DNA from: Pseudomonadota bacterium
GTDB taxonomy: Bacteria > Bdellovibrionota_B > Oligoflexia > Oligoflexales > CAIYRB01
NCBI GenBank assembly: GCA_026390435.1
Contig: JAPLFY010000030.1
Coordinates: 1-64,000, forward strand
Direction: 5' to 3'
DNA: 64,000 nt
The position numbers were made by a program, and so were the translations under genes. Shown here piece after piece: positions 1-64,000 of the stretch; positions within the stretch are counted from its first letter, which is position 1; each line of letters starts with the position of its first letter. The notes under the pieces were generated by a model, which did not search any database, had not been told where the DNA came from, and was given only the letters and a program-made list of their open reading frames with translations.

Positions 1-2
1 CC

Positions 3-395
3 GGCTTTTATCAGTACCAGTGCGTCGTGCCATTTAGTGAGAGTACAGCTGCCATCCGCGAGATCCTGACTGAGATTGCCGGGGCAGGCCTTGGGTCTTT
101 TCTTGCAGTTCTGAAAACATTCGGCAGCCGACCATCACTAGGCATGCTGTCGTTTGCCAGGCCCGGAGTGACGCTGGCTCTAGACTTCCCAAATACCGGA
201 GAGAATGTGCTGCGTCTCTTTGAGAGGCTGGACGCTATCACTCTAAGCGCACGCGGTAGCGTCTATCCGGCGAAAGACGCCCGCATGAGTGGCTCGTCAT
301 TTAAACACTTCTTCCCCCAGTGGCAGGAATTTTCCAAATATGTGGACCCCAGATTTTCCTCAAGCTTCTGGCGCCGCGTGGTGGAGTCACCGTGA
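3..395 (+). CDS. DprE1-like FAD-linked oxidase, C-terminal fragment
   Basis: Only the last 130 codons lie in the window; the reading frame is open from the left edge. The visible part starts with a FYQYQCVVPFSES stretch, then a TLALDFPNTGENVLRLFERL segment and a VYPAKDARM segment. This is the C-terminal substrate domain pattern of decaprenylphosphoryl-ribose 2'-oxidase (DprE1) and related FAD-binding oxidoreductases. Such enzymes oxidise the 2'-hydroxyl of a polyprenyl-phospho-pentose, and a partner reductase completes the epimerisation. The stop overlaps the start of the next gene by 4 bases (GTGA), and that gene is a DprE2-like reductase, which supports the call. The polyprenyl-pentose substrate is known for the family and only inferred here. 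The FAD-binding N-terminal half is outside the window. Confidence 0.75.
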   Translation, partial: GFYQYQCVVPFSESTAAIREILTEIAGAGLGSFLAVLKTFGSRPSLGMLSFARPGVTLALDFPNTGENVLRLFERLDAITLSARGSVYPAKDARMSGSSFKHFFPQWQEFSKYVDPRFSSSFWRRVVESP

Positions 396-1129
396 AAAAA
401 GTACTGATTTTAGGCGCCAACTCAGCGATAGCCAGAGCCGTCGGGCGGATCTATGCGGAGCAGGGCCACGCCCTCTATTTAGTAGGTCGAGATCCAGCGA
501 AACTAGCGGCAACCGAGCTCGACCTAAAGGTCCGCGCCAAAGCTCCAGTATTTAGCTTAGCGAGTGATCTAACCGAGACAAGTCGGCATGCAGAACTCAT
601 AGCAACGGCAGAGGCAAAACTCGGTGGCTTAGATACTGTACTAATCGCCCATGGCGAGCTCGGCAGTCAGCTTGACGCACAAAAAGATGTTGCAGCCACG
701 ATGCGTATTCTCAACAGTAATTTTATCAGCCAAGTGTCTTTAATGACGCTACTCGCAAATAACTTTGAGCATAAAAAATCCGGTACCCTTGCCGTCATCA
801 CTTCGGTAGCCGGCGACCGCGGTCGCAAGACTAATTACGTCTACGGTACGGCCAAAGGCGCGCTCTCTATTTTTCTCAGTGGACTACGCAACCGGCTATG
901 TTCATTTGGGGTCAGTGTCGTAGATTTGCGCCTGGGTTTTGTCGACACCCCGATGACCAGCTCGTTTAAAAAAGGTCCACTTTGGGCTAGTCCCGAAGCC
1001 GTCGGCAAAGCGATCGTCCACGCCATCAGTCGCGGCGACGACATCGTCTATGTTCCCTGGTTTTGGCGCTGGATCATGCTCATCATCCGCAGCATCCCCG
1101 AGACGTTATTTAAACGACTGAGTTTGTGA
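392..1129 (+). CDS. DprE2-like short-chain dehydrogenase/reductase
   Basis: A 245-residue classical SDR. The GTG start at 392 overlaps the stop of the upstream oxidase and sets the N-terminus just before the nucleotide-binding loop (GANSAIA, residues 8-14). The catalytic Tyr151-x-x-x-Lys155 (YGTAK) and a preceding serine in a TSVAGDRG context are present, followed by the LGFVDTPMT turn. Paired with a DprE1-like oxidase, the most likely role is NAD(P)H-dependent reduction of the 2'-keto intermediate in polyprenyl-phospho-ribose to arabinose epimerisation, feeding cell-envelope glycan synthesis. The C-terminus is hydrophobic (WFWRWIMLIIRSI) and may touch the membrane. The last 20 bases overlap the convergent AAA ATPase gene. 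Confidence 0.8.
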   Translation: MKKVLILGANSAIARAVGRIYAEQGHALYLVGRDPAKLAATELDLKVRAKAPVFSLASDLTETSRHAELIATAEAKLGGLDTVLIAHGELGSQLDAQKDVAATMRILNSNFISQVSLMTLLANNFEHKKSGTLAVITSVAGDRGRKTNYVYGTAKGALSIFLSGLRNRLCSFGVSVVDLRLGFVDTPMTSSFKKGPLWASPEAVGKAIVHAISRGDDIVYVPWFWRWIMLIIRSIPETLFKRLSL

Positions 1130-2429
1130 GATACTTGCAGTAGGCCGCCATGTAAATCGGAAGAGACACTAACTCCGTGGCACCCCACCTCTCGCGAACG
1201 GGAGGGCCGTCGTAGAAACGCAAAGCCATCTTTGGTTGATATGTTTCGCAGTAAAGCTGCAACGAACGCATGCGCTTACTGGACCCTGACTTGACCTCGA
1301 CCGGCACAATTTGGATTCCCGTTTCATCTGCTCGCTGCAACAAGAAGTCTACTTCAGCATTGTCCGCACGACCTTCTCTGAGCCAATAAAAAAGTGCTGG
1401 CTCTTCATACGGTGCAGAAACATACGCTAGATGCTGAGCTACAAATTGCTCCGCCGATATTGCTGCATCCATCGGCCCACCCACGATCCTGCCGAGTAGA
1501 CCTATATCATTCCAGTAAAGTTTATAAACTTTATGCGATGCATTCGCAGCCAGTGGCGGAGCCGGTGGTGCCGTGTGCGATGCTCTTAAGATGATACGAG
1601 CATCAATCAGCATTTGGACGGCTTGGCGGGTCTTTTCAATGCGAGTATCTGGAGCTAGTTCACTATATTTGACCTTATGTCCGATAGTGCTTGGGAGTCG
1701 CCGATATACCTGCTGCAGAACCGGCACCCACTCACCTCGAGACCTATATTTTGCAAAGTCAGCGCCGTAGGTATCGATGATGCGCTGCTGAGCTTGCCTC
1801 CAACCCAAAGCATGTTCCGGCGATTGTATATAGGTCGCCACTGCTTCAGGCATGCCACCAACCTTCACGAATAGGTCGTATATTCTATTTGCCCGGCGAT
1901 GCAGTGCATCCGACCATTCTTCGCCTAGTCGGTAGGATGCTAACTTCTGATGCACAAGTTCATCACCAAGAGCAGCCGCAAATTCAGAAAACGTCAACGG
2001 GCCGAGGTGAAAATACTCGATGCGTCCGACCGGCATAGCAACGTCAATGGTCGGCAACACCAGCTCTAGAAGCGAGCCCGCACATATCACTGGCAACTCA
2101 GGGCGCTGTTCAAAAAAGTAACGCAGCGCTGCCAACGCCACAGGTATCGTTTGAATCTCGTCTAAAAAGAGGAGAGTGCGTGGGCCGCAGACCTTGCCCG
2201 CTAGAATAGCGAGTTCATCTAAAATCTTTCCTGAATCCAACGACGCAAACAGCGGCTGCAGATAAGCATGCTGCTCGAGATTCACCTCGAGCAAATCCAA
2301 ATCATGCTCCTCCGCAAACATGCGAACGAGTGTGGACTTACCTACCTGCCGCGCTCCGCGGATGATCAGAGGGCGGCGGCGAGGAGAGGAAAACCAAATA
2401 TCTAGTTGTTTCATGGCGTTACGGCGCAT
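1110..2429 (-). CDS. AAA ATPase with DUF4143-type C-terminal domain
   Basis: A 439-residue protein of the archaeal/bacterial AAA-14 plus DUF4143 family. The N-terminus has a Walker A (GARQVGKST, about residues 20-28) and a Walker B (LLFLDEIQ, near 90-97). The C-terminal third has a PD-(D/E)xK-like pattern: an acidic EVDFLL strand and a VEVKSG strand near residues 350-380. The family is widespread in accessory parts of genomes and has no firm function; a DNA- or nucleotide-related role is only inferred. The start at 2429 is assumed; Met6 is an alternative. The gene is monocistronic, converges on the SDR gene with a 20-base overlap, and has a symmetric promoter/operator-like dyad about 40 bases upstream. 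Confidence 0.8.
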   Translation of the reverse strand: MRRNAMKQLDIWFSSPRRRPLIIRGARQVGKSTLVRMFAEEHDLDLLEVNLEQHAYLQPLFASLDSGKILDELAILAGKVCGPRTLLFLDEIQTIPVALAALRYFFEQRPELPVICAGSLLELVLPTIDVAMPVGRIEYFHLGPLTFSEFAAALGDELVHQKLASYRLGEEWSDALHRRANRIYDLFVKVGGMPEAVATYIQSPEHALGWRQAQQRIIDTYGADFAKYRSRGEWVPVLQQVYRRLPSTIGHKVKYSELAPDTRIEKTRQAVQMLIDARIILRASHTAPPAPPLAANASHKVYKLYWNDIGLLGRIVGGPMDAAISAEQFVAQHLAYVSAPYEEPALFYWLREGRADNAEVDFLLQRADETGIQIVPVEVKSGSSKRMRSLQLYCETYQPKMALRFYDGPPVRERWGATELVSLPIYMAAYCKYLTNSVV

Positions 2430-2461
2430 ACAGGAAAAAGACCCCAGGTTTTATACATCTC

Positions 2462-2493
2462 GATTGTATATTAAGGGGCCTAAAAATACAATC
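2462..2493. promoter_or_regulatory. Perfect dyad that also forms a symmetric promoter
   Basis: GATTGTAT at 2462-2469 and ATACAATC at 2486-2493 are perfect 8-base inverted repeats. They contain TTGTAT and TACAAT exactly 17 bases apart, so the same element reads as a -35/-10 pair on either strand. On the minus strand it would drive the AAA ATPase gene at 2429. A dimeric regulator binding the dyad would cover both hexamers. Promoter activity is inferred from spacing and match only. Confidence 0.45.
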
Positions 2494-2537
2494 TGAGCGT
2501 ATTATTTGGGGGCTTAATGACCGCCAGTGTCCCCTCG

Positions 2538-3386
2538 TCACCCCTTTGCCGCCGCATGATACTTCTTACGAATCTGCTCAATATCAACCGTCGGCGCGGG
2601 CTGCGCCATGTTTAAACTCGCCAAGGACTTGGCGATGATCTGCGCAATGGCCAAATCCCGGAACCATTTGTGATTCGAAGGAATGACGAACCAAGGCGCA
2701 TGTTCAGTACTGGTCTTCTCTAGCAGATCATCGAACGCATCCATATACGAATCCCAGTATTGTCTCTCGCTATAGTCTGCCTCACTGATCTTCCAGTGCT
2801 TATCCGGATCATCAAGGCGCTTTTTGAAGCGAGCTAACTGCTCGTCTTTGGAAATGTGGAGGAAGAACTTCAAAATAGTCGTGTTATTTTCTAGCGCCAG
2901 TAGTCTTTCGAAATCATTGATCTGCTTATAACGCTCGGACCAAACTTTTTCTGGCACCAGCTTATGGACGCGCGCCACCAAGACGTCTTCGTAGTGAGAG
3001 CGGTTGAAGACACCGATCGATCCCTTGCGCGGTGCATGCGGGTGGACGCGCCAGAGAAAGTCGTGCCGCAGTTCCTCGGAGGTGGGAGCTTTAAATGAAG
3101 TGACGTTACAGCCTTGTGGATTGAACGCCGAAACTACGTGCCGGATGACGCCGTCTTTACCGGCCGTGTCTAGACCCTGAAGTACGATGAGAAGCGAATG
3201 CTTACCCTCGGAGTACATCCGATATTGGATCTTAAAAAGTTGCTCCAGATACTTTTGCGTCTCGGCCTCGGCCGATTTATTTGAATCAAAACCATCACGC
3301 GCCGATGGATCAAGTTGTTGGAATTTGACCTTCGCATTTGGTTTCACCAAAAATTCACTGTGGTAATCCTTCATGAGCGCAGCCAT
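2538..3386 (-). CDS. ppk2: Polyphosphate kinase 2 family protein (PPK2)
   Basis: A 282-residue PPK2. It has the Walker A GLDTAGKDG at 71-79, an HPHAPRKGSIGVFNRSHYEDVLVARV block (lid and Walker B region), and the W-x-x-R-Y-K-Q-I-N-D-F-E block. The GLDTAGKDG loop and the length near 280 resemble the AMP/ADP-phosphorylating (class III) members more than the GTP-forming class I; this subclass is inference. The enzyme transfers phosphate between polyphosphate and nucleotides in the cytoplasm. It lies 46 bases downstream of a glycosyltransferase on the same strand and probably shares its transcript. The start is uncertain: GGAG directly abuts Met1, while it sits 12 bases from Met5. Confidence 0.88.
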   Translation of the reverse strand: MAALMKDYHSEFLVKPNAKVKFQQLDPSARDGFDSNKSAEAETQKYLEQLFKIQYRMYSEGKHSLLIVLQGLDTAGKDGVIRHVVSAFNPQGCNVTSFKAPTSEELRHDFLWRVHPHAPRKGSIGVFNRSHYEDVLVARVHKLVPEKVWSERYKQINDFERLLALENNTTILKFFLHISKDEQLARFKKRLDDPDKHWKISEADYSERQYWDSYMDAFDDLLEKTSTEHAPWFVIPSNHKWFRDLAIAQIIAKSLASLNMAQPAPTVDIEQIRKKYHAAAKG

Positions 3387-3432
3387 CTCCCGCGAAAGCT
3401 TAATTGCAAATCAGCACCTAACATCTAGCCAG

Positions 3433-4191
3433 TCAACTACAGCATGTCGATTTATGCACGGACGGCTCTAGCGACTTTTTAAAATCCAGAAGTTGCAGCA
3501 GCATCTTAATGGGATCAGTCACCATCGAAACTTTCGAGCCCGGAACCTCGGTCCACGAGACTGGGCACTCCACTATTTTAACCCCAGCGCGATAAGCAAG
3601 AATCACAAGCTGAGTATCCCAAGTCCAAGTCTGCGACGTGATACTCGGCAGTAAATTTTGTACAGCTGCTCTGCGAAAAAATTTACAACCGCACTGACTG
3701 TCATACACCGGGATATCAAACATCATACTGACGATAGTCGCAAATACCCGACCAACGAGGTGACGACTCAGTTTTCGTTCGACACTGTGGCCGAGCATTT
3801 TCACTCGTGATGCGATGACGCCAGCGACTTGATGATTTTGATCGAGTGACTTAATGACACGCAGTGCTTCCGCAGCAGAAACAGAGCCGTCGGCATCGAG
3901 AAACCCAACGACATCGGTTGATACTTGGCTAAATCCAGCAGCAATGGCGCTGCCCTTGCCACCATTTTTAGGCTTCTTATAAAGACTGATGCGAGACATG
4001 TTTTGTTGAGCCTGCAACACGAGTCGCTCGACTTCGCTAAGGTGATCCTGACGCGATCCATCATCGACAACCAGCACACTGACATTTGGCTCATGCTGCA
4101 GCAGCTGCTCGAAATCGGCTAGTAATTTACCGATACGCGCGCCCTCGTTGTAACAGGGGATAATGATGGAGGTGGATGTCTGAATAGTCAT
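3433..4191 (-). CDS. Family 2 glycosyltransferase, dolichyl-phosphate glucosyltransferase-like
   Basis: A 252-residue GT-A enzyme. It begins with SIIIPCYNEG (NDP-sugar strand), has a VVDDGS motif, a KNGGKGSAIAAG loop, the metal-binding DxD in FLDADGS (near residue 98), and the YDSQCGCKFFRR acceptor-loop pattern. These are the marks of the polyprenyl/dolichyl-phosphate glucose or mannose transferases (ALG5/DPM1-like). No transmembrane segments follow, so it would act on the inner face of the membrane as a peripheral protein. The likely product is a polyprenyl-phospho-sugar used for envelope glycans; the sugar cannot be told. It heads a two-gene unit with ppk2 and is divergent from the SNF2 gene. 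Confidence 0.8.
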   Translation of the reverse strand: MTIQTSTSIIIPCYNEGARIGKLLADFEQLLQHEPNVSVLVVDDGSRQDHLSEVERLVLQAQQNMSRISLYKKPKNGGKGSAIAAGFSQVSTDVVGFLDADGSVSAAEALRVIKSLDQNHQVAGVIASRVKMLGHSVERKLSRHLVGRVFATIVSMMFDIPVYDSQCGCKFFRRAAVQNLLPSITSQTWTWDTQLVILAYRAGVKIVECPVSWTEVPGSKVSMVTDPIKMLLQLLDFKKSLEPSVHKSTCCS

Positions 4192-4223
4192 CGCTAGGTG
4201 GTATCCCTTCAGCCTTCACGGTG

Positions 4224-4242
4224 GCGACACTCAGAATGTCGC
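4224..4242. promoter_or_regulatory. Inverted repeat in a divergent intergenic region
   Basis: GCGACA, a 7-base spacer, then TGTCGC form a perfect 6-base dyad in the 137-base gap between the divergent glycosyltransferase and SNF2 genes. It could be an operator or an mRNA hairpin. No clear -35/-10 pair was seen beside it. Confidence 0.25.
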
Positions 4243-4328
4243 TGCCCTTAATTACGATTTCGGTTTAATCTTAGCAACTCGCCGGAAAAAAGGCGTTCCT
4301 TAACCAATAAAATGCCCGGATTATCGAA

Positions 4329-7300
4329 TTGTTAGCCAAAAAAACCTCGACGCTATTTAGCAAGTCCAGCCGGATGCTCGGTGAGACCTTCGTTCAGAGC
4401 GACTTAGCCAAGGTGATTAAATTCGACGAGGACTCGATCACCGGCTCCGTCGAAGGTGGCGACAGTGCCAGCGTTAGGCTGCAACTTTGCGGCGAAAGCA
4501 GCGACGATGATCATCTTCATGCCGACTGCGACTGCGCCCTCTTTCACAGACACAAGCTGTGTCAGCACATTTGGGCGCTTGTCTTACTTGCTGACAATCA
4601 CCGCTGGGGCGGCACAGTACGACGGTACCAAGGTGCCATCGACATTGAATTTGGCTGCGACGATGACGAAGACCGTGACGAAGATCATGATGATAATGAA
4701 AATGATGATAGCGGAGACACGGACGACTGGTACGTCGAAGAGGACGCGGCGCTTGACAGCGCCGCATACCCGTTCCTTCCTAGCCGAGCGCCAAACAGAG
4801 CCCAGAGGATAGAGCCAAGCGTTGAGTCATTGACCACCAACCGCGTCCACTGGGAGAAGCTACTCGAAGATGCCGACGCCATTTCAAGGCGCAGCCTCAA
4901 CGACATCACGCGCGAGGAATCCATTCCGTCCACGACCAAGCATAGCGAGCTTTTGTACGGCCTACATTTGAGCGGAACGAAAGCTCAAGGCGAATTGACG
5001 ATCAACTTATTTCAGCGTCACACGCGTGTTAACGGCAGCTGGGGAGTGGCCAAGCCGTTTAAATTGTCGCGCACCCAGAGTGAAACGCTGGATCACCCGG
5101 CCGATCAAGAAATTATCTCTCTCATGTTTGGTGGGCAGGCCCAAAAGAAGTCGTCGTCTTATTACGATTACTACTACGAAGATCCATACTGGGCACCGGC
5201 CCATGACCTGTTTAAAATCAGTCCGCCACTTTACGACGTTTTATTGCCTAAACTGGCGGCAACTGGTCGATTTTATTTCATCGAATTCAACGACTCGCGG
5301 CCAGCGGCGACCCCGCTGACTTACAGCTGCAACGATGCTTGGATTTTCGAGTTAGCCGTCACTGCCGCGAAGGCAGCAAATTCTGGTTCTAAGAGCACTG
5401 GCCAACCCTGGATCCTTACGGGGCGATTTCGCCGTGGCGCCGAGCTCATGACGGTGACCACACCCAAGCTTGTGCTCCGCTCCGGCCTAGTGATGCATGA
5501 GCAAGATCTAGGGCGGATACCGGCTTTATCTAACGACGAGTTTTTTTGGATCGCGCGCCTTCGCGAACAGGGTCCAGTGATGATTCCTCAAGCAGACCTA
5601 GACCGCTTTGTCGAAACGTTAACGCGCCTACCGCTTTGTCCGCGTATTGAATTGCCAGAGTCTACGACATGGCAAACGAAGACGGGCACTCCAACGCCTA
5701 GACTTTCGATTATGGCGGCCAGCGCCAGCCAAGGTCCGGGCCAATTAACGGCAAAGGTAAACTACCAGTACGACGGCATAACGCTGAGTCGTAGCGAGGG
5801 ACGCTCATCTTGGGTGGATAACCACGCTAAAATCATTCACAAGCGTGATGCCGCGGCAGAAGTAAAATTATTTGAACAACTGCTGCAGCAGCCGCAAATA
5901 CTACACGCTACGTCAGCAAACAAAGCTGGTGTCGACGTCAGCTTTGCCAGTGCTGAACTGCCCGCCTTAGTTAAGGCGCTGAGTGATCTGCGGTGGTCGG
6001 TCGAGGCCGAAGGTCGGCGTCTGCGTCAATCGGGTAATTTTGCGGCAACCGTATCTTCGGGCATCAACTGGTTTGACGTTGGAGCGACCTGTAACTTCGG
6101 TGGCCAGACGGCGACACTACCGGCCCTAATCGCAGCACTAGAGCGTGGTGATAACTTTATCAAGCTCGGTGACGGAAGCCTCGGACTGCTGCCAACGGAG
6201 TGGCTGAAAAAGTTTGGCGCCATTGCCGACATGGGCAAACGAATCGATGACGGCATCCGTTTTACGCATCCACAAGGCGCCCTTTTAGACGCCTTGCTTG
6301 ATGGTCTGCCGGCGGTGGACGTCGACAGCAAATTTGCCGCGATGCGTGACCGACTTAAGGCCTTTAATGGGATCGAGCCACAGCAACCTGACGCTGCCTT
6401 TAAAGGGTCGCTGCGCGAGTATCAGTGTGAAGGCCTAGGCTGGCTTAACTTCCTAAGCAAGTACGGCTTTGGTGGCTGTCTGGCCGACGACATGGGCCTT
6501 GGTAAGACGATTCAGGTCCTAGCTATGTTGCAGCAGCGCTACGCTAACACTAAGCGTAAGCGCAAACCCAGCGTCGTCATCGTACCGCGCAGCCTCGTCC
6601 ACAACTGGCTAAAGGAGGCGCAGCGTTTCTGTCCAGACCTTCGTCTTCTCGATTTCGCCTCTGCGGACCGTCATGACAATTGGGACAGCCTCAGTGACTA
6701 TGATGTCATCATCACCACCTACGGAGTGCTGCGCCGCGACATCGAGAAGCTGTGCTCGGTCGAGTTCGACTACGCGATCCTCGACGAAGCCCAAGCCATC
6801 AAAAATGATGCTGCACAAACGGCTAAAGCAGCTCGTCTCGTCCAAGCCGACCACAGACTAGCGCTGTCGGGTACACCCGTAGAAAATCACCTCGGTGACC
6901 TTGCTTCAATCTTTGAATTTCTCAATCCCGGCATGCTCAGCACATCCATGTTTAGTGCCATGTCCAAAAAGACGCCGGAAGATGCACTGAAATTTGCCTC
7001 ATTACTGGCCCGGGCTCTCCGGCCGTTTATTCTCCGCCGCACCAAGGCGCAAGTCCTAAAAGATCTGCCGGAAAAAACCGAGCAAACCATATATTGCAGC
7101 CTCGAACCACAGCAGCGCCGTCTCTACGACGAGCTGCGCGATCACTACCGCGCCAGGCTCACCAAGACCGTCAAAGAGCAGGGCATGAAGCGCTCCAAAA
7201 TACATGTGGTCGAAGCTCTGCTGCGGCTGCGCCAAGCCGCCTGTCACCCTGGCCTGATCGATAAAACTCGCAGTCACGAGTCCAGTGCGAAACTGGACGC

Positions 7301-7790
7301 CCTCCTGGATCAGCTGCGCGAGGTGATCGAAAGCGGTCATAAAGCTCTAGTCTTCAGCCAGTTCACGAGCATGCTCGCTCTGGTGCGTGAGCGCCTCGGC
7401 CGAGAAAAGTTCACCTACGAGTACCTTGATGGTCGGACTCGAGACCGAGAGGCTCGGGTGACTAGGTTCCAAACTGATCCCAACGTGCCACTGTTTTTGA
7501 TCAGCCTTAAAGCTGGCGGCCTGGGCCTAAACCTGACTGCCGCTGACTACTGCTTTATTCTAGACCCTTGGTGGAATCCGGCAGCAGAGGCACAGGCGAT
7601 TGACCGGGCTCACCGCATGGGTCAAACCAAACCAGTCTTTGCCTACCGGCTGATCGCCAAAGACACGGTCGAGGAAAAAATCCTCGCTCTTCAAGAGAAG
7701 AAGCGTGACCTGGCCGATGCCATCGTGTCGGCCGAAAACAGCGTCCTCAGCAGCCTCACCTTTGACGACCTGCAGTTGTTGCTGTCGTGA
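4329..7790 (+). CDS. SNF2/RapA-type helicase with N-terminal SWIM zinc finger
   Basis: A 1153-residue SNF2-family ATPase. A SWIM finger (Cys67-x-Cys69, Cys78-x-His80) is followed by a long acidic stretch (about residues 110-145, mostly Asp and Glu) and a large middle region typical of bacterial SWIM-SNF2 proteins. The motor begins near 690 with LREYQCEGLGWLNFL, Walker A DDMGLGKT near 719, a DEAQ box (ILDEAQAIKND) near 818, SGTPVENHLGDL, and the C-terminal RecA lobe ending in RAHRMGQTKPV near 1092. It would translocate on duplex DNA or remodel nucleoprotein complexes; its substrate is unknown. The start is a TTG without a clear ribosome site; ATG at 4374 is an alternative. It stands alone, divergent from the glycosyltransferase. 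Confidence 0.9.
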   Translation: MLAKKTSTLFSKSSRMLGETFVQSDLAKVIKFDEDSITGSVEGGDSASVRLQLCGESSDDDHLHADCDCALFHRHKLCQHIWALVLLADNHRWGGTVRRYQGAIDIEFGCDDDEDRDEDHDDNENDDSGDTDDWYVEEDAALDSAAYPFLPSRAPNRAQRIEPSVESLTTNRVHWEKLLEDADAISRRSLNDITREESIPSTTKHSELLYGLHLSGTKAQGELTINLFQRHTRVNGSWGVAKPFKLSRTQSETLDHPADQEIISLMFGGQAQKKSSSYYDYYYEDPYWAPAHDLFKISPPLYDVLLPKLAATGRFYFIEFNDSRPAATPLTYSCNDAWIFELAVTAAKAANSGSKSTGQPWILTGRFRRGAELMTVTTPKLVLRSGLVMHEQDLGRIPALSNDEFFWIARLREQGPVMIPQADLDRFVETLTRLPLCPRIELPESTTWQTKTGTPTPRLSIMAASASQGPGQLTAKVNYQYDGITLSRSEGRSSWVDNHAKIIHKRDAAAEVKLFEQLLQQPQILHATSANKAGVDVSFASAELPALVKALSDLRWSVEAEGRRLRQSGNFAATVSSGINWFDVGATCNFGGQTATLPALIAALERGDNFIKLGDGSLGLLPTEWLKKFGAIADMGKRIDDGIRFTHPQGALLDALLDGLPAVDVDSKFAAMRDRLKAFNGIEPQQPDAAFKGSLREYQCEGLGWLNFLSKYGFGGCLADDMGLGKTIQVLAMLQQRYANTKRKRKPSVVIVPRSLVHNWLKEAQRFCPDLRLLDFASADRHDNWDSLSDYDVIITTYGVLRRDIEKLCSVEFDYAILDEAQAIKNDAAQTAKAARLVQADHRLALSGTPVENHLGDLASIFEFLNPGMLSTSMFSAMSKKTPEDALKFASLLARALRPFILRRTKAQVLKDLPEKTEQTIYCSLEPQQRRLYDELRDHYRARLTKTVKEQGMKRSKIHVVEALLRLRQAACHPGLIDKTRSHESSAKLDALLDQLREVIESGHKALVFSQFTSMLALVRERLGREKFTYEYLDGRTRDREARVTRFQTDPNVPLFLISLKAGGLGLNLTAADYCFILDPWWNPAAEAQAIDRAHRMGQTKPVFAYRLIAKDTVEEKILALQEKKRDLADAIVSAENSVLSSLTFDDLQLLLS

Positions 7791-7826
7791 GGTTGCCGTG
7801 GTTGCTAGGTACCTGAAAACATAGTT

Positions 7827-7870
7827 AAAAATAAAATTGGCCGATGCGGGGCAAGCCGGCAATCAGCCAA
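7827..7870 (-). terminator. Rho-independent terminator of tRNA-Ile
   Basis: Read on the minus strand, TTGGCTGAT pairs with ATCGGCCAA (9 base pairs including one G-U) across a 16-base loop, followed at once by TTTTATTTTT. It begins 5 bases beyond the CCA end of tRNA-Ile. On the plus strand the same site lies just after the SNF2 gene but has no T run. Confidence 0.75.
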
Positions 7871-7874
7871 ATTA

Positions 7875-7951
7875 TGGTAGGCCTGCCCGGACTCGAACCG
7901 GGGACCTCTACCTTATCAGGGTAGCGCTCTAACCAACTGAGCTACAGACCT
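7875..7951 (-). tRNA. tRNA-Ile (GAT anticodon)
   Basis: On the minus strand the 77-base gene starts AGGTCTGTAGCTCAG and ends GGCCTACCA. The acceptor stem AGGTCTG/CAGGCCT pairs with one U-G wobble. The D-loop has AGTTGGTTA, the anticodon loop is CTGATAA (GAT), and the T-arm carries GGTTCGAGTCC. CCA is encoded. The gene is single, not inside an rRNA operon, where GAT isoleucine tRNA is often found. Confidence 0.97.
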
Positions 7952-7962
7952 ATGAAGCGCCG

Positions 7963-7991
7963 TTTATATGATTGTGGCCCAGCCAAGTCAA
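7963..7991 (-). promoter_or_regulatory. Sigma-70 promoter of tRNA-Ile
   Basis: On the minus strand TTGACT (7991-7986) and TATAAA (7968-7963) are separated by 17 bases; each matches 5 of 6 consensus positions. The next bases are CGGCGC, a G/C-rich discriminator as found at stringently controlled stable-RNA promoters. The mature tRNA begins 12 bases after the -10 element, leaving a leader of only about 5 bases. Confidence 0.75.
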
Positions 7992-8015
7992 CCGCAAGTT
8001 GTCGAACATCGATAT

Positions 8016-8044
8016 TTATCCACCTGTTTATAACTTGTGGATAA
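8016..8044. other. Cluster of DnaA-box-like sequences
   Basis: Three 9-mers lie within 29 bases: TTATCCACC (8016-8024), TGTTTATAA (8025-8033, reverse TTATAAACA) and TGTGGATAA (8036-8044, reverse TTATCCACA, a perfect consensus box). The outer two also form an inverted repeat. They sit just upstream of the tRNA-Ile promoter. The cluster is too short and too far from dnaA/dnaN-type genes to call an origin. It may be a DnaA-titration or regulatory site, or a transcript hairpin. Confidence 0.45.
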
Positions 8045-8087
8045 TCCTGCGGCTAAAGCTCGGCTAGACGCCCGGACCCCTTGCAGC

Positions 8088-8324
8088 TCAGGCATCAATG
8101 AGGGTGTGTACACCTAACTGGGAGCCGTACTGCTTGAGCTTGCGTTGCAGAGTCCGAATACCGATGCCAAGCACCCGCGCTGCGCGTGTGCGATTAAAAT
8201 TTTGCCGCTTAAGGGTTTCCATAATAACGGCTCTTTCAACATCCGCAAGTGTCATTCCAAACTCAAACGTCACTGGAGCAACAATCATCTCGTCACAGTA
8301 GTCAGTTTTTAACACGTTCAACAT
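8088..8324 (-). CDS. Stand-alone Fis-type helix-turn-helix protein
   Basis: A 78-residue protein made almost entirely of the Fis/NtrC-type C-terminal DNA-binding domain. MTLADVERAVIMETL forms the first helices, then NRTRAARVLGIGIRTLQRKL is the helix-turn-helix. The domain usually ends sigma-54 activators of flagellar and nitrogen genes, but here there is no receiver or AAA+ module. A strong ribosome site (GGGAGG) precedes the ATG, so the start is secure and the protein is not merely a broken fragment. A -24/-12 promoter lies 49-64 bases upstream of the ATG and a flagellin gene lies 219 bases further upstream on the same strand. It may be a small DNA-bending or antagonist protein in the sigma-54/flagellar circuit; that role is inference. 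Confidence 0.8.
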   Translation of the reverse strand: MLNVLKTDYCDEMIVAPVTFEFGMTLADVERAVIMETLKRQNFNRTRAARVLGIGIRTLQRKLKQYGSQLGVHTLIDA

Positions 8325-8372
8325 CGCGGAACCTCCCTATGCCTCACCGTTAACTAAGCCCAAAAGCCTTAG

Positions 8373-8388
8373 TGCAAAGGTGGTGCCA
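8373..8388 (-). promoter_or_regulatory. Sigma-54 (-24/-12) promoter of the Fis-type gene
   Basis: On the minus strand TGGCAC (8388-8383), 5 bases, then TTGCA (8377-8373). This matches the RpoN consensus TGGCAC-N5-TTGC completely, including the invariant GG and GC spacing. Predicted transcription start is near 8362, giving a leader of about 38 bases before the GGGAGG site and ATG of the 78-residue Fis-type gene. rpoN itself is at 59126-60598. Confidence 0.75.
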
Positions 8389-8543
8389 GCACAGGGAGAT
8401 GTCCGCGATATCGAATTAATACATTGATAATATTAACAATAATGGACATTAGCCAACTTGAGACTAAGCCGCCCAGTGGTAGCAAAAGTAAACCGAGTCC
8501 AAGCGACACAGGTATACCTTCGCGCCCACCAAGGCCCTGGCTA

Positions 8544-9425
8544 TTAGCGTAGCAAGGCCAGAGCAATTTCCGGACCTTGATTCGCCTGAGCCAGCACTGA
8601 CATGCCAGCCTGCTGAAGGATCTTGTTCTGCGTGAGCGATGCTGTTTCGGAAGCAAAGTCGACGTCGCGAATCCGGCTGTTAGCGGATTTGAGGTTCTCG
8701 ATCTGAACCCCTAGGTTGTTAATGGTCGAGTTGAGTCGGCTTTGTTGAGCACCCAGGTAAGAGCGGTTGGACGCGACCTTCTCGAGCGCATTGTCGATGG
8801 TATCGAGTTTTTGCGCCGCGGTCTCCCGAGAAAAGGGATCGCCGGGATTCACTGGCCCAACTTCCGCCTCAGTACCGAGGCCGAGGGACTTCACATCGAC
8901 TTTTAATTGCTCGACGCCGATCCGCAAGGTGTCGGTGTTTTCTTTGAGCCCGGAGCCGAGACCCACATGGATGGTGAACATCTCCGCGTCTGGCAGAGCC
9001 TCTTGGCCGCCGAGCAATGGCCAGCCGTTAAACTGCGAGGTGTTGCTGATCCGATCGATTTCGTTTACCAACTGCACATACTCGCGGTTGGCAAAGGAGC
9101 GCTCTTTATTCCCGATGGTATCGGAGGAAGCCTGGGTCGCGAGTTCGCGGAGGCGGACGAGGATGTTCGACACCTCGTTGAAGCTACCCTCAGCGACCTG
9201 TACCAAGGACACGCCGTCGTTGGCGTTGCGCTTAGCCTGGTCAAGACTGCGGATACTCGCCTTCATCCCCTCAGATATGGCCAAACCGGCGGCGTCGTCT
9301 GCAGCCTTGTTGATCCGGTAGCCGCTCGACAACTTGGTGATGTTGTCTTCGAGGGCCGATGTCGAGTTACCAAGGGTGCGTTGTGCACTTAATGACGCTA
9401 CGTTTGTTCTTATCCTGAGACCCAT
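8544..9425 (-). CDS. fliC: Flagellin
   Basis: A 293-residue flagellin. The N-terminal D0/D1 domain is canonical (MGLRIRTNVASLSAQRTL, LSSGYRINKAADDAAGLAIS, AKRNANDGVSLVQVAEGS) and so is the C-terminal helix (SRIRDVDFASETASLTQNKI, ending IALALLR). The central region is short, about 100 residues, so the filament surface domain is small. AAGGAGC stands 6 bases before the ATG. It is one of three flagellin genes here and is separate from the pair at 25.6-27.4 kb. Exported by the flagellar type III system and polymerised under FliD. A sigma-28-like promoter is suggested about 70 bases upstream. Confidence 0.97.
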   Translation of the reverse strand: MGLRIRTNVASLSAQRTLGNSTSALEDNITKLSSGYRINKAADDAAGLAISEGMKASIRSLDQAKRNANDGVSLVQVAEGSFNEVSNILVRLRELATQASSDTIGNKERSFANREYVQLVNEIDRISNTSQFNGWPLLGGQEALPDAEMFTIHVGLGSGLKENTDTLRIGVEQLKVDVKSLGLGTEAEVGPVNPGDPFSRETAAQKLDTIDNALEKVASNRSYLGAQQSRLNSTINNLGVQIENLKSANSRIRDVDFASETASLTQNKILQQAGMSVLAQANQGPEIALALLR

Positions 9426-9494
9426 TTTTAAAGCTCCTTATGAACTACTAACCGACAACCAACATTTTACCAATCGACAATTGCAAATAATACA

Positions 9495-9521
9495 TTAGCG
9501 TTAATACTAAGAATTATTTTA
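9495..9521 (-). promoter_or_regulatory. Possible sigma-28 promoter of flagellin
   Basis: On the minus strand TAAAATAA, 11 bases, then AACGCTAA. Compared with TAAAGTTT-N11-GCCGATAA the -35 keeps TAAA and the -10 keeps CG and TAA (5 of 8). The spacing is exact and the place, about 70 bases before the flagellin ATG, is right. It is weaker than the candidate at 27529-27555. Confidence 0.4.
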
Positions 9522-9568
9522 ACGTGTCGTCGGAATGTATTGAGTCTGGTAGGTTTTTTTAAAGAACT

Positions 9569-10402
9569 TTATTTTTGACAAAACGCACAAAAATACGTGG
9601 CACGCCCACTCTGGCGGATCAGGCGGACGGCTGAGCCACACTTTTTACATGGTTCATCAGCCCTGTCGTAGACGTTTAGCGAAACAGCAAAATATCCTGG
9701 ATTTCCGTCTGGTGTCTGGAAGTCCCGGAAGGTGGTACCACCCGCCGCAATAGCATCTGATAACGTATCTTTAATACTGGCTGCGAGTTTTTCATAATTA
9801 GCCCGGCTCACTGAGCCCGCTTTACGCCCAGGATGTATCTGGGCCCGGAATAATGATTCGCTCGCATAGATGTTACCCACCCCTACCACTATGTGAGCGT
9901 CCATAATAAAGACCTTAACCGGCGTCTTGCGCCCACGGCTAAGCTTATATAAACGCTCACCAAGATCACGGCAGTCGAGTGGCTCCGGTCCTAGATCAAC
10001 AAAAAGCGGATGTTTAGCTAGGTCGTCGACAGCCGCGCAATCAATGCGGCCAAAACGCCTTGGGTCGACAAAATGCAGATAAGTTATCTCACCGCCTGCG
10101 CCAGCTACCGTAAATACTGCATGCGTGTGCGGCACACTGGGTGTTGCCGAACTCTGCACTAGGATTCTGCCCGTCATTCCTAGATGAAAAATGCCGTAAC
10201 CCTTGCGTGATTTAATCAAAAGATACTTGGAGCGCCGCGACACACTCTCAATAACCTGGCCAACAAGTAACGCGCAAAAATCCTCGACCGGAATAGGCGC
10301 GCGCAAATCAGGCCGCAAAAACGTAGCCTTTTCTAATCTGCTGCCCTCAAGGACTGGCCTGACTGCCTGCGTTAATGATTCGACTTCGGGTAGCTCTGGC
10401 AC
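9569..10402 (-). CDS. mutM: Formamidopyrimidine-DNA glycosylase (Fpg)
   Basis: A 277-residue base-excision repair enzyme that removes 8-oxoguanine and formamidopyrimidines and nicks the strand. After Met it starts PELPEVE, with the catalytic Pro2 and Glu3. The SRRSKYLLI and FHLGMTGR strands follow, then the helix-two-turn-helix (VVGVGNIYASESLFRA) and a C-terminal zinc finger with four cysteines (CKKCG...YFCAFC) containing the substrate-contacting Arg. All key residues are present and the length is normal. It lies downstream of the OmpA-like gene and upstream of the flagellin on the same strand. Confidence 0.97.
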   Translation of the reverse strand: MPELPEVESLTQAVRPVLEGSRLEKATFLRPDLRAPIPVEDFCALLVGQVIESVSRRSKYLLIKSRKGYGIFHLGMTGRILVQSSATPSVPHTHAVFTVAGAGGEITYLHFVDPRRFGRIDCAAVDDLAKHPLFVDLGPEPLDCRDLGERLYKLSRGRKTPVKVFIMDAHIVVGVGNIYASESLFRAQIHPGRKAGSVSRANYEKLAASIKDTLSDAIAAGGTTFRDFQTPDGNPGYFAVSLNVYDRADEPCKKCGSAVRLIRQSGRATYFCAFCQK

Positions 10403-10433
10403 TTTTCTTCAATTCCAAGTGATTGACGCGATT

Positions 10434-10468
10434 GACGCAAAAATGCGTCGGACCCGTGGTATCACGGG
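10434..10468 (-). terminator. Two adjacent hairpins between the OmpA-like gene and mutM
   Basis: GACGCA-AAAA-TGCGTC (10434-10449) and CCCGTG-GTAT-CACGGG (10453-10468) are two perfect 6-base stems side by side, just after the OmpA-like gene. Neither is followed by a T run, so factor-independent termination is doubtful; transcript processing or stabilisation is possible. A direct repeat of ATTGACGC overlaps the first stem. Confidence 0.35.
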
Positions 10469-10499
10469 CCCAACACGCAATCAACCACCGGCACTTAAC

Positions 10500-11294
10500 T
10501 CAGTGCGGCATTGGAACTACTTTTAAGATAATCCGGCGATTTGCTTCGACGTGGCCGGGAGCCATGCCACCGGCGATGGGCTCAGCCTCGCCGTAGCCAA
10601 CAGCTACCACACGCTTTTCATCAAAGCCTAGTTCCGTGATTAGTATCTGCCTGATGGCCATCGCCCGCTGATACGACTCAATCTGACTAATGTTGGATGG
10701 GCCGTCATGGTCGGTATAGCCCTCGATCATGAGTAGTGACAGCCTTGCTGCAGAAAACGCCTTCGCGGCTTCGCGGATCTGCTCGATCCCTTCGGACTTC
10801 AATTCAAAAGTCGTCGGATTAGCTTTGGGATCAGCAAAGAGCTCCGTGTAGCTTAGTGTTAAAGACGGCGTTAACTGCTGGCGGCGACTGAAGTTGAAGC
10901 GCTGCACCACAGCCACGTCACCCACCATCAGATTCTGAAATTTAGGAAACAGAGCCTTGGCCAAAGAAGATCCGCGCCCGTCGACCTCGGCAATGATCGC
11001 CCCCTCTTGCACTTCCGTAACACGCAAGTGGCCCGTCTCTACCCAGATCGGACGCCCCTTCACCGAAAGACGGTAGGTTTTAAATTGAGTCCCAACCACA
11101 ATCCCACTACCTAGCCCGGCGCCAATCACGACCAAAGCCGAATCACCTTCAGAAGTAATAAATCGCTCGACGCTATAAACTCGCGGCTGAGCCTGCTCGT
11201 TGATCTCACTCCACGTCGGGCTTAGGTCTGCCGCCGCAGCGTTAAAACTAATGCTGATTAACATCAACAATGCAAACATCGTGCGACGCATCAT
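10500..11294 (-). CDS. Secreted protein with C-terminal OmpA-like peptidoglycan-binding domain
   Basis: A 264-residue exported protein. The ATG at 11294 is chosen because GAGGG stands before it and it opens a clean signal peptide (MMRRTMFALLMLISISFNAAAA, cut near Ala22). An upstream in-frame ATG at 11336 lacks both. The middle part is not recognised. The C-terminal 110 residues are an OmpA-like domain: LLMIEGYTDHDGPSNISQIE, YQRAMAIRQIL and VAVGYGEAEPI, ending EANRRIILKV, including the Asp and Arg that hold meso-diaminopimelate. It would bind peptidoglycan in the periplasm, possibly anchoring the outer membrane. No barrel domain is evident. Confidence 0.82.
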   Translation of the reverse strand: MMRRTMFALLMLISISFNAAAADLSPTWSEINEQAQPRVYSVERFITSEGDSALVVIGAGLGSGIVVGTQFKTYRLSVKGRPIWVETGHLRVTEVQEGAIIAEVDGRGSSLAKALFPKFQNLMVGDVAVVQRFNFSRRQQLTPSLTLSYTELFADPKANPTTFELKSEGIEQIREAAKAFSAARLSLLMIEGYTDHDGPSNISQIESYQRAMAIRQILITELGFDEKRVVAVGYGEAEPIAGGMAPGHVEANRRIILKVVPMPH

Positions 11295-11469
11295 CGAACC
11301 CTCTAATAGTGAGTGCATGTCTCTGTATCGACCCAAAGTGAAAAAACTTTAGACACTCACTCCAACTAGTGGCCTCCACCACACCATTCACCGAATTTCT
11401 GATTTCCCATGGTCCTAAACCACCTCTCTATGAAAGAATTAGATTGGTTCACTTACTAAAGGGCCATCA

Positions 11470-12489
11470 ATGCAAACGACTTTAGACCGCTTACTCAGTG
11501 GCTTTCCGCTAAGCGCCGACGACAACCAGGCAATTTTTGCCGCTATGCTCTCTGGTCAGATGAGCGAGGTAGAGGTGGCGGCAATACTCGCCGCCTGGCG
11601 CGTACGGGGCGAAGGCAGTAGCGAACTGTACGCGGGCGCCGTGTCGCTGCGCCGGCACGCAATTAAGCTCACCGTGCCCGAATCAACTCGGCCAATTATA
11701 GATAACTGCGGCACCGGTGGCGACGGCAGTAACAGTTTTAATCTGTCCACCGCCGCTGCAATTGTCGCGGCCGCCGCCGGCGCACACGTTGCTAAACACG
11801 GAAACCGAAGTGTAAGCAGCCGTTGCGGTTCTGCTGATTTATTATTTGCTGCTGGTTTTCCAAGCACACTGAGCCCAGAGGCCGCAGGTGTGTTGCTGGC
11901 TAAAACTGGCTTCACCTTTTTCTTTGCGCCAAATTTCCACCCTTTGCTGGCCCATGTCGCCCCTGTACGTAAACAACTGCGCGTGCGCACGATCTTCAAT
12001 CTGCTCGGGCCCCTGGCGAATCCGCTAACCCCGGAATATCAGCTCATCGGCGTTGGTGCTTCCACCTATTTGCGGCCGATGGCAGAGGCCCTGTCACAAC
12101 TTGGCATTCGCCGCGGTCTCGTCGTCCACGCTCGCGACGGCCTAGATGAACTAAGCCCGTCTGCCCTTACCGACGCATTTTATATAGAAAACGGCGCCCT
12201 TAGCTCAATGGTCATCGACCCAGTCAGCCTGGGCGTCAGAGCCACAACTGCTGATTTAATTGGCGGCGACTCTGCGTTCAATCTAAATAGACTGCAAAAC
12301 CTTCTAGATCATAAAGACCACGGCTTAGCAGAGGCCGTCGCTCTCAATGCCGGCGCCGTCATCTGGCTGGCCGAACTAGCTCCAGATCTAGGCAGCGGAA
12401 TATCCATGGCTCGTCAGCAAATAGCCTCGAAGGCAGCACGCGACTTCTTTCACTCTTGGCTTGGCCGCGCCCGCGAACTAGCCCCATAA
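11470..12489 (+). CDS. trpD: Anthranilate phosphoribosyltransferase
   Basis: A 339-residue enzyme that joins anthranilate to PRPP in tryptophan synthesis. The PRPP loop DNCGTGGDGSNSFNLST, the AKHGNRSVSSRCGSADLL anthranilate site and the TIFNLLGPLANP segment are intact. AAAGGGC precedes the ATG. It opens a forward run with trpC 10 bases downstream; trpE/G, trpF and trpBA are not in the window, so the pathway is split across the genome. There is no glutamine amidotransferase fusion. Confidence 0.97.
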   Translation: MQTTLDRLLSGFPLSADDNQAIFAAMLSGQMSEVEVAAILAAWRVRGEGSSELYAGAVSLRRHAIKLTVPESTRPIIDNCGTGGDGSNSFNLSTAAAIVAAAAGAHVAKHGNRSVSSRCGSADLLFAAGFPSTLSPEAAGVLLAKTGFTFFFAPNFHPLLAHVAPVRKQLRVRTIFNLLGPLANPLTPEYQLIGVGASTYLRPMAEALSQLGIRRGLVVHARDGLDELSPSALTDAFYIENGALSSMVIDPVSLGVRATTADLIGGDSAFNLNRLQNLLDHKDHGLAEAVALNAGAVIWLAELAPDLGSGISMARQQIASKAARDFFHSWLGRARELAP

Positions 12490-12499
12490 GGTGACACCC

Positions 12500-13342
12500 A
12501 TGTCTGAAAAACCTAAGAAATCCCAGGAAAACGCTGCGACTTTCGCCGCCAATGGGTCAGATATTCTCGAGGAAATCTTAGCCAACAAACGCCGCGAGGT
12601 TGCTACGGCGGTGGCTAAAATTTCCTTAGAACAAATCCAAGAACTCGCTCACAAAGCGCCGCCAGCCCGCTCACTTCTGGACGCACTCAGTCCCAAACAC
12701 AAGCCGAGGATTATTGCCGAGTGCAAACGTAAATCACCGAGTCGCGGCGTGATGATAGATCCTTACGACCCAGTCCGCTTGGCCACGGCCTACGCCGCTG
12801 GGGGCGCCGCCGCTATCTCAGTGCTCACTGATGAGAATTTTTTTGGCGGCCATCTGCAGCACCTAGTCGCCGTGCGCAAGGCAGTAAATCTGCCGATCTT
12901 GCGCAAAGATTTTATCGTCTCCGAGTATCAGATCTACGAAGCTCGCGCCCACGGAGCAGACAGTTTCCTGCTCCTATCTGGGCCTTTGTCCGCCAACGAG
13001 CTAAGCGCCTTCATCGCAGTCGGCCGTAGCCTCGGCATGGAGCCCCTCATCGAAAGCCACACGGCCAGCGAATTAACCGCGGCCCTGACTACCGATGGAT
13101 CACTTTTTGGCATTAACAACAGAGACTTAAGGACATTTAACACCGACCTCAAAGGCGGCGCCGACCTCCTTGCGCTGGCTCAGCGCGACAAACCCGACGC
13201 TTTATTTGTTTGCGAATCGGGCATCAAAACCAGACCTGATATTGAGAGGATGCAGTCGCTCGGGTATAACGTCTTCCTAATCGGGGAAGCCCTCGTGACG
13301 CATTCGGATCCACGACATGCTGTTCAAAACCTCATCGCATAA
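12500..13342 (+). CDS. trpC: Indole-3-glycerol-phosphate synthase
   Basis: A 280-residue TIM-barrel enzyme closing the indole ring in tryptophan synthesis. ATG at 12500 is preferred over an in-frame GTG at 12491 because AAGGTG lies 6 bases before it. It shows IIAECKRKSPSRG (catalytic Lys and substrate loop), ILRKDFIVSEYQIYEA, FGINNRDLRTF and the phosphate-binding CESGI end. It is not fused to TrpF. The first 30 residues (KPKKSQENAATFAANG) are a polar extension. It follows trpD by 10 bases and precedes purM by 79 bases. Confidence 0.96.
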   Translation: MSEKPKKSQENAATFAANGSDILEEILANKRREVATAVAKISLEQIQELAHKAPPARSLLDALSPKHKPRIIAECKRKSPSRGVMIDPYDPVRLATAYAAGGAAAISVLTDENFFGGHLQHLVAVRKAVNLPILRKDFIVSEYQIYEARAHGADSFLLLSGPLSANELSAFIAVGRSLGMEPLIESHTASELTAALTTDGSLFGINNRDLRTFNTDLKGGADLLALAQRDKPDALFVCESGIKTRPDIERMQSLGYNVFLIGEALVTHSDPRHAVQNLIA

Positions 13343-13421
13343 GCCCACCGAAGGGCGACAGGCGAGGCGAGTGACGAGAGGTAGGCTTCCTGTTAAATGC
13401 GCCGCGCAACAGGAGATTGCC

Positions 13422-14465
13422 TTGACTAGCGAATCCAACAAACCTGATCTCTACAAACAAGCTGGCGTTGATGTAGATAAGGGCGACCGTCTAGTAGAGT
13501 GGCTGCAGGGCGGTGACGGCTCTAAACGCAACACCACGACAAAGTTCGGCAGCATAGTGTCAGGTATCGGCGGATTTGCGGCGCTATTTCGCCCCAATTT
13601 TTCCGGTCTAAAAGACCCCTTGCTCGTCACAAGCACCGATGGGGTAGGGACCAAGGTCCTGCTCGGCATCGAATCCAACATCCTGACCGGGCTCGGCTTA
13701 GACTTAGTCGCCATGTGCGTCAACGACCTCTATACTGTGGGCGGCAGACCGCTTTTCTTTCTCGACTACTATGCCACCGGTACTCTCGACGAAGCTCAGT
13801 TCAAAGACGTACTGACCGGTATCAAAGAGGGTTGCCGCCAAAGCCAAGCACTGCTGCTTGGCGGTGAAACAGCAGAAATGCCGGGTTTATATGAAAAGCG
13901 CCATTTCGACCTCGCCGGCTTTGTCGTCGGAGCTGTCGATGGAGCAGCCATGCTAGGTGCTCACAACGTACAGGCTGGAGACGTCTTACTCGCCCTCCCG
14001 AGCAGCGGCTTTCACAGCAATGGGTATTCCTTGATCCGTAGATGGACCAAGGAAAAGCAGCCCAACACTGAACTCATGCAAAGACTAATGACTCCGACGC
14101 GGATTTATCACGAGCTGCCCGAGTTGGTTGAGAAGCTAGGAACAAACGCAATCCATGCCGTGGCTAATATCACTGGCGGCGGAATCTCCGGCAACGTGCC
14201 CCGGGTGATGCCGCCTGATACCGCGTGTCACATTGACTTCAGCGCCTTGCCCATCCCACCCTGGATGCGTCAATTTATCGAAGACCACGGCAGCACGGTC
14301 CCCGATTTAGAGGCCGTCTTTAACCTTGGCTGTGGCATGATCGCAGCCGTAGCCAAAGACGCCGTACACGACGTCGTCGCCGCCTGCAAAGCTGTGAATC
14401 TGCCTGTTTGTGCTATTGGCGAAGTGAAGGCTGCACAAGGCGAAGCCAGAGTCGTGTTCCACTGA
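13422..14465 (+). CDS. purM: Phosphoribosylformylglycinamidine cyclo-ligase (AIR synthetase)
   Basis: A 347-residue purine-synthesis enzyme that closes the imidazole ring of AIR using ATP. The TTG at 13422 is preferred: AGGAG stands 6 bases before it and the length then matches the family (about 345). An ATG at 13317 would add 35 atypical residues overlapping trpC. Motifs seen: LYKQAGVDVDKGDRLVEWL, VTSTDGVGTKVLLG, CVNDLYTVGGRPLFFLDY, LLGGETAEMPGLY and LPSSGFHSNGYSLIR. It sits between trpC and pyrB, 79 and 57 bases away, so a mixed amino-acid/nucleotide operon is likely. Confidence 0.96.
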   Translation: MTSESNKPDLYKQAGVDVDKGDRLVEWLQGGDGSKRNTTTKFGSIVSGIGGFAALFRPNFSGLKDPLLVTSTDGVGTKVLLGIESNILTGLGLDLVAMCVNDLYTVGGRPLFFLDYYATGTLDEAQFKDVLTGIKEGCRQSQALLLGGETAEMPGLYEKRHFDLAGFVVGAVDGAAMLGAHNVQAGDVLLALPSSGFHSNGYSLIRRWTKEKQPNTELMQRLMTPTRIYHELPELVEKLGTNAIHAVANITGGGISGNVPRVMPPDTACHIDFSALPIPPWMRQFIEDHGSTVPDLEAVFNLGCGMIAAVAKDAVHDVVAACKAVNLPVCAIGEVKAAQGEARVVFH

Positions 14466-14522
14466 TTCTTTGATTGTTTGTTTGATTGTGTCCAGTTGAG
14501 TGTCTTTAGTCACGGAGATCGC

Positions 14523-15524
14523 ATGCAAGCAACTCTCGGCTTTGAACGGCCCAAACATATCCTGAGTGCCAGTCAATTCAATCGAGCTTTTCTCGATTAT
14601 ATGTATGAATTGATTAATCAGATCCGGAAGTTCGACAAGACTAAAGATGGGCTCATGTATCTGCAGAGCCTTCTGCCGCATCGGCGAGCGATGCTCTACT
14701 TCACGCAGCCGTCGACGCGGACGTTCATGAGTTTTCAAGCCGCATGTACGATTTTAGGAATTAAGCCCTCTGAAATTCGCGACACCGCCACCAGCTCCGA
14801 GCGCAAGGGCGAATCTATCGACGACTCTCTTCGGACCTTTGCCAGCTACGTTGATTTAATAGTCATGCGCGCACCAGTCGCAGGGCTATCCGACAGGGTC
14901 GCCACTCTACTCGACGCGACGCCGCGGCCAGTACCCATTATCAATGCAGGCAGCGGCCCAGACGAACACCCGACCCAGGCACTACTCGACATCTATACGC
15001 TGCAACGCAGCTTCAAGTCAGCCGCAGGTATCGAGGGCAAAACTATCTGCATGGTCGGCGATTTGAAGCGCGGCCGCACCATTCGCTCGCTCAGTCGACT
15101 GCTAGCCAACTATCCTCGCACACGGCTGATCTTTTGTTCGCCTACTGAGTTCAAAATTGCCGATGATCTGCGGCAATTCTTGCGCAGTCGCGACGTCAGC
15201 TTTGAAGAGACCACCAACTTCACTGCCGCAATTGAAGCTGCCGATGCTATCTACATGACACGCGTTCAAGATGAGTACGACCAAGCCGGCGCGGCTAAGA
15301 TCGACACCCGGGCCTACTGCCTCAAGCAGGAGCATCTGCCTCTGCTGCGGCGCGACTCTGTCATTATGCACCCGCTCCCGAGACGCGACGAACTAGACCC
15401 GGCTATTGATCATGACCCGCGCGCCAAATATTGGCGCCAAGAACGAAACGGCATGTGGACCAGAGTGGCACTAATCACTATTCTAATGGGAGTCGATAGC
15501 CACATCGTTTTGCCGACCCTATGA
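14523..15524 (+). CDS. pyrB: Aspartate carbamoyltransferase, catalytic chain
   Basis: A 333-residue ATCase that condenses carbamoyl phosphate with aspartate in pyrimidine synthesis. ATG at 14523 is preferred because GGAG is 6 bases upstream; an in-frame ATG at 14478 lacks a site. The carbamoyl-phosphate loop FTQPSTRTFMSF, TSSERKGES, the GSGPDEHPTQALLD block and HPLPRRDELDP are all present, which separates it from ornithine transcarbamylase (no FMHCLP). No pyrI or dihydroorotase-like gene follows, so the holoenzyme type is open. It is the fourth gene of the trpD-trpC-purM-pyrB run. Confidence 0.93.
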   Translation: MQATLGFERPKHILSASQFNRAFLDYMYELINQIRKFDKTKDGLMYLQSLLPHRRAMLYFTQPSTRTFMSFQAACTILGIKPSEIRDTATSSERKGESIDDSLRTFASYVDLIVMRAPVAGLSDRVATLLDATPRPVPIINAGSGPDEHPTQALLDIYTLQRSFKSAAGIEGKTICMVGDLKRGRTIRSLSRLLANYPRTRLIFCSPTEFKIADDLRQFLRSRDVSFEETTNFTAAIEAADAIYMTRVQDEYDQAGAAKIDTRAYCLKQEHLPLLRRDSVIMHPLPRRDELDPAIDHDPRAKYWRQERNGMWTRVALITILMGVDSHIVLPTL

Positions 15525-15580
15525 AAGCAACTGAATTCAGATGAATTCGCTGGGGGCAAACGCAATCAGGGAGTCACGTG

Positions 15581-16486
15581 ATGGCCGATGCGAATATCCC
15601 TCGATCGATAAAAGAAGCTGTAAAAGTCGCTGTCGTAACGATGACTACTATAGCCGACAAGCAACGCAACATCGACACAGCTTTCTCGATGGTTCGCACG
15701 GCAGCAGCGCAAGGTGCTGCCTGGGTGCAGCTGCCCGAGATGTTTCCCTATATGGGGTCTTACGACCAAATTTATAACATGGCGGAAGTAGAGGGCGGCC
15801 CCCTTTATCAAGCCCTATCTAATCTCGCCCGCGAGCTTAAAATCGTTCTGTTTGCAGGCTCCGTCGGTGAGCGTCCAAGTAGCGACGTAGAGTCAGCCGC
15901 AAAGCTCATCAACGCCCAAGGACAAAAGAGGGTGTACAACACCTCTTACGTATTTGGTCGCGACGGCAACTTGTTAGCTAAATATCGCAAGATTCATCTC
16001 TTTAATCTCAACGATGAAAACGGCCTGCCGCGCTACTGCGAGAGCGATGGATATATCCCGGGCAGCCGACCCGTAACGTTTAAGGTCGACGGACTTAAAG
16101 TCGGCCTATCCATTTGCTACGACCTCCGCTTCCCTCAGCTTTTCCATCTTTTTGGCGAGCAGGAGCCTGTCGACGTCATAGCCGTCCCGTCGGCCTTTAC
16201 GTTGGCTACCGGACGTGCCCACTGGGAGTTGCTGCTGCGGGCTAGGGCGGTAGAAAACCTAGCCTTTATCTATGCGGCCAACCAAACAGGCACGCATAGC
16301 CCCGGCAAAGAGTCGTACGGGCACTCGCTGGTCGTCGACCCGTGGGGTACGGTCCTATGTAATACCGGTGATTTTCCAGGAATCGGCTTTGCCAACATCT
16401 CGAGCGGCGTCATCCAGGAGGTGCGGGGACGTCTACCAGCGCTCAGCAATCGTCGACCGGACATCTATTTGGCAAACCAGCAGTAG
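15581..16486 (+). CDS. Nitrilase-superfamily amidase, Nit1/Nit2-like
   Basis: A 301-residue carbon-nitrogen hydrolase. The catalytic triad is visible: Glu in LPEMFPYMG, Lys in AKYRKIHLF, Cys in GLSICYDLRFP. The DLRFPQLF and AVENLAFIYAANQTG patterns fit the Nit branch, whose members hydrolyse omega-amides or deaminated glutathione (metabolite repair) rather than nitriles. ATG at 15581 follows AGGGAG; the GTG immediately before it is a less likely start. It follows pyrB by 56 bases. A different amidase of the same superfamily (aguB) is at 39388. Confidence 0.85.
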   Translation: MADANIPRSIKEAVKVAVVTMTTIADKQRNIDTAFSMVRTAAAQGAAWVQLPEMFPYMGSYDQIYNMAEVEGGPLYQALSNLARELKIVLFAGSVGERPSSDVESAAKLINAQGQKRVYNTSYVFGRDGNLLAKYRKIHLFNLNDENGLPRYCESDGYIPGSRPVTFKVDGLKVGLSICYDLRFPQLFHLFGEQEPVDVIAVPSAFTLATGRAHWELLLRARAVENLAFIYAANQTGTHSPGKESYGHSLVVDPWGTVLCNTGDFPGIGFANISSGVIQEVRGRLPALSNRRPDIYLANQQ

Positions 16487-16669
16487 TGCTGGCGGTGCCA
16501 CCAGCGCACCCGTCTAATTCTGAATAATAGGGAAAAAGCAGAAAGATCTTCGCCATGGACGGAGAGCCGACAGGCCACGCCCAAGGGGGAGGTCTAAATA
16601 TTATTTGCCAGACGCCGAGAAAAGGAGAGTTGTTCTCGCCACTGCCACGGTCTCGGCAAGGGGTCCTCG

Positions 16670-16957
16670 ATGTCTGATAAAATGCAATCTAAAGTGGAAA
16701 TGCTGGAGCGCGCTGTTTTGGAACTCGGCACCGAGCTCTTTAATCTCAAAGGGTCGATGGCCAAAAACCATGAAAGCCACGAGCAATTTCTCGCCACGAT
16801 AAAAGGCCTAAAACAACTTCTCGACGAGAAGGGTGTGATCACTGGTGATGATTTCGAAGCAGCCGTCGAACTAGGACGGGCGATCGAGCATTTCAATCCC
16901 CAGACCGAGCACGCCCTCACCCACGAGCTGGAAAAGATCAAGAAAGCGGGGCACTGA
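16670..16957 (+). CDS. Small coiled-coil hypothetical protein
   Basis: A 95-residue acidic, soluble protein without a signal peptide. Residues 5-50 have a heptad-like pattern (VEMLERAVLELGTELFNLKG, then IKGLKQLLDEKG), suggesting a coiled-coil dimer; a short GVITGDDFEAAVELG turn-helix follows. Function is not recognised. A GGGG run is the only ribosome-site-like feature. The next gene starts 23 bases downstream, so the two are probably co-transcribed with the amidase. Confidence 0.6.
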   Translation: MSDKMQSKVEMLERAVLELGTELFNLKGSMAKNHESHEQFLATIKGLKQLLDEKGVITGDDFEAAVELGRAIEHFNPQTEHALTHELEKIKKAGH

Positions 16958-16980
16958 TCGCCCGCTGTCATAGGGGGATC

Positions 16981-17808
16981 ATGTCTATGCGCCTTGCTCA
17001 TAGCTGCGCCGCAATCATAGTCGGCCTAATGACGCTGCCAAACTTGGCCTTATCAGCCGACGACCCCTTTGAGCTCCGTTACCGCTTTCAACAAAGAGAC
17101 GGTGTCCAGAGCCCTCATGTGTTTGTCCTCAAGTGGAAAGATGCTGGTTCAAACTTGTCCACCATCGATGTGCTTGAGCCAGAATCAAATAAAGTAATCC
17201 AATCTTTGGACCTGCCCGCTGACAAAGTCAGTCTCATTTGGCGGGACTTAGTGCCGAAGAAGAATCATGTGAAAGACAAGATCGTCGACTTTATCGACTA
17301 TAACTTTGATCAGTACGGCGACCTTAGACTGACTCAAAGCTGGCCTTACAAACCTGGCAATAAGTATTATCTAATTTGGCTATTCGACAACGGTGAGAAT
17401 AAATACAAGTTCTCCGAAGAGCTCAGTCGATTGCCCGCGCCTTCCGTCGATCAAAAAGCAAAGCGCGTTTACAGCACGACCTTAGGTAACTACGGTGGCG
17501 GCGAGTTCGTTAGTGACACATATTCAGTGGCACCCGACGGCAAACTCATCCTCGAAACCAAAGTTACCCAGAAAATCGTGCAGCCTGAAAAGCTAAATTT
17601 CCTGCGCGAAGTGCAAACTCAGGGCCTGGGTGAGCCTCGCCTTATGTGCCGCATCGAAATTCCGGCCGAAGGCCGACCACGTTGCGTCTGGGGCAAGGCG
17701 GAGGCCTGTGAGACCTTCATGCGCAAATCAGCTCCTTTTGAGCCCGTGGCTGAGAGCACAACAGGCCAGGAGGCCCCCGCTAAGGCGGCCTCCCAGACTA
17801 GTCACTAA
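16981..17808 (+). CDS. Secreted hypothetical protein
   Basis: A 275-residue protein with a Sec signal peptide (MRLAHSCAAIIVGLMTLPNLALSA, cut near residue 26). The mature part is rich in charged and aromatic residues with alternating strands (FELRYRFQQ, HVFVLKWKD, KYYLIWLFDNG), suggesting a beta-rich periplasmic protein. Three cysteines near the end (MCRIEI, RCVWG, ACETF) could form a disulfide. The tail is Ala/Thr/Glu-rich. No family is recognised. A GGGGGA site precedes the ATG. It ends 15 bases from the convergent sigma-54 activator gene. Confidence 0.65.
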   Translation: MSMRLAHSCAAIIVGLMTLPNLALSADDPFELRYRFQQRDGVQSPHVFVLKWKDAGSNLSTIDVLEPESNKVIQSLDLPADKVSLIWRDLVPKKNHVKDKIVDFIDYNFDQYGDLRLTQSWPYKPGNKYYLIWLFDNGENKYKFSEELSRLPAPSVDQKAKRVYSTTLGNYGGGEFVSDTYSVAPDGKLILETKVTQKIVQPEKLNFLREVQTQGLGEPRLMCRIEIPAEGRPRCVWGKAEACETFMRKSAPFEPVAESTTGQEAPAKAASQTSH

Positions 17809-17823
17809 GTCCTACACATTCCC

Positions 17824-19377
17824 TTAGATGGTCCGCTTATCCAGGCCGTACTTTTCGACCTTCATAATCAAACCGGCTCGGCTAATGCCCAACTCTTTTG
17901 CAAGTTTTGACTTGTTCCAGCGCGTGCGTTCCAGGCCTTCGCGAATCATATCTTTTTCTAACTCTTCGAGAGCATCCTTCAAACGACCCGCTATCCGGTA
18001 GCCGGGATACTTATTTTTCGCGTTTTCGTAAATATGCTGACTGAGAACGTCCGGTGGAATCTCGCCTTCGTTAGACGAAAGTACACATGCTCGCTCAATT
18101 TCGTTTTCCAACTCGCGCACATTACCTGGCCAATCGTGATTGATCAGACGCTCCAAGGTGCCGCTGCTAATCAATTTACTTTGACCGCGCTCTTTATTAA
18201 ACTTCTTCAGAAAGTGCTCTGCTAGTAGAGGAATATCTTCCTTGCGTTCGCGCAGCGGAGGAACGGTCAAATTGATTACTTTCAAGCGGTAATACAAATC
18301 TTCGCGGAACTGACCTTCTTTGACCATCTTCTGCAATTCACGGTTGGTCGCAGCCAAGATCCGAACACTGACGCGTTTGGTCACCGTAGCGCCTACCGGG
18401 GTAAATGTTCCTTCCTGCAGGACTCGAAGCATCTTCACCTGCATAGACATCGATGTCTCGCCGATCTCATCGAGAAACAGCGTGCCACCATCCGCCTCTT
18501 CGAAGAGGCCTTTTTTGTCTTTAATCGCGCCGGTAAAGGCGCCCTTCATGTGACCAAAGAGCTCACTCTCAAGCAAGTTTTCGTTAAATGCACCGCAGTT
18601 GACCACAACAAATTTCTTATCTTTACGGCGGGAGTTGTAGTGCAAGGCTTTGGCAATCAGCTCCTTACCAGTTCCGTTTTCCCCGTTGATAAGTACCGTG
18701 GCATCAGAGTCGCACACACGATCAAGCAGACGATAGAGATCTTGCATTGGTGCAGATTTACCAATCATACGGTCAAAACTATAACGGGCTCCAAGTTCTT
18801 TATTCAGCTCGCCGACTTTTTCCTGCTCATCAAACACCCGTTTTTGCGAGACGATGATCTCTTCAACTACCATCTCAATCAGCTCTGTGAGATAGGCGAT
18901 GTCTTTCTCCGAAAGCACCGGAAGTGACTCAACGTGAGCCGTGAGCTCTGCTTCTCGTCCGGGAAAAGAACGCGCTAGATACGACTTAAGCCGCATCTTT
19001 TGCTCGTCCGCAGAATCGGCCACGAGAAATCCGTCGCCAAAAACACAACCCATGTACTTGCCTTCAACCCGGATCGGCACCGTAATGGTTGAGAATCCTG
19101 CATGACAGCGCGACATGCGCGCGTCTTTGCTGCGCGTTGTTTCTACCGTGGTTTGCCTAGCCGTGCCGCGGCAGGCCTCAAAGCCCTTGCCGTCACTAGT
19201 CACTGCTTGGCAAATTTGATTAAGAGGATTAAAGAACTTGCCCTCGGGAACACCCCGTAAAAGCCCCTTGGTGTCGGTGAAATTAATCTGTATCTTCCAC
19301 CACTTACCAACCAGCTCTCGAAGCCTGCGAATGACATGTAACTTGTCAAACTCGCTCCAGCGCACTTTGTCAGTCAT
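17824..19377 (-). CDS. Sigma-54-dependent activator with PocR-type sensor domain
   Basis: A 517-residue bacterial enhancer-binding protein. Residues 1-170 look like a PocR ligand-sensing domain with several cysteines (NQICQAV, EACRGT, SRCHAGF) and a YMGCVFGDGFLV strand; PocR-type domains bind small diols or hydrocarbons in known cases. The AAA+ core follows with Walker A GENGTGKE (near 235), the sigma-54-contacting GAFTGA loop, GTLFLDEIGE (Walker B) and the Arg-finger region. The end is a Fis-type HTH (NKSKLAKELGISRAGLIMKV). GGAG stands 7 bases before the ATG. The upstream region carries two dyads, which suggests autoregulation. Confidence 0.93.
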   Translation of the reverse strand: MTDKVRWSEFDKLHVIRRLRELVGKWWKIQINFTDTKGLLRGVPEGKFFNPLNQICQAVTSDGKGFEACRGTARQTTVETTRSKDARMSRCHAGFSTITVPIRVEGKYMGCVFGDGFLVADSADEQKMRLKSYLARSFPGREAELTAHVESLPVLSEKDIAYLTELIEMVVEEIIVSQKRVFDEQEKVGELNKELGARYSFDRMIGKSAPMQDLYRLLDRVCDSDATVLINGENGTGKELIAKALHYNSRRKDKKFVVVNCGAFNENLLESELFGHMKGAFTGAIKDKKGLFEEADGGTLFLDEIGETSMSMQVKMLRVLQEGTFTPVGATVTKRVSVRILAATNRELQKMVKEGQFREDLYYRLKVINLTVPPLRERKEDIPLLAEHFLKKFNKERGQSKLISSGTLERLINHDWPGNVRELENEIERACVLSSNEGEIPPDVLSQHIYENAKNKYPGYRIAGRLKDALEELEKDMIREGLERTRWNKSKLAKELGISRAGLIMKVEKYGLDKRTI

Positions 19378-19412
19378 CGGCTGCTCCTAAATGACTGTAA
19401 TCCCAATGATGG

Positions 19413-19501
19413 GCAATTGTTGGTAGTCACCATGACTACTTCCAAATCGCTCATCGGTCAAAATGCGTAAACTCTTTACAGGAATAATTGCCAACAATTG
19501 C
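19413..19501. promoter_or_regulatory. Nested dyads upstream of the PocR/sigma-54 activator
   Basis: GCAATTGTTGG (19413-19423) and CCAACAATTGC (19491-19501) are a perfect 11-base inverted repeat 67 bases apart. Beside the first arm lies GTAGTCA-CCA-TGACTAC (19423-19439), a perfect 7-base dyad. All lie in the 175-base gap between the activator start and lolA. The spacing suits a looping or two-site regulator such as the activator itself. Inside, on the minus strand, TAAAGAGT-N12-ACCGATGA (19478-19451) loosely resembles a sigma-28 promoter. Confidence 0.45.
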
Positions 19502-19552
19502 AGACCAGTGCTGATTCACTGGCAGATCTATAGACAATTTGCGTGGATATCC

Positions 19553-20209
19553 TTAGATGCTATCAGTAATTTTGACACCCGCTGGCAAAGCGAACGCTGA
19601 CGCGGGAATAGCCGCCCGACTTGGATTCTTAAACTCATGAATCAGTGAGTTTTTATTGTTTAAATCCATTTTTAGATAAGAAATGAACTCTTCCTTTTTG
19701 GCAAAGTGCAACTCGATCCCGACCAAGTCCCCTGGGCTCTTTGGACTGAGCCGGATCTTGATAAGGTCGCCCACCTCTTCAGCTTTGACTAGATCGTAGC
19801 GTTTTAGCAACGTGTCGACATTAAGCACTAGATCAATAACCTGCCGAAGTTCCTGCGCCTGCGCACCGTTTGGCGCATAGCGTTTGGCGGTGGCCGCGTC
19901 AGGACTGAAGTCGTAGAAAGACTTGCCATCGTAAATTTTGAACTCTTTGCTCGGTGTCTGCAGCATCCACTTAAACAGGTTGGGTTTGACAAAAAGCGCC
20001 CTGCCCTCGCGACGCGTGCTTTTACCGCGTAGCCCTGAGTACTTGGTCTGCACAAAATCGACTGTGAGAGCGTCAGAGGACTTCATTTTTGACTGGGCCG
20101 CACGCAGCTCTTCGACGCTCAGGTCCTTACCTAGTGCCACCGCTGGGGTAATTGCTAGAAGACAAACGGCCGCGAACTTCAGAAAAAATTTTGGCACTTT
20201 AGCCTCCAA
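19553..20209 (-). CDS. lolA: Outer-membrane lipoprotein carrier LolA
   Basis: A 218-residue periplasmic chaperone that ferries lipoproteins from LolCDE to the outer membrane. It has a signal peptide (FLKFAAVCLLAITPAVALG) and the LolA core: SVEELRAAQSKMKSS, LTVDFVQTKYS, REGRALFVKPNLFKWML, SFYDFSPDA, ELHFAKKEEFISYLKM and IPASAFALPAGVKI. This fits the half-barrel fold and the usual length. It follows pncC by 48 bases on the same strand. The neighbouring gene is not ftsK, which is at 48 kb, unlike the frequent ftsK-lolA linkage. Confidence 0.9.
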   Translation of the reverse strand: MEAKVPKFFLKFAAVCLLAITPAVALGKDLSVEELRAAQSKMKSSDALTVDFVQTKYSGLRGKSTRREGRALFVKPNLFKWMLQTPSKEFKIYDGKSFYDFSPDAATAKRYAPNGAQAQELRQVIDLVLNVDTLLKRYDLVKAEEVGDLIKIRLSPKSPGDLVGIELHFAKKEEFISYLKMDLNNKNSLIHEFKNPSRAAIPASAFALPAGVKITDSI

Positions 20210-20257
20210 TGTGGGTCCACTCGTATCTAAGATCTAAGAGCTACAGACGACAGTGCT

Positions 20258-20764
20258 TCAATCTTTAATCGCATCAGCAAGAAGTTGCAGAGCCGACTCG
20301 GCCGCTGCGCGGCGAATTGCCGCTCGATCACCGCTAAGAGTCAGCCTTGTGGCCACTTCACCAAAAGGTGAAGCTATGCCACAATATACTGTACCCACTG
20401 GTTTACCTGGACTGCCTCCGTCGGGTCCGGCAATGCCGGTAAGTGCAACAGCATAGGTAGCGCCTAGCCGGTCGCGAGCACCAGCCGCCATGGAGCGCGC
20501 TACTTCAGCACTAACGGCACCGAACCTTTCCAAGTCAGAGGGACCTACTCCGAGCATGCTAATCTTAACCCCGTTTGCGTAAGCACTAATGCCACCAACA
20601 AAAACAGCCGAACTACCGGGCAACTCCGTCAGCATGGTCGCCACCAAACCCCCGGTGCAACTCTCCGCTGTCGCTACTGTTGCCCCTTGTGACTGAAGTT
20701 TTCTCAGGATGTTCCGAAGCAATTCGGCGTTTAAAGTGTGAGCTGTTATAGTTACGTCTTCCAA
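20258..20764 (-). CDS. pncC: Nicotinamide-nucleotide amidase (CinA C-terminal domain)
   Basis: A 168-residue stand-alone CinA-C/PncC domain that deamidates nicotinamide mononucleotide to NaMN in pyridine-nucleotide recycling. TVATAESCTGGLVATMLTEL holds the conserved Ser/Cys region; GGISAYANGVKISMLGV, AVALTGIAGPDGGSPGKPVGTVY and the C-terminal helix follow. No MoCF (CinA N-terminal) domain is attached. The start is TTG, with CGGAG 7 bases upstream. It precedes lolA on the same strand. Functionally it pairs with nadA (24386-25450), the de novo NAD enzyme. Confidence 0.93.
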   Translation of the reverse strand: MEDVTITAHTLNAELLRNILRKLQSQGATVATAESCTGGLVATMLTELPGSSAVFVGGISAYANGVKISMLGVGPSDLERFGAVSAEVARSMAAGARDRLGATYAVALTGIAGPDGGSPGKPVGTVYCGIASPFGEVATRLTLSGDRAAIRRAAAESALQLLADAIKD

Positions 20765-20862
20765 AATGTTACTCCGAATGCCTACTGTTAACCCAAGTTA
20801 CCCCTAGTGACGTGACGGTCAAAGTGAATTAGCGTTACTAACTTGGATAAGAGGAGAAAAAA

Positions 20863-22551
20863 GTGAATCTTAGCTTCATTAAACCGACATCTCAGCCAGC
20901 CAAAGGCGCTCTCGATTTATCCGCATGGCGCGGCCTAGGGGATCTCCTCGAGCAGTCGTGTCACAAATATGGTGATGCGCCGGCCTTGACCTGCATGGGT
21001 ACAAATCTGACCTTTCGGCAATTTGACCGGCTTGCCGACCAGTTAGCGTCTTACTTTCAAAATGAGCTCGGGCTAAAAAAGGGTGATCGCCTTGCGATTA
21101 TGCTGCCCAATATCATGCAGTTCCCAATTACATTTTTTGCTGCCCTAAAAATTGGGGTCATTTGCGTCAACACCAACCCCCTTTACACCCCACGCGAAAT
21201 GCGCCACCAATTCAAGGATAGCGGCGCAAAAGCCATCGTCATCCTCGATCTGGTCGCTAAAAATCTCGAGGAAATTCTTGGTGACACCGACATTAAGCAC
21301 ATCATCGTGACCTCAATCGGCGACCAGCTTCCAACTTGGAAGGGCACATTGGTAAATACTGTGCTCAAACTTAAAGGCCAGGTGCCTAAGTTGGGCTTTG
21401 ATTTTGTCCCCTTCAAAACAGCACTGTCTCTAGGGGGTAAGGCCAAACATACCCGCCCAGACATCGACAACGAAGATGTCGCAATTCTTCAGTATACCGG
21501 TGGAACTACCGGAGTGTCCAAAGGGGCCATGCTGTTACACCGCAATGTACTCGCCAATGTTGTACAGATTCAGACCCTTGCTAGTGAAGTCGTCACGGAA
21601 GGTGGCGAATATGTACTTACTGCACTGCCGCTCTATCACATCTTCGCACTCTCCGTGAACTTCCTGGCCTTTCTCACGATGGGCCAACGAATGATACTCG
21701 TGCCTAAGCCAGTTCCCATCAAAAATTTAATGAAGGTAATGCGCAAGTATCCAATCTCAGTCATGACCGGGGTCAACACCCTTTTCAACGCCATGTTGAA
21801 TGACGAAGAATTTGTCAAAAACCCACCTAAACATCTTAAAATCGCCCTTGGTGGCGGCATGGCCGTGCAAGAAGCGGTTAATAAAAAATGGGCGAAACTC
21901 ACCGGTCTTCCCATCGTCGAGGGCTTTGGCTTGACCGAAGCCTCACCGGTAACTCATGTAAACCCGCTAAAGAAAGAGCTAATCAAAATGGGCTCCGTTG
22001 GCCACACCGTAGCCGGCACTGAAGCCAAGATCATGAACGAGCAAGGTGAAGAGGTAGCGCTTGGCGAAATCGGCGAACTCGTCGTCCGCGGCCCTCAAGT
22101 GATGGCCGGCTACTGGCAACGCCCTGACGAAACCGCTAAGGTCCTCCGCAACGGATGGCTATGGACCGGCGACATTGCTAAGCGCGATAGCAACGGCTAT
22201 TTCTATATCGTCGATCGCAAGAAAGACATGATTCTAGTGTCTGGTTTCAACGTATATCCAAATGAAATCGAAGAAGTATTGATGTCGCATCCAAAAGTGC
22301 TGGAAGCGGCGGTGGTGGGCATACCCGACGAGAATTCTGGCGAAGCCGTAAAGGCCTTTGTCGTTGCCAAAGACAAATCACTAACCGAAGGCGAGCTCAA
22401 GGCTCACTGCCAGAAGCAGCTAACTGGCTACAAGCGCCCACATCACTTTGAATTTCGCGACGAACTACCAAAAACTAATGTCGGAAAAATCCTCAGACGC
22501 AAACTAAGGGATGATCCGCCACCACAAGTTAAGCAAGTATCTAACGCCTAA
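20863..22551 (+). CDS. fadD: Long-chain fatty acid-CoA ligase
   Basis: A 562-residue adenylate-forming enzyme that activates fatty acids to acyl-CoA for beta-oxidation or phospholipid use. The P-loop is YTGGTTGVSKGAMLLHRN (near 213-230), followed by YHIFALSVNF, the GFGLTEASPVTH motif, WLWTGDIAKRDSNGYFYIVDRKKDMI (FACS-type motif) and the acyl-adenylate Lys in LPKTNVGKILRRKL. A GTG start follows GAGGAG. The length is normal for FadD. It stands alone and is followed by an 11-base-pair hairpin. Confidence 0.93.
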   Translation: MNLSFIKPTSQPAKGALDLSAWRGLGDLLEQSCHKYGDAPALTCMGTNLTFRQFDRLADQLASYFQNELGLKKGDRLAIMLPNIMQFPITFFAALKIGVICVNTNPLYTPREMRHQFKDSGAKAIVILDLVAKNLEEILGDTDIKHIIVTSIGDQLPTWKGTLVNTVLKLKGQVPKLGFDFVPFKTALSLGGKAKHTRPDIDNEDVAILQYTGGTTGVSKGAMLLHRNVLANVVQIQTLASEVVTEGGEYVLTALPLYHIFALSVNFLAFLTMGQRMILVPKPVPIKNLMKVMRKYPISVMTGVNTLFNAMLNDEEFVKNPPKHLKIALGGGMAVQEAVNKKWAKLTGLPIVEGFGLTEASPVTHVNPLKKELIKMGSVGHTVAGTEAKIMNEQGEEVALGEIGELVVRGPQVMAGYWQRPDETAKVLRNGWLWTGDIAKRDSNGYFYIVDRKKDMILVSGFNVYPNEIEEVLMSHPKVLEAAVVGIPDENSGEAVKAFVVAKDKSLTEGELKAHCQKQLTGYKRPHHFEFRDELPKTNVGKILRRKLRDDPPPQVKQVSNA

Positions 22552-22586
22552 GAATTAGCTGTCGATACTTTGCGGACCTACTAAAG

Positions 22587-22615
22587 CTCGCCCAGCAATC
22601 ACCGTGCTGGGCGAG
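22587..22615 (+). terminator. Hairpin downstream of fadD
   Basis: CTCGCCCAGCA and TGCTGGGCGAG form a perfect 11-base-pair stem with a 7-base loop, 36 bases after the fadD stop. It is very stable but no T run follows, so it may act as a processed 3' end rather than a classical factor-independent terminator. Confidence 0.6.
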
Positions 22616-22688
22616 GCGTCCTAATGCCTCACAATGCTGCTATCATAGAACGTGATCACCTAAACTTGATGACGAATCGAGCAAGCAT

Positions 22689-23255
22689 TTGGCTTATCTG
22701 CTGTTAACCATGGCACGCCTCGTCCTGGCGACATTTGCCTCGGCACAGGCCGCGTCGTTCGGCATTGGCACAACCGGCGGTGTCATGCAGCAGCCGACTA
22801 GCCACTACTACCATGCGACTTACGGGCTGGAAGCTACCACCGGCACTGAATCACAGAGATTTCTCCTGCGCGCCTCCTACGTCGAGCGCCCAGAATTTAG
22901 TGCCGACGGTTACGCCGACAAAGACTCTGGATGGTTCGGCCAGGTTGGCAGCAAGCTGACAAAAAAAGCCAACCAAGGACTTTATGCCTTCATCGGCGGC
23001 GGTCGCATGGCTGGGTATACAAAGCTCACCACCACAACAACTGCTTCGGCACCAAATACAGCAGATAGCAAAATTGCGAGTAACTATATTCAAAGCGGCG
23101 TGAGCGCATCGATCGACTATGCCGTGCGCTGGGGCCAATTCGATCTAGCTGCCGGACACCAAGTATTTATCGGTGTAGTCGATCGCACACAGCTTCAAGG
23201 CTACGTAGCTTGGCCCTATACTTTTTTCCACATCAGGGCCGGGGCTGCATGGTGA
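22689..23255 (+). CDS. Small outer-membrane barrel-like protein
   Basis: A 188-residue exported protein. A TTG start at 22689 gives a plausible signal peptide (MAYLLLTMARLVLATFASAQA); the ATG at 22710 would leave it very short, and there is no strong ribosome site for either. The mature part alternates polar and aromatic residues (FLLRASYVERPEF, GWFGQVGSKL, LYAFIGGGRMAGY, FFHIRAGAAW) and ends in Trp, as outer-membrane barrels often do. No family is recognised. Its stop overlaps the next start by 7 bases, opening a three-gene unit that ends in a matrixin protease. Confidence 0.6.
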   Translation: MAYLLLTMARLVLATFASAQAASFGIGTTGGVMQQPTSHYYHATYGLEATTGTESQRFLLRASYVERPEFSADGYADKDSGWFGQVGSKLTKKANQGLYAFIGGGRMAGYTKLTTTTTASAPNTADSKIASNYIQSGVSASIDYAVRWGQFDLAAGHQVFIGVVDRTQLQGYVAWPYTFFHIRAGAAW

Positions 23256-23740
23256 AGGTAAGAGTAACATTCCTTCTACTGCTAGCCTGCCTGTGCAGTG
23301 CCACTGCGTCAGCGGCCGAGAATCGCTATACTTTGACAGCGCAGTACGAATCCCTCGCGCCTAACGCCGGCGGGCAAATAGCTTACGGCCTGCGCCTCGC
23401 CACTAACAACTGGGAAGGTGGCATTTTCAGTAACCAGTATCTGACCGCTGGTGGCTTGCCGCTGTCTGGTGCTGTCTTTGATCGGCGTTTCGCCATTTGT
23501 GACGACTCGTGCTGGTGGCAATTTTTTGTGCAAGTCGGCGGCGGATTCTCCAATGCTGGGCCACTTGCCGAAGTCACCTGGGCGACGATCGTCCCACTCC
23601 TGCCGATATGGCTCCCTACCAGCGCGCCTAAATACTATCCCGCACTTCGCATAGACATCACCTCGCATATCATCTTCAGCCGCTATCGGGGCATCGCCTG
23701 GAGTTATCCTTTATGGGTTGGCGTCTCAATTCCATTCTAG
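23249..23740 (+). CDS. Second small outer-membrane barrel-like protein
   Basis: A 163-residue exported protein. ATG at 23249 is preferred: it gives a clean signal peptide (VKVRVTFLLLLACLCSATASA) and overlaps the previous stop by 7 bases, as coupled genes do. An upstream in-frame ATG at 23210 does not give one. Strand-like repeats (NRYTLTAQYESL, WWQFFVQVGGGFS, LWVGVSIPF) and a C-terminal Phe suggest an outer-membrane barrel, and it may be a distant paralogue of its neighbour. A Cys pair (ICDDSCWW) is odd for a barrel. Function unknown. Confidence 0.6.
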   Translation: MVKVRVTFLLLLACLCSATASAAENRYTLTAQYESLAPNAGGQIAYGLRLATNNWEGGIFSNQYLTAGGLPLSGAVFDRRFAICDDSCWWQFFVQVGGGFSNAGPLAEVTWATIVPLLPIWLPTSAPKYYPALRIDITSHIIFSRYRGIAWSYPLWVGVSIPF

Positions 23741-24501
23741 TCACGTTCTTAAATCTGCTGATTTGGGCGGCCAGTGCACAGGCCTACCCAACGCCAGTGG
23801 ATTTCAGCGGCAAATTGCTACGCTGGAATATTGATAAAAACAGCCCAGCCATTACCTATGCGATCGATGCTGAAACTCCAGACGACGCCACTTACTACCA
23901 AGATGCCGTCGCACAAGCAGCCCAACTATGGAGCGAGGTGCCGGGAAGTTACTTTAAATTCGAACCGGTAAGTTTAGACCAAGCGCCACAAGTAACTATT
24001 TATTTGCGCAGCAGTCTTAGCGATGTTCGGGAGACTGCGGGCTATACGATGTTTGACGAATACGAGAGCGATGCGCCCAAACATTGTTCCATTTACGTGA
24101 TGGTTGACCGCGCTACGTCAGATTACTGGATGGGGAAAATCTTTCTGCACGAGTTAGGTCACGCACTTGGTCTTGGACACAGCCTCGTGCCTGAGGCCAT
24201 CATGAGCTACAGCTTAGATGCTAATAGCTTTTCACTGGATCTAGACGATCATGCCGCTGTCGCTCACAGTTATCCTGCTAACGGCGACAAGCCACGTCTG
24301 CCGCTGGGCTGCTCGGTGCGCTCCGATGCCGGCCAGGTCGGCAGCAGTAATTTTCTGATTCTGCTACTGTTAGCCCCAGTCTTTTTCAGCCTATGGCCAG
24401 CATGCGGTCGATCGCTTTCTTCGCCCGCAGTCGCACGTCTTCGGGCACAATCACCTCGTAGCGCAGCTCCTGCAGACAGGTCAGAGTGTCCTCTAAAGTA
24501 A
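23713..24501 (+). CDS. Secreted matrixin-family zinc metalloprotease
   Basis: A 262-residue protein with a signal peptide (ILVTFLNLLIWAASAQA) and a metzincin core. The N-terminal YPTPVDFSGKLLRWN and an ANNWSEV-like AQLWSEVPGSYFKFEPV block lead to HELGHALGLGH (His146, Glu147, His150, His156) and the Met-turn AIMSYS, which define matrixins. After a Cys-Ser near 222 a hydrophobic helix (NFLILLLLAPVFFSLW) and an Arg-rich tail follow, recalling MYXO-CTERM-type sorting tails. The first 28 bases overlap the previous gene. The last 116 bases overlap the convergent nadA gene, so the tail sequence is constrained by nadA. Confidence 0.82.
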   Translation: MGWRLNSILVTFLNLLIWAASAQAYPTPVDFSGKLLRWNIDKNSPAITYAIDAETPDDATYYQDAVAQAAQLWSEVPGSYFKFEPVSLDQAPQVTIYLRSSLSDVRETAGYTMFDEYESDAPKHCSIYVMVDRATSDYWMGKIFLHELGHALGLGHSLVPEAIMSYSLDANSFSLDLDDHAAVAHSYPANGDKPRLPLGCSVRSDAGQVGSSNFLILLLLAPVFFSLWPACGRSLSSPAVARLRAQSPRSAAPADRSECPLK

Positions 24502-25450
24502 TCTGCGCCATGTGTGGACACCGCACGCTACACAGCCGCAAAACTTCACGATCAGGATGCGCCGCGATAATGTTATCGCCCATGGCACATTCGGTGAGCA
24601 ACAAGTAGCGCGGAGCCTTAACGGTCTCCACATATTTGATCATAGCTGACGTGCTGCCAGCGAAATCAGCTGCCGCAGTAACCTCTGGACTGCACTCTGG
24701 ATGCGCCAGAACTACGACATCAGGAAATTGACGACGGACCCGCTCAATGTCCCCAACGGTAAACTTCTCATGGACCTCGCATTTGCCATGCCAGCCGATG
24801 AACACCTTGTCGATGGCAGACTGGCCCTGGGCCAGTTTACGCGGATCAGTTTCCGGGAAAATGACGTGCTTACCAGTCTCCCGCGCGACGTTTTGCGCCA
24901 GATATTCGTCCGGAATGAAAATGACCGTGTCTGTACCAAGCGATTCTACAACCTTCACGGCATTGCTAGAGGTGCAGCAAATATCCGTCTCCGCCTTAAC
25001 ATCAGCATAGGAATTGATGTAAGTCACGACGGGAACGCCGGGATATTGTGCCTTCAGCCGCCGCACATCAGCTGCCGTGATGCTTTGGGCGAGAGAACAG
25101 CCTGCTTTTTGCGATGGTATTAAAACTTGCCGACTGGGATTAATGATCTTAGCGGTCTCGGCCATGAATTCAACGCCGCAAAACACAAGCACGTCAGCCT
25201 GGGTGGTCGCCGCCTTCCGACACAGCTCCAGCGAGTCGCCGGTGAAGTCCGCCACCGTGTGGTAAAGGGCAGGTTCCATATAGTTATGGCCCAGAATGAT
25301 GGCGTTGCGCTCACGCTTTAACTTGTTGATCTCGACAACAAGCTTGGCCTTCTCGCGGAGCTCAAACTCCGGCACGATTTTCGCCATCATCGAGTGCATG
25401 CGCTCGTAGGTAGCCTGATAAGTGGCGGTGGATTCCATCATTTTTTCCAT
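24386..25450 (-). CDS. nadA: Quinolinate synthase
   Basis: A 354-residue [4Fe-4S] enzyme that condenses iminoaspartate with dihydroxyacetone phosphate to quinolinate in de novo NAD synthesis. It shows AIILGHNYMEPALYHTVADFTGDSLEL, the cluster cysteines in KAGCSLAQ, HPECSPEV and the CSVRCPHM end, and TYINSYADVKAETDICCTSSNAV. The length fits the longer NadA type. On the minus strand a weak promoter (TTGTTT-N17-TATAGC) is embedded just past the upstream flagellin terminator. nadB/nadC are not in the window. Its 3' end overlaps the matrixin gene by 116 bases. Confidence 0.96.
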   Translation of the reverse strand: MEKMMESTATYQATYERMHSMMAKIVPEFELREKAKLVVEINKLKRERNAIILGHNYMEPALYHTVADFTGDSLELCRKAATTQADVLVFCGVEFMAETAKIINPSRQVLIPSQKAGCSLAQSITAADVRRLKAQYPGVPVVTYINSYADVKAETDICCTSSNAVKVVESLGTDTVIFIPDEYLAQNVARETGKHVIFPETDPRKLAQGQSAIDKVFIGWHGKCEVHEKFTVGDIERVRRQFPDVVVLAHPECSPEVTAAADFAGSTSAMIKYVETVKAPRYLLLTECAMGDNIIAAHPDREVLRLCSVRCPHMAQITLEDTLTCLQELRYEVIVPEDVRLRAKKAIDRMLAIG

Positions 25451-25504
25451 CGTATAGCCTTTGACTGGGTGCTTCGGGCACGCTAGCTATAATGCGCTAC
25501 AAAC

Positions 25505-25534
25505 GGAAAAACAAGGGGTGGCCTAGGCCACCCC
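25505..25534 (-). terminator. Rho-independent terminator of the flagellin pair
   Basis: On the minus strand GGGGTGGCCTAGGCCACCCC is a perfect palindrome (8-9 base-pair stem) followed by TTGTTTTTCC. It lies 25 bases after the stop of the flagellin gene that ends at 25560 and separates the pair from nadA. Confidence 0.85.
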
Positions 25535-25559
25535 CAATTAATTAACATGACTAAAGATT

Positions 25560-26492
25560 TTAGGCCCTTAAGAGCTGGAGGACGGCTTCTGGCTGGGCGT
25601 TGGCTTGGGTCAGGACAGAGAGAGCGGCACTGGACAGGATGCGACCTTGGGTCAATTTCGCTGTTTCCGCAGCGTAATCCACATCGCGGATTCGGCTTTG
25701 GGCGGCAGCCATGTTCTCGCTAGCGATGTCGATGTTGTTGATCGTGCTATTCAAGCGTGACTGCACAGAACCAAGAGTTGCTCGGTAGGAGGCTATCGAG
25801 TTTTGCGCGGTATCTAGACGGCTAAACAGTGTCGCCGTATCCCCGTCAGGTCCAAGGTCCTGCGCCCCAATGGTGGCTGTCGGATCAGGCATGATAGACA
25901 TCCCCTTCTCGCGCACCTGATCGATGGCCTCTTTCAACGACCCCAGCTCATCCAACTTAATGGTCAGAACATCTGGGTCACTGTCTTTATCAATCGTGGG
26001 TAAGTTACCTGCTGCGTCGCGACCACGGTTAGAGGCACCGACGAAGATTTGAATCGGCTTGTCCCCTTCGCCCGGGGTGAGCACCTTGGTCCCATTGAAC
26101 TCGGTTGAATCGATGATCCGTCCAACCTCGTCCCGCAGCTGAGTAAATTCCTTGTCCAAAAAGGTTCGTTCGCGTGGTCCCAACGTGTCGGAAGCGGCCT
26201 GCGTTGCAAGTTCACGCATCCGAATCATGATGTTAGACACTTCGTTAAGGCCACCCTCGGCAACCTCGATATAGGAAATCCCATCGCTGGCGTTTCGCTT
26301 TGCGACCCCCAAGCTCGACATGGTGCCCCGCAAGCGCTCGCTCACGGCGAGACCGGCGGCATCATCGGCGGATTTGTTAATCCGCAAACCTGATGACAAT
26401 CTCTCGAGAGACTGACTCAGCGAGCCCCGTTGTTCACTTAAGCGCCTTTGCGCCACCAAAGAATCGACGTTTGTCCTTACTCTTAATCCCAT
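25560..26492 (-). CDS. fliC: Flagellin
   Basis: A 310-residue flagellin. ATG at 26492 is chosen: AGGGAG precedes it and the protein then begins MGLRVRTNVDSLVAQRRL like its paralogues; a start at 26522 adds ten unrelated residues. N-terminal LSSGLRINKSADDAAGLAVS and C-terminal QSRIRDVDYAAETAKLTQGR ending AVLQLLRA are conserved. The central domain differs from the other two flagellins (GASNRGRDAAGNLPTIDKDS), and the hinge residue AKRNASDG replaces NAND. It lies 80 bases downstream of another flagellin on the same strand and shares its terminator. Confidence 0.96.
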   Translation of the reverse strand: MGLRVRTNVDSLVAQRRLSEQRGSLSQSLERLSSGLRINKSADDAAGLAVSERLRGTMSSLGVAKRNASDGISYIEVAEGGLNEVSNIMIRMRELATQAASDTLGPRERTFLDKEFTQLRDEVGRIIDSTEFNGTKVLTPGEGDKPIQIFVGASNRGRDAAGNLPTIDKDSDPDVLTIKLDELGSLKEAIDQVREKGMSIMPDPTATIGAQDLGPDGDTATLFSRLDTAQNSIASYRATLGSVQSRLNSTINNIDIASENMAAAQSRIRDVDYAAETAKLTQGRILSSAALSVLTQANAQPEAVLQLLRA

Positions 26493-26514
26493 GACTACAC
26501 TCCCTGTTATTGGA

Positions 26515-26535
26515 CACGGCAAACCATTCGCCGTG
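26515..26535 (-). promoter_or_regulatory. Hairpin in the leader between the paired flagellins
   Basis: CACGGC and GCCGTG form a perfect 6-base-pair stem with a 9-base loop in the 80 bases between the two flagellin genes. There is no T run, so it more likely affects stability or translation of the downstream flagellin mRNA than ends transcription. Confidence 0.4.
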
Positions 26536-26572
26536 AGACGCGAAAATTGTTGTTACCCGCTAAAACTTTGGA

Positions 26573-27448
26573 TCAACGCAGCAGCTGGAGCGCCATTTCT
26601 GGCGCAGCATTGGCCTGGCTCAGGACGGAAACGTTGGCTTGCGTCATGATCTTGGCCTGGGTCAGGCTGGCGGTTTCGGCGGCGTAATCGACATCTCTGA
26701 TCCGGCTCATCGCTAACTGCTGATTTTCCATAGACACGCCGAGGTTACCGATCGCACTGCCGAGACGATTTTGAACCGCGCCGAGAGTAGCGCGTTCGCT
26801 CGCCATCCTGCCGAGGGCATCATCGATCGTGGTTAACTTGTCGGCGATCTCGGTGCGGGTCAGGGGGGAATCGTCACCTTGAGCACCGATCTCGGTGCCT
26901 TTGCCTAGACCGAGGGTATTTGAATTAAATTTGATCCCCTCAAGGTTGATCGTGATGGTGTCGGAGTTCGCCTCTGGGGTGGTGCCACGGGTGCCGATTT
27001 GGACCACAAATTGAGCCAAACCCCCGTCCGGTGCAAACATTTTGCGACCGTTAAACTCGGTGGAGTTACCTATCCGATCCATCTCGTCGACTAGTTGGGT
27101 ATACTCGCGGTTGAGGAAGCTGCGTTCCTTATCACCGATCGTGTCACTCGCTGATTGCACGGTTAGTTCGCGCAAGCGGATGAGAATGTTGGTCATCTCA
27201 TTCATGCCGCCTTCAGCAACCTGAACCATGGATACGGCGTCGTTGGCGTTTCGCTTAGCCACATTTAGCCCACGCAGCTGACCTCTGAGATTCTCGCTGA
27301 TGGCTAGACCTGCGGCGTCGTCTGACGACTTGTTGATCCTGTAGCCCGATGCCAAGCGCTCTAAGCTGGAGTTCATCTCACCGTTGTTACGTTCCATGAA
27401 GCGCTGAGCAACCAAACTGTTCACGTTCGTACGGATTCGCATTCCCAT
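26573..27448 (-). CDS. fliC: Flagellin
   Basis: A 291-residue flagellin with GGAGG 8 bases before the ATG. It has MGMRIRTNVNSLVAQRFM, LASGYRINKSSDDAAGLAIS, AKRNANDAVSMVQVAEGGMNEM and the C-terminal SRIRDVDYAAETASLTQ ending MALQLLR. The central domain is short. It is closer in its core to the flagellin at 8544-9425 (shared SSDTIGDKERSF/TIGNKERSF block and LGLG segment) than to its downstream neighbour. A sigma-28-like promoter is 81-107 bases upstream. It is first in the two-flagellin unit and probably the better expressed copy. Confidence 0.97.
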   Translation of the reverse strand: MGMRIRTNVNSLVAQRFMERNNGEMNSSLERLASGYRINKSSDDAAGLAISENLRGQLRGLNVAKRNANDAVSMVQVAEGGMNEMTNILIRLRELTVQSASDTIGDKERSFLNREYTQLVDEMDRIGNSTEFNGRKMFAPDGGLAQFVVQIGTRGTTPEANSDTITINLEGIKFNSNTLGLGKGTEIGAQGDDSPLTRTEIADKLTTIDDALGRMASERATLGAVQNRLGSAIGNLGVSMENQQLAMSRIRDVDYAAETASLTQAKIMTQANVSVLSQANAAPEMALQLLR

Positions 27449-27528
27449 CTCAGTATCCTCCTTGATATATTAATGCTGGTCATAACCCTATGACCTGCTG
27501 CGAGTTCCGCCTGGAACTTGCACAGTTA

Positions 27529-27555
27529 CCAACGGCGTCTGCTCAAAATTCTTTA
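27529..27555 (-). promoter_or_regulatory. Sigma-28 (FliA-type) promoter of the flagellin pair
   Basis: On the minus strand TAAAGAAT (27555-27548), exactly 11 bases, then GCCGTTGG (27536-27529). This matches TAAAGTTT-N11-GCCGATAA at the key TAAAG and GCCG positions with exact spacing, 81 bases before the flagellin ATG. The -10 end is imperfect. Confidence 0.6.
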
Positions 27556-27616
27556 ATTTTTTGGTCAACGCACAAAAAACGCCGGGCATGCGGCAATCAT
27601 CGAGGGGTTAGCTGGT

Positions 27617-28990
27617 TTGGCTAATTTTTCCTGGGACTTAAGTAATTGGCTGGAAGTTGAAAAAGCACTTCTTTCTCAGCGATTTCATGGTGTTATAGTA
27701 TCGATCTCGGGAGGCCTTGATTCGACAGCGTTATTACAGGCAATTTGGCACCTACACCAAACTCAAAAATTTTTTCGCCTTGCCGCATTTCACTGCGCCT
27801 ACGGATTGCGTGGGAGTGAGTCTGTCGACGATTTGGATTTTTGCAAAACACTCGCCAAAGAACGGGATATTCCCTTTATTTACCGGGAGATCACACCTGA
27901 AGAACGGCTCCGTCGCGGCGGCGAGGGCGTCCAAGAGTGGGCGCGCCGCATCCGGCAGGAGGAGTTTCAACGCTTGGCTCGTCAGGGGTGGGTCGTCGCT
28001 TTAGCGCATCACCGCGATGATCTTGCCGAAAATGTGCTAATGCGCCTTGCTCGGGGCTCTGGACCGGGTAATTTGCTGGGAATGCAGGCTTGGTCGGCCC
28101 CTTATTGGCGCCCCCTACTTGGGTATCCGAAAGAGGCGCTGCGTGAGCGGCTCCAAGCCGAAGGCTTAAGCTACAGGGAAGACAGCAGCAATCTAGGCGA
28201 CGCCTACAGTAGAAACATCATTCGTCACCGAATTTTACCGGAGCTTGAAGCCCTTTATCCCGGGGCCGCTGCGCGACTTGTGGCCTGTGCCGAGGACGCC
28301 AGAGACCTTGCGGGCTCTGTAACCGAGGTCCTCGAGGCCAAAGGAGTTGCGCCCCACATGTCACGGGATACCGCGCCGGGCATAGCCCGTCATGCCGTTG
28401 CCCAGCACATAAAAGCGGAGTTACCCGGGCACAGGCAACTTTCTCGGCGCCTTCTCGATGCAGCAATTTCTGGTCATGCCCCGGAACTTCCCGGCGCGTA
28501 TAAAACGCGCCTCAGCAAGGACCTTCGCCTTGAAACCTTTGGCGACAGCGCCAAAGACCACAGGCAACTCCAGCATCAAAGGGGCCTTAGCGGGCCCGCT
28601 CTGTCTGCGATCCTCGAGCCAAGCTCTTATGCTTATCTAACCAGCCAAGAGGGACTATACGTCCTGCGCACCCCCGAGGCGTCTTCCGAGGCCGAAGCGG
28701 CCTCTGCGAATCTAGAGATACAAACAGTGTCGTCGCGCCAAGGCCTGAAATTCCCAGGTGCCGAGGGTAAAATTAGCGTGAAAAACCTAATGCAGCGTTG
28801 GGCCGTGCCGGTTAAGCTGCGAGCTAAGTGTCGCGTTTTACAAAACAACAGTGTGACGGTCGGCCTGTTTGATGGGCAAAAATTGCACGTACCAAATCAT
28901 CATGGCCAAAAAACCGGGTGCAGCCAATTGGACGTCAATCTGCGATACTTAAAGGACGGGCGATCACGATCGCCCCTAGAATCTTATTAG
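27617..28990 (+). CDS. tilS: tRNA(Ile)-lysidine synthase
   Basis: A 457-residue N-type ATP pyrophosphatase that turns C34 of the CAU-anticodon tRNA-Ile into lysidine so that it reads AUA. The PP-loop SISGGLDSTALLQAI (near residue 31), AAFHCAYGLRGSES, QEWARRIRQEEF, ALAHHRDDLAENVLMRLARGSG and the YREDSSN motif are present, and a divergent C-terminal domain follows. TTG start with GAGGGG about 9 bases upstream. It is divergent from the flagellins and directly precedes ftsH, a common bacterial linkage. Confidence 0.92.
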   Translation: MANFSWDLSNWLEVEKALLSQRFHGVIVSISGGLDSTALLQAIWHLHQTQKFFRLAAFHCAYGLRGSESVDDLDFCKTLAKERDIPFIYREITPEERLRRGGEGVQEWARRIRQEEFQRLARQGWVVALAHHRDDLAENVLMRLARGSGPGNLLGMQAWSAPYWRPLLGYPKEALRERLQAEGLSYREDSSNLGDAYSRNIIRHRILPELEALYPGAAARLVACAEDARDLAGSVTEVLEAKGVAPHMSRDTAPGIARHAVAQHIKAELPGHRQLSRRLLDAAISGHAPELPGAYKTRLSKDLRLETFGDSAKDHRQLQHQRGLSGPALSAILEPSSYAYLTSQEGLYVLRTPEASSEAEAASANLEIQTVSSRQGLKFPGAEGKISVKNLMQRWAVPVKLRAKCRVLQNNSVTVGLFDGQKLHVPNHHGQKTGCSQLDVNLRYLKDGRSRSPLESY

Positions 28991-29029
28991 ACCCGAATAA
29001 ATATTGGCGCTGGTATCAAGGAGCTGTAG

Positions 29030-31006
29030 ATGGCTAAGTCTCCACAAAAGCAGAATCAACAAATGCGAATCACCATGCTGTTCGCGGGAATCCTCGGCCT
29101 TTTGCTGTTGGTCCACCTGATGGTTAAACCGCAGGACGAGCCGAAAACGCTTAAGTTCTCGGAGTTCATCGCAGCAGCGAGTTTGCCGGACAGCGACCCT
29201 AACCATGTCGCCGAGGTCACTTTTAAAGAGAACGAAATCGTCGGTATCCGTGTCGACAAAAGCACATTTAAGACATACGGCCCAAATGACGCCGACATTA
29301 GAAAGACGCTGAGCGAAAAGGGCGTCAAAGTAAACTTCGAACCACCAGAAGAAATGAGCTGGTGGAAAACCCTGTTGATCAACTCTCTGCCGCTGATCAT
29401 CATTTTGTTCCTCTTCATATTTTTCATGCGCCAGCTGCAAATCGGCGGCGGTAAGGCCATGTCGTTCGGCAAAAGCCGGGCGAAGTTACTAAATGAAAAT
29501 CAAACGCGAGTCACTTTCGATGACATCGCCGGCATCGATGAGGCCAAGCAAGAGCTCGAGGAAATCATCGAGTTCCTCAAAGATCCGAAAAAGTTCACCC
29601 GTCTCGGGGGCCGTATCCCCAAGGGTGTGCTGCTAGTGGGCTCGCCGGGCACTGGTAAAACGGTACTCGCCAAGGCTATTGCCGGAGAGGCGGGCGTGCC
29701 TTTCTTCTCCATCTCGGGCTCAGATTTCGTAGAAATGTTTGTCGGCGTTGGCGCCAGCCGCGTGCGCGACTTATTCGACCAATCTAAAAAACACGCTCCC
29801 TGTATTGTTTTCATCGATGAAATCGATGCTGTCGGCCGTCACCGCGGTGCTGGCCTCGGCGGCGGACACGACGAAAGAGAACAGACACTGAACCAGTTAT
29901 TGGTTGAGATGGACGGATTCGAAGCGAACGAAGGCGTCATCATCATCGCCGCAACTAACCGGCCAGACGTACTCGATCCAGCCCTGCTACGTCCAGGTCG
30001 CTTCGACCGCCGTGTAGTAGTGCCAAAACCTGACGTAAAAGGCCGCGAAGGCATCCTTAAAGTCCACACTAAAAAGTCGCCTCTAGCTAAAGACGTAGAC
30101 CTCCCAACGATTGCCCAAGGAACCCCAGGCTTTTCTGGCGCCGATCTGGAAAACCTAGTCAACGAAGCTGCGCTCATTGCTGCCCGCCAGGACTGCAAAG
30201 AGGTTTCCATGCATCATTTTGAGCTGGCTAAAGACAAAATACTCATGGGTCCTGAGCGCAAGAGCATGATCATGAGCATCGAGGAAAAGCGCAACACGGC
30301 TTACCATGAGGCCGGCCATGCCATTGTCGGTCTTTTTATTGGCGGCGTCGATCCCGTGCACAAAGTCAGCATCATTCCACGCGGCCAAGCCCTCGGCGTC
30401 ACTGTGATGCTACCTGCCGAAGACCGCTACACTCTGACCAAAGACTACGCTGAGGGAATGATCGCTTACGCCATGGGCGGACGGGCTGCCGAAGAACTGA
30501 TCTTCCGCAAGCAAACCACTGGCGCTGGCGACGACATCAACAAAGCCACAGACATTGCCCGCAAGATGGTTTGCAACTGGGGCATGAGTGACAAACTAGG
30601 ACCGCTCTCCTTCGGCAAAGACAGTGAAGAAGTGTTCCTAGGACGCGAAATCCACAACTCAAGGAACTTCTCCGACAAAATAGCCGAGGAGATCGACAGC
30701 GAGATCCATCGCATCGTCACTTCTGGCTATAAAAAAGCTATCGGAATTTTGCGCGAAAACCGCGAACAACTCGAATCGTTGGCGGAGTCTCTCCTGATCA
30801 AAGAGACCCTCGACAGAACCCAAATCGAAAGCCTCATGAAGGGCCAGTCGGTGGTGTCTGACGAGGAGCGGAAAGCTTTCGAGGAAGCGCAAAAAAAAGC
30901 TAAAGACCTGAGGAAAAATCCTTCCCGCGCCAGCACCGTCACTGCCCTGGAAGGTCAAGAGCTGACAGATGCTCCAGCATTCTCAGCTCTGCCTCAAGGT
31001 ACATGA
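29030..31006 (+). CDS. ftsH: ATP-dependent zinc metalloprotease FtsH
   Basis: A 658-residue membrane AAA+ protease. Two transmembrane helices (about residues 9-26 and 116-135) frame a short periplasmic domain. The AAA module has [20 protein letters not shown] near 204, [12 protein letters not shown] and the second-region-of-homology arginines (LLRPGRFDR). The peptidase domain carries HEAGH near 426 and the third zinc ligand in the [13 protein letters not shown] region. GGAG precedes the ATG. It degrades misfolded membrane proteins and, in many bacteria, LpxC. Its stop overlaps the folP start (ATGA), so it heads or joins the seven-gene operon. Confidence 0.97.
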
Positions 31007-31836
31007 AGGTCCCCAGCCCCGCGGTCGCCGCGGGTCGCTACCCCCTCCTAATGGGCGTCGTTAATCTGACGCCCGACTCTTTCTCCGACGGTGGTGATTA
31101 CAACGACGTCGGCGCCGCCTTTAACCGTATCGAAACCTTGATTGCCGACGGCGCCGACATCATCGACCTCGGCGCCGAGTCCACCCGCCCTGGGGCCTCA
31201 CAGGTACCCGCCGAAGAAGAATGGAAACGACTCCAACCCCTACTAAAACGCCTCTCTCAAAGTTCCCTTCCCGTTAGCATCAGTGTCGATACCCGCAAAC
31301 CTTCGTTAATGCTACAAGCAGCAGATTATGGTGCCACTTGGTTTAATGATATTGGCGGCCATGCCGATATGACTGACCTAGCAACACTCGCGAGCTATCC
31401 TGAAATGCATTACATTGCCATGCACATGCCGATCACCCCTGACATCATGCAGGTCCAACCAATGCCGGCCGCGCAAGCTTTGGCAGATATAAAAGAATTT
31501 TTCGCCCAGCGCCTGACGTTACTGGCGGCCGCTGGCTTTGGCGGCGAGCGAGTGTGGCTTGACCCAGGCATTGGGTTTGGCAAGACCGATACTGCAAACT
31601 TACGGATCATGCAGGCAATCAGCCTCTGGTCGCAGACCCTGCAGATTATGATCGGAGTATCGCGCAAATCTTTGATTGGTCGCATCCTTGATATCTCTGA
31701 CCCGAAGGCCCGTGACGCTCCGTCAAAAATGCTCGAATTTGGCTTGGCACTTTGCGGTGCCAAGCTCATCCGCACCCATAATGTGGCTCCGCTAAAGCGC
31801 CTGTTTGACCTCGTCCAAGGGGAGTCAGATGGTTGA
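31003..31836 (+). CDS. folP: Dihydropteroate synthase
   Basis: A 277-residue TIM-barrel enzyme joining p-aminobenzoate to dihydropterin pyrophosphate in folate synthesis, the target of sulfonamides. It shows [15 protein letters not shown] (pterin site), [42 protein letters not shown] and the [11 protein letters not shown] phosphate loop. The C-terminal RTHNV motif is intact. The start overlaps ftsH by 4 bases and the end overlaps cdaA by 8, so translation is coupled on both sides. Confidence 0.95.
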
Positions 31837-32665
31837 GATTCTAGACCAATTTGGATTCTGGGCGGCGATCGACATCCTGGTCATCGCGTTCATTATCTAT
31901 CACGCACTTCTACTCATTCGCGGTACACGAGCAGCTCAGATGCTGACGGGCATCCTGATTGTAGTTGCGATGTTCTTGCTGTCATCAATTGTGCCTCTCA
32001 CAACATTGAACTGGGTGATGAACAAGTTTTATTCGTCATTCATCATCATTATCATCATTCTATTTCAGGATGACATCCGCCACGTCCTTAGTCGGATGGG
32101 TAAAAAGTCATTCATTCCCGGAACTGACACGTTATCGTCTAGTCAAATCCTCGATGAAATAACCCGGGCGGCCGCGGCCTTAGCCAATAAACGCATTGGT
32201 GCCCTCGTGGTCATTGAACGAAACATCATCCTGTCCCGGTACGTTGAAGTTGGCACCTTGCTCGATGCCCGCGTATCAAAAGAATTACTCCTCTCGGTAT
32301 TCCACCCCTCATCGCCAATCCACGATGGTGCCGCCATTATTCAGCGCGGCCGCATATCCGCAGCTGGCTGCTTCTTACCACTGACCCGTGACGAGAATCT
32401 CGATGCTAACTGGGGCACACGCCACCGCGCAGCCATCGGAATTTCGCAGGAAACTGATGCCATCGTTGTGCTGGTATCAGAGGAAGGTGCCTCCATCTCG
32501 CTAGTCGTCGAAGGAAAGGTGTCGCGCAAGATGGAGCCCAAAGATCTACGCAAGTCACTCACAGATCTTTTGGCCGAAGAAAAAAACGCCGATGACTTTA
32601 ATCAAGAGCCTCGCGCGCCCGGTGGCTTCTTCCGCTTCTTTAAATCGAGAGGGGGCAACTCATGA
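31829..32665 (+). CDS. cdaA: Diadenylate cyclase (CdaA/DacA type)
   Basis: A 278-residue membrane enzyme making c-di-AMP from two ATP. ATG at 31829 follows GGAG by 4 bases and opens the usual N-terminus. Three hydrophobic helices (about 10-30, 38-55, 62-80) precede the DAC domain, which holds Asp166-Gly167-Ala168 (IHDGAAI) and Arg198-His199-Arg200 (GTRHRAAIG), the catalytic motifs. The Pro/Lys-rich C-terminus is longer than in many homologues. It is coupled to folP and cdaR. c-di-AMP usually controls potassium and osmolyte transport and wall homeostasis; no effector protein was identified in the window. Confidence 0.95.
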   Translation: MVEILDQFGFWAAIDILVIAFIIYHALLLIRGTRAAQMLTGILIVVAMFLLSSIVPLTTLNWVMNKFYSSFIIIIIILFQDDIRHVLSRMGKKSFIPGTDTLSSSQILDEITRAAAALANKRIGALVVIERNIILSRYVEVGTLLDARVSKELLLSVFHPSSPIHDGAAIIQRGRISAAGCFLPLTRDENLDANWGTRHRAAIGISQETDAIVVLVSEEGASISLVVEGKVSRKMEPKDLRKSLTDLLAEEKNADDFNQEPRAPGGFFRFFKSRGGNS

Positions 32666-33597
32666 AGCCCCGTATTGTGAACTCGCTGCTGCGCCATTTT
32701 TGGTACAAGGTCTGGGCTTTGGTTCTGGCCTGTTTATTCTGGTACATCGTCCAAGGCGAAGAGATTTTAGAGATCAATCGCCGTATTGTAGTGAACATCA
32801 AAGTACCCGAAGGACAATTGATCAAGGGTCCAGACACTCTGATCCTAGACGCAACCCTGCGCGGATCAAGGGTGCTACTAGGCGACTTCTCTACGCGTCC
32901 GCTAGAAGCGACTATCCGCATTCCCGAGGGCAAGACTGGGCAGATTCGCTACCGTATCGATCGTGAACACATAAAAAACTGGGATAATCGCATCAAACTC
33001 ACGGTGCACGAGCCCTACATCACCATCTACGTGGACGACAAAGCGAGCAAGAAAGTGCCCGTGCGCGAATTCTTAAAAGGAGTCCCTGCCGAGGGCTACA
33101 TTATTGAAAAGAGCATCATCAAGCCCAACATGATCACTATAACCGGGCCCAAATCTGATTTAGTGAAAATTGAAGAAGTGCTTACTTCGCCGATAGATGT
33201 CAGCAATCTATCGACCTCGAAAAGCTTCGAGACCAAAATCGCGGCCAAAGACCTGCCAAAACTGGAGCTGTCCACGGACACAGTAAATGTAAATCTCATG
33301 CTTGGTGAGCAGAAGATTAACAAAAAGTTCAGCTCCGTTCCGGTCGTGGTGGTCGGCAGTGACCACTTAACAAATGTAAGTCCACAGATGGTATCTATTG
33401 TGGTTCAAGGGACACCCGGAGTACTTAGCTTCATCAATCGCAGCGAGCTCGAGGCCTTCATCGATGCGCGTGACCTGCCGCCAGGCAAAAAGTACAATCG
33501 CCCGATCCAGGTAAAGATACCCCCGGACACCGTTCTAATTGAAACTCAACCGCAAACGGCCGCTATCGAAGTATTTAACCAAAAGCGCCTTAACTAA
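32662..33597 (+). CDS. cdaR: YbbR-domain regulator of diadenylate cyclase
   Basis: A 311-residue protein with one N-terminal transmembrane helix (FWYKVWALVLACLFWYIVQ) followed by about three to four YbbR repeats outside the membrane. One strand set is near VPVREFLKGVPAEGYIIEKS and others near residues 60-110, 205-225 and 270-300. In Firmicutes CdaR binds and tunes CdaA. The ATGA overlap with cdaA and the glmM gene just downstream reproduce the cdaA-cdaR-glmM order, which supports the same role here. Confidence 0.88.
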   Translation: MKPRIVNSLLRHFWYKVWALVLACLFWYIVQGEEILEINRRIVVNIKVPEGQLIKGPDTLILDATLRGSRVLLGDFSTRPLEATIRIPEGKTGQIRYRIDREHIKNWDNRIKLTVHEPYITIYVDDKASKKVPVREFLKGVPAEGYIIEKSIIKPNMITITGPKSDLVKIEEVLTSPIDVSNLSTSKSFETKIAAKDLPKLELSTDTVNVNLMLGEQKINKKFSSVPVVVVGSDHLTNVSPQMVSIVVQGTPGVLSFINRSELEAFIDARDLPPGKKYNRPIQVKIPPDTVLIETQPQTAAIEVFNQKRLN

Positions 33598-33647
33598 GCT
33601 GATCGCATTTAGCTACTCATTGACCGACCCACTGCGAGGAGCGTCCC

Positions 33648-35018
33648 ATGAAAAAATTATTCGGCACCGACGGAATTCGCGGTGAGGCTAACGCCTATCC
33701 AATCTCGCCGGACTTAGTTCTTAAATTAGGACAAGCTATTGGCCTATATTTCAAAACTACACATGCAAATCCTCGAATTTTAATTGGTAAAGACACACGC
33801 CTAAGCGGCTATATGCTGGAGCAAGCCCTCGCCTCAGGAATCTGTAGCGTGGGCGTTGACGCACAATTTCTTGGGCCTCTGCCGACCCCTGGCATTGCCT
33901 ACTTAACGCGGGGGCTTAGAGCCTCTGCAGGTATCGTAATCTCAGCCTCACACAATCCTTATTACGATAACGGCATCAAAATATTCAGTGCTAATGGCTA
34001 TAAGCTGCCGGATGAAGTGGAAGAAAAGTTAGAGCAGATGCTCGAAGATCCTAATCTTAGTCACAACCTGCCTACGGGTTCGGGTATTGGCCGAGCCAAA
34101 AGGATTGACGACGCCATTGGCCAATACGCCGTTTATTTGAAAGAACAGTTCCCAAAACAATTAACTCTGGATGGCCTGCGCATCATCATCGATTGCGCCA
34201 ACGGGGCTGCTTACCGAGTCGCACCGAAAGTCTTTACAGAGCTGGGCGCAGAATGCTTCCTTCTAGGCGTTGAACCAAACGGCACGAACATCAACGAAGG
34301 TCACGGCGCTTTGCACCCGCAGAAGCTGGCCGAGCAAGTTAAGCTATATAAGGCTGACGTAGGGCTGGCATTCGACGGCGATGCCGACCGCCTGGTCGTC
34401 GTTGACGACCGCGGCGAGATTGTAGACGGCGACGAAATCCTCGCGATCTGCGGCATTCAAATGGCGAAACAAGGGACTCTGAGGAAAAACACCGTTGTCA
34501 GCACCGTCATGAGCAACATGGGTCTAGATATCGCTCTTGAGCGCGTCGGAGCCGAGCTCAAACGCACCCAGGTCGGTGACCGCTATGTCATGGAAGAAAT
34601 GGTGCGGGGCGACTACAACCTTGGCGGCGAACAGTCGGGCCATCTTATCTTCCGCGACAGTGCAACGACCGGGGACGGCATCCTTGCGGCGCTCCACTTA
34701 CTAAAGATCATGGTTTCTGAGGGGAGGAAGATCTCAGAGCTAAAAGGCTGCATGGAACGTTTGCCTCAGGTACTGCGCAATGTCCGCGTCAAAAACAAAG
34801 TGCCACTCGAAGATCTTCCAGAGCTAGCTAAATTGATTAGACAGATGGAGCAAAAGCTAGGTAAAGGTGGCCGGATTCTATTTCGTTACTCTGGCACCGA
34901 GAGCTTGGCTCGCATCATGGTCGAAGGTCAAAACACCGACGAAATTGAGGCCATTGCGACCGAGCTCTGCACCGAAACAGCGGCAGCCATCATGAACCAC
35001 AAAGGCCAACTGCAATGA
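33648..35018 (+). CDS. glmM: Phosphoglucosamine mutase
   Basis: A 456-residue alpha-D-phosphohexomutase converting glucosamine-6-phosphate to glucosamine-1-phosphate for UDP-GlcNAc, the precursor of peptidoglycan and LPS. It begins KKLFGTDGIRGEAN, has the phosphoserine loop GIVISASHNPYYDNGIK (Ser near 100), the metal loop AFDGDADR, the sugar-binding GGEQSGH and the phosphate site RYSGTE. GGAG stands 6 bases before the ATG. GlmM is inhibited by direct contact with CdaA in Firmicutes, and the gene order hints at the same coupling here. The stop overlaps pdxJ. Confidence 0.96.
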   Translation: MKKLFGTDGIRGEANAYPISPDLVLKLGQAIGLYFKTTHANPRILIGKDTRLSGYMLEQALASGICSVGVDAQFLGPLPTPGIAYLTRGLRASAGIVISASHNPYYDNGIKIFSANGYKLPDEVEEKLEQMLEDPNLSHNLPTGSGIGRAKRIDDAIGQYAVYLKEQFPKQLTLDGLRIIIDCANGAAYRVAPKVFTELGAECFLLGVEPNGTNINEGHGALHPQKLAEQVKLYKADVGLAFDGDADRLVVVDDRGEIVDGDEILAICGIQMAKQGTLRKNTVVSTVMSNMGLDIALERVGAELKRTQVGDRYVMEEMVRGDYNLGGEQSGHLIFRDSATTGDGILAALHLLKIMVSEGRKISELKGCMERLPQVLRNVRVKNKVPLEDLPELAKLIRQMEQKLGKGGRILFRYSGTESLARIMVEGQNTDEIEAIATELCTETAAAIMNHKGQLQ

Positions 35019-35761
35019 TCCGCTTGGGTGTAAACCTAGATCACATCGCCACCCTCCGCCAAGCACGCGGTGAACGCTATCCTGACCCAGTCCAGGCGGC
35101 TCTGCTAGCTGAGCTTGGCGGAGCGGACAATATCACGTGTCACTTACGTGAAGATCGTCGTCACATCCAAGACCGCGATGTTTTGGCCTTAAAAGACACG
35201 ATCCAGGTACCTCTTAACTTTGAAGTCGCGGCTACGAGCTCCATGCTGGACCTGGCGATCAAACTCAAACCGCACGCGGTAACGCTGGTCCCAGAGAAAA
35301 GAGAAGAGCGAACGACCGAAGGCGGACTCGATCTTGCGCGCAATAAACCAACTTTAACCTCGGCCATTGCCCGACTAAAAGGCGCTGGGATATTAGTGTC
35401 CCTTTTCGTTGAGCCCGATCTGCAAGCAGTCGTGCTGAGTCACGAGCTTGGTGCCGATGCCGTGGAGTTTCACACCGGCAGCTTCTGTCACAAAATGGCC
35501 GAAGCTATCTCAACCAGAGCTCAGAAATCACTTGTCGAGTTGCTTGTCGATGCCGCCGCTGCGGCTCATAAGCTGGACTTACAAGCTCACTTTGGCCACG
35601 GCTTAAACTACAGCAACGCCTACTGGTTACAGGTTGTCAGCCACGCCGAGGAGGCTAACATCGGCCATGCGATCGTGGCACGCGCTGTCTTTGTCGGCCT
35701 CAAAGATGCGGTAAGTGACATGAAGCGCTTGCTCAATGATCCCGCGCATCGCCCCTATTGA
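35015..35761 (+). CDS. pdxJ: Pyridoxine 5'-phosphate synthase
   Basis: A 248-residue TIM barrel that makes pyridoxine phosphate from deoxyxylulose phosphate and aminoacetone phosphate (the DXP route to vitamin B6). Motifs: RLGVNLDHIATLRQARGERYPDP, ITCHLREDRRHIQDRD, LVPEKREERTTEGGLD (catalytic Glu) and AHFGHGLNYSNA. The ATGA overlap couples it to glmM. The glmM-pdxJ-tsaE order is not a single pathway but looks like a housekeeping operon. PdxA is not in the window. Confidence 0.96.
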   Translation: MIRLGVNLDHIATLRQARGERYPDPVQAALLAELGGADNITCHLREDRRHIQDRDVLALKDTIQVPLNFEVAATSSMLDLAIKLKPHAVTLVPEKREERTTEGGLDLARNKPTLTSAIARLKGAGILVSLFVEPDLQAVVLSHELGADAVEFHTGSFCHKMAEAISTRAQKSLVELLVDAAAAAHKLDLQAHFGHGLNYSNAYWLQVVSHAEEANIGHAIVARAVFVGLKDAVSDMKRLLNDPAHRPY

Positions 35762-35771
35762 AGAGCAGATC

Positions 35772-36227
35772 ATGACTAGTACCAAGTTGTGGACTAAAGT
35801 TTGTGCCTTCCACGATCTCGACAACCTAACATCGAAGATCGCAGCGGAACTGCGCACTCCAGGCACCCCAAAGCCCTTTTGCTTGTGGCTTTCTGGTCCC
35901 TTGGGAGCAGGTAAGACCACCATTGTTGGGCAGTTGCTAAGAAAGCTCGGGCTCCCTGACCTCATACCGGTCACCTCACCAACCTACACTTACATGAATG
36001 AGTATGAAATCGGCACGCGCTGGTTTGCTCACCTAGACCTTTACCGAACTAACGCAAGCCTCTACTCGGAAGACCTGGGGCTGGCCGATGCTCGCTCGTA
36101 TGACGGATTTTTCGTTGAATGGCCAGAAAAGAAAATAAATGACCCGTTCCTGCAGCCGACTCACACATTAACGATTGAATTCGGCACTAAACTGGATGAG
36201 CGCGTCTTCCACTTCACTCGCCAATGA
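35772..36227 (+). CDS. tsaE: tRNA t6A threonylcarbamoyladenosine ATPase TsaE
   Basis: A 151-residue P-loop ATPase needed with TsaB and TsaD to form t6A37 in ANN-decoding tRNAs. It has WLSGPLGAGKTTIVGQLL, VTSPTYTYMNEYE, AHLDLYR and the acidic FFVEWPEK motif. ATG at 35772 (11 bases after pdxJ) is preferred; an ATG at 35736 would overlap pdxJ by 26 bases. Of normal length. It ends the ftsH-to-tsaE operon and is followed by a GC-rich hairpin shared with the convergent LysM gene. Confidence 0.9.
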   Translation: MTSTKLWTKVCAFHDLDNLTSKIAAELRTPGTPKPFCLWLSGPLGAGKTTIVGQLLRKLGLPDLIPVTSPTYTYMNEYEIGTRWFAHLDLYRTNASLYSEDLGLADARSYDGFFVEWPEKKINDPFLQPTHTLTIEFGTKLDERVFHFTRQ

Positions 36228-36234
36228 AGTCACA

Positions 36235-36263
36235 ACAAAAAACCCCGGAGAAGATCTCCGGGG
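36235..36263 (-). terminator. Rho-independent terminator of the LysM lipoprotein gene
   Basis: CCCCGGAG and CTCCGGGG form a perfect 8-base-pair stem with a 5-base loop. Read on the minus strand it is followed by TTTTTTGTTG, a classical terminator 47 bases after the LysM gene stop. Read on the plus strand, after tsaE, the tail CGTTTAGT is weak, so it may be partly bidirectional. Confidence 0.85.
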
Positions 36264-36309
36264 CGTTTAGTCATGACAAATAATTCTTACAAGTATCGGG
36301 AAAACTGCT

Positions 36310-37368
36310 TCAGTGACCGACTTTGCTCTTAGCTTTTTTGCCAACAGCAGCTGGTTTCACGGGATCAGCTGCAGGTATGCCCGCAGCGACCTTGCCGCCC
36401 TCCATATAATTTAATTTCAGACCAACTGGAATTTTATTTGGATCGCGAATTTTATCGCGATTGAAACTGAGCAAGCGCGGCCAGGCTTCCGCACTACCAT
36501 ATGTTTGGGCGGCGATTTTGCTCAAAGAGTCGCCCTTTTTGACCACCACGCTTTTCATGGTTGTCTGGTAATTTTTCACAAATTCTTTCGCTTTAACTTC
36601 CTTCGCGTCGAAGCGAAGAACATCCCCGGGGAAGATCTTGTTGGCGTCGCTGAGGCCATTGGACTGAGCCAAGTTCTGCCAAAACTTAGTCGTGCCGTAG
36701 ATCTTCCGGGAGATGGTGGCGAGAGTATCGCCTGGTTCTATGACGTATTGGGAGCTGTCGCGAGACTTCATCATCTTAGCAGCTGAGGCTAGATCATCGG
36801 CGGAAGCTGAATGGATCGCGCGTTTATGCGCATGACCACGATGATGTTTGTCGGGAAGATTCTGCGCAGCACCGGGGCTAGACACAGTATAAACCTCTCC
36901 GGTTAAACGAGGCTTGGTATTTTGATCAAACATCGAGCCAGAAGTGTCAGCACTAGGAGCTGCGGCAACACTGGTGGTATCGACGCCAACATCGGTTAGC
37001 TCCGCCTTAACGGTATCGGAGCCTTCCGCGAGGGTTTCAGCTGGGGGTGGGGGAGCCACTTCTTCAGAAACGGCCGCTGGCTGGGCACTCATGCCTAAAT
37101 CACTGGCAACTGCAGCAGCTGCAGCATCATCGGTAGCAGCGACCGGTTTCTCGCCGCTTGTGGACTCCGCGGAATTACTGGGCGCAGTTACATCTAAGGG
37201 TGCTCCTTCAGGCGCGTCCACGCCGTAACTAGGTTGAACTATTTCGTCTGTCATATCCGCATCACCAGAGCATGCTGCCAGACCAAGACCAGCCACAAAC
37301 GAAACCGCCATCACTTTGGTCGTCAAACCGAAGAACACACCGAGTCTAGATACACCTTGAGTTGCCAT
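36310..37368 (-). CDS. Lipoprotein with two LysM domains
   Basis: A 352-residue exported protein. The N-terminal hydrophobic segment ends in a lipobox (GLGLAAC, Cys near 33), so it should be lipid-anchored. Residues 40-200 are Ala/Ser/Thr/Pro-rich and likely disordered. Two LysM domains follow: YVIEPGDTLATISRKIYG with PGDVLRF, and VVVKKGDSLSKIAAQTYG with IPVGLKL. They would hold peptidoglycan. No catalytic domain is attached, so it may be a wall-binding scaffold. A very strong GAGGAGG site precedes the ATG, suggesting abundant product. A GC-rich terminator follows. Confidence 0.88.
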   Translation of the reverse strand: MATQGVSRLGVFFGLTTKVMAVSFVAGLGLAACSGDADMTDEIVQPSYGVDAPEGAPLDVTAPSNSAESTSGEKPVAATDDAAAAAVASDLGMSAQPAAVSEEVAPPPPAETLAEGSDTVKAELTDVGVDTTSVAAAPSADTSGSMFDQNTKPRLTGEVYTVSSPGAAQNLPDKHHRGHAHKRAIHSASADDLASAAKMMKSRDSSQYVIEPGDTLATISRKIYGTTKFWQNLAQSNGLSDANKIFPGDVLRFDAKEVKAKEFVKNYQTTMKSVVVKKGDSLSKIAAQTYGSAEAWPRLLSFNRDKIRDPNKIPVGLKLNYMEGGKVAAGIPAADPVKPAAVGKKAKSKVGH

Positions 37369-37481
37369 GACTAAGCCTCCTCCATAAGTAAGTCCAATCC
37401 CTCGCTCGCGTACTCATCGGAGAGAAACTGCCTTAAATTTAGTCAAGACCTTACTCGCAGAGTGTTTTTTTAATTCAGGAA

Positions 37482-37497
37482 TTACAAAGTGTTGTAA
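37482..37497. promoter_or_regulatory. AT-rich dyad upstream of tRNA-Arg
   Basis: TTACAA and TTGTAA, 4 bases apart, form a perfect dyad in the 198-base gap between the LysM gene and tRNA-Arg. It could bind a regulator. Evidence is symmetry only. Confidence 0.25.
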
Positions 37498-37515
37498 ATT
37501 ATTCAAGGAATATCA

Positions 37516-37544
37516 TTGATCTATGCGTCTGGATTTTGTATGTC
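37516..37544 (+). promoter_or_regulatory. Possible promoter of tRNA-Arg
   Basis: TTGATC (37516-37521), 17 bases, then TATGTC (37539-37544), ending 22 bases before the tRNA. The -35 matches 4 of 6 and the -10 only 3 of 6, so it is a weak prediction supported mainly by spacing and place. Confidence 0.35.
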
Positions 37545-37566
37545 TCTCTCGCCTTTGCAGGAATAC

Positions 37567-37643
37567 GCACCCGTGGCTCAGCTGGATAGAGCACCAGACT
37601 ACGAATCTGGGGGTCGGGCGTTCGAATCGCTCCGGGTGCGCCA
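37567..37643 (+). tRNA. tRNA-Arg (ACG anticodon)
   Basis: A 77-base gene starting GCACCCGTGGCTCAGC and ending CGGGTGCGCCA. The acceptor stem GCACCCG/CGGGTGC is perfect. The anticodon stem-loop CCAGACTACGAATCTGG presents ACG, which is read as ICG after TadA editing. The T-arm has GTTCGAATC. CCA is encoded. No terminator-like hairpin was seen downstream. Confidence 0.97.
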
Positions 37644-37769
37644 TTCTCCTTCCCAGTTATTTAAAAATCTTCATTTCTCAAACTTATCCGAACCCAGCAT
37701 TAAAGCCGCACCGAGACCGTGCCGACTGTGATTTAGCGCGTCTAAATTCAGACTCACTCGAGGCAGGCC

Positions 37770-38744
37770 ATGCGACACATTCCATCCTTATGCTTGGTGG
37801 GTTTTATGACGCTTGCACACTCATGCAAGACGCCGCACCACCAGCATTCTGAGACCAAGTCGGTCGCGTTAGTGTCCGTTACAGTTGCTATCGCGGAATC
37901 TCTGCTACAAACTTTTTTTGAAGTAAGCCTTCATACGCAAATGGCGACGATCTACCAGTCAATTATTCACCATGGTGAGCGCTTTGGTGACGTGAATGAT
38001 GCCGAGGTGACCGCTAACTCCACGGTCATTAACTCGCCCGTAACCAAAGACTTTCAGCTACCACTTAAAATTAAACTGAACTCCCTCCAAGATACGCTGA
38101 GTCGAGATTATGTTGCGGGCAGCCCAGACAGCACCAATCTGCTCGCTCTGATGATCGACAAAGCCAACGACATTCGCAGCTCCATCGAAGAACACGGCAG
38201 TCCCGACTCCGGGCCTAATTATGCTGCTGACGCACTAGCCAGCTATCAGTCGTACCTGCTGATCAGCTCACTCAGTCTGTCTATACTCCAAGAGAGGGTG
38301 CGATCGGCAAAAGCATCCGGCACTCTTAGCCCCGAGGTGATCGCAAAACTACGTGGCAGCGTTTTAAAAGCAGCAAAAGAAAATGCTCTATACATAAAAA
38401 AGCTCTATGGGCCGCTTTTTGAGGCTTATGCTCGCAAGAACATGCTGACCTATACGATGACGTCCGCTGCTACGAGCGTCGACTTCGGATTCGAAAAGGG
38501 AGTCTCCTATACTTACTGCGTCCAAGGTAAATCTGGCCCAGACCTTTGTGGCGAACGAAGCCAAACCAGGTGCGCCACAGAGATGAATGCCGACTGCGTC
38601 CAAAAGGCGCAGGAGGAAGCCAAGGCTAACTGCATGCAAGCCGGCCATGAACAAAAGCTCATTACCGCGGCTCGCAAGACACTGTTTGCCATCGACCTCG
38701 CTCAATTTGCCGACAAAATGGAGGCTAGGGCTGGTGCCCAATAA
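37770..38744 (+). CDS. Secreted, probably lipid-anchored hypothetical protein
   Basis: A 324-residue protein with a short export signal (RHIPSLCLVGFMTLAHSC). The Cys at 19 could be a lipobox cysteine, though His at -2 is unusual. The body is mostly helical and polar. Near the C-terminus four cysteines (YCVQG, LCGER, RCATE, DCVQKA) plus CMQAG form a local Cys-rich segment, likely disulfide-bonded in the periplasm. No family is recognised. GAGG precedes the ATG. It follows tRNA-Arg by 126 bases and precedes the SET-domain gene by 155 bases. Confidence 0.6.
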   Translation: MRHIPSLCLVGFMTLAHSCKTPHHQHSETKSVALVSVTVAIAESLLQTFFEVSLHTQMATIYQSIIHHGERFGDVNDAEVTANSTVINSPVTKDFQLPLKIKLNSLQDTLSRDYVAGSPDSTNLLALMIDKANDIRSSIEEHGSPDSGPNYAADALASYQSYLLISSLSLSILQERVRSAKASGTLSPEVIAKLRGSVLKAAKENALYIKKLYGPLFEAYARKNMLTYTMTSAATSVDFGFEKGVSYTYCVQGKSGPDLCGERSQTRCATEMNADCVQKAQEEAKANCMQAGHEQKLITAARKTLFAIDLAQFADKMEARAGAQ

Positions 38745-38899
38745 CCGTGCTCTCGCCCTCGGGGGACACCGCGGCAAAAACGAGTCTTCAACGACCGTTT
38801 GACACTCTTGACCAAATATTTAACTATGACTTTAGAAGCTTGGTCCTGAGGTGCTAGTACGTACCCTCGCTATATGCGGGCTGTTGTTGTTAGGTTGAC

Positions 38900-39493
38900 A
38901 TGACTCGTTCCCCTTCGACGCGAAATGTGGCTTTAAAGACGCAGGAACCATCGCTGATCCTCCTTGAAGAGGTGGGTGGCAAAGGCCGCGGTGTATTCGC
39001 TGGCAAAGACTTTAGCGACCAGGAAGAAGTGCTCGAATTCCTTGGCAACATCGTAGACGTGGGGGCATTAGCCGACCTCACCCACGCCCTACAGATTGGC
39101 TCTCGCGAATTCCTAACGGCCTCCGGCGATATTGACGACTACGTCAATCACTCCTGCTCGCCTAACTGTGGTATCCGATCGGCGGGTAAGCGCGTCATTT
39201 TATTTGCGCTCAAAGACATCGCAAAAAATGACGAGATCACCTTTGATTATTCCACCACCCAAACGGGCGGCTACTGGTCCATGCAGTGCCAGTGCGGCGT
39301 CCCGCAGTGCCGCGGCACGATCGGTGATTTCCGCGATCTACCTGCATCCGTTCAGCAGCACTACATCAATGCGCACGCCATCCTCGACTACTTGCTCGAG
39401 GAGCTAGGTGTTGCTCCGTCTAAAGTTAGCAAAGCCGAGTATAAGTCCGGCCGCCGGTCACGGAAAAAGCCCATTCCAGCGCGAAACTGCTGA
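38900..39493 (+). CDS. SET-domain protein (putative protein lysine methyltransferase)
   Basis: A 197-residue cytoplasmic protein. An N-terminal GKGRGVFAGKDFSDQEEVLEF block, the SAM/Tyr-pocket motif DYVNHSCSPNCG (near 80-92), KNDEITFDYS and a Cys-rich post-SET end (CQCGVPQCRG) give a complete SET domain with its zinc-type cysteines. Such domains methylate lysines. They are standard in eukaryotes and patchy in bacteria. The C-terminal tail is very basic (KSGRRSRKKPIPAR). The last 106 bases overlap the convergent aguB gene. The target is unknown; bacterial candidates would be nucleoid or ribosomal proteins. Confidence 0.85.
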   Translation: MTRSPSTRNVALKTQEPSLILLEEVGGKGRGVFAGKDFSDQEEVLEFLGNIVDVGALADLTHALQIGSREFLTASGDIDDYVNHSCSPNCGIRSAGKRVILFALKDIAKNDEITFDYSTTQTGGYWSMQCQCGVPQCRGTIGDFRDLPASVQQHYINAHAILDYLLEELGVAPSKVSKAEYKSGRRSRKKPIPARNC

Positions 39494-40296
39494 GCAGCAC
39501 CGAGATCTAAGGTGCAGGTTACAACGCCGGCAAAGTCCGGCGCTGCTTCGCAGATTAGGTCTCCGCGATAATCGCTGGCAAAGCTATGACCATAAAAAGT
39601 ACAGCTCGCTTGCCCAAAAGTTTCTGTGCCGATGCGGTTGGATGCTGCGACAAAAGTCGCATTGTGAACAGCGTGTCCAATCATAGCGCGTTGCCACATA
39701 GCCGGCGTGTTTGGGCTATGAACGACATCAGCTGGCTCGGAACCTATGGCCGTTGGGTAAAGTAGTAAATCCGCCCCTTGCAACGCCATTGCCCGCGCGC
39801 ACTCCGGGAACCACTGATCCCAACATATGCCGACACCTATCCGACCGTAGCGAGTAGGCCACACTTTAAATCCGGTGTCCCCAGGATTGAAGTAGTACTT
39901 CTCTTCGTAGCCGGGCCCATCAGGGATATGACTTTTCCGGTAGATACCAAGCATCGCGCCATCGGCATCGATCATCGCAAGGCTATTATAATGAGCCGGT
40001 CCGGCGCGTTCGAAAAAGCTCACCGGCAAGACGACGTTCAGCTCTTTGGCTAGTTTTTGAAACTGACCAAGGAAAGGGTGTCCATCGACCGGATGGGCCC
40101 AGGAGAAATACTCCTCGCGCTCTTCCTGACAGAAGTAGTGATTCTCAAACAGCTCTGGCAGCAAGACTACCTGCGCACCCTGAGCCGCTGCATCTCGCAC
40201 ATAGCCTGCGGCAGCTTTAATATTAACTGCAACAGAGCGCTCCATGCGCATCTGCACTAAACCTAACTTCAGGGTCTTAGGCGTATTAAGAGTCAC
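39388..40296 (-). CDS. aguB: N-carbamoylputrescine amidase
   Basis: A 302-residue nitrilase-superfamily hydrolase releasing putrescine, CO2 and ammonia from N-carbamoylputrescine. The GTG at 40296 is preferred: GGAGGG is 6 bases upstream and the GTGA overlaps the aguA stop. Catalytic Glu (LLPELFENHYFCQ), Lys (YRKSHIPDGPGYEEK) and Cys (GVGICWDQWFPECAR) are present, and the FENHYFCQ and GYEEKYYF blocks are typical of AguB. Immediately downstream of aguA, so the two-step arginine-decarboxylase route to putrescine is complete from agmatine onward. Its 3' end overlaps the SET gene. Confidence 0.94.
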   Translation of the reverse strand: MTLNTPKTLKLGLVQMRMERSVAVNIKAAAGYVRDAAAQGAQVVLLPELFENHYFCQEEREEYFSWAHPVDGHPFLGQFQKLAKELNVVLPVSFFERAGPAHYNSLAMIDADGAMLGIYRKSHIPDGPGYEEKYYFNPGDTGFKVWPTRYGRIGVGICWDQWFPECARAMALQGADLLLYPTAIGSEPADVVHSPNTPAMWQRAMIGHAVHNATFVAASNRIGTETFGQASCTFYGHSFASDYRGDLICEAAPDFAGVVTCTLDLGAAQQFRAGMGFFRDRRPDLYSALLTLDGATPSSSSK

Positions 40297-41363
40297 GATG
40301 ATCCCTCCGGCTGCTGCTGCGTTAGGCAATGGAAGCTACCGCCCCCACGAATGATGTGACGCGAGGAGAGACCGACCACTTTGTGCTGCGGTAATAAACC
40401 CTGCAGGAGCGATAGGGCCTTCGCGTCGTTTGGATCCCCGTATTGAGGGACAATCACAGCGCCGTTCACAAAATAAAAATTAGCGTAAGTCGCCGGCAAC
40501 CTTGTGCCATCCGGCAGAAATAATGGCTCTTTCGGTAGAGGCAGCTCCGTCACTTTAAGAGCTTGACCTTTCAAATCAACCGCACGCTTGAGAGTCTCGA
40601 GATTTTCCTGCATGGGCGTATAATTAGCGTCGTTCCGGTCCTCCGTCACAGAGGTCACCACGGATCCTGGGCCAATAAAACGCGTAATGGTATCGACATG
40701 ACCATCCGTGTGATCGCCCTCGAGCCCGTCGTTGAGCCAAATAACGCGCTGAATCCCGAGATAGTCGAGAAGGTAACGCTCCAAGTCAGCTGGACTAAGG
40801 TCCGGATTTCGCGTCGGAGTCAAAAGGCACTGCTTAGTGGTGAGACAAAGCCCCTGACCATCGACCTCGAGGGAGCCCCCTTCCATTACAATTCCAGGCT
40901 CGAATCGCGGCATTTGCAAGACAGGCGCCAGCCTTTCGGGCACTAAGTTGTCTCGCTCAAAGTCATATTTGCCGCCCCAAGCATTGAAGCGCCAATTTAC
41001 ATAGGCAAAGTTTGGCTGGCCGGCCGTTGCTGATTGGGGGCGTCGCACAAAAATCGGGCCGTTATCCCGCATCCAGACATCATCTAGCGGAATCCGGTGA
41101 AAGCTGACACCAGCGACGCTGCCCAAAGCAGCCTTAGCACTTGCCTCTGCCTCTTCGTCGCGTAGCAGCAGGCTGACCGACTCGTACTGAGCAATAGTCC
41201 TGACTAGAGCGGCGTATTCTGCGCGCACGTCCGTCAAATAACCGAACCACATCTCGTCATCGACATCAAAGGGCCAGCTCATCCAGGTTGCCGTGTGGCG
41301 GACCCATTCCGCTGGCATGTGCAAACCTAATTGGCGAGGTAACGCCGACAATACTCCGGTCAT
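40293..41363 (-). CDS. aguA: Agmatine deiminase
   Basis: A 356-residue guanidino-group-modifying enzyme (pentein fold) converting agmatine to N-carbamoylputrescine and ammonia. It starts MPAEWVRHTATWMSWP and contains WMRDNGPIFV, NAWGGKYDFERDN, VMEGGSLEVDGQG, EGDHTDGHVDTITRFI and the C-terminal catalytic GGGSFHCLTQQQP. All conserved Asp/His/Cys are visible. GGGAGAG precedes the ATG. The promoter may be that of the tRNA-Ser gene 60 bases upstream, because no terminator lies between. Confidence 0.95.
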   Translation of the reverse strand: MTGVLSALPRQLGLHMPAEWVRHTATWMSWPFDVDDEMWFGYLTDVRAEYAALVRTIAQYESVSLLLRDEEAEASAKAALGSVAGVSFHRIPLDDVWMRDNGPIFVRRPQSATAGQPNFAYVNWRFNAWGGKYDFERDNLVPERLAPVLQMPRFEPGIVMEGGSLEVDGQGLCLTTKQCLLTPTRNPDLSPADLERYLLDYLGIQRVIWLNDGLEGDHTDGHVDTITRFIGPGSVVTSVTEDRNDANYTPMQENLETLKRAVDLKGQALKVTELPLPKEPLFLPDGTRLPATYANFYFVNGAVIVPQYGDPNDAKALSLLQGLLPQHKVVGLSSRHIIRGGGSFHCLTQQQPEGSS

Positions 41364-41423
41364 TCGTCTCTCCCAACTGCGCTGCCGAGAATCGTGATTG
41401 GAGCGAAAAATTAAGAAGGTTTA

Positions 41424-41513
41424 TGGCGGAGAGAGAGGGATTCGAACCCTCGGTACAGTTACCCGTACGCATCCTTAGCAAGGATGTGCCTTCAGCCGCT
41501 CGGCCATCTCTCC
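41424..41513 (-). tRNA. tRNA-Ser (GCT anticodon)
   Basis: A 90-base minus-strand gene starting GGAGAGATGGCCGAG and ending CTCTCTCCGCCA, with CCA encoded. The anticodon loop TTGCTAA gives GCT. A long variable arm (CGTACGGGTAACTGTACCG) marks a class II serine tRNA. It shares its acceptor and T-arm sequence with the tRNA-Ser at 41646. No terminator hairpin was seen before aguA. Confidence 0.97.
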
Positions 41514-41557
41514 AGAGATATAACGTAGACTTACTGCGGAGCAATCCGCGAATCGTT

Positions 41558-41587
41558 TTTATACGTGGGGTGGCCGGACCTAGTCAA
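41558..41587 (-). promoter_or_regulatory. Promoter of tRNA-Ser (GCT)
   Basis: On the minus strand TTGACT (41587-41582), 18 bases, then TATAAA (41563-41558). The hexamers are identical to those of the tRNA-Ile promoter at 7963-7991. A leader of about 38 bases with a small hairpin (GCGGA-TTGC-TCCGC) precedes the tRNA. Confidence 0.65.
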
Positions 41588-41645
41588 AGCTTTTGATGGG
41601 CTCGGACCCACTTTATTTGAACTTCGTGAGCAGGAATCGTTATTT

Positions 41646-41733
41646 TGGCGGAGAGAGAGGGATTCGAACCCCCGGTGAGTTTCCCCACAACGGTTTTCAA
41701 GACCGCCGCCTTAAGCCACTCGGCCATCTCTCC
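41646..41733 (-). tRNA. tRNA-Ser (TGA anticodon)
   Basis: An 88-base minus-strand gene starting GGAGAGATGGCCGAG and ending CTCTCTCCGCCA with CCA encoded. The anticodon loop CTTGAAA gives TGA. The long variable arm is a class II feature. It lies 132 bases upstream of the GCT serine tRNA; the acceptor stem and T-arm are the same in both, which points to an old duplication. Confidence 0.97.
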
Positions 41734-41753
41734 TTGCTTAGCTCAAGGATGCT

Positions 41754-41783
41754 ACCATAAACTATTGTGTCAGCCACTTTCAA
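41754..41783 (-). promoter_or_regulatory. Possible promoter of tRNA-Ser (TGA)
   Basis: On the minus strand TTGAAA (41783-41778; 5 of 6), 18 bases, then TATGGT (41759-41754; 4 of 6), 20 bases before the tRNA. It backs directly onto the start of the divergent CapA-like gene. Confidence 0.4.
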
Positions 41784-41795
41784 TGAATTACGGCC

Positions 41796-42836
41796 GTGCA
41801 TAGACACTTAGCAAGCTTCTTGATCATGCTCGTGCTCTTTGTGAGCACCAGCGCAGCCCGGGCGCAGCCGGCTGATCTGCAATTTTTTGGCGACGTGCTG
41901 ATCAACGCCAAAACTTTACGCCATACAAATTCTACCGCGGCAAACCCCAATTTATTTGCCGGTAGCGCGGCTCTTTTAAACTCATCACGCCATAATATAG
42001 TTAATTTAGAGGGGGTGATTACGACCACTCTAGCCCCTTTTGAGGCAAAGCAATATTTGTTGCGGATGCCGCCTTCGGCTGCGCAGATTCTGCGCACAGC
42101 GGGGATAGACGCAGTCACTCTCGCCAATAATCATACGATGGACTTTGGCTTCGCTGGCCTACTGAGCACCTTGACGAGCTTGGCGCGTGCCGACATCGCG
42201 AGCACGGGGGCGGGGATTAACCAGTCTGCAGCCAGCCTTCCCGTCATCATCAAGCTCAAACATCAATCGATCTGCCTACTCGCTTTTTCCAAGACTTTGC
42301 CGTCAGCCTTTTGGGCGACGACCCGCCGTGCGGGTAGTGCCTTCGGAGCGGAATCCCTAGTGGCTGAACGCATTTCCGCATGTGCCGCGCGTGGTTTTTT
42401 TACCGTTGTCGCGTTTCACTGGGGCAAAGAGGGCAAACACGAGGCACTACAGTATCAAAAAGACTTGGCCCACCTCGCCATTGAGGCGGGGGCAGACTTG
42501 ATCATCGGCCATCACCCACACAACCTGCAAGAGATTGAAGTTTACCGTAATAAGCCAATATTTTATTCGCTCGGCAACTTCGCCTTTGGCTCCGAACCAG
42601 AGGCCGGCAACCAGCAAGGTATGGCCGTGCGGCTCACTTTTACCAAAGACCACCCACGCGAGCCTAAAGTAGGCGTGATCCCTCTATCCGTGGATAACCA
42701 CAAAGTACACTTTGTCCCAAGACTAATGAGTAAGATGGAGGCCGACACATTGCCGCCTCAAATAACTGCACTACAGTCGTGTCGCTGGCAGCAAACGCGT
42801 TGGATTTGCCCATTTTACGGTCAAGAAGCCCTTTAG
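41796..42836 (+). CDS. CapA-family periplasmic metallophosphatase-like protein
   Basis: A 346-residue exported protein of the CapA/PgsA family (poly-gamma-glutamate-synthesis-type, calcineurin-like fold). A GTG start gives a clear signal peptide ([17 protein letters not shown]). Motifs: [51 protein letters not shown] and [10 protein letters not shown], which hold the predicted metal-binding Asp, Asn and His residues. No capBC genes adjoin it, so polyglutamate synthesis is not implied; a phosphatase role in the envelope is possible. It overlaps the convergent htpX gene by 4 bases. Confidence 0.85.
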
Positions 42837-43732
42837 CCCTGCATCAGACGCAAGCGTTCGATGCGGACTTCAAGTGGCGGGTGAGTCATCAATAAACCAA
42901 CCAGACCCTTCGGAGCGCCGGCTATCTTGAGACTTTGAAAAGCTGCCTGCCGCATATCGACCGTCTCGCTAGTGCGCTGCAAGGCCTGGAGGGCGCCAAT
43001 CATCTTCTCGCGCCCGGCAAGGGTGGCTCCACCCTTATCAGCGCGAAACTCGCGGTGCCGCGAGAATGCGCACACCACAATGGAGCCAAGAATGCCAAAC
43101 AGGATGTCGAAGACAAACACCAGCAACTGCTGAACCATGTAGGATGGTCGGCGGTCGTCATCCTCACTTCTCATGAGATTGGAGACGGCATAGGCCGCTA
43201 TCCGCGCAAAGAACATCACAAAAGCATTCACGACACCCTGGATAAGCGTCATGGTCACCATGTCACCATTGGCTACGTGGCTGATTTCATGGCCCAAAAC
43301 ACCCTCGAGTTCGCGGCGGCCCATCTGGTTAATCAAGCCCGTCGACACCGCCACCAGCGCATTGCCTCGGCTCGGACCAGTCGCAAAAGCATTGACCTCT
43401 GGACTTTCATAGACGCCCACCTCGGGCATAGCCGGTAGCTTCGCGCCCATAGCCAGACGATGCACAAGAGCTACAAGATCTCGTCCATTTGGATCAGTCG
43501 TGTTGGGGTCGATGATGGAGACGCCCATCATCCACTTGGCCATGGTCTTGGACATCAGGAGAGAGATAAACGACCCGCCCATGCCCCAAACAGCGCAGAA
43601 AGCCATCAGTGATTGATAATCAATCCCGCTTGCACTTAGGTATGGCTGAATACCCAGGACGGAGATGACGATGGAAACTGTTGCCATCACCAAAATATTA
43701 GTCAGAACAAATAAAAAAATTCGCTTTATCAT
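42833..43732 (-). CDS. htpX: Membrane zinc metalloprotease HtpX
   Basis: A 299-residue inner-membrane M48 protease for quality control of membrane proteins, a partner of FtsH. Two N-terminal helices (IFLFVLTNILVMATVSIVIS; LMAFCAVWGMGGSFISLLM), NAFATGPSRGNALVAVSTGL, the zinc site LGHEISHVANGD near 145, two further hydrophobic segments (near 160-180 and 200-220) and the REFRADKGGA third-ligand Glu motif are present. It lies 29 bases downstream of a lipoprotein gene on the same strand. Confidence 0.95.
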   Translation of the reverse strand: MIKRIFLFVLTNILVMATVSIVISVLGIQPYLSASGIDYQSLMAFCAVWGMGGSFISLLMSKTMAKWMMGVSIIDPNTTDPNGRDLVALVHRLAMGAKLPAMPEVGVYESPEVNAFATGPSRGNALVAVSTGLINQMGRRELEGVLGHEISHVANGDMVTMTLIQGVVNAFVMFFARIAAYAVSNLMRSEDDDRRPSYMVQQLLVFVFDILFGILGSIVVCAFSRHREFRADKGGATLAGREKMIGALQALQRTSETVDMRQAAFQSLKIAGAPKGLVGLLMTHPPLEVRIERLRLMQG

Positions 43733-43761
43733 AAATACTCCGCAGCTAGCGTTCTTCCGCC

Positions 43762-44394
43762 CTATCGCAGAACAGCACCGGACTCTAACCCTGCGCCTGT
43801 CGACTTCGCCGCGATCGGCTGAAATACCGGCGGTGGCTGTCCCAACACAAGTGCCATATTTTGTACAATACGGCCAATCTCATTTGCGGGATCCGTCGTC
43901 GGCAACCACACGGCGCCCACGGCACCGCCAGCCTGAGACCCGTCTCTCAAGTGTTCGACGTTATTGTGAATAATTAAGTCGGTGGCACCGGGCCCAGCAC
44001 GCACCAGCCGAACCGATACTTTGTTGCGGTAGACACCACCGTTTAGGAAATAACTATCCCATTCTGTCGAAAAAATCCCTGAGGCACGGTCGATGACGGC
44101 GGGGCTATAATTGTGCATCAGCACGGATAAAGCAGCATCCCAGACCTCGCCTTCGCGCACGTTAACACGAACGGTATCGGCATCGATGGCGTAAATCGTT
44201 GCTCGCGGCGGAGGCACTTTCGAGCGAGGATTCTCAGACTCGCTCTCCCCACCAGGATAAACGCTGCTTCCCCCGATATCTGGGGTCGGCTGCAGCTTAT
44301 AGTCCTGATTTCTATACTTCTTTAGATTGACTGGTATGCAGGCGCAGAGCGCCAGCGATGCTGACCAAAGGACACTGTGTATAGTTTTGCGCAT
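43762..44394 (-). CDS. Lipoprotein of unknown function, possibly BamC-like
   Basis: A 210-residue predicted lipoprotein. ATG at 44394 is preferred since it opens a lipoprotein signal (TIHSVLWSASLALCAC). After a Pro/Ser-rich linker the VRVNVREGEVWDAALSVLMHN, VIDRASGIFSTEW and KVSVRLVRAGPGATDLII blocks recall the helix-grip domain found in BamC and similar envelope lipoproteins; this resemblance is by eye only. No strong ribosome site was seen. It sits between mdh and htpX on the same strand. Confidence 0.6.
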   Translation of the reverse strand: MRKTIHSVLWSASLALCACIPVNLKKYRNQDYKLQPTPDIGGSSVYPGGESESENPRSKVPPPRATIYAIDADTVRVNVREGEVWDAALSVLMHNYSPAVIDRASGIFSTEWDSYFLNGGVYRNKVSVRLVRAGPGATDLIIHNNVEHLRDGSQAGGAVGAVWLPTTDPANEIGRIVQNMALVLGQPPPVFQPIAAKSTGAGLESGAVLR

Positions 44395-44478
44395 AGAAAA
44401 ATTATAGGGGGCTGATCCAAAATGGGTCAAGCACCCCTATAACTTAACAGCGAAGTGACCGCGTCGATTCCATACGAA

Positions 44479-45471
44479 TTACTTCATCAGCATGTTCTTC
44501 ACGACTTCACGCTCTTCGAGCAGCTCTTTAGTCGTGAGAGCGATTTTTTTGCGGACGAACTCACTCAACTGCATGCCCTTGACTACTTCGTAGCCCTTGC
44601 CGTCGCCTAAAGACCGCACTGGGAAGGAGAAAATCAAGCCTGGAGGTACGTCGTAGGCGTTACCATCGCTGGCTACGGCCATGGAGAACCACTGGTCGGC
44701 TGGTGTCTTTTTCAAAAGGTTCTTAATCTGGTCAATGCAGGCACTCGCGGCCGACGCAGCTGAGGACTTGCCGCGAGCCTCGATAATAGCGGCTCCGCGT
44801 TTCTGCACCGTCGTGAAAAACTCGCCCTCTAGCCAAGCGCGGTCCTTAATTGCGTCGGTAACTTTCCGGCTGCCAATGTAAGCGTTCTCAAAATCTGGCA
44901 CCATTGTGGAGCTGTGGTTACCCCAAATAGCTAGATTATGAAGTTCGCGCACATCGACGCCAGCTTTCTTGGCCAGCTGAAATTTGGCGCGGTTCTCGTC
45001 CAGCATGGTCATTGCAGTAAAGCGCGTTGGTGGGATGTCCCGCGCGTTGTGTTGAGCGATCAATGCGTTGGTATTGCATGGATTACCAACGACGACGACA
45101 TTAACATTGCTTGCTGCGCGTACCAGCGCTTTGCCCTGACCGACGAAAATGTGACCGTTGTCACGGATCAAATCATTCCTCTCCATGCCTGGACCACGAG
45201 GCTTGGAACCCACGAGCAACGCCCAATTGACGCCGTCAAAGCCCTTTTCGGGCGTATCGCAAATGTTGATCTTCTTTAGCGTCTTGAATGCGCAGTCTTC
45301 TAACTCCATGGCTGTCCCCTCAGCCACTTTTGCCGCCGCGGGTAGCTCGATTAAATTCAGCTCAACTGGTGTGTCTTCCCCAAAAACCTCTCCTGAAGCG
45401 AGACGAAACAGCAGGCTATAACCAATTTGACCGGCCGCACCGGTAACGGCAACACGTACTGGTTCTTTCAT
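44479..45471 (-). CDS. mdh: Malate dehydrogenase (type 2)
   Basis: A 330-residue NAD(P)-dependent enzyme interconverting malate and oxaloacetate. It has [22 protein letters not shown] (dinucleotide loop), [14 protein letters not shown] (substrate Arg loop), [26 protein letters not shown] and [12 protein letters not shown] with the catalytic His. The [14 protein letters not shown]-like start and the length place it in the cytoplasmic/chloroplast-like MDH2-type group rather than the LDH-like group. GGAGG precedes the ATG. It is one gene of a same-strand run and the only citric-acid-cycle enzyme here. Confidence 0.96.
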
Positions 45472-45554
45472 TCGAATTCCTCCTCAATGGATTGCCTGTA
45501 CTTTAAAGTAGGGCCAACGCGCCCTGACCACACAAAACGCCATGCTCGCTATCG

Positions 45555-46289
45555 TCAATCGGGCTGACTAGCTTCAGTAACCGCTGGCACGAGCTCGAGG
45601 CGACGCTTTGTTACTACCTGATCTCGCTTGTTAATGTTCCAGAAATCTTCCTTGGGCTTATAATCATCTACCTTCGACCAATGCACGGGTTGACCGTTCT
45701 GCATGAAATGCAGAACCTTCACTTTTTTTGAATCGGCCAGCTCGTCACGGCAAATTTTACAACCCATCACCTCTTGCACTTGGCCGTCGAGGCGCACCCT
45801 AACCTCCGAAAATCGCTCGGAAATAACCGGCCTCGAGCAGAAATAACAGCCAGTTACTAGGGGCGCACCCTCGGCCGGAGCAGTTCCATAAAGCGCGCCC
45901 AGATTAGCTGGTCGACCACTAAGGACATCTTTAAAGGCTCGCTCGAGTCGACCGACGCGTTCGCGCAAGTCACGAATTAAGAACATCGCGGAGTTCAATG
46001 CCGCTGGATTCGTACCGAATGGCTCAACTTTACGAATTACACCTAAAAGCGTCTCAAGTAAGCGAAGGGTGCCTTCGTAATAATCAAGAACCTTGGCGTC
46101 CTTGATCTGACGGATATTCGCACCCAAATCATTGACTCCGCGCGTGACCGTGTCCAGCTGCATCACTGCGTGTAAAAATTTTTGCCGATAGATCTTGGCC
46201 CCTGTGCGTTGCCGATTTCGGTGGACGGCATACAGCCCTATGACCAGGGCGCAAAGCACGACGGCTGTTGCAAATGGCAGCCACCCCAT
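45555..46289 (-). CDS. Single-pass membrane protein with Cys-x2-Cys zinc-ribbon-like pairs
   Basis: A 244-residue protein. The ATG at 46289 is preferred because GGGGAG lies 9 bases upstream and it opens the transmembrane helix (WLPFATAVVLCALVIGLYAV); an ATG at 46358 is possible. After the helix comes a helical, coiled-coil-like domain (about residues 45-125), then two CxxC knuckles, GCYFCSRPV and GCKICRDEL, likely one zinc site on the cytoplasmic side. No family recognised. It lies upstream of mdh on the same strand, 83 bases away. Confidence 0.62.
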   Translation of the reverse strand: MGWLPFATAVVLCALVIGLYAVHRNRQRTGAKIYRQKFLHAVMQLDTVTRGVNDLGANIRQIKDAKVLDYYEGTLRLLETLLGVIRKVEPFGTNPAALNSAMFLIRDLRERVGRLERAFKDVLSGRPANLGALYGTAPAEGAPLVTGCYFCSRPVISERFSEVRVRLDGQVQEVMGCKICRDELADSKKVKVLHFMQNGQPVHWSKVDDYKPKEDFWNINKRDQVVTKRRLELVPAVTEASQPD

Positions 46290-46443
46290 CAACTTATACT
46301 CCCCATCGTCAGCGCCGACTCCCTGCCACGAGACTCCCCAAGTGCGCGTCGAAATCATATCAGAATGATTATGGCCAAGTCGATTTAGGGGCTCAAGAAC
46401 CGGGCAGAATTTGCCGATCCGTACTTATTAGGGGGTTGCCGCT

Positions 46444-46638
46444 ATGATTTTTACCTATCAAACACAACGCTCACAGTTCAACAAGCTGGCCCGTAACTAC
46501 CTGGAATACCTGAGTCTTTACAAGCAAATCAACAACGGGTCGGCAGTGGGAGCAACGCCTTTTAGTGAGTTCTACTGGCGCATCCTCTACTACAGTCGCT
46601 ACTCGGATGTTCGGCGGGTTGGCCCCAATGGGCTGTAG
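46444..46638 (+). CDS. Small Tyr-rich hypothetical protein
   Basis: A 64-residue basic protein rich in Tyr, Asn and Arg (NYLEYLSLYKQIN; FYWRILYYSRYSDVRR). No signal peptide or membrane helix. A GGGGG run stands about 8 bases before the ATG. It is divergent from the zinc-ribbon gene and 107 bases before the MBL-like gene. Being short and unrecognised, it could be chance, though the ribosome site favours a real small protein. Confidence 0.45.
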   Translation: MIFTYQTQRSQFNKLARNYLEYLSLYKQINNGSAVGATPFSEFYWRILYYSRYSDVRRVGPNGL

Positions 46639-46745
46639 TCTAGGAAAATTTTCAGCAAACTCGATAGCTTGACGCGGGCATTTGCGTTTACTATAAACCG
46701 AAGGTACTTAAACTTTTATTAAAGCTGCTCTGGGGCCTTGCGCGG

Positions 46746-47753
46746 GTGATTAAGAAGAGCGGAGCTAAATCCAGCACCATTCAGGTCAAACAGACCGATG
46801 ATGGCCTGCATCTGGCCGACACCATTTTATGGTTCGATGCTGAGGAAAGCGGCGATCTGTCTTTTCTGTCCGCTGCATCCACTAGCTTCAATCCGAGGGT
46901 GCCGCAGGTCATTGCTACGGCCGAGACCATCCGAATTTTGGAGGCTTTTCGAAAAAAGCCCAATGCCCTGGTCTGTCAATACAACAGGCCTTTTTCGATT
47001 GGCCGTCTACGCATGGAGTTGCTGCCTTCAGGTGCTGTGCTCGGCGGCGCTTCTCTATATGTCGAAACTGACATGGGCCGATTACTTTACGCTCCCCATC
47101 TGCAGCCGCAGCGCGTGCCTACCGTACGCCAAATGCAGCTAAAAAAAGCCCACACCCTGATCCTACAACCGACACACCCCAACCCGACTTTGGCGATGCC
47201 AAACCGGAAAAGAGAAAAGGATCGACTTCTCGACACCGTCCAAAGCATGACAAAGCATGGGGTGTTTCCAGTCATTTACTGTGAGCCTATTGGCACGGCC
47301 CAAGAGCTAACGAAGTTATTTACTGAGCACGATATTGCCGTTGCGGTTCACGACATGATCGCCAAGGTCAATAAAGTTTACGAAGACTCTGGGTCCAAGC
47401 TTGGCCCCTACACGCGATACACTAGAAAATATGCCAAACAAAAAGTAACGCTGGTGCCTTTACCCTCAAAGATCGACACCGTTCGGCCCAACAATTTACC
47501 AGAAGCACCTGTAATCTTCGTACAAGCTACGGCCGAGGCCCCCTCTCCGCTCAGCTCAGGACGGCAACCTGCGGAACGATTCCTACTCAGCACCGCCTGT
47601 GATGGCACCGAAATACGCGACATCATCACCGCAGTCGGCCCCAAAGAAGTATACATCTTGGGGCCTTATGCTAAGCGTTATGTGGCCGAGTTGACCGGTT
47701 TGAATGCCGCTATCAAGCCGCTTTTTGTCAACGACCAGCCGACCTTATTTTGA
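46746..47753 (+). CDS. MBL/beta-CASP exonuclease-like protein lacking the metal-binding motif
   Basis: A 335-residue protein that follows the layout of the mRNA 3'-end-processing/DNA-ligase-associated exonuclease family. It starts with an LHLADTILWFDAEESGDLSFLS strand pair, then VIATAETIRIL, SIGRLRMELLPSGAVLGGASLYVE, a RLLYAP strand and a C-terminal KEVYILGPYAKRYVAEL. Where the family has HxHxDH the sequence reads SAASTSFNP, so the two-metal site appears lost. The extreme C-terminus, QPTLF, resembles a sliding-clamp-binding pentapeptide. GTG start. It is flanked by small unknown genes. A non-catalytic clamp-associated role is inference. Confidence 0.6.
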   Translation: MIKKSGAKSSTIQVKQTDDGLHLADTILWFDAEESGDLSFLSAASTSFNPRVPQVIATAETIRILEAFRKKPNALVCQYNRPFSIGRLRMELLPSGAVLGGASLYVETDMGRLLYAPHLQPQRVPTVRQMQLKKAHTLILQPTHPNPTLAMPNRKREKDRLLDTVQSMTKHGVFPVIYCEPIGTAQELTKLFTEHDIAVAVHDMIAKVNKVYEDSGSKLGPYTRYTRKYAKQKVTLVPLPSKIDTVRPNNLPEAPVIFVQATAEAPSPLSSGRQPAERFLLSTACDGTEIRDIITAVGPKEVYILGPYAKRYVAELTGLNAAIKPLFVNDQPTLF

Positions 47754-47935
47754 CCGCTCTCGACAGATGACCAGGCTGTAGCCACGTGAGTTTTACGCTG
47801 GCTCCGGAGATATCCTTTATTCACCTGTAATTTCTGCGAGTAGTCCGCCTTTATTCGCGCGGCCCGGGATTTGCACAAGGGTTCGAGTGCTTGCGCAATG
47901 CAGGTCACCTTCCCCCCTCCCCCGGAGTTCTTTTA

Positions 47936-48289
47936 ATGCGCCCCTCCTCCTCGCTGCTCGAAAGTCTGATCCAACAAAATTATTCCGAAACCGAACTGCC
48001 GCCCCTCTGGCAAGTAATCTATCAAGAGGCCATCAGAGGCCATCACCTGCTGTTTAAGCGTGCCGATGTCGATTTGTTCGAAACTATCCAGATGAATGCC
48101 CACACGGCGGACTATAGCGTATTTGAAAGTCTAGAAGAGATCGTCGTAGATTTAGTCTCTAGCAACGACTTAAACACGATGATTCAGATCATCGATGCAC
48201 TACCGATCACCCAACGCCATTCGCTTTTTCTTTTTTATCAACGAGCCTTGTGGATTTGGAAAAACTACAGCAAAGATCAGCTCAATTAA
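47936..48289 (+). CDS. Small helical hypothetical protein
   Basis: A 117-residue acidic protein. ATG at 47936 follows CGGAG by 8 bases and is preferred over an ATG at 47891. It appears all-helical with leucine- and aromatic-rich stretches (SLLESLIQQNY; LFLFYQRALWIWKNYS) and no signal or membrane segment. Not recognised. It ends 8 bases before a strong hairpin and lies upstream of ftsK, which has its own promoter-like element. Confidence 0.55.
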   Translation: MRPSSSLLESLIQQNYSETELPPLWQVIYQEAIRGHHLLFKRADVDLFETIQMNAHTADYSVFESLEEIVVDLVSSNDLNTMIQIIDALPITQRHSLFLFYQRALWIWKNYSKDQLN

Positions 48290-48297
48290 TGTAGCCT

Positions 48298-48321
48298 ACT
48301 GCCCCGTTCACTCGGGGCAGT
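48298..48321 (+). terminator. Terminator-like hairpin before ftsK
   Basis: ACTGCCCCG and CGGGGCAGT form a perfect 9-base-pair stem with a 6-base loop, 8 bases after the 117-residue gene. The tail TGTGCATTTTCT has a short T run. It probably separates that gene from ftsK. Confidence 0.65.
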
Positions 48322-48345
48322 TGTGCATTTTCTGCCCACCTTCGG

Positions 48346-48351
48346 TATAAT
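48346..48351 (+). promoter_or_regulatory. Possible -10 element of the ftsK promoter
   Basis: A perfect TATAAT hexamer lies 83 bases before the ftsK ATG and just after the hairpin. The best -35 upstream is TTGTGC at a long 19-base spacing, so the promoter is only suggested. Confidence 0.35.
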
Positions 48352-48433
48352 GAAAAAGTCCCCCACGTTTCCGCATCATATTTTCACCGACAACTAAATC
48401 TGCGTCACTTCCCTGAAGGGAGTCAAAAGACCC

Positions 48434-50743
48434 ATGTCCAAAGCCACGGCCGGCTTGCGTTCGGGTATTTTTTTAACAGCGTGTGCAAAAATCGGTAAAT
48501 TACTTTTTCCGGAACATCGCTTTCAAAGAGAGATGTTGCTGGTCGTCACAATTGGCGCCACAGCATATTATTTAACCGCGCTAAGCAGCTTCGCTCCTCT
48601 AGATCCCTCGTGGTTTAGTGTGGCGCTGCCAAACGTGCCGCCACAAAATCTTGCGGGATCTTTTGGAGCCAATCTCGCCGCCTTGGCAATTTATAGCCTC
48701 GGTGCCGTGGCCTGGCTAATGGCCGTTCCCTTTCTAACCAGCGCGCTACTCATAGCCCGCGGCAAGCCTGCCGCCCTAGCTTACTCGCGACTAATCGGCT
48801 GGCTCCTAGCGATTGCTGGGGCCTGCAGCACCTTAGCACTTCGCTGGCCAGAGTTTCATTGGCAAGGGTTTGCTCTACCGGGAGGTGGCTTGGTTGGCAC
48901 AACCATCACTTATTATTTAGTGCGATGGTTCGGCAAAGTAGGTGGCTGGATTACCATGATCACCGTGAGCGCCTGCAGCCTGCTTTTACTTTGTCGCCGG
49001 GCCATACTTGGCCCCGTATATAAACGTTTATCAACTAAGTGGCACGGTTGGTTCGAGCGATTAAAAAAATCATCCGAACCTCAAGCCGAAACACCTTCTG
49101 TGGCCAGACACCAAGCCTTTGAGCCCACTGTCGCCCCCGACACCGTGAGCATCTTCGATTGGCCAGCAGCACCGACGGAAAAAGCTACCCCTAAACAACC
49201 GACCCCCGTCGCGACCTTGCATCAGCTTGCTTTTGCGGGCACTGATTCTAACTCGATTGGTGGCTATGCTAGGCCACCATTATCCGTCTTCCAAAAGTCG
49301 GATACTAGCGCCGGCAGCAACGTCAGCATCAGCGACCTCGAAGCTACGGCAGCTCTGTTAGTCAAAACCTTCGAAGACTTTGGTGTCCTAGGCAACATCA
49401 TTGGATACCAACCTGGGCCCGTGGTTACCGTCTTTGAATTTCAACCCGAAGCCGGCGTCAAACAAGCCAAAGTCGTAGGGCTGATCGACGACTTAGCTCT
49501 GGCATTGAAGGTTGATTCTATATTTATTCATCCTGTGCGCGGTAAAAGCGCCTTAGGCGTGCAGGTTCCAAACACCAAACGAGAGGCCGTATACCTAGGG
49601 GACATCTTGGCCAACAGCGCCTTCATAGATAGCGCCTCGCCACTAACGTTCGGCATGGGTAAGTCCATCAACGGACAACCTATGTGCGCCGATTTAAGCA
49701 CCATGCCGCATCTTTTGATGGCCGGAGCTACGGGCTCAGGAAAGTCTGTTGGCATCAATGCCATGCTCTGCAGCATCATCATGAAGGCGTCGCCCGAGGA
49801 TGTGCGGATGATCCTGGTCGATCCGAAAATGCTCGAATTATCGATCTATGAGGGCATTCCCCACTTACTAATGCCGGTCATCACAGAGCCCATAAAGGCG
49901 TCGCTCGCACTACAATGGGCCGCTGCCGAAATGGAGCGGCGCTACAAAATCATGCAACAAGCAAGTGTGCGCAATATCGCCGGATTCAACGATCTTTGGC
50001 AGCGGGCGAGCCAAACTCGGCGCGACGAACTCATCGCCGCGACTGGCGAAGAAAATTTAAGCAAACTACCGTTCATCCTGCTGGTTATAGACGAACTGGC
50101 CGACCTAATGATGACCGCTCCGAAGGACGTCGAGTCGTCCATACAGCGTCTAGCGCAAAAAGCGCGTGCTAGCGGTATCCATATGGTTCTAGCCACCCAG
50201 AGGCCGTCCGTCGACATTATCACTGGGGTGATCAAAGCAAACTTGCCGTGCCGCATAGCCTTTCAGGTAGTCAGCAAACACGACAGCAGGACGATACTTG
50301 ACCTAATCGGCGCAGAAAAACTGCTCGGCAAGGGCGACATGCTGCTACAGCGCCCCGGAATAGGCCGACTGGAGCGGTTGCAGGGCGCGCTTATCACCGA
50401 CGAAGAAGTGCTCAACTTGGTGGCGGCCATCAAGGCAACGTCGCCGGTCCACTACGACGAATCAATCATTGCTTGGATTGACGACGAACTCGCTCGGCAG
50501 AAGGATCATGACAAATCTTCTTTTGACTCGGACGCGGCGGCTGGAGACGACCCTAAGTGGGACGAGGCGATCGCAATCGCCAGAAATCAGGGATCAATTA
50601 GCGCCTCTTTTCTGCAACGCCAACTGAAGATCGGCTACAACCGCGCCGCGCGCATCGTCGAGCATATGGAGTCCCGGGGGTATGTAGATAAAGCTGATGG
50701 GGCAAAACCTAGGCGGTGGCTTGGACCGGTCCATAACGTCTAA
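48434..50743 (+). CDS. ftsK: DNA translocase FtsK/SpoIIIE
   Basis: A 769-residue septal DNA pump that clears and resolves the chromosome terminus at division. Four transmembrane helices (about residues 30-50, 75-110, 112-135, 150-185) are followed by a roughly 100-residue linker, the alpha/beta motor with Walker A MAGATGSGKSVGINAML (near 435), Walker B ILLVIDELADLMMTA, ATQRPSVDIITGVIKANLP, and a gamma winged helix (GSISASFLQRQLKIGYNRAARIVEHME) that reads KOPS sites. GGGAG lies about 10 bases before the ATG. It ends flush against the convergent glycosyltransferase gene. Confidence 0.96.
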   Translation: MSKATAGLRSGIFLTACAKIGKLLFPEHRFQREMLLVVTIGATAYYLTALSSFAPLDPSWFSVALPNVPPQNLAGSFGANLAALAIYSLGAVAWLMAVPFLTSALLIARGKPAALAYSRLIGWLLAIAGACSTLALRWPEFHWQGFALPGGGLVGTTITYYLVRWFGKVGGWITMITVSACSLLLLCRRAILGPVYKRLSTKWHGWFERLKKSSEPQAETPSVARHQAFEPTVAPDTVSIFDWPAAPTEKATPKQPTPVATLHQLAFAGTDSNSIGGYARPPLSVFQKSDTSAGSNVSISDLEATAALLVKTFEDFGVLGNIIGYQPGPVVTVFEFQPEAGVKQAKVVGLIDDLALALKVDSIFIHPVRGKSALGVQVPNTKREAVYLGDILANSAFIDSASPLTFGMGKSINGQPMCADLSTMPHLLMAGATGSGKSVGINAMLCSIIMKASPEDVRMILVDPKMLELSIYEGIPHLLMPVITEPIKASLALQWAAAEMERRYKIMQQASVRNIAGFNDLWQRASQTRRDELIAATGEENLSKLPFILLVIDELADLMMTAPKDVESSIQRLAQKARASGIHMVLATQRPSVDIITGVIKANLPCRIAFQVVSKHDSRTILDLIGAEKLLGKGDMLLQRPGIGRLERLQGALITDEEVLNLVAAIKATSPVHYDESIIAWIDDELARQKDHDKSSFDSDAAAGDDPKWDEAIAIARNQGSISASFLQRQLKIGYNRAARIVEHMESRGYVDKADGAKPRRWLGPVHNV

Positions 50744-51838
50744 TCATGATCGCAAAAGATATTGATCAATGGCCAGCTGCAAACCTGCGGCCATCGCCGG
50801 CAGAGAAAAACGCTGAGCCGCAGCAGCGGCGCGAGCGAATTTATCTTCTTCCGACTCACCAAGGCTGGTTCGAATCCACTCGATAAATGATTGGACCGTA
50901 TCCACCTCAGACTTGGCTCCAAAGCAAAAACCTGCCCCTGGAAAAATAACTTCGGGCAATGAGCCAGCCGCTGACACTGCCACTGGCGTGCCGCAGAGTA
51001 GAAACTCCTCAGCCACTCGGCAGATAATTTCTGACCCTAAGCTAGGCACCACGCCCAATACGGCTCCCGACATCAAGGCCGCTACATCTGCGGTCCGTTC
51101 GGTCGTGATCCTCACGTCGTCATCAATGACTAGACCCACATGCTCTACGGCCCTTACTAAATCGGCAGCCGATACATTCGCCGGTTCACCAACTATATGT
51201 AGCTGGGGCCTGCTCGGCTGATTGCCCCACATTCGCAAGATTTCCGCCGTCCGCTCGATCATCGGCAGATGACCTTTCACCGGATCAAAGCGCCCGAAGA
51301 CCAACATCCGCGGCCGGCCGTCCTTCGACTCTTTGGGGACATGACAATACCGCTGCTGATCGCAACCAAGTGGGACCGTAACAATAGGGCTCTTTAACCC
51401 CAAGCGTCTTAACTCTCCCGAGATAAGCTCGCTTGGAGAGAGAACAAAATCGATGCCCTGGTGGGACCACCGTTGACGCAACCGATTAAAAGAGCCAAAG
51501 CTTTTGGTCTCTTGGCCACGAAAACGCACCACCTTTACGCCCGTCAGCCTTTTTAGGGCCAACGCCAAGACAGTCTCCGCACCGCCGTAACAAAATATCG
51601 CCTCTGGGCGCTCACGACGAAAGCGGGCGAGCAGCATCGGTAGTCGCAGCAATGTGAAGTCGGGCATTGGATAAAAAGTAAGGTGGGTGCTTACGCGCTT
51701 ATGGGCCGGCGAGCCTTGGAGAGGAAAAAAGACTCCTCCGTGGCCAAGGCTCTGCAATGCGCGAGCCGTGCTAATCGCATATTCGGTGATCGCGCTATTC
51801 CAGCGGTTTGAGGACAGGTGCCAATAAAGCCGACTCAA
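50744..51838 (-). CDS. Family 4 glycosyltransferase
   Basis: A 364-residue GT-B enzyme. The N-terminal half reads HLSSNRWNSAITEYAIST and VVRFRGQE. The C-terminal nucleotide-sugar domain has MLVFGRFDPVKGHLPMIE, LHIVGEPAN, VVPSLGSEIICRVAEEFLLCGTPVAVSAAGSLPEVI with the conserved Glu pair of GT4 enzymes. It probably adds a sugar to an LPS or other surface glycan on the cytoplasmic side. ATGA overlap couples it to the upstream family 2 transferase. Donor and acceptor unknown. Confidence 0.87.
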   Translation of the reverse strand: MSRLYWHLSSNRWNSAITEYAISTARALQSLGHGGVFFPLQGSPAHKRVSTHLTFYPMPDFTLLRLPMLLARFRRERPEAIFCYGGAETVLALALKRLTGVKVVRFRGQETKSFGSFNRLRQRWSHQGIDFVLSPSELISGELRRLGLKSPIVTVPLGCDQQRYCHVPKESKDGRPRMLVFGRFDPVKGHLPMIERTAEILRMWGNQPSRPQLHIVGEPANVSAADLVRAVEHVGLVIDDDVRITTERTADVAALMSGAVLGVVPSLGSEIICRVAEEFLLCGTPVAVSAAGSLPEVIFPGAGFCFGAKSEVDTVQSFIEWIRTSLGESEEDKFARAAAAAQRFSLPAMAAGLQLAIDQYLLRS

Positions 51839-52611
51839 GTGATGCTCTTTTTTACGTATAATTCGCGCAGTTTTGCATACTTAACGTAGGTATAAAGACT
51901 GCTAATTAACGCATAAGTATAGCCTTGGTAGCCATCAAGGAAACCAAGCCGCAAGACGTAACGGTACAAAAACTCGGTCCATGGCCTCAGCCAGTGAGAG
52001 ACACCCTTGGGCATAGAGTGCTCAAGTCTAAAGTGATTGTCGGCGACATTGCTCGTGTACCGATTAAATCGTGAGAAGTAATCGGTAAGATCAGCGTAAC
52101 TATAGTGCAGCAGCTCACCTTTTAGAGTCCCTGGATGGCCTGAAACCTCAAGTCTCTCATGGATCGCGGAGACAAATTGACCGTGACCACGCAGAAAAAG
52201 TCGCAATGGTCGATCTGCGGCTTTGCCGAAGCGCAGTGTGCGGCCTTGAAAGACCAGGCGCCTTCGAACTCGGTAGGACTCAAACTTTGGGAGCTCTGAT
52301 TTCGTAATCGCGGCGATCGACTCAGCCAAAGCTGGAGTTAGCACCTCGTCGGCGTCTAGAGACAATATCCACGGTCTAGTTGCCAATGCTAAGGCAGCAT
52401 TTTTCTGACCGGCAAAGTCATCAAAGTCACGGAATTCAACGCGAGCACCAAAAGCCCTTGCTATCTGGGCGGTTCGGTCAGAACTAGCTGAATCCAGAAC
52501 GATGATTTCACATCCGCTCGGCAAACTTTGCAAGCAATGCGGAAGCCGCGCCTCTTCGTTGAGAGTGATCAGCACTACTGATAGCTGAGGCGCTGCTATA
52601 GGTTCGATCAT
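51835..52611 (-). CDS. WaaE/KdtX-like family 2 glycosyltransferase
   Basis: A 258-residue GT-A enzyme of the LPS-core type. It has LSVVLITLNEEARLPHCLQSL, IIVLDSASSDRT, the DFAGQKNAALALA loop and the DxD in ILSLDADEVLTP (near 87), then the ADRPLRLF and AIHERLEV motifs typical of WaaE/KdtX beta-glucosyltransferases. The C-terminus has a Tyr-rich amphipathic region (YQGYTYALISSLYTYVKYAKL) that may sit on the membrane. It is coupled to the GT4 gene downstream and 9 bases after a small secreted protein gene. Confidence 0.87.
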   Translation of the reverse strand: MIEPIAAPQLSVVLITLNEEARLPHCLQSLPSGCEIIVLDSASSDRTAQIARAFGARVEFRDFDDFAGQKNAALALATRPWILSLDADEVLTPALAESIAAITKSELPKFESYRVRRRLVFQGRTLRFGKAADRPLRLFLRGHGQFVSAIHERLEVSGHPGTLKGELLHYSYADLTDYFSRFNRYTSNVADNHFRLEHSMPKGVSHWLRPWTEFLYRYVLRLGFLDGYQGYTYALISSLYTYVKYAKLRELYVKKSIT

Positions 52612-52620
52612 CTTAATCTT

Positions 52621-52974
52621 TTAAGGGCGCGAGAATGATGCGGCCCACTGCATGTTACTATCGCGGTTGTCCAAATCAACAATCACAGGATAACCTTTGC
52701 GGATGGTCTTGAGAGCATTGGTGATCGCAACTTGCGCGTAATACCCACGGCGCTTAGTGATGCGCCCGTAGGCTATCACCCGTGCTTTCTCATCCATCAC
52801 CTTTACGTGATCGCCGATAATTCCATCTTCGACTTTAACCACGCAAACACCACCGCTTGCCGAACAATTGTAAACACTAGCGGCTTGAGCCGGCGATGCC
52901 AACATAAAACAACTAATGCCAAGTAAGGCACCAATCAACCACGCGACTTGCTGTTTGAACATTTTCCGGATCAT
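52621..52974 (-). CDS. Small secreted hypothetical protein
   Basis: A 117-residue exported protein with a long signal peptide (FKQQVAWLIGALLGISCFMLASPAQAA). The mature 85 residues are beta-rich with a Cys pair (YNCSASGGVCVVKV), probably a disulfide, and GDHVKVMDEKARVIAYGRITKR recalls a small SH3-like barrel. Function unknown. GGAGAGG stands 8 bases before the ATG. It is first in a unit with the two glycosyltransferases, so a role in surface polysaccharide handling is possible but unproven. Confidence 0.65.
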   Translation of the reverse strand: MIRKMFKQQVAWLIGALLGISCFMLASPAQAASVYNCSASGGVCVVKVEDGIIGDHVKVMDEKARVIAYGRITKRRGYYAQVAITNALKTIRKGYPVIVDLDNRDSNMQWAASFSRP

Positions 52975-53170
52975 GACAACAACCTCTCCACAACAGATTC
53001 AGCTTCAGCTTGTAAAATACAGATTCAACTCGAACCGTGACGACATGACGTCGCTACATGGGAGCCAAAGCAAGATTCGTACCTAAGTTTGGATTTTTTA
53101 TTTCAGTAGGTTAGGGGCGGCGGAGTGTGCGAGTTGCGTCGATTACGAAGAGTTGTGTCCAATGTTTTGA

Positions 53171-53201
53171 CAAAAAAAGCACCGACAATACTGTCCGGTG
53201 C
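53171..53201 (-). terminator. Rho-independent terminator
   Basis: On the minus strand GCACCGGACA and TGTCGGTGC pair (9 base pairs, one bulged G) across a 4-base loop and are followed by TTTTTTTGTC. It lies 22 bases after the 113-residue gene. The 248 bases from here to the signal-peptide gene at 52974 hold nothing else recognisable. Confidence 0.85.
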
Positions 53202-53222
53202 TCGTTTATCAATGCCGGTTTC

Positions 53223-53564
53223 TTATTTGCCAGACGCTGAAGCTGCTCTCTGCTTACTCGCGGCGGATCTAGAAGCCGGTTTATGAGCTTTCGACTGGGG
53301 AGCTCTGCCGCTAAAGTCCTTGACCGCCGCCAGGGCCGGGCGGCCGGGAAAACGAATCTCGTCCCACTCTTCTTTGGCCAACACCATGAAATTACCAAGA
53401 CTAAATCCGCGGTCGCGGAGATTTAATAAAGTTTCGAGAAGCGGAACCTGCTTAAATGTGAGCTGTCGACCAAACGTCTCCACCGTAATACCAAAACGTG
53501 GCAGGAACGGTAGCCTACGCAACTTCGTCCGCTCAGACTTCTGCACGTAAAAAGTATAGGCCAT
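53223..53564 (-). CDS. Small basic hypothetical protein
   Basis: A 113-residue protein with a compact front half (YVQKSERTKLRRLPFLPRFG, LTFKQVPLLETLLNLRDRGFS) and a Lys/Arg/Ser/Ala-rich tail (KAHKPASRSAASKQRAASAS) that looks disordered and nucleic-acid-friendly. No signal or membrane segment. GGAG lies 8 bases before the ATG and a proper terminator follows, so it is a real monocistronic gene. Not recognised. It is divergent from the gcv operon. Confidence 0.65.
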   Translation of the reverse strand: MAYTFYVQKSERTKLRRLPFLPRFGITVETFGRQLTFKQVPLLETLLNLRDRGFSLGNFMVLAKEEWDEIRFPGRPALAAVKDFSGRAPQSKAHKPASRSAASKQRAASASGK

Positions 53565-53584
53565 TTGGTAGCTCCAGGATTAAA

Positions 53585-53614
53585 TTGGCGATTAGTTCTT
53601 TGTTAGTTTATAGA
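53585..53614 (+). promoter_or_regulatory. Possible promoter of the gcv operon
   Basis: TTGGCG (53585-53590), 18 bases, then TATAGA (53609-53614), 43 bases before the gcvT start. Matches are partial. No glycine-riboswitch-like fold was seen in the 93-base divergent gap. Confidence 0.35.
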
Positions 53615-53657
53615 TGACCCAACCAATTGAGTCAAACACCCGCAAGGAGACAACGCC

Positions 53658-54785
53658 TTGGCTGCACCCGAAAACGTCCTGTTTACCCCGCTTGCTGCTA
53701 CCCATAAAATGCTAAAGGCCAAAATGGTGCCTTTTGGCGGTTGGATGATGCCGGTAAGCTATACTTCGGTTTTGCAAGAGCACAAGGCTGTGCGCGAGGC
53801 TTGTGGACTTTTCGATGTGAGCCACATGGGCGAAGTCATCGTAGTTGGTCCCGAAGCTGGCACTTTTTTGCAAAAAACAACGATCAACGACATATCACGC
53901 CTGCAAGATGGCACCGGCCAGTACAGTGCGATTCTCAACGAGCACGGGGGCATGATTGATGACCTAATCATCTACCGTATCCACCATGACAAATACTTAA
54001 TCTGTGTCAATGCCAGCAATCGGGATAAAGACTTTGCCTGGATCCACAAGCAAGCCGGCAAGGCACAAGGCGTCCAAGTGATCGACGGCTCCTCCCGCTG
54101 GAGCCAGCTTGCCGTCCAGGGGCCTAAAAGTGCCCAAGCCGTTGAGGCCCTCGTCGGCGCGCCCGATGTGGCGCAGTTTCGTTCCATGAAGTACATGGAC
54201 ATCATGTCACTCAAGCTCTTTGGGACAGACGCCTTTTTAGCCCGAACCGGTTACACCGGTGAACATGGATACGAAATCTATATGGCAAATGAAGTCGCCG
54301 AAAAGACCTGGCGAGCTTTGATGGAAACCCACAACCACAGCGGCATCCAACCGATCGGCCTAGGTGCCCGCGACACCCTCCGCCTCGAAGCCTGTTATCT
54401 GCTATACGGCAATGACATGAACGAGAGCGTATCACCGCTAGAAGCGGGCATCAGCTGGGCTGTCAAACTGGCCAAGGGCGACTTTATCGGGCGTGACGCT
54501 CTCGTGGCACAAAAAGAGGCCGGTCTAAAAAAGAGACAATTCGCTTTTGTGATGACGGAAGATGGTATTCCCCGCAGCGGCATGGAGCTTTTCGTCAACG
54601 GTGAAAAGATAGGCGTAGTGACTAGCGGCTCTGTTCTGCCAACGGTCGGCGGGGCCGGTGGTTTGGCCTTGCTGGATGCAGGCAAGGCTGCCCTAGGGGG
54701 AGCTGTGGAGGTCGATATTCGCGGCAAAAGAAAACTTGCGCGACTTGTCGAAAAACCTCTATATAAGGCTAAGGTTAAGGGCTAA
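53658..54785 (+). CDS. gcvT: Glycine cleavage T-protein (aminomethyltransferase)
   Basis: A 375-residue enzyme that moves the aminomethyl carbon from lipoyl-H-protein to tetrahydrofolate, releasing ammonia. It has MVPFGGWMMPVSYTSVLQEHKAVREACGLFDVSHMGE, the LARTGYTGEHGYEIY folate site, GLGARDTLRLEACYLLYGND and the C-terminal barrel. TTG start with AAGGAG 8 bases upstream. It opens the gcvT-gcvH-gcvP unit, 66 bases before gcvH. The L-protein is not in the window. Confidence 0.96.
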   Translation: MAAPENVLFTPLAATHKMLKAKMVPFGGWMMPVSYTSVLQEHKAVREACGLFDVSHMGEVIVVGPEAGTFLQKTTINDISRLQDGTGQYSAILNEHGGMIDDLIIYRIHHDKYLICVNASNRDKDFAWIHKQAGKAQGVQVIDGSSRWSQLAVQGPKSAQAVEALVGAPDVAQFRSMKYMDIMSLKLFGTDAFLARTGYTGEHGYEIYMANEVAEKTWRALMETHNHSGIQPIGLGARDTLRLEACYLLYGNDMNESVSPLEAGISWAVKLAKGDFIGRDALVAQKEAGLKKRQFAFVMTEDGIPRSGMELFVNGEKIGVVTSGSVLPTVGGAGGLALLDAGKAALGGAVEVDIRGKRKLARLVEKPLYKAKVKG

Positions 54786-54851
54786 AATAGGCTCGTCAGC
54801 ATCAACTCACAAAACGATCACGCCGCTAAATGTGCGCGCCGGGGGCTCCCC

Positions 54852-55241
54852 ATGGAATTTCCTGTTGGCTTGAAATACACCAAAGACCACGAGTGGCTCG
54901 AACTCAGCGCTAACGTCGCAAAAGTCGGCGTCACCGCATACGCGGTCGATCAGCTGGGCGACATCGTCCACGTCGACCTACCTAAGGTCGGCGACACATT
55001 TGATGCTGGTGCTGCTTTTGGGACGATCGAATCAACCAAAACGGTGTCCGACCTCTACATGCCGATCGCTGGTAAAGTGTTAGAGGTTAACAAGGTCGCA
55101 ATCGATCAGCCCGAATCCCTGCAAAACGACCCATATGTTAAAGGGTGGCTGGTCAAGCTTGAGGTCAAAGGCGCCGTTGATGCCGCGTCGCTGCTCGATG
55201 CTCGGGCTTATGAGTCCTTTGTCGCTGATGGCTCGAATTAG
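54852..55241 (+). CDS. gcvH: Glycine cleavage H-protein
   Basis: A 129-residue lipoyl carrier that shuttles the aminomethyl group between P-, T- and L-proteins. KYTKDHEWLEL, VGVTAYAVDQLGDIVHVDLP, and the lipoylation site ESTKTVSDLYMP with Lys63 (family consensus ESVKA) are present; PESLQNDPYVKGWLVKL ends the domain. The length is normal. No strong ribosome site. It sits between gcvT and gcvP, which starts 112 bases further on. Confidence 0.96.
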   Translation: MEFPVGLKYTKDHEWLELSANVAKVGVTAYAVDQLGDIVHVDLPKVGDTFDAGAAFGTIESTKTVSDLYMPIAGKVLEVNKVAIDQPESLQNDPYVKGWLVKLEVKGAVDAASLLDARAYESFVADGSN

Positions 55242-55285
55242 TCGGTCCCTTCTGGCACCATCTGAGTCAATTCTAGAGCGGTGCG

Positions 55286-55300
55286 GCAGCCTTTGGCTGC
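55286..55300 (+). terminator. Small hairpin between gcvH and gcvP
   Basis: GCAGCC-TTT-GGCTGC is a perfect 6-base-pair stem, followed after 5 bases by CTTTTCT. It could reduce read-through into gcvP or be a stability element. The stem is short. Confidence 0.3.
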
Positions 55301-55353
55301 TGACTGCTTTTCTCAGTTAATGGTTATTAGAACTCAACACAACAGGAGCGGGA

Positions 55354-58269
55354 ATGTCTAAGCTAAGCGAAGCTTTGGCTCACCAGGATGCGTTCGTCAA
55401 TCGGCACATCGGACCGAACCAGTCAGAAGTCGATGCGATGTTGGCCGACCTAGGCTACGCGTCGATAGATCATCTGATCGACAGCGCCGTTCCCGCAAGC
55501 ATCCGCTTGAAATCCCCCCTGCAGCTACCATCAGCGCTTAGCGAAACGGCAGCCCTGGCTAAAATCGGGGCGATAGCAGCAAAAAACAAAATCTTCCGCA
55601 GCTACATTGGGACGGGTTATTACAACTGCATCACCCCGCCCGTGATTCAGCGCAACATTCTAGAAAATCCAGGTTGGTACACTCAGTACACGCCGTATCA
55701 AGCCGAGATCGCCCAGGGGCGCCTGGAAGCCCTGTTAAATTACCAGACGGTGATCGCCGACCTTACGGGCCTGCCCATCGCTAATGCTTCGCTCCTAGAC
55801 GAGGCTACGGCGGCTGCCGAGGCCATGGGCGTATGTTTCGCTTCACGGGCCAAAGATGCCTCGCGTGTGTTTTTTGTTTCGGGCGATTGTCACCCGCAAA
55901 CCATTGCCCTTGTGCAAACTCGCGCCGAACCTCTTGGCATCGAAGTCGCCGTCGGCGATTATCAGAAAATCAGCTTTGCCGCGGCGCCCTTTGGCGTACT
56001 TTTGCAATATCCAGCCAGCACGGGGGAGGTTGGTGACCCGTCAACCTTCATTAAGAAAGCCAACGAAGCTGGCGTTATGATCGTCCTAGCTACAGATCTT
56101 CTAAGCCTGACCTTGCTGAAAAGCCCCGGCGAGCTCGGTGCCGATATTGCGGTCGGAAGCGCGCAGCGCTTTGGCGTTCCGCTAGGCTTCGGCGGCCCAC
56201 ACGCCGCTTTCTTTGCCACGCGCGACGAGCATAAACGCAAGATCCCTGGTCGCATCATCGGCATGTCCAAAGACGCTGAGGGCAAGCCAGCTCTGCGCAT
56301 GGCATTGCAAACACGTGAACAACACATCCGCCGTGACAAGGCGACGAGCAACATTTGTACGGCGCAGGCGCTGCTCGCCATCATGTCGAGTATGTACGCC
56401 GTCTACCACGGTGCCGAAGGACTTACTGGGATTGCGACGCGGGTTCACGGACTAACCAGCGTGTTGGCAAAGGGTCTAAAGATTTTAGGTTTTCGTATAG
56501 TCAACGAGACCTTCTTCGACACACTTCGGGTGGAAATGCCCACGAACGCCAAGGTCAAGCCAACGGCTTGTACCGTCGTCGACCTGGCCGAGTCTAAGCA
56601 GATAAACTTGCGGTTTATCGATGATCACACAGTAGGCATATCGCTGGATGAGACCGTCGGACTTACCGACATTGACGATTTATTTAGCATCTTTGCGCAA
56701 GCAATTAGCGCACCCGTTAGCTTCACGGCTAATGAATTGGGCGCGCAGCTAGACTGGGCTCTAGGGGAGGGGATGCGCCGCACATCCAAGTTCCTCACGC
56801 ATCCAGTATTCTCAAGTCACCGCTCTGAAACTCAGCTGCTGCGCTATGTTCGTCTCCTTGAGTCCCGCGATTTATCCCTAACGCGCAGCATGATCGCACT
56901 TGGCTCGTGCACTATGAAACTTAATGCAACCAGCGAACTTATGCCGGTCACTTGGCCAGCCTTCAACGCTATCCACCCGTTTGCACCTGGCTCACAAACC
57001 ACTGGGTATCAGGAACTGTTCGTTAACCTTGAGAAGGCTCTCGCCGAATGTACTGGGTTTGATGCTGTATCATTGCAGCCAAACTCTGGAGCGCAGGGTG
57101 AGTTTGCCGGACTGCTTGTCATTCGGCAGTACCATTTGAGCCGCGGCGATCTTCTTCGCAATGTGTGTTTGATCCCTAAATCGGCTCACGGCACGAACCC
57201 AGCCAGCGCGGTCATGGCCGGCATGAGCGTTGTTGTCGTCGAGTGTGATGCTAACGGCAACATTGATGAAGCTGACCTAGCTAAAAAAGCAGAGCTTCAC
57301 TCTGCGAAACTCGCCGCATTAATGGTAACTTACCCGTCTACGCACGGCGTTTTTGAAGAAGGCATCACTCGCATTTGCAACGTGATACACCAGCACGGTG
57401 GTCAAGTGTACATGGACGGAGCCAACTTCAACGCGCAGTTAGGCGTCTGTAAACCGGGTGAGTTTGGTCCCGATGTCTGTCACTTGAATCTACATAAAAC
57501 CTTCTGCATCCCACACGGCGGCGGCGGCCCGGGCATGGGCCCAATCGGTGTCAAATCTCACCTTGCGCCCTTCCTACCTGGTCATCCTGTGGTCAAGTCT
57601 GGGGGCTCGAAAGCCGCAGGTCCGGTATCTGCGGCGCCCTGGGGTAGCGCGAGTATCTTGCCCGTCTCGATGATGTACATCTGGATGATGGGGGCTAAAG
57701 GACTAACCTACGCCACTCATGTAGCAATTCTGAGCGCCAACTACATTGCCAAAAAACTTCAAGACGACTTCCCCGTACTCTACCGAGGAAATAATGGTCT
57801 AGTCGCCCACGAGTGCATTCTAGACCTAAGGCCCCTGAAAGCTAAAACTGGCATCGAGGTTGAGGATCTGGCTAAAAGACTCATGGACTATGGATTCCAT
57901 GCACCAACGGTCTCTTTCCCTGTTGCTGGCACGGTGATGATTGAGCCAACGGAAAGCGAAGACAAGGCCGAGATCGACCGTTTCTGTGCAGCCATGAAGT
58001 CTATTCGACAAGAAATCAGAGATATTGAAGATGGCAAGGCGTCGCGGGATGACAACCTCCTGAAAAGTGCGCCGCACACGGCATCTGCGGTGACTCAAAC
58101 GGAATGGACGCGTCCTTACAGCCGCGAGCAGGCTGCATTTCCTGCCGCCTGGGTAAAAGTCAGCAAGTTCTGGCCCGCTGTAGCTCGCATTGACTCTGCT
58201 TATGGAGACCGCAATTTGGTCTGTACCTGCGAACCTATCGATCAATATCTCGATGGACAATCGTCATAA
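55354..58269 (+). CDS. gcvP: Glycine cleavage P-protein (glycine decarboxylase)
   Basis: A 971-residue PLP enzyme that decarboxylates glycine and loads the H-protein. It is the single-chain form (GcvPA and GcvPB halves fused). Motifs: [92 protein letters not shown] and the PLP lysine Lys715 in [20 protein letters not shown] precedes the ATG. The last 35 bases overlap the convergent rapZ gene. Confidence 0.97.
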
Positions 58270-59110
58270 TCAGATTAGAGTGCGCCGCTTCTAGAAAACG
58301 AGCACCGATGGTCTCGGCAAAGCAGACACTGCGATGCCGACCACCGGTGCATCCGACTCCAACCCGCAGGTAGTGTTTCCCCTCGCGGTGATAGAGGGGG
58401 AGCAAAAAGCTCATCAAATCCTCTATTTTGCCCAGCATCGTTTGTGCTTCTGATTGTTTGAGAACATAGCTAGCCACAGCTGGATCAAGACCTGATTTTG
58501 CCTTCAATTCTGGAACAAAATAGGGATTATCCAAAAAGCGGAGATCAAACATCATATCAACCGGTTGCAATTGGCCATATTTGAAGCCAAAGCTGGTCAC
58601 GGTTACATTCAGATGCCGCGGTGGTAATTCGAGCGTTAGGCGAGACTCTACAGCTCTCGCCAGCTGCTGTGGGGGCCAAGCCGAGGTGTCAAAGACGACG
58701 TCTGCACATTCTTCGACGAACCCTAGGATTTCGCGTTCGTGTTCGATTGCCTCGATTAGTGTCTCGCCGTCACGAAGCAGGGGATGCCTTCGCCTTGTGG
58801 CACCGAATCGAGTCGCTATGACGTGCGTGTCTGCGGTCAGAAAAATTGTTTGCAGTCGCAGGCGCTGTGCCAAGGCCTTACGTATGGTCGGGAAGCGACC
58901 AGAAAAACTACGGTCGCGCACATCCATGCCCAGCGCCAAACCATGGCCCGCGCTAATCCTACCTGACTCCATAAGGTCGATGGTCGGAGCGATCAGCTCG
59001 ATCGGCAAATTGTCTATGCAGTACATGCCCGCATCGGCCAGCGTCTTCAAAGCGGTAGAGTTACCGGCTCCAGAAAGACCCGTGACGATGACTACCGGCG
59101 GCGTGGCCAT
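58235..59110 (-). CDS. rapZ: RapZ/YvcJ-family nucleotide-binding protein with altered Walker A
   Basis: A 291-residue member of the RapZ family (RNase adaptor in E. coli; GTP/ATP-binding YvcJ in Bacillus). ATG at 59110 follows AAGG; a TTG at 59119 is the alternative. The P-loop reads GLSGAGNST: the expected Lys is Asn17. Other blocks are intact: [65 protein letters not shown] and the C-terminal [15 protein letters not shown]. It follows rpoN by 15 bases, as in the conserved rpoN-rapZ neighbourhood. hpf and ptsN, often between them, are absent. Confidence 0.92.
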
Positions 59111-59125
59111 GGCCGTCAACCTTCG

Positions 59126-60598
59126 TTAGAAATATTTTTTGCGTTTACTGGATGGTAAAATGTGTAACTGTTCCCTGTATTTAGCAACAGTTCGGCGGGC
59201 CAGTTGAATGCCCTTTTCCTCGAGAATCTCGACGATTCGCTGGTCAGAAAGTGGCCGTTTGACGTCCTCGGCTTTTACTAGGTCGGAAATCATTCGTTTT
59301 ACCGATTCGCTCGCCATATCTTGGCCGTCAGACCGGGTCACGGAGCTATTAAAGAAGTACTTCAGCTCGAAGACACCGCGAGGTGTATGTACAAACTTGT
59401 TATTCGTGACACGACTGATCGTCGATTCATGCATGCTGATATCCTCAGCCACGTCTTTGAGGATCATCGGCTTCAAATATTCGACGCCGTTATCGAAAAA
59501 TTCGCGCTGGCGCTTTACGATACTCTCCGTCACCCGATAGATCGTGCGTTGGCGCTGTCTAATAGACTTGATCAGCCACTCCGCCGCTTTCATCTTTTCC
59601 GAAACATAGTTCTTCTCATCGCCTTTTGGTTTTTTATCGCTAACCATATTCGAATAGAAGTCGCTCACTCTTAAACGCGGCAGACCTTCCTCGTTTAGAT
59701 TCACAGCCCACTCTTCGCCTAGCTTAAATACGTAGACATCGGGAGTGATGTACTGCGCCTCAATAGCTCCAAACTGGCGCCCCGGAATAGGCTCCAAGTC
59801 AGCGATAATGTGGACGTTACTCAGAACATCTTCGAGACTAATACGCATCGCTTTCGCAATCGCCGCGAAATTGCGATTCTCTAGTTCTTTTAGATGGTTC
59901 TCGACAATGTTCTCGACGATTCCGTTTTTCAACCGAGCGTTGCGAAGTTGGAGATGTAGGCACTCTTTTAAATCTCGAGCACACACTCCGCTTGGGTCCA
60001 GGCGTTGTATCGAATCTAAAATATCCTCGACCTGATCCTTATCAAACCCTTCGCTCTCAACCAGTTCCTCTACCGAGATCGTTAGATATCCACGGTCATC
60101 GACATTGCCAATCAATTGAGTTGCGATTCTCAATTCGGCGTCGTCAAATTCGAGTTCACCAATCTGGGAAAATAAATGGTCTTGAAGAGTACCTACTTTC
60201 GAGACCATGTTCTCATAGTTGGGATGTTCATCGTCGCTGGCCTTTTTAGCTGCCGTAGTCGATGCCGGGGCCTGCTCCTGGTAGCGATTAAAGGCCTCCC
60301 AATCAAGGTCGCCCGTCTCTTTATCGTTGCCCGTCGAATCGACGAGGCTGCCCGCTTGTTGAATCGATTCCGAGACGACCTGCTCTTCGGTGCGTTCACG
60401 CTCGCGCTCGACCTGTGCGGCCTCTTCCGGACTCTCCGGCATGTCTTCTTCAAGACACGGGTTTTCCGCGACTTGAGTGGCCACAAATTGCTCGAGCTCT
60501 TGCCGCGATAACTGCAACAGCTTGATCGCCTGCTGCAGCTGCGGGGTCATCAGCAACTGCTGCGTTAATTTGAGACTCTGCTTCAGTTCGAAAGCCAT
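59126..60598 (-). CDS. rpoN: RNA polymerase sigma-54 factor
   Basis: A 490-residue RpoN. Region I is Gln/Leu-rich (LKQSLKLTQQLLMTPQLQQAIKLLQLSRQELEQFV), region II is acidic (residues 50-115), the core-binding domain follows, then the HTH (DVAEDISMHESTISRVTNNKFV) and the RpoN box ARRTVAKYREQL near the C-terminus, which reads the -24 element. It directs RNA polymerase to -24/-12 promoters and needs AAA+ activators, one of which is encoded at 17824-19377. A promoter-like element lies about 50 bases upstream. Confidence 0.97.
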   Translation of the reverse strand: MAFELKQSLKLTQQLLMTPQLQQAIKLLQLSRQELEQFVATQVAENPCLEEDMPESPEEAAQVERERERTEEQVVSESIQQAGSLVDSTGNDKETGDLDWEAFNRYQEQAPASTTAAKKASDDEHPNYENMVSKVGTLQDHLFSQIGELEFDDAELRIATQLIGNVDDRGYLTISVEELVESEGFDKDQVEDILDSIQRLDPSGVCARDLKECLHLQLRNARLKNGIVENIVENHLKELENRNFAAIAKAMRISLEDVLSNVHIIADLEPIPGRQFGAIEAQYITPDVYVFKLGEEWAVNLNEEGLPRLRVSDFYSNMVSDKKPKGDEKNYVSEKMKAAEWLIKSIRQRQRTIYRVTESIVKRQREFFDNGVEYLKPMILKDVAEDISMHESTISRVTNNKFVHTPRGVFELKYFFNSSVTRSDGQDMASESVKRMISDLVKAEDVKRPLSDQRIVEILEEKGIQLARRTVAKYREQLHILPSSKRKKYF

Positions 60599-60646
60599 GT
60601 TGGTCCTGGCCTAGAGTTTGCGCGAAAGTCGATCTACCATGCTTTT

Positions 60647-60676
60647 ATAATAAGGTCTGATGGGGTGGCTATGCAA
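60647..60676 (-). promoter_or_regulatory. Possible promoter of rpoN
   Basis: On the minus strand TTGCAT (60676-60671), 18 bases, then TATTAT (60652-60647; 5 of 6), about 49 bases before the rpoN ATG. It suggests rpoN can be transcribed apart from the lpt genes upstream. Confidence 0.4.
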
Positions 60677-60741
60677 AAAAAATTCCAACTCGCCCTTTAT
60701 TGCGAAATTCTTTTAAGTCCTCAATGAAACAGAGGTGTCGC

Positions 60742-61494
60742 TTAGAATTTGAAGTGTTCGCCAAGATAAGTTTCTCTAACGACCCTATTGGCTGCGACCT
60801 CATCGGGCAATCCATGGGCAATGATCTCACCCCCAGACAGGATATAGGCCCGATCACAACTCCCAAGAGTCTCGCGGACATTGTGATCAGTTATTAAGAC
60901 GCCCAGCCCCTCATTGCGAAGATTACCGATGATCCCTTGGATTTCTTGCACGGTTACGGGATCAATCCCGGCGAATGGCTCATCTAAAAGTAAAAACTTG
61001 GGCTTAATGATAAGAGCTCTCGCTATCTCAACCCGCCGCCGTTCGCCGCCGGACAAAGCTGCGCCCATTGATTTTGCAATGTGCCGAATCTGAAATTTAC
61101 CAAGTAGCTCATCCAAAAAATCCGCTCGATCTTGCCTCGGCACCTGCGACACTTCCATCACCGCACGCAAGTTGTCTTCTACTGTCATTTTGCGAAAAAT
61201 GGACATATTCTGAGGCAGGTAGCTTATGCCCTTGCGGGCACGAATGTGCATCGGCAGGTGGGTGATCTCCTCATCACCCATATAGACCTTGCCGTTAGTT
61301 GGATAAAGCAATCCAACAACCATATAAAAACTGGTCGTCTTCCCAGCTCCATTCGGACCTAAAAGGCCCACCACTTCATTTTGCTTCACATTAAAAGACA
61401 CCGATTTAACGACTTGTCGTTGCTTGAACCACCGCTCAAGGTTCTCGGCCCTGAGCTCCGAATGAACGCTCGGATGACTTGGAGTAATGGTCAC
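60742..61494 (-). CDS. lptB: LPS export ABC transporter ATPase LptB
   Basis: A 250-residue ABC ATPase that powers LptFG extraction of LPS from the inner membrane. Walker A GLLGPNGAGKTTSFYMVVG, the Q-loop SYLPQNMSIFRKMTVEDNL, signature LSGGERRRVEIARAL, Walker B FLLLDEPFAGIDP and the H-loop LITDHNVRETL are intact; the PQNMSIFRKMTV segment and C-terminal ETYLGEHF are LptB-specific. ATGA overlap couples it to lptA. lptF/G are not in the window. Confidence 0.96.
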   Translation of the reverse strand: MTITPSHPSVHSELRAENLERWFKQRQVVKSVSFNVKQNEVVGLLGPNGAGKTTSFYMVVGLLYPTNGKVYMGDEEITHLPMHIRARKGISYLPQNMSIFRKMTVEDNLRAVMEVSQVPRQDRADFLDELLGKFQIRHIAKSMGAALSGGERRRVEIARALIIKPKFLLLDEPFAGIDPVTVQEIQGIIGNLRNEGLGVLITDHNVRETLGSCDRAYILSGGEIIAHGLPDEVAANRVVRETYLGEHFKF

Positions 61495-62264
61495 TTTTTC
61501 TTCTCCGCCGCCTTTTTTTGAGTCTTTCCGGCGTCTGTCGATTTGCCGTCCGACTGCACCTCACCCGCAACACGATCGGCACGAATCCACCCCGTGCCCA
61601 TTTCATAGGTAATTTTGCGGCTACGGATCACCGAATCATCGCCACGCCATAACTTAGCGTTGCCCTCGAGTACCACCGTTCTCTCATTGTTCAAAAATAC
61701 TGCTTTATCCGCGAGGGCGCGGAATTTTTCGCCGCTGTTCTGATCGACGCCATTGATACGAACTCGACCCTGAGCCAAAACCTTGACGACCTCGTGAGAA
61801 GCCTCATCAAAAAACACCTGTGCAAGGTCACTCTCGAGCTTCATGTCTTCTTGAGTGACGATGACTTGTTGTACGAGCTCCACCATACCTTTTTCGCGCA
61901 GTCCCTTAAGGCCGTTGCTTTCAAAGTGAACCGGCGCTTTGGCCGCTGATTTTTTGCCGGCAGGCTCGCCCAGTTTACTTGCTTTTTCCGGACTCTTTGG
62001 AGGAATCACCGTCGTCGTATTCGAGGACCGATTGTCTTTAGTATGCGGGGCCGGACCTTTTAACGGCTTCCCCTCATCTTTTTTCCCTGCCGCCTGCTCT
62101 CGCTCCGTGGACGCGGCTTCTGCCTCGGTTGACTGAGCGGTTTTAGACGGCGCCGCTGTATTTTCCTCATCAACAATATCGGCGTATGTCGGCGATGACA
62201 AAGTGCCCGCTAAAGTGACGAGAATTTCGAGAAAAAATGCTCTAGTTTTCGGACTTATCAACAC
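61491..62264 (-). CDS. lptA: LPS transport periplasmic bridge protein LptA
   Basis: A 257-residue OstA-fold protein that forms the periplasmic LPS bridge. A GTG start and a hydrophobic signal (FFLEILVTLAGTLSSPTYA) come first. Then about 95 residues of Lys/Ala/Ser/Pro/Glu-rich low-complexity sequence, unusual for LptA, precede the jellyroll repeats (GLREKGMVELVQQVIVTQ, SDLAQVFFDEASHEVVKVLAQGRVRI, ALADKAVFLNNERTVVLEGNAKLWRGDD). The C-terminal tail is Lys-rich. It overlaps lptC by 23 bases and lptB by 4. Confidence 0.87.
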   Translation of the reverse strand: MLISPKTRAFFLEILVTLAGTLSSPTYADIVDEENTAAPSKTAQSTEAEAASTEREQAAGKKDEGKPLKGPAPHTKDNRSSNTTTVIPPKSPEKASKLGEPAGKKSAAKAPVHFESNGLKGLREKGMVELVQQVIVTQEDMKLESDLAQVFFDEASHEVVKVLAQGRVRINGVDQNSGEKFRALADKAVFLNNERTVVLEGNAKLWRGDDSVIRSRKITYEMGTGWIRADRVAGEVQSDGKSTDAGKTQKKAAEKKK

Positions 62265-62874
62265 TCACCTCACCTTTCACCTTCCCGGCCATATTGAGAA
62301 TTTGAGTTGCGAGGTTATAAACAAAACCAGAGTCTCCCACGAATACGCGCCCGGGACCCTCTACTCTCACCGGGTGGCTCGAGTGGACTATCTTATCCTC
62401 GTTTATGTACTCGGCATAATCCGTGGTTAACAAATGGTCCTTTATCTTGACCTCCACAAAGCCGGTAAGCTCGGCTCTTTCGAGCTCGTTTGCCTGTGTG
62501 GGATCGAGCATTTTGGTGAGGCTGCTGGGCTTAAAATAAGCACTGGCTGATTCCGCGCCAATCTCTTCGCGCTCGCCACCTTCGGTGCGACGCTCCCCAC
62601 TCACTTCACCCTCGAGGACTACGACATTGGGCTCAAAAAACTCGGCCAAATGGGCATTAAGCCGGGCCTTGAGTGTGTCGCCCTCGTAACGATAGGCGAC
62701 AAAATCCTCTAGAACCGCTCGCGGCTCCCTCACGGAGGCCTTATTAATACTTTCCTTCAGCGATCTGGTCTCGTGGGTGGCAAAAATATAGATCGCTAGC
62801 ACCAAGCTAAGGACGAATCCAATGATGACCAACTTTTTGCCCAAGAACCGACCCCTCGCAGCAGCGGCAGTCAA
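62242..62874 (-). CDS. lptC: LPS export protein LptC
   Basis: A 210-residue single-pass inner-membrane protein that receives LPS from LptB2FG and passes it to LptA. The N-terminal helix (KKLVIIGFVLSLVLAIYIFA) is followed by the OstA-like jellyroll: LEDFVAYRYEGDTLKARLNAHLAEFF, NVVVLEGEVSGE, LTTDYAEYINEDKIVHSSHPVRVEG and ILNMAGKVKGEV. The position between kdsD and lptA fits the conserved kdsD-lptC-lptA-lptB order. Confidence 0.85.
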   Translation of the reverse strand: MTAAAARGRFLGKKLVIIGFVLSLVLAIYIFATHETRSLKESINKASVREPRAVLEDFVAYRYEGDTLKARLNAHLAEFFEPNVVVLEGEVSGERRTEGGEREEIGAESASAYFKPSSLTKMLDPTQANELERAELTGFVEVKIKDHLLTTDYAEYINEDKIVHSSHPVRVEGPGRVFVGDSGFVYNLATQILNMAGKVKGEVSVDKSEN

Positions 62875-62924
62875 CTCGTGCCACGTTAGCTGTAAAATCT
62901 CAATTCTTTCAGCTTACTGGATAG

Positions 62925-63932
62925 TCAAAGTATTTTCGCTGTCAAAAGATCCTGAAGCCGAACCAACCCGACCAGGGCTCCGTCAGGCTGCTGACTTAAC
63001 ACAAAAAGTCGGCTGATTTTGTAGGTGTTCATCATTGCTACTGCGTCAATAGCCAAAGCTCTGTCGCTTATAGTCTTGGGTGCTGGTGACATCAGCTCGC
63101 GCGCGTTGCATTGCAATGCCGCCGCATCCAGCTTGATGAGAGCTCGTCGAAGATCTCCGTCGGAAATAGCTCCAACCAGGCGGTTCGCCCCGTCGACTAC
63201 TGCAACAATCCCGACATTGTCCTGGGTCACACACTCTAATACGCGGTGGAAATCCGCCGCCTCGTCAACTCTGGGCAGCGTCGAGACTGCATAGAGGTGA
63301 TCGCGCACCATGGACAGGCGTCGCCCGAGACTTCCGCCCGGATGCAGACTTGCGAAGTCTTGGGGCGTAAACCCCCGGGCCTTCATCACAGTCACCGCTA
63401 ACGCATCTCCGATCGCCATAGCTACCGTAGACGAAGACGTGGGCGCTAGGTTAAGTGGATCAGCTTCTCGTGCCACCGATGCGTCGATCAAATAATTTGC
63501 TAATTGGCCGAGACTCGACTCGGGGCGACCCGTCAGCGCGATGATAGGAACGCCGATGCGTCGTGCAAACCGAGCAACCTCAAGGACCTCGTGAGTTTCG
63601 CCCCCGTAAGCTATGGCGAGTAAACAGTCTCCAGCTTGGAATACGCCAAAGTCACCATGCAGTGCTTCTGATGGGTGCAGAAACATCGCGGACGTCCCCG
63701 TCGAGGACAGGGTCGCTGCTACCTTCCGAGCAACATGACCGGACTTGCCGAGTCCGGTGACGATCACCTTTCCCTTGCTTGCTAGAATCACCTGCGACGC
63801 CGCGACGAAACTTTCGCCAATGCGCTGCGCCGCAGCCTTGAGGGCATCCGCCTCGGCCAATAAAACCGCTTCGGCCCAGGTCTTCATGTCATTGATTTGA
63901 GTTTTGATTTGCAAATCAGCGCAATTACTCAT
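62925..63932 (-). CDS. kdsD: Arabinose-5-phosphate isomerase (Kdo synthesis)
   Basis: A 335-residue isomerase converting ribulose-5-phosphate to arabinose-5-phosphate, the first step to Kdo. The SIS domain has IVTGLGKSGHVARKVAATLSSTG, MFLHPSEALHGDFGVF, GGETHEVLEV and the APTSSSTVAMAIGDALAVTVM block; then FASLHPGGSLGRRL. Two CBS domains complete the usual layout. The ATG overlaps the stop of the upstream partial gene (ATGA). It heads the kdsD-lptC-lptA-lptB unit visible here. Confidence 0.96.
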   Translation of the reverse strand: MSNCADLQIKTQINDMKTWAEAVLLAEADALKAAAQRIGESFVAASQVILASKGKVIVTGLGKSGHVARKVAATLSSTGTSAMFLHPSEALHGDFGVFQAGDCLLAIAYGGETHEVLEVARFARRIGVPIIALTGRPESSLGQLANYLIDASVAREADPLNLAPTSSSTVAMAIGDALAVTVMKARGFTPQDFASLHPGGSLGRRLSMVRDHLYAVSTLPRVDEAADFHRVLECVTQDNVGIVAVVDGANRLVGAISDGDLRRALIKLDAAALQCNARELMSPAPKTISDRALAIDAVAMMNTYKISRLFVLSQQPDGALVGLVRLQDLLTAKIL

Positions 63933-64000
63933 GTGAAGCGTTTCTGATGAAAGTTCAGAGCAGCTCGCACCAATTCCCGAAATAGTGGGTGCGGGCTCAT
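63929..64000 (-). CDS. pyrG: CTP synthase, C-terminal fragment
   Basis: The last 23 codons of a minus-strand gene that runs off the right edge, reading MSPHPLFRELVRAALNFHQK near its end. The PHPLFRELVRAA pattern is that of the very C-terminus of CTP synthase, after the glutaminase domain. The gene order pyrG-(kdsA)-kdsD supports this. Its stop overlaps the kdsD start by 4 bases. The fragment is short, so the call rests on pattern and neighbourhood. Confidence 0.6.
   Translation of the reverse strand: MSPHPLFRELVRAALNFHQKRFT

Follow-up and report, generated by a model that had tools for sequence, protein, structure and literature searches.

A stand-alone FlbD/NtrC-type DNA-binding protein of Oligoflexales and a conserved palindrome upstream of its sigma-54 promoter

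Within a 64,000-nucleotide stretch of an Oligoflexales genome (hereafter, the window), we analyzed a gene for a 78-aa stand-alone HTH_8 (FlbD/NtrC-type) DNA-binding protein (positions 8088..8324, minus strand). In this order of poorly studied bacteria, the small gene is conserved under purifying selection, is apparently switched on via a sigma-54 promoter, and is accompanied by a 17-bp palindrome of the GGTATC-N5-GATACC type upstream of the sigma-54 box, an element that is new here. The reading we favor, whose chances we put just short of even, is that the product is a Fis-like Oligoflexales regulator that, as a dimer, would bind the palindrome of its own promoter, and so regulate itself, as well as further palindromes at a few sigma-54 promoters, mostly those of genes for exported proteins or lipoproteins. 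The small protein would thus probably fine-tune a limited number of sigma-54 genes, those for exported proteins and not those for flagella.

The gene call is backed by the open reading frame, Pfam, orthologues and an AlphaFold model. The protein (MLNVLKTDYCDEMIVAPVTFEFGMTLADVERAVIMETLKRQNFNRTRAARVLGIGIRTLQRKLKQYGSQLGVHTLIDA; 78 aa, ORF 8088-8324 on the minus strand) starts with an ATG, which follows the ribosome binding site GGGAGG (8332..8337, minus strand) at a 7-nt spacer (8337-8322 including the ATG). Its sole Pfam domain is HTH_8 (PF02954; residues 25-66, E 7.7e-18), matched over model positions 1-42 of 42 with 64.4 bits against a curated cut-off of 22. The hallmark of sigma-54 activators, an AAA+ sigma-54 interaction domain with GAFTGA, is absent from the 78-aa protein, and so is a receiver. 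Since an AAA+ domain is needed to open, or melt, sigma-54 complexes, the small protein cannot perform this step. In these respects, our analysis agrees with the preliminary description, which had recognized an isolated 78-aa DNA-binding-domain protein without receiver and AAA+ parts, had placed its ORF, ATG, GGGAGG and sigma-54 box where we find them, and had deemed it unable to activate sigma-54 itself. The same genome encodes rpoN (59126-60598, inside the window), eight full-size sigma-54 activators and, elsewhere, a normal Fis of 126 aa. A search for a phage origin of the small gene returned no phage match. As a side observation, a tRNA-Ile lies at 7875-7951 of the window, and between it and the small gene are two opposed DnaA-box-like sites (TTATCCACC, TTATCCACA; 11 bp apart, 8016-8044), with DnaA-box matches showing no enrichment across the window overall.

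Orthologues were sought in 96 genomes, 43 of them from Oligoflexales; these are mostly MAGs, mutually related and in several cases incomplete. Short orthologues were found in 27 of the 43 Oligoflexales genomes and span eight families, with lengths of 70-105 aa when measured from the best-supported starts. The 96-genome search returned matches from other families of the class solely within long activator frames, and no orthologue was detected in the same-genus genome G005, possibly owing to a gap among its 460 contigs. Outside Oligoflexales, the same recognition helix (mostly in Poribacteria) belongs largely to full activators; a few matches are short frames, in part located at contig ends. The orthologues share 21 invariant positions, including the recognition helix, and pN/pS of the small gene is 0.02-0.32. 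A pseudogene or frameshift is ruled out by this conservation of same-length ORFs and by pN/pS, and the view of the preliminary description that this is not a decayed fragment is borne out. That the small gene is the remnant of a full activator, as its truncated architecture (and nothing further) would allow, has a practically negligible chance given same-length orthologues in eight families, purifying selection, a conserved promoter and ribosome binding site, and a 219-bp upstream gap in which we searched for an AAA+ remnant and found none.

That gap separates the small gene from a flagellin gene on the same strand (8544..9425, minus strand). The neighbor is kept in families f1, f2, f5 and f8 and in one f11 genome (G023), where the small gene mostly lies directly downstream and co-directional; same-length orthologues beside flagellin, for which the preliminary description had proposed to look in relatives, thus occur in many families (70-105 aa). 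In f6, the small gene is located near mutM, and the flagellin neighbor is absent. The f3 genomes (two species) have no flagellin at all, yet retain the small gene together with its sigma-54 box and palindrome.

The -24/-12 box of the small gene (TGGCACCACCTTTGCA; 8373..8388, minus strand) places the predicted +1 at 8362. Because the pattern TGGCAY-N5-TTGCW occurs 40 times in the window's genome as compared with five occurrences of the reversed control, the box is beyond chance; given a 100-bp upstream stretch, a chance match on the right strand is expected at roughly 1 in 10,000. All 20 orthologues outside f6 keep GG and GC in the box (15 with TGGCA[C/T/A]-N5-TTGC, five weaker), the conserved feature by which sigma-54-dependent genes are recognized, and the perfect sigma-54 box that had been reported at 8388-8373 is confirmed. 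The box is absent upstream of all seven orthologues of f6, the group to which Oligoflexus belongs; this family has a conserved TTGACA-N16-TAATTT block about 190-260 nt upstream of the ATG, so that a sigma-70-like promoter seems to have taken over there.

An upstream alignment of family f1 contained, apart from the box, a single conserved island, GGTTTACTTTTGYKACC. In the window, it corresponds to a 17-bp imperfect palindrome (GGTTTACTTTTGCTACC; 8478..8494, minus strand), a candidate enhancer or operator centered 98 bp upstream of the -24 box (leave-one-family-out P 0.003); the corresponding sequences of other families form near-perfect palindromes (type GGTATCAAATTGATACC). With a matrix trained on other families only, 300 nt of upstream sequence scanned and dinucleotide shuffles as the null, the palindrome was the best site in 19 of 19 testable non-f6 orthologues (P 0.003-0.020), with its center 63-140 bp before the -24 box. 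G014 was the weakest of these cases, and the paired box is imperfect in G016, G014, G023 and G028. Family f8 carries two copies of the palindrome, 32-34 bp apart, and six of the seven f6 genomes, which are devoid of the sigma-54 box, have no palindrome upstream of the small gene. Across 900 kb of sequence, 20 of 22 strong sites were followed by a sigma-54 box 40-170 bp downstream (1.3% expected), but these are mostly training sites, and we counted as independent only the leave-one-family-out result and the palindrome sites elsewhere. The palindrome was also considered as a flagellin terminator and rejected: no terminator was called on that strand, and there is only a GGT/ACC pair and no T run.

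As to descent, the small protein most likely derives from the DNA-binding domain of an FlbD-type sigma-54 activator, judging from sequence comparison. In a tree of HTH domains, which has limited resolution at about 53 residues, the small proteins and FlbD-type domains form one clade (support 86) that does not include the genome's true Fis; this clade also holds activators with the same helix from Poribacteria and other sources, and the G016 protein is not part of the main small-protein clade (support 67). The best NCBIfam match is FlbD (E 2.4e-13), albeit far below that model's whole-protein cut-off. The DNA-binding domain of the small protein is homologous to that of FlbD/FlgR/FlrC-type flagellar activators, and the VTFxxG segment ahead of the HTH is shared as well, but the small protein has neither receiver nor AAA+ domain and differs in conserved recognition-helix residues. 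Among sigma-54 activator relatives, the NtrC proteins of Caulobacter and Rhodobacter as well as VspR have no GAFTGA; they bind DNA and regulate sigma-70 promoters, but do not drive sigma-54 (PMC10274813). These retain AAA+, whereas the small protein is the DNA-binding domain alone. Helicobacter pylori FlgR, a flagellar sigma-54 activator that kept AAA+ and lost its DNA-binding domain (PMC3930126), is its mirror image.

Fis itself is believed to have arisen from the DNA-binding domain of an NtrC-type protein (Morett and Bork 1998, cited in PMC11407668), and the small protein resembles Fis (about 100 aa) in being a stand-alone HTH_8 protein. Its AlphaFold model has three helices (26-40, 45-52, 56-69), which match helices B-D of Fis, and in structure it comes closest to the DNA-binding domains of activators (ZraR, NtrC1) and to Fis, with modest E-values as expected for a short domain. 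Helix A, the N-terminal dimerisation helix of the four-helix Fis fold, is not seen in the model (residues 1-14 are of low confidence), the recognition helix is of FlbD type, and the gene has a sigma-54 promoter. Despite the shared fold core, and although LuxO of Vibrio receives help from Fis at sigma-54 promoters (PMC11407668), it is very unlikely that the small protein is a general nucleoid or architectural protein, that is, a second Fis: a true Fis of 126 aa coexists in this genome, the HTH groups with FlbD types rather than Fis, helix A has no counterpart in the model, the score against the NCBIfam Fis model is 34.7 bits (cut-off 99), and the associated site is a sharp palindrome rather than a loose AT-rich motif.

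Where else the palindrome occurs was assessed by whole-genome pattern searches. Outside the gene's own promoter, the stringent palindrome has 23 sites in the 27 gene-bearing genomes (111 Mb), spread over 15 of them, and two sites, in two genomes, among the 16 genomes without the small gene (43 Mb). Palindrome and gene hence co-occur (Fisher P 0.005 by genome, binomial P 0.015 by Mb), with P values that are optimistic for related genomes. In many cases, a sigma-54 box follows the site at 54-115 bp, and the gene behind it encodes an exported protein or a lipoprotein; the downstream products include a DUF4360 protein and a beta-trefoil lectin domain protein, but the majority match no Pfam family. 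In three f6 genomes of one genus (L196-L198), the palindrome and a TATAAT form part of a conserved block before an FHA-domain gene, an arrangement that would suit a factor not obliged to work through sigma-54. With these patterns, the window's own genome contains no second strong pair of palindrome and sigma-54 box, which counts against binding by the small protein, as does the fact that the co-occurrence rests on related, partly incomplete genomes.

Full activators were compared with the small protein as candidate binders by presence and absence across genomes. The C94 type is ruled out as universal binder of the palindrome, being absent in f3 and f5. PocR, C92 and FlbD-type activators are common to all genomes, including palindrome-free ones such as G020. 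The C149-type response regulator is the stronger contender: the palindrome would then be the enhancer through which such a full sigma-54 activator drives both the small gene and the exported-protein genes, and the small protein would be a further target that binds other sites. We regard this explanation as having a considerable chance, though clearly below one half. The distance and tandem arrangement of the palindromes fit an enhancer and are as much expected for the enhancer of a full activator as for sites of the small protein, and these promoters yielded no second activator site. Moreover, the C149 type accompanies the small gene in most families and is missing from all gene-less genomes except G037 and the same-genus G005, and G013 has a strong palindrome 89 bp ahead of its C149-type gene. 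However, no C149 type was found in the palindrome-bearing genomes G010, G014 and G023, four other genomes have no palindrome upstream of their C149-type gene, and the f6 palindrome sits at a sigma-70-like promoter; nor do the C94 type, missing from f3 and f5, and the universally present PocR, C92 and FlbD types serve this explanation better. Since neither C149 nor C94 types track the palindrome, and palindromes elsewhere concentrate in gene-bearing genomes, the small protein appears to fit the distribution best, albeit an activator's enhancer would look alike. One contig (L094) carries, next to the full gene and close to the contig end, a second, 97% identical copy of the C149-type activator tail (368-550 and 2779-4245), reflecting either a duplication or an assembly artefact.

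Identified flagellar sigma-54 promoters in the window's genome precede an FlgE/F/G-type gene and the transcription unit leading into the FlbD-like activator and flgBC-fliEFGHI. The palindrome was sought at these promoters and is absent from them, by which we rejected it as a flagellar activator site. The recognition helix of the small protein (GIGIRTLQRKLK) also differs from that of the flagellar activator (GISLRTLRNKIN), a difference that is conserved. The preliminary description had suggested that the protein could compete for enhancers with a full activator, bend flagellar promoter DNA or form a feedback loop. Its isolated activator-type domain, conserved sigma-54 box and intact gene stand, and feedback remains plausible because the gene's own promoter carries a conserved palindrome; the flagellar form of the idea is weak because the identified flagellar sigma-54 promoters have no palindrome and because gene, box and palindrome persist in two species without flagellin (f3). 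Competition with the flagellar activator likewise fares poorly in light of the different recognition helix and of gene retention in f3 and f6. That the small protein competes with the FlbD-like activator for flagellar enhancers is hence unlikely, even though flagellin is a neighbor in many families, the HTH is closest to that of the FlbD-like activator, and FlbD represses early flagellar genes in Caulobacter (PMC3930126). On the reading we favor, the neighboring flagellin would be an inherited position and no evidence of a flagellar role.

How, then, might the small protein act? Without an AAA+ domain, it would work at the enhancer region, where it would occupy or bend DNA, and this would most likely limit, or else assist, the full activator, the sign of the effect being a guess. 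A conserved site in the gene's own promoter would most simply be read as negative autoregulation. There is precedent for either direction: Fis helps LuxO at sigma-54 promoters (PMC11407668), and FlbD acts as an activator as well as a repressor (PMC3930126).

In the usual picture of sigma-54 control, one activator works at one enhancer. If true, a conserved activator DNA-binding domain that is produced on its own under a sigma-54 promoter and linked to a defined palindrome would amount to a new type of tuning device, and the small gene would be a testable case of Fis-like proteins arising from activators. In the literature searched, we found no account of small Fis-like proteins linked to sigma-54 in Oligoflexales. 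Going further, and more speculatively than for the regulator itself, the small gene might mark a case in which a Fis-like regulator arose a second time, independently: a freed FlbD-type domain, autoregulated, that reads its own 17-bp palindrome at the sigma-54 enhancer position and gates exported-protein genes without an ATPase, while in parallel, flagella-losing lineages reduced their flagellar activator towards the DNA-binding domain.

As to that activator, the receiver-less FlbD-like protein (window's genome: L090 14489-15577) persists in reduced form in flagellin-less relatives (L116 982-2055, L120 906-1892, L301 2311-2844, L087 118-402). In f3, it has a degenerate AAA+ domain without GAFTGA and is located where the flagellar operon is missing; in f4, it consists of the DNA-binding domain alone (about 95 aa). 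These reduced forms suggest a flagellum-independent role for the DNA-binding domain. The FlbD-like activators of the flagellin-bearing f6 genomes G011 and G036 (L109, L111) are also devoid of the GAFTGA loop.
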